Below, in pieces: positions 1 to 13,794 of a stretch of 13,794 nucleotides of DNA. This DNA comes from Candidatus Methanomethylophilaceae archaeon (GTDB lineage Archaea > Thermoplasmatota > Thermoplasmata > Methanomassiliicoccales > Methanomethylophilaceae). The notes under the pieces are model-generated. The model ran no database searches. It saw only the letters and a program-made list of their open reading frames with translations, and was not told the DNA's origin. The position numbers and the translations under genes were made by a program. The stretch is taken from the NCBI GenBank assembly GCA_023230065.1, contig JALNYB010000028.1:1-13794 (forward strand), read 5' to 3'. The number at the start of each line of letters is the position of its first letter. The stretch's first letter is position 1.

Positions 1-16
1 CTTTACTTCTATCGCA

Positions 17-229
17 ATGGAAGCACATAAGCCCAACGATCACTCATCCCGTATTGATGAAGAAGAACACGGCGGAGATTCAAAGTGCGATTATTCATGC
101 TGTACAGAAAGCGGATACTGCAAACCTAGCTGTAATTTGGTATTAGCCGGACTTATTGTTGCTTGCTGTTGCTGCTGTTGCTACGTTACGCACGGATTCA
201 ATGGTGTTTGGCCGTATTGGCCAGCTTGA
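17..229 (+). CDS. Poly-cysteine small protein, candidate RiPP precursor (5' end may be cut)
   Basis: I do not recognise a named family. The reading gives 70 residues: a polar, acidic N-terminal part (residues 1-23, with EEEHGG at 15-20), then a cysteine-patterned middle with C24, C28, C29, C35 and C39, a short hydrophobic run (41-49), six consecutive cysteines (50-55), and an aromatic/proline tail ending VWPYWPA. It lies 40 bases ahead of a radical SAM/SPASM gene on the same strand. Small Cys-rich proteins beside such enzymes are commonly RiPP precursors, with the N-terminus as leader and the Cys-rich part as modified core; that role is inferred here. Alternatively residues 41-57 could be a membrane anchor and the protein an unmodified Cys-rich membrane protein. 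The frame stays open to base 2 and no Shine-Dalgarno precedes the ATG, so this could be the tail of a longer protein. Leaderless starts occur elsewhere in the window, so ATG 17 remains plausible. Confidence 0.66.
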   Translation: MEAHKPNDHSSRIDEEEHGGDSKCDYSCCTESGYCKPSCNLVLAGLIVACCCCCCYVTHGFNGVWPYWPA

Positions 230-241
230 TCTCTGAGATCA
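227..241 (+). repeat. Short inverted repeat at the peptide gene's stop codon
   Basis: TGATCTC-T-GAGATCA is a 7-bp palindrome with one central base that begins on the TGA stop codon of the Cys-rich peptide gene. It abuts the longer hairpin at 241-260. The two share base 241 and could stack. A role in ending or processing the peptide transcript is possible but not shown. Confidence 0.4.
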
Positions 242-260
242 TCACCGACATTTCGGTGAT
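241..260 (+). promoter_or_regulatory. Hairpin enclosing the Shine-Dalgarno of the radical SAM gene
   Basis: ATCACCGA (241-248) pairs perfectly with TCGGTGAT (253-260) around a CATT loop. The 3' arm contains GGTGAT (255-260), which matches the archaeal Shine-Dalgarno (complement of 16S 3' end AUCACCUCC) and sits 9 bases before the ATG at 270. The 5' arm contains ATCACC, the same sequence as the rRNA tail, so it mimics the anti-Shine-Dalgarno. When folded, the ribosome site would be masked. This could keep enzyme output below that of the peptide or allow a trigger to open it. No T-run follows, so a terminator is less likely. Confidence 0.6.
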
Positions 261-269
261 TCATTCACT

Positions 270-1412
270 ATGAAGCCGTTTATCTCAATAATAATAAAAC
301 CGACGTTGTCGTGCAATATAAGTTGCAAACATTGTTATCATACGCCAGAGGAAAGGGTCAGCGGACACATTTCTCTCAATATATTGGAAAAATTATTTCG
401 TACAGCTTCTGAAGAGTATGAATCGGTTTGGTTCATCTGGCACGGCGGAGAGCCGCTTATGCTCTCGCTTCAATTCTATCGTGATGCTATTACATTGCAG
501 AAGAAGTACTTCGGAAAAGATACTCACAGAGTAGGAAACACCATTCAGACGAACGGTATCCTTTTAGATAGAAAATTTGATAACTTTTGCAAAGAGAACA
601 AGATCAATGTAGGTGTTTCTTTCGAGGGCCCGTATAATGATGTTCTGAGGGAAAGGTCTTCAGATGTTTTGAAGAATCTTACCTATCTTTCGGATAAGGA
701 TCATGTATTCACGGTCGGATCTACAATATCATCCGGAACAGAGTCCAAACAGACTGAGTTATATGAATATTTCAGAGATATGAAGATCAATGTTTCATTC
801 TCGCCGGTCATTCCGTCAGGGTGTGCGGCAATTCACAGAGAACTCGTTCCAGATCCAGATTTGTATATCAGATCGAGCATAGAGGCATTCGATAAGTGGC
901 TGTTCGATAAGGATTCAGAGATACCGTTGATTCCTCATTATCTGTATCTTTTGAATGCTTTAGGAGAACCAACCGAATCCGATTGCGCTCACACATCATG
1001 TCTAACCAAATGGCTCTGTATATACCCTAACGGTGATCTGTATCCATGTGGAAAGAATTGTCCTAAGAATTACATGTTGGGAAACATATCTGATGTAGAG
1101 CATTTGTCAGATGTATTTTCGACAGACGGTTTCAAACAGATCATTTTAGGTACTATAATCAGAAGAGAGAAATGCAAGGATTGTGAGATATTCAGATATT
1201 GCAATGGAGGGTGCAGTGTTGATGCATTCTATGAGTGTGGTATTGAGAATATCAACGGCGATTCGTGTAGGATCTTCAAGGCGGTGTTCACTCATATCCT
1301 CGAAGTTACCAATGGCATTCTTGATGATAAGCCAGATCTCTCCGTTTACAATATGTATGTACGCGATGCGATCGTCGGAAAGTTATTGAATCCGAAGATT
1401 GTCAGTATGTGA
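270..1412 (+). CDS. Radical SAM/SPASM peptide maturase-like enzyme
   Basis: The 380-residue protein has the radical SAM cluster motif CNISCKHC (C15, C19, C22), the SAM-binding HGGEP (58-62), TIQTNG (91-96) and GVSFEG (115-120). Its C-terminal SPASM region carries many cysteines (C244, C250, C260, C264, C302, C305, C311, C315, C333), which should hold two auxiliary 4Fe-4S clusters. Overall layout and length are close to anaerobic sulfatase maturases and to the maturases that crosslink Cys-containing RiPPs. The position after YPC where sulfatase maturases carry their catalytic Asp is Gly261 here, which argues against formylglycine formation. It probably modifies the Cys-rich peptide encoded just upstream, for example by thioether or C-C crosslinks; that is inferred from context. 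No separate RRE/PqqD-like domain or exporter is seen nearby. It ends flush against the convergent ridA gene. Confidence 0.88.
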   Translation: MKPFISIIIKPTLSCNISCKHCYHTPEERVSGHISLNILEKLFRTASEEYESVWFIWHGGEPLMLSLQFYRDAITLQKKYFGKDTHRVGNTIQTNGILLDRKFDNFCKENKINVGVSFEGPYNDVLRERSSDVLKNLTYLSDKDHVFTVGSTISSGTESKQTELYEYFRDMKINVSFSPVIPSGCAAIHRELVPDPDLYIRSSIEAFDKWLFDKDSEIPLIPHYLYLLNALGEPTESDCAHTSCLTKWLCIYPNGDLYPCGKNCPKNYMLGNISDVEHLSDVFSTDGFKQIILGTIIRREKCKDCEIFRYCNGGCSVDAFYECGIENINGDSCRIFKAVFTHILEVTNGILDDKPDLSVYNMYVRDAIVGKLLNPKIVSM

Positions 1413-1793
1413 TCATTCTTTGTAAGCAACCGCTTCTATCATTATCATGACACCTTTCGGTATGGCACTTACTTCTACACAGCATCTCGTCGGGTATGGT
1501 TCTTTGAAGTAATTCATGTAGACGAAATTCACGGCTGCGAAGTTTTTCATATCTGAAAGGTAGATCTTTGTGCTGACTACATCTTGAGGTCCTGCATCTC
1601 CTCCTGCAAGTACCGCAAGAAGGTTGTCTAAGACCTGTTTTGATTGTTCTTCGATGGTCTGGCCGATATATCCTGTATTTGGATCTACAGGTATCTGGCC
1701 GGAAGTGTAGATGAAGTTTCCTACTTTGATTGCTTGCGAATAGGGGCCGGCCGCTACAGGTGCATTGGCCGATGTAATATTTTGGATTGACAT
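1413..1793 (-). CDS. ridA: RidA family reactive enamine/imine deaminase
   Basis: RidA proteins hydrolyse 2-aminoacrylate and related imines, released by PLP enzymes, to keto acids and ammonia in the cytosol. The 126-residue reading starting MSIQNITSANAP shows family hallmarks: GPYSQAI near the N-terminus, YTSGQIPVDP, and near the C-terminus PTRCCVEVSAIPKG, whose Arg is the conserved carboxylate-binding residue, then IEAVAY. The start at 1793 is chosen over an upstream ATG at 1823 because GAGGT (1804-1800) lies six bases ahead and the family begins there. This Shine-Dalgarno overlaps the metA stop codon, and the gene starts 4 bases after metA, so the two are probably translated in tandem. Sharing an operon with cysteine synthase makes sense because PLP enzymes acting on Ser/Cys derivatives leak 2-aminoacrylate. 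Confidence 0.93.
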   Translation of the reverse strand: MSIQNITSANAPVAAGPYSQAIKVGNFIYTSGQIPVDPNTGYIGQTIEEQSKQVLDNLLAVLAGGDAGPQDVVSTKIYLSDMKNFAAVNFVYMNYFKEPYPTRCCVEVSAIPKGVMIMIEAVAYKE

Positions 1794-1797
1794 TTTC

Positions 1798-2673
1798 TTA
1801 CCTCTCTTTGTTTTTAGTATCATTACCTATGTCATTCACATCATATGGTGTGCCCTGATACACGTAATAGTTGAGCCAGTTCGTAAATAATAATGTTGCG
1901 TGGCTTCTCCATGTTACAATGGGATCGTTGCTAGGATTGTTTTGTGGGAAATAGTTTTCTGGTAATCTAGGCTCCATACCGCGCTTGGTATCCCGATCGT
2001 ATTCGAATGCTAGTGTGCTGCGATCGTATTCGAAGTGACCGGTTACGAACACCTGTCCTGCCTTCTCTGATACGACTGCGCCTACTCCTGCTTCATTGGA
2101 CATTGCAACGATGTGAAGGTGGGGATTGTGCCAAATATCTGAAGCTCTGACCTCTGTATGTCTTGAGTGGGGCATATTGAACACATCATCGAATCCTCTT
2201 AGGAGAGGTTCTCCAGGTATGGTTGTGTAATGTTTGAATATCCCCGACATCTTATGTTCCAATGGATATTTCGGGATAGAATAGTGATGATAAAGACCAG
2301 CTTGTGCTCCCCAGCATATATGCAATGTGGAAAACACGTTGGTTACGGACCAATCCATTATCTCGCAGAGTTCATCCCAATAGTCCACTTTTTCATATTC
2401 GATGTTCTCTACAGGAGCACCTGTTATGATGAGACCGTCGAATTTTTGATTTTTAATCTCATCAAAGGTATGATAGAATTTATCCAGATATTCTTGAGAT
2501 GTGTTTTTTGATTCATGTGTAGCCATCTGTAGGAAGATGATATCCGTCTGCAGGGGGCTGTTACTAAGGAGGCGGAGGATCTGGATCTCCGTATCTACCT
2601 TAGTAGGCATCAGGTTTAGGATTATTATCTTTAAAGGACGGATATCCTGTGCAACCGCACGCTTCTCGGTCAT
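1798..2673 (-). CDS. metA: Homoserine O-acetyltransferase (MetA type), annotated from an internal Met
   Basis: MetA acylates the hydroxyl of L-homoserine, the activating step toward methionine/homocysteine. In the 291-residue reading the catalytic Cys is C120 in HICWGAQAG, and the His/Glu pair is H213 and E215 in VTGHFEYD. Adding 22 gives 142, 235 and 237, the numbering of intact MetA proteins, so the first 22 family residues are missing from this start. They are encoded in frame just upstream (see 2674-2746). E89 in TGAPVEN corresponds to position 111, where Glu favours acetyl-CoA and Gly succinyl-CoA in characterised members, so acetyl-homoserine is the likely product. The gene follows cysK closely and precedes ridA. 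The true start is probably the ATA at 2739 or an ATG at 2746 with a frameshift. Use of the Met at 2673 is possible but has no visible Shine-Dalgarno. Confidence 0.88.
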
Positions 2674-2746
2674 TACGAAAATATTCTCTGACTCGAGTGC
2701 CGCGCCGGCCGGAAGGTCATCTGGAATCTTTATCGGTATTTTTCAT
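2674..2746 (-). other. In-frame N-terminal coding segment of metA without a standard start codon
   Basis: Reading upstream from the internal Met (2673) in frame gives exactly 22 codons, [20 protein letters not shown] plus flanking residues, which is the canonical MetA N-terminus. The codon where family members have their initiator Met is ATA (2739-2737). An in-frame TGA follows two codons further upstream. An ATG at 2746-2744 lies one base out of frame, separated by a run of five A (T5 at 2739-2743 on the plus strand). GAGG sits about 8 bases before the ATA, an ideal spacing. Explanations are an ATG-to-ATA change, AUA initiation, a one-base insertion in the A run, or a sequencing error. Confidence 0.7.
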
Positions 2747-2761
2747 CCCTCGCTGTACGGG

Positions 2762-3667
2762 TCAGTCAAATACTCCCATACTTATGTATTTGTCCCCTCC
2801 ATCAGGAAGGATCGCTACAATTTTCTTGTCTTTTTCTTTCTTAGACAGTTCAATTGCATAATATGCAGCCGCACCGGATGAGATGCCTGCGAAGATACCT
2901 TCTTTCCTGGCAAGTTCTCTTGTAGTTTCGATAGCATTTGCGCTCGTGACTGTAACTATCTTTGAAATGAGGGATACGTCAAGATTATCAGGTATGAAGT
3001 TAGCTCCGATACCTTGGATCATATGAGGTCCTGTGCGACCTTCTGTTACCAGGGGGCTTTCTGCAGGTTCTACACCGATTACCTTTGCTTTGGAACCCGC
3101 ATCGCGGAATGCTTTGGCTATTCCTGTGATCGTTCCGCCTGTTCCGAATCCGCCCACCACATAATCGACATCAGGGATATCGGCAAGAATCTCTTTTCCT
3201 GTTGTTGTTCTATGGCTTGCCGGGTTTGCCGGGTTGTCGAACTGTCCGAGGATCATTGCATTTTTTTCTTTTGCAATTTCATTGGCTTTGTCTACAGCGC
3301 CTTTCATTCCTTCATTTCCGGGAGTGAATACTATTTCTGCGCCATATGCTTTCATGTAGGCCACGCGCTCCTTACTCATAGTGTCTGGCATTGTGAGTAT
3401 AGCTGTGTATCCGCGAACTGCTGCGATCATTGCGAGAGCGATACCGGTGTTACCGGACGTTGGTTCTACGATGATCCCGTTGTGTTTCAGAACACCTTTG
3501 GCCTCAGCATCGTTGATCATCGTCAATATGGGGCGGTCCTTGATGGATCCTCCAGGGTTGGATCTCTCTGCTTTGACGAAGACATGCGCATCTTTCGATA
3601 CGAGTTTGTTTAATTTTATGATCGGAGTATTTCCGATTAAATCAGTAATATTATTGTAAATTGTCAT
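2762..3667 (-). CDS. cysK: Cysteine synthase (O-acetylserine sulfhydrylase family)
   Basis: This PLP enzyme makes cysteine from an activated serine and sulfide in the cytosol. The 301-residue protein has the full family layout: LIGNTPIIKLN at 10-20, the PLP lysine K43 in NPGGSIKDR, the substrate-binding TSGNTG loop (70-75), HRTTTGKEI (152-160), the phosphate-binding GTGGT (175-179), and GISSGAA (261-267) with LPDGGDKY near the end. Length is normal for CysK. It is followed by metA (family start about 22 bases after the cysK stop) and ridA. The 50-base gap to cobO holds its own TATA box. The sequence does not settle whether O-acetylserine or O-phosphoserine is the donor, nor exclude a cystathionine beta-synthase-like role. 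Confidence 0.94.
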   Translation of the reverse strand: MTIYNNITDLIGNTPIIKLNKLVSKDAHVFVKAERSNPGGSIKDRPILTMINDAEAKGVLKHNGIIVEPTSGNTGIALAMIAAVRGYTAILTMPDTMSKERVAYMKAYGAEIVFTPGNEGMKGAVDKANEIAKEKNAMILGQFDNPANPASHRTTTGKEILADIPDVDYVVGGFGTGGTITGIAKAFRDAGSKAKVIGVEPAESPLVTEGRTGPHMIQGIGANFIPDNLDVSLISKIVTVTSANAIETTRELARKEGIFAGISSGAAAYYAIELSKKEKDKKIVAILPDGGDKYISMGVFD

Positions 3668-3682
3668 AATGGGTAGGAAATT

Positions 3683-3701
3683 AACAATTGTTTATATATT
3701 T
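3683..3701 (-). promoter_or_regulatory. cysK promoter: TATA box plus overlapping palindrome
   Basis: On the minus strand AAAATATATAAA lies about 28 bases before the cysK ATG (3667), the right distance for an archaeal TATA box with transcription starting at or just before the start codon. The perfect 10-bp palindrome AACAATTGTT (3683-3692) sits just downstream of and touching the TATA element, a position where a bound repressor could block initiation. No Shine-Dalgarno is seen, so the cysK mRNA may be leaderless. The operator role is inferred. Confidence 0.5.
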
Positions 3702-3717
3702 TTTCATCGAACCTTGT

Positions 3718-4260
3718 TCAGTACTCGATTCCTTTTCTGGCATGTATTCCAGCATCAAAAGGATGTTTGAGCATATTCATTTCCGTGACAAGATCAGCAT
3801 AATCTATTATCTTTTCAGGAGCCCCTCTTCCGGTAAGGACGATCTCGATATTCTTGGGGCGTCCTTTCAACATTTCTATTACATTTGTAGGATCCAAAAG
3901 TCCCCAAGACATGGCGACATTTATCTCATCTAGTATGACAAGGTCATATTTGTTGGAATATATCTCTTCCTTTGCTTTGGCTAGAGTATCCTTTGCGATC
4001 TGAATATCTTCCTCCTTGGGTATTTTGTGGACCATATGATCCAATCCCATTGGCATTATCGTAAAATTGTCGAAATGTTCGGCTGAAACATGTTCTCCGT
4101 AGTTCTCGGCAGGTTTTAGAAATTGTATCATCAAAACATTGAGGCCTCTGCCCGCGGCTCTGAAAGCAAGTCCTAATGCGGCAGTTGTCTTTCCTTTTCC
4201 TTTTCCTGTGTAGACTTGGACCAGACCAAGTTCATCCTTGATATCAGTAGAGAGGGCCAT
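3718..4260 (-). CDS. cobO: Cob(I)yrinic acid a,c-diamide / corrinoid adenosyltransferase (CobO/BtuR)
   Basis: CobO transfers the adenosyl group of ATP to the reduced cobalt of corrinoids, giving the adenosylcobalamin form. The 180-residue protein begins with a short extension, then VQVYTGKGKGKTTAALG (14-30) holding the unusual P-loop (18-26). FRAAGRG (33-39) and IQFLKP (45-50) follow, with a Walker B-like VILDEIN (108-114), LTGRGAP (142-148) and the family-typical end HPFDAGIHARKGIEY. Length and motifs match the BtuR/CobA/CobO family (not PduO or EutT). It lies first in the leftward block ahead of cysK, but 50 bases and a separate promoter lie between, so co-transcription is uncertain. In methylotrophic methanogens corrinoids are needed for methyl transfer; that link is contextual only. 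Confidence 0.95.
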   Translation of the reverse strand: MALSTDIKDELGLVQVYTGKGKGKTTAALGLAFRAAGRGLNVLMIQFLKPAENYGEHVSAEHFDNFTIMPMGLDHMVHKIPKEEDIQIAKDTLAKAKEEIYSNKYDLVILDEINVAMSWGLLDPTNVIEMLKGRPKNIEIVLTGRGAPEKIIDYADLVTEMNMLKHPFDAGIHARKGIEY

Positions 4261-4366
4261 TTAATCAAATTGTGTATTAATTTATAAGGATTAAAAGGAA
4301 TCTATCTGATCGAGAATTTTTATTGTATTACCAAGTTTAATATCTCAGTTTAAGTTATTCAAAGAC
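4261..4366. promoter_or_regulatory. Divergent promoter region between cobO and the MFS exporter gene
   Basis: For leftward cobO, TTATAAAT (plus coordinates 4280-4287) lies about 24 bases before the ATG at 4260. For the rightward MFS gene, GTTTAATAT (4335-4343) lies about 28 bases before the ATG at 4367. Neither start has a Shine-Dalgarno sequence, so both transcripts may be leaderless. No clear operator palindrome is visible. Confidence 0.45.
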
Positions 4367-5773
4367 ATGTCCGAGAAGGTCACGTACACATCAAAAGAAC
4401 AGCTTTCCGTATTGGTAGCCGCCTGTTCCGGTATTTTTATAATGCCGTTGATGAGTACGATGATGAATCTCGCTCTTGTGTACATAGGCGATGAGTACAC
4501 AGTAGGTTCTCATTCCCTGGCAATGATCAATACCATTTTTCTTTTGGCATCTGTCATCACAATGGTTCCGCTTGCAAAACTCTCAGACATCTACGGAAGG
4601 AAGAAGATCTTTCTATTCGGATTGATAGTTGTTGCAATAGCCGCTACTGGTGCGGCGTTGAGCCCAACTTTCGAGATCCTGTTGATAATGAGATTTTTGA
4701 TGGGTGTTGGTTCGGCTGCAATCTCCGTTTCCAGCATATCGTTAGTTACGGAGATATTTCCTTTTTCCAAGCGTGGATGGGCCATCGGCGTCTACACGAC
4801 ATTCGTATATCTGGGATTGGCATTGGGCCCCACATTAGGAGGTTTCATTTCTCAGATACTCGGCTGGAGGTATAATTTCGTCTTCATGTTCCCGTTAGCA
4901 GTGATCTCGTTGGTATCTTTGTTCAGATTCAAGAAAGATGTGATATCGAGTCCCGATCTTAAAATGGATGTAAAAGGTTCTGCAGTATATGCACTTACGA
5001 TCTTCTTCACAATGTACGGTGTCATCAATCTTCCTGAAACATGGGCTTTCATTCTAATGATCATTGGAATATCATTCCTTATATTCTTCATTTCATTAAT
5101 GAAGAAATCCAAGTCGCCTGTATTGGATGTAGAGATATTCAAACACAAGCTGTTCTCGAGATCATGTATAGCAGCGTTCATGAATTATGCCTCATCTTAT
5201 TCTGTATCATTCTTCCTCGCGTTGTATCTTCAGGAGATAGGAGCATTATCTGCAGTCGAAGCAGGAATGATCATGTTGATCCAGCCTGTGATACAGGTCA
5301 TACTAACTGCAAAGGCTGGAAGTTATTCCGATAAAATATCGGATAAGCGTCTTCTGCCTACTCTGGGAATGGCATTGACAACATTGGGCGCGGTTATGAT
5401 AATATTCCTGGATATAGATGTCAATCTGTATTATGTTGCAGCGATCCTCTTCATACTGGGCCTAGGGTTCGCATTGTTCTCTGCTCCGAATACCAGTCTT
5501 ATGATGTCATCGCTTCCATATCAGAATCGCGGTGTAGCGTCCGGAATGGTAGCTGTGGTCAGGCAGGTCGGTATGATGGTAAGCATGGGTATAGCCATGT
5601 GTTGCATCTCGGTCATAATGGGATCTACAAATAATCTTAATCCTGCGACATATGGGGAGTTCATCAATGTGATAAGGGTTGCTTTCATCATCTGTTCCGC
5701 TATGTGCATAATAGGTACAGTGGTATCATGGTTTAGAGGAAAGGATTCCGAAGCAGAAGTTCAAGAGCTATGA
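4367..5773 (+). CDS. MFS multidrug exporter, DHA2/EmrB-QacA type
   Basis: The 468-residue protein is almost wholly hydrophobic, with enough segments for about 14 membrane helices, as in the DHA2 drug:H+ antiporter group. Motif A is at 70-81 (AKLSDIYGRKKI). The antiporter motif C region is GLALGPTLGGF (150-160), followed by GWRYNFVF (167-174), typical of EmrB/QacA proteins. A second-half repeat shows SYSDKISDKR and NRGVASGM. It should pump a hydrophobic or cationic compound out across the cytoplasmic membrane using the proton gradient; the substrate cannot be read from sequence. It is transcribed alone, divergently from cobO, and followed by a hairpin with a T-run. Confidence 0.9.
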   Translation: MSEKVTYTSKEQLSVLVAACSGIFIMPLMSTMMNLALVYIGDEYTVGSHSLAMINTIFLLASVITMVPLAKLSDIYGRKKIFLFGLIVVAIAATGAALSPTFEILLIMRFLMGVGSAAISVSSISLVTEIFPFSKRGWAIGVYTTFVYLGLALGPTLGGFISQILGWRYNFVFMFPLAVISLVSLFRFKKDVISSPDLKMDVKGSAVYALTIFFTMYGVINLPETWAFILMIIGISFLIFFISLMKKSKSPVLDVEIFKHKLFSRSCIAAFMNYASSYSVSFFLALYLQEIGALSAVEAGMIMLIQPVIQVILTAKAGSYSDKISDKRLLPTLGMALTTLGAVMIIFLDIDVNLYYVAAILFILGLGFALFSAPNTSLMMSSLPYQNRGVASGMVAVVRQVGMMVSMGIAMCCISVIMGSTNNLNPATYGEFINVIRVAFIICSAMCIIGTVVSWFRGKDSEAEVQEL

Positions 5774-5784
5774 TGACCCAGTAA

Positions 5785-5799
5785 TTTAGTTATGCCTAA
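5785..5799 (+). promoter_or_regulatory. Metal-repressor-like box 1 upstream of CDF gene
   Basis: TTTAGTTATGCCTAA is copy one of a sequence repeated 34 bases downstream. The ends TTAG...CTAA form a dyad around a central AT, in the style of DtxR/IdeR/MntR-family sites (TTAGG...CCTAA). It lies between the MFS terminator and the CDF promoter. Confidence 0.5.
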
Positions 5800-5821
5800 T
5801 TATTTCGCCAATAATATTTTT
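5799..5821 (+). terminator. Hairpin and T-run after the MFS gene
   Basis: ATTATT (5799-5804) pairs with AATAAT (5810-5815) around TCGCC, and T5 follows at 5817-5821. It is 25 bases past the MFS stop codon. The stem is weak and AT-rich, but archaeal termination relies mainly on the T-run. The site lies between the two metal-repressor-like boxes. Confidence 0.4.
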
Positions 5822-5834
5822 AGTTATGCCTAAA
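5819..5834 (+). promoter_or_regulatory. Metal-repressor-like box 2, adjoining the CDF TATA box
   Basis: TTTAGTTATGCCTAAA repeats the 15-base core of box 1 exactly and extends its dyad to TTTAG(N6)CTAAA. It ends one base before the TATA-like TTTAAATATATA (5836-5847), covering the region where TFB contacts the BRE. A repressor bound here would occlude the promoter. Placement ahead of a metal exporter supports a metal-responsive DtxR-family regulator, by inference. Confidence 0.6.
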
Positions 5835-5835
5835 A

Positions 5836-5847
5836 TTTAAATATATA
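5836..5847 (+). promoter_or_regulatory. TATA box of the CDF gene
   Basis: TTTAAATATATA is a strong TATA-like element. Its centre predicts transcription starting near 5866-5872, giving a 5' leader of about 15 bases. That leader would contain CATGCT (5870-5875), which pairs with AGCATG (5882-5887), a small hairpin enclosing the start codon at 5885. Confidence 0.55.
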
Positions 5848-5884
5848 CACAAACTTAAAATAGCTTTTTCATGCTTCAAAAAGC

Positions 5885-6934
5885 ATGTCTAAAGCAGCGA
5901 TATGTGCATCTCGGGATAATTACAACTTTCAAAAGATCGTTGTAGTCCTGGGTTTCTCGCTGATGGCCGTTAAATTCTCGGCATATTTTTTGACAAATTC
6001 GGTTGCTATTCTCACAGATGCTATGGAAAGTATCGTCAACTGCATTGCAGGTTGTATCGGCCTCTATGCGTTATATCTCTCGGCATGTCCTGCAGATAAG
6101 ACACATCCATATGGTCATGGAAAGATAGAGGTAATATCATCTTCTATTGAAGGTACTATGATCACCATCGCAGGATTGTTGATCATATATGAATCAATAT
6201 TGAATCTAATTAATCCCAAGCCCATATCTGATCTGGATATCGGTCTAGTTCTGATCGCTCTTGCTGCATTGGCAAATTATGTTGTAGGGCGTGCCGCCAT
6301 CGCCAAAGGTAAGAAAAACAGATCACCGGCTCTAGAGGCCAGCGGAAGGCATCTATGTACCGATACGTATTCTTCGATCGGTATCATACTCGGTTTGTCA
6401 GTTGTTTTCATCGCAATGCAAATGAACATAAATGTATGGTGGATGGATCCCGGAATAGCACTTCTGTTTGGTTCGTTGATAATAATCACGGGTGTGAGAG
6501 TCATCCATTCATCATTGGATGATATAATGGACAAGGCCGACGAGGAGATACTTGCCAATATTGTAGATTGTTTGAATGAGCATAGGTCCGAGGATTGGAT
6601 CGATATACACAGCCTCAGGATAATAAAATACGGAAGTGTACTCCATATAGAATTCCACATAACTCTTCCTTATGATATGACAATAATGGAGGAAGAAAGA
6701 GAGAAGAGTCGGCTCAAAGAAGCTGTCACCTCAAAGTACGGGGATTCTGTGGATTTGATATTGTCTCCTGAACCATGCCATGATTTCTCATGTCCTCATT
6801 GCGGGCGTGTCTGTGAGCATAGAAAATCGGAGTTCATCGGACATATGGACTGGAACGTTAGGATGCTCAGTCAGAAACATCAGCATGCTCTTGGCAATCG
6901 TGTGATATTCGTTGATGACTGCACAAAGAAGTGA
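5885..6934 (+). CDS. Cation diffusion facilitator (CDF) metal exporter with Cys/His-rich C-terminal tail
   Basis: CDF proteins export divalent metals (Zn, Fe, Mn, Co) from the cytosol in exchange for protons. The 349 residues hold about six membrane helices up to residue 205, with the TM2 metal motif as D45-A-M-E-S, the loop HPYGHGK (74-80), and H156-x3-D160 in TM5. A soluble metallochaperone-like domain follows (about 210-293; DIHSLRIIKYG, HIEFHI). Beyond this is a tail of about 55 residues with CHDFSCPHCGRVCEH (298-312) and further His, probably an extra metal-binding site not found in a minimal CDF such as FieF. Two metal-repressor-like boxes precede the gene, so iron or manganese is favoured, though TM5 His also allows zinc. 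The next gene overlaps or lies just downstream. Confidence 0.92.
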   Translation: MSKAAICASRDNYNFQKIVVVLGFSLMAVKFSAYFLTNSVAILTDAMESIVNCIAGCIGLYALYLSACPADKTHPYGHGKIEVISSSIEGTMITIAGLLIIYESILNLINPKPISDLDIGLVLIALAALANYVVGRAAIAKGKKNRSPALEASGRHLCTDTYSSIGIILGLSVVFIAMQMNINVWWMDPGIALLFGSLIIITGVRVIHSSLDDIMDKADEEILANIVDCLNEHRSEDWIDIHSLRIIKYGSVLHIEFHITLPYDMTIMEEEREKSRLKEAVTSKYGDSVDLILSPEPCHDFSCPHCGRVCEHRKSEFIGHMDWNVRMLSQKHQHALGNRVIFVDDCTKK

Positions 6935-6966
6935 AGTTTTTATTATCAGTTAGAAGATATAGGTAT

Positions 6967-7560
6967 ATGCTTTTCAATAAGTCTAAGGATGTGCCGCCAG
7001 AGATCGTTGATGTCGATCTTGGAAAATGGTATACCGGTCTTAATGACCAGGAAAAGGTCAAATTAGGAAGATATCTCAAGGAATCTGATACTTCGTCCAG
7101 ATATGCATTCCTTAAATCGATTGTTTTAAAAGCTAATGAAGATGAAAACTACAAATTTGCAATTGTTGTCGGAGAATACAGCAGACAGATCAAGATGCAC
7201 GATATCGAGCAATTCAATATTCTAGAAGAACTTATTCCCGCATATTTTGGAGCCAAGGATTACGACAAATGTCTAGAGTGCTGCAACGAATGCTTGGCAC
7301 TTATACCGAAGATCAAGAAAGAGTTGTTTGCAAAGAGTGATGGTCATATACCCGAGAGGTTAAATTGTCGTAATTATAAGGTCAATGTTCTTGTAGGGGT
7401 CAGATTTGATTATGATGCAGGAGATCAAGCTCTTGATGAGTATTATGAGATGGGCATTCTGTCAGAGGAAGATCTCAAATTCAGAAAGCAGAGTAATAAG
7501 ATCTTTAAACTTCAGAAGACATTTGACGGGATATACACTGTGAAACTCAAGGACGAATAA
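6967..7560 (+). CDS. Hypothetical protein, helical and TPR-like
   Basis: I do not recognise the family. From ATG 6967 it encodes 197 residues, soluble and charged, mostly predicted helical by eye. A stretch around the middle (AYFGAKDYDKCLECCNECLA) has the spacing of a single TPR-like helix pair and three clustered cysteines. No signal peptide or membrane helix is seen. An in-frame GTG at 6931 would add 12 residues (KFLLSVRRYRY) and give a 4-base GTGA overlap with the CDF stop codon. I prefer 6967 because TTTTTATTATC (6937-6947) is placed about 26 bases ahead like a TATA box for a leaderless mRNA, and the extension looks non-native. Its last 14 bases overlap the convergent gene. Confidence 0.75.
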   Translation: MLFNKSKDVPPEIVDVDLGKWYTGLNDQEKVKLGRYLKESDTSSRYAFLKSIVLKANEDENYKFAIVVGEYSRQIKMHDIEQFNILEELIPAYFGAKDYDKCLECCNECLALIPKIKKELFAKSDGHIPERLNCRNYKVNVLVGVRFDYDAGDQALDEYYEMGILSEEDLKFRKQSNKIFKLQKTFDGIYTVKLKDE

Positions 7561-7828
7561 GGTCCTTCCAACCGATCATAGGTATAACATCGATTCCAGG
7601 TTCTTCATAGGGATGGATTTCGATTATTTTGTTGATAATCGATTCCAGATCTTTATCATATGCTGCGAATTCTACTCTGAGTTCGTCGGCTATGGTTATT
7701 TCTCCTGTTTTTCCGTTATAAGGATGAGATCCTTCCAACGTTTTCCACGTTCCTTTTACATCGAACGTAGTAAACGCCCTCTCATAACCAGGATATATGG
7801 GTTCCATGATGTTATTGATTGAATCCAT
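7547..7828 (-). CDS. NIF3/YqfO-like domain protein (CutA/PII-like fold)
   Basis: The 93-residue protein matches the small stand-alone version of the domain inserted in YqfO/NIF3 proteins. It shows YPGYERAFTTFDVKGTW, then GSHPYNGKTGEI, DELRVEF, and the hallmark IHPYEEPGIDVIP near the C-terminus. The fold is ferredoxin-like, similar to CutA and PII proteins, and usually forms trimers. Its biochemical role is not established; metal binding or a regulatory role has been proposed for related proteins. The family's usual N-terminal strand (a Lys/Val-rich stretch before the first Gly-rich turn) is shortened here. The gene is convergent with the upstream hypothetical gene (14-base overlap of 3' ends). 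Confidence 0.8.
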   Translation of the reverse strand: MDSINNIMEPIYPGYERAFTTFDVKGTWKTLEGSHPYNGKTGEITIADELRVEFAAYDKDLESIINKIIEIHPYEEPGIDVIPMIGWKDLIRP

Positions 7829-7853
7829 TAGCTAATCTGCATATTCTTCTGGG

Positions 7854-7889
7854 ATATTCACAGATATTTTGTATATCTGAATATTTTTT
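7854..7889 (+). repeat. Bulged hairpin followed by T6 in the gap between two leftward genes
   Basis: ATATT-CA-CAGATAT (7854-7867) pairs with ATATCTG-AATAT (7873-7884), giving 7 + 5 bp with a two-base bulge, and T6 runs at 7884-7889. Read rightward it resembles a terminator, yet both flanking genes run leftward. In the leftward sense it lies about 10-45 bases after the stop at 7899 and about 26-56 bases before the start at 7828, so it may instead be an operator or RNA structure for the NIF3-like gene. Confidence 0.4.
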
Positions 7890-7898
7890 GTCATAATA

Positions 7899-8234
7899 TT
7901 ATTCATTATGAATGAAGTCTAAGTTGTTATTTTCTACCTTTTTTACTAATGACTTCGAAAGCATTCCTAATTCCATCCATGCCGCATCGAATACTGCGTT
8001 TGGTGTAAGGCACGGTGCAGATACGCTTGATCTTATATTCGGGTCTTGAATTTTACTCTTCGAGAAGTCTACAGCATCTTCAGCTGTTATTTTTGTAAGT
8101 TTTTCAGCATATTCTTGAATATGTGGACAGTCTGAGACGATTTTGACATCAAGGTCGCCATCTTCACGCAGAGTCACTGTGACTTTGCTGGTCTTTGAAC
8201 ACGTATTCATTTTTGATATTACTGTGGAAGGCAT
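7899..8234 (-). CDS. Small conserved archaeal protein with paired cysteines (DUF6951-like)
   Basis: The 111-residue protein reads VISKMNTCSKTSKVTVTL, then DLDVKIVSDCPHIQEYAEKL, then VSAPCLTPNAVFDAAWMELGM. From memory this pattern (an early Cys, a beta-rich stretch ending SDCP, and a late C-x-(T/V)-P followed by an A-rich helix) matches small uncharacterised proteins common in methanogens, DUF6951; I cannot verify the match here. The cysteines C12, C35 and C74 could bind a metal or cluster. No signal peptide or membrane helix is seen. The ATG at 8234 is preceded by GTTAATAAAAG (8264-8274) on the opposite reading, a TATA candidate about 35 bases away. Function unknown. Confidence 0.7.
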   Translation of the reverse strand: MPSTVISKMNTCSKTSKVTVTLREDGDLDVKIVSDCPHIQEYAEKLTKITAEDAVDFSKSKIQDPNIRSSVSAPCLTPNAVFDAAWMELGMLSKSLVKKVENNNLDFIHNE

Positions 8235-8290
8235 GATATCATCAAAATAATACCAGAGTGTTCGTTAATAAAAGCTATGTTTGAATAAGA

Positions 8291-9250
8291 TCATTCCGGA
8301 CGATTGGGTGCGTTGGGAATGTTAGCGAGGATATCTTCGATATCTTTCAGTCTTTGTTCTGTATCTTTCAGCATACGTTTTGCACCGCGGTTGAGATAAG
8401 AAGTGCTTAATAGTGTTGCCAGGAACATTATAGGGGGGAAGGTATACATTGCTCCGCCGATGATGCCGGCGATCTTCTTCAGATCTGTGAGATTATTTAT
8501 CTTTTCAACAAGAGCATTGTCTCCAGGAAGTTTGTGCTTAAGGGCTTTGTACATGAGTTTTTCTCCACCCATTACGACCTCCAGGCTCCATTGTACCGAT
8601 CCCAATACAGGTGTGACGACCCCTTTCGGAACAGTTTTTTTATCGAGGATGGCTTTTCTCAGATCTTCTGCCGTGCGACCTTCGAATTCTGTCCAATTAT
8701 ATCCCACAGTATAATTGGAATGTCCGTCGCTTGCGGAGATAGGCGCCCATCTTCCAGGATATTTGTCCATCACGCGCTGCGCGAAATAGTTGGAATATGC
8801 ATCTGGATGACCGCCATTTAGAACTTCAAATCCGTCAAGATCTATATCGAAGATCCTTTCTTTCAATCCATGTACATGGAAACTGAAAGGATGAGGCGCA
8901 ATAGTGAGTCCGCCTTGTTCTCTGATCTCATCAACTGTTTCTTCTATGGAAATGAACGATTTCGGTTTTTCTGTTAGGAAAAGACCTATGATCTCTCCGT
9001 CATTGGTCATTATCTCATCTCCGACTATGATTTCGATATCGTCGAATTGTTTGGCATATTTTTGAGCTACAAAACCACCGGCAACTTCATTGTGATCTGT
9101 AATACAAAGAACGTCCATTCCGTTCTTTCTTGCGCGGTCTACCTGTTTTTCAGGCATAGTTACCGATTCAGGGAACTTTAAAATACCTAGACCGGTAAAA
9201 CCAGAATACTCTGTATGAACATGAGTATCGGCCTTTCCCATCCTTTCCAT
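8291..9250 (-). CDS. PHP-domain metal-dependent phosphoesterase with C-terminal hydrophobic segment
   Basis: PHP proteins are metal-dependent phosphoesterases that hydrolyse nucleotide or sugar phosphates. The 319-residue protein shows the complete motif set: D8-T-H-V-H12, TDHNE (51-55), GDE with E79, APHPF (118-122) and SDGH (174-177), which together supply the metal ligands of the trinuclear site. After about residue 215 the protein leaves the PHP domain. Residues about 258-282 (AGIIGGAMYTFPPIMFLATL) are hydrophobic enough for one or two membrane passes, followed by a charged, coiled-coil-like tail (290-310). It may thus be held at the membrane. Start: ATG 9250 has a TATA-like ATTATAAATAC about 27 bases ahead; a Met at codon 4 is an alternative. 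Substrate unknown. Confidence 0.9.
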   Translation of the reverse strand: MERMGKADTHVHTEYSGFTGLGILKFPESVTMPEKQVDRARKNGMDVLCITDHNEVAGGFVAQKYAKQFDDIEIIVGDEIMTNDGEIIGLFLTEKPKSFISIEETVDEIREQGGLTIAPHPFSFHVHGLKERIFDIDLDGFEVLNGGHPDAYSNYFAQRVMDKYPGRWAPISASDGHSNYTVGYNWTEFEGRTAEDLRKAILDKKTVPKGVVTPVLGSVQWSLEVVMGGEKLMYKALKHKLPGDNALVEKINNLTDLKKIAGIIGGAMYTFPPIMFLATLLSTSYLNRGAKRMLKDTEQRLKDIEDILANIPNAPNRPE

Positions 9251-9332
9251 GCGGTTAAAGTAAGTTAACTGTATTTATAATTATATAATTAACATCATTG
9301 CTAAATGAGCCACACCTATAGAAAATGGTTAA
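9251..9332. promoter_or_regulatory. Divergent promoter region between PHP and CaCA genes
   Basis: The gap is AT-rich. ATTTATAAT (9273-9281) serves the leftward PHP gene, centred 27 bases from its ATG. The perfect 14-base palindrome TAATTATATAATTA (about 9277-9290) includes a TATA candidate for the rightward exchanger gene, about 46 bases before its ATG, implying a short leader. The two elements overlap, so the opposite promoters may compete. Confidence 0.4.
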
Positions 9333-10328
9333 ATGATTGAACATATACAGAGATTGATGTCATGGTTGTTGCTTGGGATACCGATCGGAATCATCCTTCT
9401 CTATTATGGTTCAGAATGGATGGTCGACGGCGCTAAGAAGATGGCACTAAGGTTGGGAGTCACGCCATTCGTGGTCGGTCTTACTGTTGTGGCATTCGGA
9501 TCTTCTGCCCCTGAAGCAATAACTTCCTTGGTGAGTTCTGCAAACCCGCAGATCATCGTAGGGAATATCGTAGGAAGCAACATTGCGAACATAGGGCTCG
9601 CGATAGCTCTAGCCGCAATAATATCTCCTATCATTTGTAGCTATAAACAAATAAGATTCGAACTTATTTCAATGCTAATATCTACTGCGGTCATTACAGT
9701 GATGGCACTCAGGGGATCTCTCGGTTGGGTCGAGGGTATAATCTTAGTTGTTTCACTTTTCATATTCGTCGGTGCCGTGTATTATTTGAAGAAGGATGCT
9801 CCTAATGTAGAGAAAACAATAGATCCGGATATATTGGAGGCTGAGCACAATACAACTCCGATGTGGATCAGTTGCATATTGGTCATTGTCGGTATCGTTG
9901 TATTGTATTTTGGTGCTCAGGCATTCATCAAAGGTGCTGTAGAACTGTCCGCCATCTTGGGTGTATCGGATCTGTTGGTAGGATTGCTTGTAGTGGCAGT
10001 TGGAACCTCATTGCCTGAATTGTGCATATGTTTGGTAGCAGCTTATCGTCATGAGAATGAGTTGGTTGTAAGTAACATTGTTGGAAGCATAGTATTCAAT
10101 TGTTTTTTCGCACTCGGTATAGGATTGTTATTCACAACTGTTCCGATAACTCATTACATGCTTGTATTCCATATGCCAATTATGATCCTGATGACGGTTC
10201 TGATGTACATTATAATCAGGAGTGGGGATAGGATCAGAAGATCGGAAGGAGTGCTTTTATTCGCAATATACGTGATGTATTTAGCGCTCATGGCGATGTA
10301 TCCGGAACTCACACAAAGTGTTATGTGA
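9333..10328 (+). CDS. Sodium/calcium exchanger family (CaCA, YrbG-like) membrane protein
   Basis: CaCA proteins exchange Na+ or H+ for Ca2+ (or related cations) across the cytoplasmic membrane. The 331 residues form two homologous halves of about five helices each, joined by a charged loop (152-175). The alpha-1 repeat is GSSAPEAITSLVSS (56-69) with GNIVGSNIANIG (77-88). The alpha-2 repeat is GTSLPELCICLVAA (224-237) with SNIVGSIVFN (247-256). Both ion-binding Glu (E61, E229) are present. Alpha-2 departs from the usual GNxxGSNxxN: Gly247 is Ser and the Asn after GS is Ile, which may change ion choice. Length is normal for prokaryotic exchangers. It is convergent with the Rli1 gene, 27 bases apart. 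Confidence 0.92.
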   Translation: MIEHIQRLMSWLLLGIPIGIILLYYGSEWMVDGAKKMALRLGVTPFVVGLTVVAFGSSAPEAITSLVSSANPQIIVGNIVGSNIANIGLAIALAAIISPIICSYKQIRFELISMLISTAVITVMALRGSLGWVEGIILVVSLFIFVGAVYYLKKDAPNVEKTIDPDILEAEHNTTPMWISCILVIVGIVVLYFGAQAFIKGAVELSAILGVSDLLVGLLVVAVGTSLPELCICLVAAYRHENELVVSNIVGSIVFNCFFALGIGLLFTTVPITHYMLVFHMPIMILMTVLMYIIIRSGDRIRRSEGVLLFAIYVMYLALMAMYPELTQSVM

Positions 10329-10355
10329 GTAAAGTTGAGCGATATTCAAGAGATA

Positions 10356-12131
10356 TCAGAGTTGGGCGTAGTAGTATTCGCCTTTGGATTTCTGTTCCCT
10401 GTCCAATCTGGAGTCCGGTTTATTGATTCTGGGCCTATGTGTATCTGCGTCTCTTCTGAATGTTATATCTACTGCTGAAAGGAACTTGTTCATTCCAATC
10501 CTCATATCGAACGGACCTTCCCCGATACCATGGTGTCCAGGGTCTCCACCGAATACCATAAGCGAATCTGATACCATATCGATGAAATAGATGTCATGGT
10601 CCACGATCATTCCGCTACGGCCTGTTTTCTCCATCATTCTTCTGATGGTCTTTGCGGCATTCATCCTCTGATTGGAATCAAGGTAGGCAGAAGGTTCATC
10701 GAAAAGATATATATCCGCTTCTGTTGCTAAACAGATCGTGATGGCCAATCTCTGAAGTTCTCCGCCCGAGAGAGTCTTGACGTCCTTTTCCATAAGTGTT
10801 TTCATACTCAATGGAACCAATACTTCTCCCTCGAAGAAACTTGAGTTCACAGTGTCGTATGCTTGGGCGAATAATAGTTCCTGAACCGTGCCATCGTAAT
10901 CGCCGTTGATATACTGAGGCTTGTAGGCTACTTTTACCATCGTGTTCAGTTTTCCCTCATCCGGTTCAATGACACCGGCGAGCATTTTCACGAAAGTGGT
11001 CTTTCCTGTCGCATTAGGCCCTACGATACCGACGGATTCTCCGATCTTCACAGATCCTTTATCGATATCGAGTTTGAATTCTCCGAAATCTTTTGATATA
11101 TGTTCGAATTCGATCAGGTCGGGTGTGTTCCACTGTGTTCTTCCCATGGGGGCGGATTCGAATTCGATCGGTCTTTCCCTGAATTTGATGTTCTCTTCCG
11201 GAAGGTAACCATCCAGATAGACATTGATAGCGGTTCTGACCTGTCTTGCAAGAGTGAATACTCCATAAGCGCCTTCGGAACCGTAAACGACGCTTACATT
11301 ATCTGCCAGATAATCAAGTATGGCAAGGTCGTGTTCAATTACCATCACCTGTTTGTCCTTGCTGAGTTCTTTGATGAGTCTAGCCATCTTGACTCTCTGA
11401 TAGATATCAAGATAGGATGTTGGTTCATCGAAGAAGTAAACATCTGCTTCTTTCATCATCGTGGCAGCCATAGCCAAGCGCTGAAGTTCTCCTCCTGAGA
11501 GTTTAGATAATTCTCTGTCAAGTACTTCATCAAGATCGAAGGCCTTGGCGGCTTCTTCGAGTGTCATTCTTTCTTGGACCCTTCCAAGAAGGTCTCTGAC
11601 GACACCTTTTACATTCTCCGGAAGTTTGTCCACATACTGTGGTTTCATCGCGATCTTCGTTTTTCCGGCATATACGTTTTCCAGATAATCATGAAGTTCC
11701 GTTCCTGCGAAATGTTTTAGAACGGCCTCTTTGTCGGGAGGTTCATTAAAATTTCCAAGGTTAGGTATTTCTATTCCAGATAGGATCTTTATGGCCGTCG
11801 TCTTTCCGATACCGTTTGGTCCAAGGATACCGGTGATAAGGCCCTTTTTAGGAACTGGCAATCTGTATAGACGGAACGAGTTCTCGCCATATTGGTGGAC
11901 CATTTCGTCTTTAAGCTCGTCTGCAAGGCCGATGATCTTGATAGCACCGAATTGACATTTGTTGATACATATGCCGCAGCCTTGACACAGTGTTTCCGAA
12001 ATGATAGGTTTACCTTTTTCACCAAATGTTATGCATTCTACACCTGTCCTCATAAGAGGACAGAAATTAACGCATTCCTTATTGCATTTCTTATTTTGAC
12101 ATCTGTCCTGCAGAACGGCCGCTATTCGCAT
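10356..12131 (-). CDS. ABCE1/Rli1 ribosome-recycling ATPase
   Basis: ABCE1 splits ribosomes after termination and acts in the small-subunit cycle. The 591-residue protein is full length. An N-terminal Fe-S domain carries two cysteine groups (C11, C16, C20, C24 and C49, C52, C55, C59) for two 4Fe-4S clusters. NBD1 has Walker A GPNGIGKTT (104-112), signature LSGGE (211-215) and Walker B VYFFDEP (231-237). NBD2 has GPNATGKTT (371-379), LSGGE (454-458) and IYLFDEP (474-480). A hinge region lies after each NBD. Residues C33 and the stretch to 48 are of normal type. Transcription runs leftward; a TATA-like ATTAAATC sits about 27 bases ahead of the ATG with no Shine-Dalgarno, so the mRNA may be leaderless. 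The protein is confined to archaea and eukaryotes, which identifies the host domain. Confidence 0.98.
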   Translation of the reverse strand: MRIAAVLQDRCQNKKCNKECVNFCPLMRTGVECITFGEKGKPIISETLCQGCGICINKCQFGAIKIIGLADELKDEMVHQYGENSFRLYRLPVPKKGLITGILGPNGIGKTTAIKILSGIEIPNLGNFNEPPDKEAVLKHFAGTELHDYLENVYAGKTKIAMKPQYVDKLPENVKGVVRDLLGRVQERMTLEEAAKAFDLDEVLDRELSKLSGGELQRLAMAATMMKEADVYFFDEPTSYLDIYQRVKMARLIKELSKDKQVMVIEHDLAILDYLADNVSVVYGSEGAYGVFTLARQVRTAINVYLDGYLPEENIKFRERPIEFESAPMGRTQWNTPDLIEFEHISKDFGEFKLDIDKGSVKIGESVGIVGPNATGKTTFVKMLAGVIEPDEGKLNTMVKVAYKPQYINGDYDGTVQELLFAQAYDTVNSSFFEGEVLVPLSMKTLMEKDVKTLSGGELQRLAITICLATEADIYLFDEPSAYLDSNQRMNAAKTIRRMMEKTGRSGMIVDHDIYFIDMVSDSLMVFGGDPGHHGIGEGPFDMRIGMNKFLSAVDITFRRDADTHRPRINKPDSRLDREQKSKGEYYYAQL

Positions 12132-12215
12132 ATGGAACGTTTAACATGAAGTATGATTTAATGTTTAAGGTGTTAAAGCCAATCATTTTTTACTTAAGGC
12201 ATCTACGGTGGGAAT
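12132..12215. promoter_or_regulatory. Divergent promoter region between Rli1 and MATE genes
   Basis: Leftward, GATTTAAT (12155-12162 on the plus strand) is centred about 27 bases from the Rli1 ATG and is a good TATA candidate. Rightward, the MATE ATG at 12216 has GGTGGGA (12207-12213) directly ahead, a Shine-Dalgarno with short spacing, so that transcript has a leader. Its TATA box is not clear. Confidence 0.4.
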
Positions 12216-13595
12216 ATGGAGGATACTTCCGCTACAAAGGATGTCCAAACAATGCTTGGAGACCCGAAGAAAGCAATATTGCTTTTTTCGATACCTATAG
12301 CGGTAGCTTTCATAGTTCAGCAGGGAAATAACATAGTCGACAGCATTTGGGTGACTGGCCTCGGAGGTTCGGCATTGGCTGCACTGGGTATCGTTTATCC
12401 GATTTATTCGATTGCAGTAAGTATCGGTAATGGCCTCGGAATAGGTGCGGCTGCCTCTATCGCAAGAAACATCGGGAAGCATGATAGACATAGAGCGAGT
12501 TTATTGGCATCTCAATCCATTACGATGATGATCATCATAGGGGTAATCTTAACGCCGATACTTCTGCTGACAGCAAGACCTTTGTTGATGGCCATAGGTG
12601 CAGGTGGCGCGATCGAGGATTCTCTGGCATATGCATATCCGATCTACATGTCCACTATATTGATCCTCATGAGCGGAATGCTGTCAGGTATCCTCAGAGG
12701 AGAAGGTGCTATAAGGAAATCTGTTTACATCCAGATCCTGGCCGCGATAATAAACCTCGTTCTTGATCCCATATTCATATACACTTTTGGATGGGGTGTC
12801 GCAGGGGCTGCTTGGGCAACTGTCATAGCGTTTGCAGCTTCGGTGATATTGGGACTATATTGGTATTTTGCAAAGAAAGGAATGTTTCTCGAACTGAAGC
12901 TAAGTGCAATGAGGTTCAATATCAGTTCTCAAAAGGAGATCCTCAATGTAGGTCTTCCTGAATCTATCGAGCTTATCATAATGAGTGTCTTCAACATAGG
13001 CAATAACATTTGTGTGATCATGATCGGCGGAACAGATGCTGTAGCCATTTACACGATAGGATGGAGATTGGCATTCATTCTGATGATACCCACACAGGCC
13101 TTGGGTGCAGCCATGGTATCAGCATGTTCTGCAGAATTCGGAATGAAGAGATACGATCTGATATACACGGCCTATCGTTATTCTCTTAAATTATCATTGA
13201 TCTGGTTGATTGTACTGTCGGCAATAATGGCATTGGGGGCCGGTTATATCGCTTCGGCCTTCACATACGCCCCAGATATGTTGTACATGCATGATGAAAC
13301 GGTAAGAATGATCTATTCTTTTGCAGTATTGGTGCCGTTCATGGCATTGGTATTCACCGGACAGGCATTATTGTTGTCTATGAATCGTGCCAATGTCACA
13401 ATGGTATCGACGCTGATAAGGAATACAGTGCTCACAGGGTCATTTTTCGTCATGGCATACACAGTGGGAACATTGGGGTCTCTATGGATAGCAATGATAG
13501 TAAGTGAGGTCTTCGGAGGATTCCTGATGGCATATTTCGCTCATGTAGTATCAAAGGGCGTAGATCTAAATGATAGGAAAATAATTGATATTTGA
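12216..13595 (+). CDS. MATE family efflux transporter
   Basis: MATE proteins export drugs or metabolites in exchange for Na+ or H+. The 459-residue protein has about 12 membrane helices in two similar halves. Family signatures include QQGNNIVDSIWVTGLGGSAL (35-54), GLGIGAAASIARNIGKHD (73-90), a RGEGAIRKS loop, and INLVLDPIFIYTFGWGVAGA, which is the characteristic N-x(3)-DP-x-FI pattern. In the second half, PTQALGAAMVSACSAEFG matches the MATE TM7-TM8 area. The closest style is the DinF/NorM-like group common in archaea and Firmicutes; substrate unknown. It diverges from the Rli1 gene and is followed by about 200 bases with no convincing gene. Confidence 0.93.
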   Translation: MEDTSATKDVQTMLGDPKKAILLFSIPIAVAFIVQQGNNIVDSIWVTGLGGSALAALGIVYPIYSIAVSIGNGLGIGAAASIARNIGKHDRHRASLLASQSITMMIIIGVILTPILLLTARPLLMAIGAGGAIEDSLAYAYPIYMSTILILMSGMLSGILRGEGAIRKSVYIQILAAIINLVLDPIFIYTFGWGVAGAAWATVIAFAASVILGLYWYFAKKGMFLELKLSAMRFNISSQKEILNVGLPESIELIIMSVFNIGNNICVIMIGGTDAVAIYTIGWRLAFILMIPTQALGAAMVSACSAEFGMKRYDLIYTAYRYSLKLSLIWLIVLSAIMALGAGYIASAFTYAPDMLYMHDETVRMIYSFAVLVPFMALVFTGQALLLSMNRANVTMVSTLIRNTVLTGSFFVMAYTVGTLGSLWIAMIVSEVFGGFLMAYFAHVVSKGVDLNDRKIIDI

Positions 13596-13613
13596 CCTAT
13601 TTTTCGAGTGCTC

Positions 13614-13624
13614 TTTATATATAC
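13614..13624 (+). promoter_or_regulatory. Strong TATA box 19 bases after the MATE stop
   Basis: TTTATATATAC is one of the best TATA-like elements in the window. It predicts transcription starting near 13645, just ahead of the stem-loop at 13648. It cannot serve the MATE gene, which ends upstream. Confidence 0.5.
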
Positions 13625-13644
13625 TCTATAAGTCAAATACATAA

Positions 13645-13759
13645 TTCGATAAGATTGTCCCATGGACAGTTGTCAGGGGCAGTCTTATCAAGCTTTAACT
13701 TTCAAAATATCATCAATATCTCATACCGATGCGTATTGTGTTAAATTCAATTGTTTTTT
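13645..13759 (+). ncRNA. Candidate small structured RNA (about 110 nt)
   Basis: The predicted transcript starts with GATAAGATTGTCCC (13648-13661), which pairs along all 14 positions (two G-U pairs) with GGGGCAGTCTTATC (13676-13689) across a 14-base loop. The loop contains GACAGTTGTC, a minor inner stem. An AT-rich stretch follows and ends in T6 (13754-13759), a plausible archaeal terminator. A reading frame from ATG 13662 (MDSCQGQSYQALTF...) stays open for 44 codons to the window edge. It has no Shine-Dalgarno, its ATG is in the loop, and its composition is AT-rich, so I favour RNA over protein, weakly. No known RNA family is recognised; C/D boxes were not found. Confidence 0.35.
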
Positions 13760-13794
13760 CTCAATTATCTCGAATATATTCCCAACACGTTTAT

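Follow-up and report, generated by a model that had tools for sequence, protein, structure and literature searches.

A short frame rich in cysteine codons lies at one end of a contig from a Candidatus Methanomethylophilaceae archaeon, directly followed by a gene for a radical SAM/SPASM enzyme. The question raised by this arrangement is whether the two genes encode a precursor peptide and its maturase and, if so, what the product is. The window is the whole stretch of DNA that was analysed, 13,794 nucleotides of contig JALNYB010000028.1, and its relevant features are as follows.

2..229 (+): small Cys-rich protein, cut at the 5' side by the contig edge; full-length relatives have about 98 residues
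86..133 (+): C-x3-CC-x5-C-x3-C block; the CxxxCC cysteines are invariant in 62/62 aligned peptides
137..181 (+): hydrophobic, helix-like segment (Kyte-Doolittle) with a ladder of Cys, here six consecutive
182..226 (+): C-terminal motif YVTHGFNGVWPYWPA, within which the first Y, the G and the W-P are invariant in 62/62
241..260 (+): intergenic stem-loop ATCACCGA-CATT-TCGGTGAT with a perfect 8-bp stem (RNAfold)
270..1412 (+): radical SAM/SPASM enzyme with a predicted anSME-like fold, the presumed peptide maturase
312..335 (+): radical SAM motif CNISCKHC (CX3CX2C), present in 61/62 loci, the 62nd being cut at a contig edge
984..1268 (+): SPASM cysteines C239, C244, C260, C302, C305, C311, C315 and C333

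Results

The initial annotation described a 70-residue protein starting at position 17. Frame 17-229 (+) does encode ...CDYSCCTESGYCKPSC...ACCCCCCYVT..., with its stop codon at 227-229, and the reported pattern of C-x3-CC-x5-C-x3-C followed by six Cys in a row was read in it. The start could not be upheld. No stop interrupts the frame up to the window edge (2-229, +), and the protein has 96-98 residues in the closest relatives (P0002, 96; P0003, 98; also the peptide of locus L001), so the ATG at 17 encodes a Met inside the protein. The window peptide is without its first 26-28 residues or so, its N-terminus having been cut by the contig end; as the peptide start is absent from the window, the 70-residue length is an artefact.

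GTDB representatives were scanned with a 22-sequence alignment of the enzyme, giving 62 loci whose record titles name Methanomassiliicoccales or its families, Thermoplasmata(les), or unranked or 'Euryarchaeota' archaea; several titles give the gut of ruminants, horses or termites as the source. A Cys-rich ORF was found immediately upstream of the enzyme in 61 of the loci; the other locus, L060, begins inside the enzyme. The 61 peptides were aligned with that of the window (n = 62). They share CxxxCC, a set of spaced Cys within a hydrophobic segment, and a terminus of the form C-x-Y...G...WP. Invariant among these are the cysteines of CxxxCC, the Cys and Tyr of C-x-Y, a single G and the closing W-P. 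The peptides contain 8-14 Cys in total. The run of six Cys, taken at first as a hallmark, was rejected as the key feature, being seen in the window peptide only (1/62), with a longest run of three in 46 and of two in 15. Each of the 62 has a 19-residue stretch with a Kyte-Doolittle value of at least 1.6, which probably forms one membrane helix. The C-terminus is YWPF in 48 peptides, YWPN in 4, FWPF in 4 and YWPY in 3, with YWPA, YWPL and WWPF once each. At the other end is the motif LxxxYxxQ (Y and Q invariant, 60/60), which precedes the acidic linker and falls outside the window sequence. The acidic stretch up to HGGDSK, proposed as a leader, is thus a linker and not the whole leader.

In the divergent members L050, L051, L053, L054, L056, L059 and L061, G[TS]CC[DS]YC replaces GFNGVWT before YWPF, and two more distant peptides outside the alignment of 62 end in CTYCQWPF (L073) and GCAGSYWPF (L074). 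Just downstream of the enzyme, L051, L053, L054, L056, L059 and L061 encode a conserved protein of about 105 residues that contains Cys and by eye resembles window 7899-8234 (-).

The median dN/dS of the peptide was 0.38 (5-95% range 0.12-0.84; 66% of pairs below 0.5), calculated from those 824 of 1891 pairs whose dS fell within the range used. As the peptides behave as coding sequence and adjoin the enzyme in 61/62 loci, the pairing is not due to chance. The peptide matched no Pfam or NCBIfam family (the archaeal peptides of L001 and L054 also gave no Pfam match), in agreement with the earlier remark that it is unlike the named precursor families. As sole query, the window peptide found 3 proteins, and a peptide profile found 33, itself included in both cases.

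The 147 genomes of the order were then considered: the peptide is present in 78, the enzyme in 80, the Pfam family DUF5685 (see below) in 82 and all three in 77. Peptide homologues without the enzyme, which were to count against a dedicated precursor/enzyme pair, occur in 0/78 genomes, and the peptide adjoins the enzyme in 77/78. This supports the proposed pair. The gene arrangement expected of RiPPs in general, a precursor gene of its own next to that of a putative modifying enzyme, is found in 61/62 loci and 77/78 genomes. A single peptide match was obtained in 76/78 genomes; the two matches in G045 and G098 are accounted for by a broken copy and by one that is split over contigs. The enzyme occurs without the peptide in G029, where it is a true sulfatase maturase, and in G089, as a fragment at a contig start, and the pair occurs without DUF5685 in G070. 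The peptide is absent from 69/147 genomes, which may in part reflect missing sequence. A class-wide search found it in 51/350 genomes, 50 of them order genomes already counted; the remaining match, in G213 (2e-5, with 3 stops), was judged spurious.

At about 2800-4345 of L078 (G045) both peptide and enzyme seem frameshifted, through decay or an assembly error. Just after 5989 of L043 the usual stop after WPF is replaced by CGA and the frame continues into the enzyme, which may be an error or real.

The enzyme starts 40 bases past the peptide frame on the same strand, as had been noted, and ORF 270-1412 was confirmed. It matches PF04055 (43.3 bits, cut-off 29.5), PF13186 (25.4, cut-off 21.5) and TIGR04085 (39, cut-off 27). 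The SPASM Cys pattern is found in 60/62 loci, the exceptions being the frameshifted L059 and the cut L060, and its spacing would fit two auxiliary clusters. By sequence and predicted fold the closest solved relative is anSMEcpe (PDB 4k36-4k39). However, the window enzyme reads YPCGK at the YPCD site of anSME, the Asp of which (presumably the catalytic D277 of anSMEcpe) is replaced by A, G or S in 60/60 readable loci; moreover, the family has its own peptide partner and the 78 peptide genomes gave no sulfatase match.

Among the best 25 of 66 NCBIfam matches, the window enzyme was far below the cut-off of every peptide-maturase model. It resembles most DynA (NF041298, 166.7 bits against a cut-off of 450), with the methanogen peptide-modifying radical SAM family TIGR04083 third (121.1 against 300); scores were also low for NF038005 (82.9 against 650), so that it does not qualify as a dynobactin/darobactin maturase, and for the SCIFF maturase TIGR03974 (69.5 against 425). 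PADLOC gave only viperin models, at E 7e-9 at best and through the radical SAM core. Sequence similarity to the radical SAM protein of the ChlB/ChlA enzyme and precursor system (PDB 9gm3, 9gmc) is weak (profile E 8.3e-12), the comparison covering the enzymes only. The sactipeptide-type thioether enzyme of PDB 5wgg/5why, which we take to be CteB, has about 450 residues and an N-terminal extension, and is matched from its residue 91, whereas the window enzyme has 380 residues and lacks such an extension. Solved relatives align from residue 1-4, leaving no N-terminal extension able to hold an RRE; leader recognition can therefore only be inferred.

In a tree of 63 enzymes the window enzyme clusters with those of L001 and L010 (96/89). 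Peptides ending in WPN match one enzyme clade (100/100). Those with CCxYCYWPF do not form one clade but require 2 changes against a shuffled mean of 4.3, with 14/500 shuffles as low. This is compatible with joint inheritance, although it is not a strict test.

The enzyme of L073 (G034; 3097-4200), which lies outside the 62, has lost CX3CX2C and is altered in the GGEP region but keeps the SPASM cysteines, and the peptide and DUF5685 are still beside it. Radical chemistry may thus be dispensable in G034, or the system may be decaying. In L076 (G062; 1504-4079) two adjoining radical SAM-type genes were seen by eye on the same strand, and the product of one is distantly related to the enzyme of the window (E 1.5e-75).

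Clustering of ORFs of at least 90 residues around the enzyme revealed that 55 loci encode a protein on the opposite strand immediately upstream of the peptide, and tblastn added cut copies in L013 and L014, giving 57/62. It was not found by tblastn in L005, L012 and L039, and L023 and L060 are cut too near to judge. The protein belongs to Pfam PF18937, DUF5685 (152.7 bits for the L001 copy, cut-off 26.7). The two-gene RiPP picture drawn at first is thus incomplete, as this third gene is part of the unit; it is missing from the window presumably because the contig begins inside the peptide. Of the 77 genomes with all three genes, 73 have DUF5685 divergent on the contig of the peptide, the two matches being 82-533 nt apart in 70 and farther in 3; in the remaining 4, three copies are on other contigs and that of G105 is 19 kb away. 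The overlap of peptide and DUF5685 has a hypergeometric probability of 2e-34 over the 147 genomes, kinship being ignored. DUF5685 without the peptide is found at or near contig starts in G037, G057, G089 and G100, and in G025 on a contig with DnaJ- and DnaK-like ORFs, which is bacterial by eye and probably contamination. It was found in 1/14 control genomes (Thermotoga maritima) and in 35/389 genomes of a phylum sample, all of them order genomes already counted. In one bin, G040, enzyme, DUF5685 and an ABC-type ATPase are found together in two regions of divergent sequence (L074 and L075), perhaps from two strains.

The predicted fold of DUF5685 is overall that of a trans-prenyl synthase. It resembles trans-prenyl diphosphate synthases and the prenyltransferase MoeN5 in this predicted fold and has, like them, two Asp-rich stretches (D102/D106 and D197/D201/D205, all invariant), which may correspond to the motifs at the diphosphate site. 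Unlike them it has further invariant residues, C25, C28 and C73, and a PDB sequence search gave nothing better than E 0.045. The unit is therefore a small Cys-rich membrane-type protein, a radical SAM enzyme and a prenyl-synthase-shaped enzyme, fixed in many members of the order. No published description of the three-gene unit or the peptide was found in the open-access literature searched.

The analysis covered 4 bacterial DUF5685 loci. The gene after DUF5685 encodes a J-domain protein in a Pusillibacter plasmid (L084:5010-6517), a Subdoligranulum plasmid (L085:2965-4570) and a bacterial-type contig (L081:1501-3031), the DnaJ domain being recognised by Pfam in the first two. These proteins end in CLPLCCLYSLCPGGYCFFC, CSCCDMCTAMMCMDMCCGCGRGGC and MACIFCCHEGC, respectively, and of the 12 genes examined around L084 no other product carries more than one Cys in its last 30 residues, against 7 in the J-protein. 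DUF5685 of a Nocardia plasmid (L086:4001-5008) ends in a Cys-rich tail of its own (DACDGGCDPVPDDCCDGSECCD). These sequences, few as the bacterial cases are, suggest that DUF5685 is tied to Cys-rich tails in two domains of life. A viral_contigs scan with bacterial DUF5685 gave 21 stretches that fit a pattern, of which 0 were confirmed.

On the other side of the pair, genes for RidA, a MetA-like homoserine acyltransferase and CysK adjoin it in the window (1413-3667), and their clusters are found in 28, 35 and 28 of 63 loci, respectively, the window included. The presence of sulfur amino acid genes by a Cys-rich peptide is possibly only synteny.

RNAfold predicted two hairpins for 227-272 (-14.2 kcal/mol). 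The GGTGA in the 3' arm of the stem-loop at 241-260 is likely to be the Shine-Dalgarno sequence of the enzyme, and its occlusion would allow more of the peptide than of the enzyme to be produced. GGTG-type ribosome sites also lie upstream of the peptide in 54/61 loci, and in 13/54 the best stem within the 32 nt preceding the site was longer than in shuffles (p <=0.05). The corresponding counts were 1/50 before DUF5685, 1/108 for random pieces and 15/61 before the enzyme, so the excess is not specific to the peptide. A consensus fold of 33 peptide leader regions, from a poor alignment, contained zero pairs; the stem-loop idea therefore rests on single-sequence statistics.

Discussion

Given the tight pairing, the conserved N-terminal motif and the fold of the enzyme, the relation of a precursor to its maturase is the best reading. 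The peptide would be the dedicated substrate of the adjoining enzyme, which would recognise the motif L-x3-Y-x2-Q and, using two auxiliary Fe-S clusters, introduce one or more radical-based changes, such as thioether or C-C links. These would fall in the conserved Cys/aromatic C-terminal half, where the cysteines of CxxxCC and of C-x-Y are candidates for the reacting residues, as is the aromatic end. The product would not be secreted but would stay in the membrane as a cross-linked small protein with a constitutive role, and DUF5685, with its predicted prenyl-synthase fold, may work on or along with the same Cys-rich tail. A retained cell component is favoured because the C-terminal half is strongly conserved and the gene is single-copy and widely present in the order. 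Gene order, co-occurrence, motifs, the folds of predicted models and the lack of a sulfatase match are the observations behind this explanation, to which as a whole we give a probability of about 0.6. Against it stand the lack of room for an RRE in the enzyme, the L073 enzyme without CX3CX2C, the 69/147 genomes without the peptide and the possibility that the cysteines simply bind metal. An MFS exporter gene near the pair in 35/63 loci also speaks against a purely intracellular product.

A different chemistry, cysteine-string lipidation, is also conceivable. Eukaryotic cysteine-string proteins (DNAJC5) have a J domain and a Cys string on a membrane-seeking tail; the clostridial partners of DUF5685 share the J domain with them, and the archaeal peptide is like them in its Cys string on a tail but unlike them in having no J domain. 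DUF5685 could then be a prenyl transferase acting on the Cys of membrane tails, of the peptide in archaea and of the J-protein in Clostridia, with the radical SAM enzyme adding a second modification. We consider this somewhat unlikely. Improbable, too, is its broader form, a prokaryotic Cys-string modification system in which DUF5685 puts isoprenoids on clustered Cys of membrane-seeking tails, those of J-domain co-chaperones in Clostridia and that of the peptide in Methanomassiliicoccales, which would also be cross-linked by the radical SAM enzyme and might serve as a redox or scaffold element.

The invariant CxxxCC and the 8-14 Cys near a membrane-like segment would also suit an unmodified membrane peptide that binds a metal or cluster (e.g. 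Fe-S, Zn or Cu) and is the partner or electron donor of the enzyme, not its substrate, and the persistence of the peptide in G034 despite the loss of CX3CX2C points the same way. However, the aromatic W-P at the C-terminus and the Y and Q near the N-terminus are conserved as much as the Cys, the number and positions of which vary within the hydrophobic segment, and short conserved ORFs adjoining SPASM enzymes are mostly their substrates. This makes the metal-binding peptide unlikely.

A secreted RiPP antibiotic or signal would agree with the precursor/maturase gene order, the gut origin of several loci and a same-strand MFS efflux-type gene within 6 kb in 35/63 loci (13 copies within 1.5 kb). 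It is nevertheless disfavoured and seems very unlikely, as the whole order shows strong conservation of the C-terminal half, with one match in 76/78 genomes, and only DUF5685, among the 40 largest neighbour clusters (ORFs of at least 90 residues), has a fixed place next to the pair. The genes of the MFS and CDF types lie at a median of 2-3 kb in a longer block with RidA, MetA, CysK and CobA, and we take the MFS gene to be part of that syntenic block. With no protease or dedicated exporter seen fixed beside the pair, a retained component fits better than a secreted product.

Finally, an anaerobic sulfatase maturase can scarcely be credited and was rejected: anSME is the closest solved relative and one family member, P0107, is labelled Arylsulfatase regulator, but the window enzyme scores 158.7 bits with TIGR03942 (cut-off 349.45; 462.8 for the true one in the order, L077), the Asp of YPCD is replaced, and sulfatase matches (E 1e-10) occur in 10/147 genomes and in 0/78 with the peptide.

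Conclusions

If the precursor-maturase explanation holds, the modified membrane peptide, order-specific and strongly conserved, would add a new component to the cells of these methanogens, and its maturation might represent new radical SAM chemistry on clustered Cys. DUF5685 is a Pfam family without an assigned function that occurs in Bacteria and Archaea, and its tie to Cys-rich tails would offer a first clue to what it does. All three genes are short, which favours direct tests. Methanomassiliicoccales methanogens have an unusual membrane energy metabolism, and a link of the peptide to it is speculation. The ISO4-H5 genome is said to suggest that methanophenazine is absent (PMC5011839), and according to another account HdrE is missing from the order and M. 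luminyensis does not produce cytochromes for energy conservation (PMC7374477). Should the Cys-string reading prove true, the peptide would be a lipidated, cross-linked membrane component in methanogens thought to be without methanophenazine.
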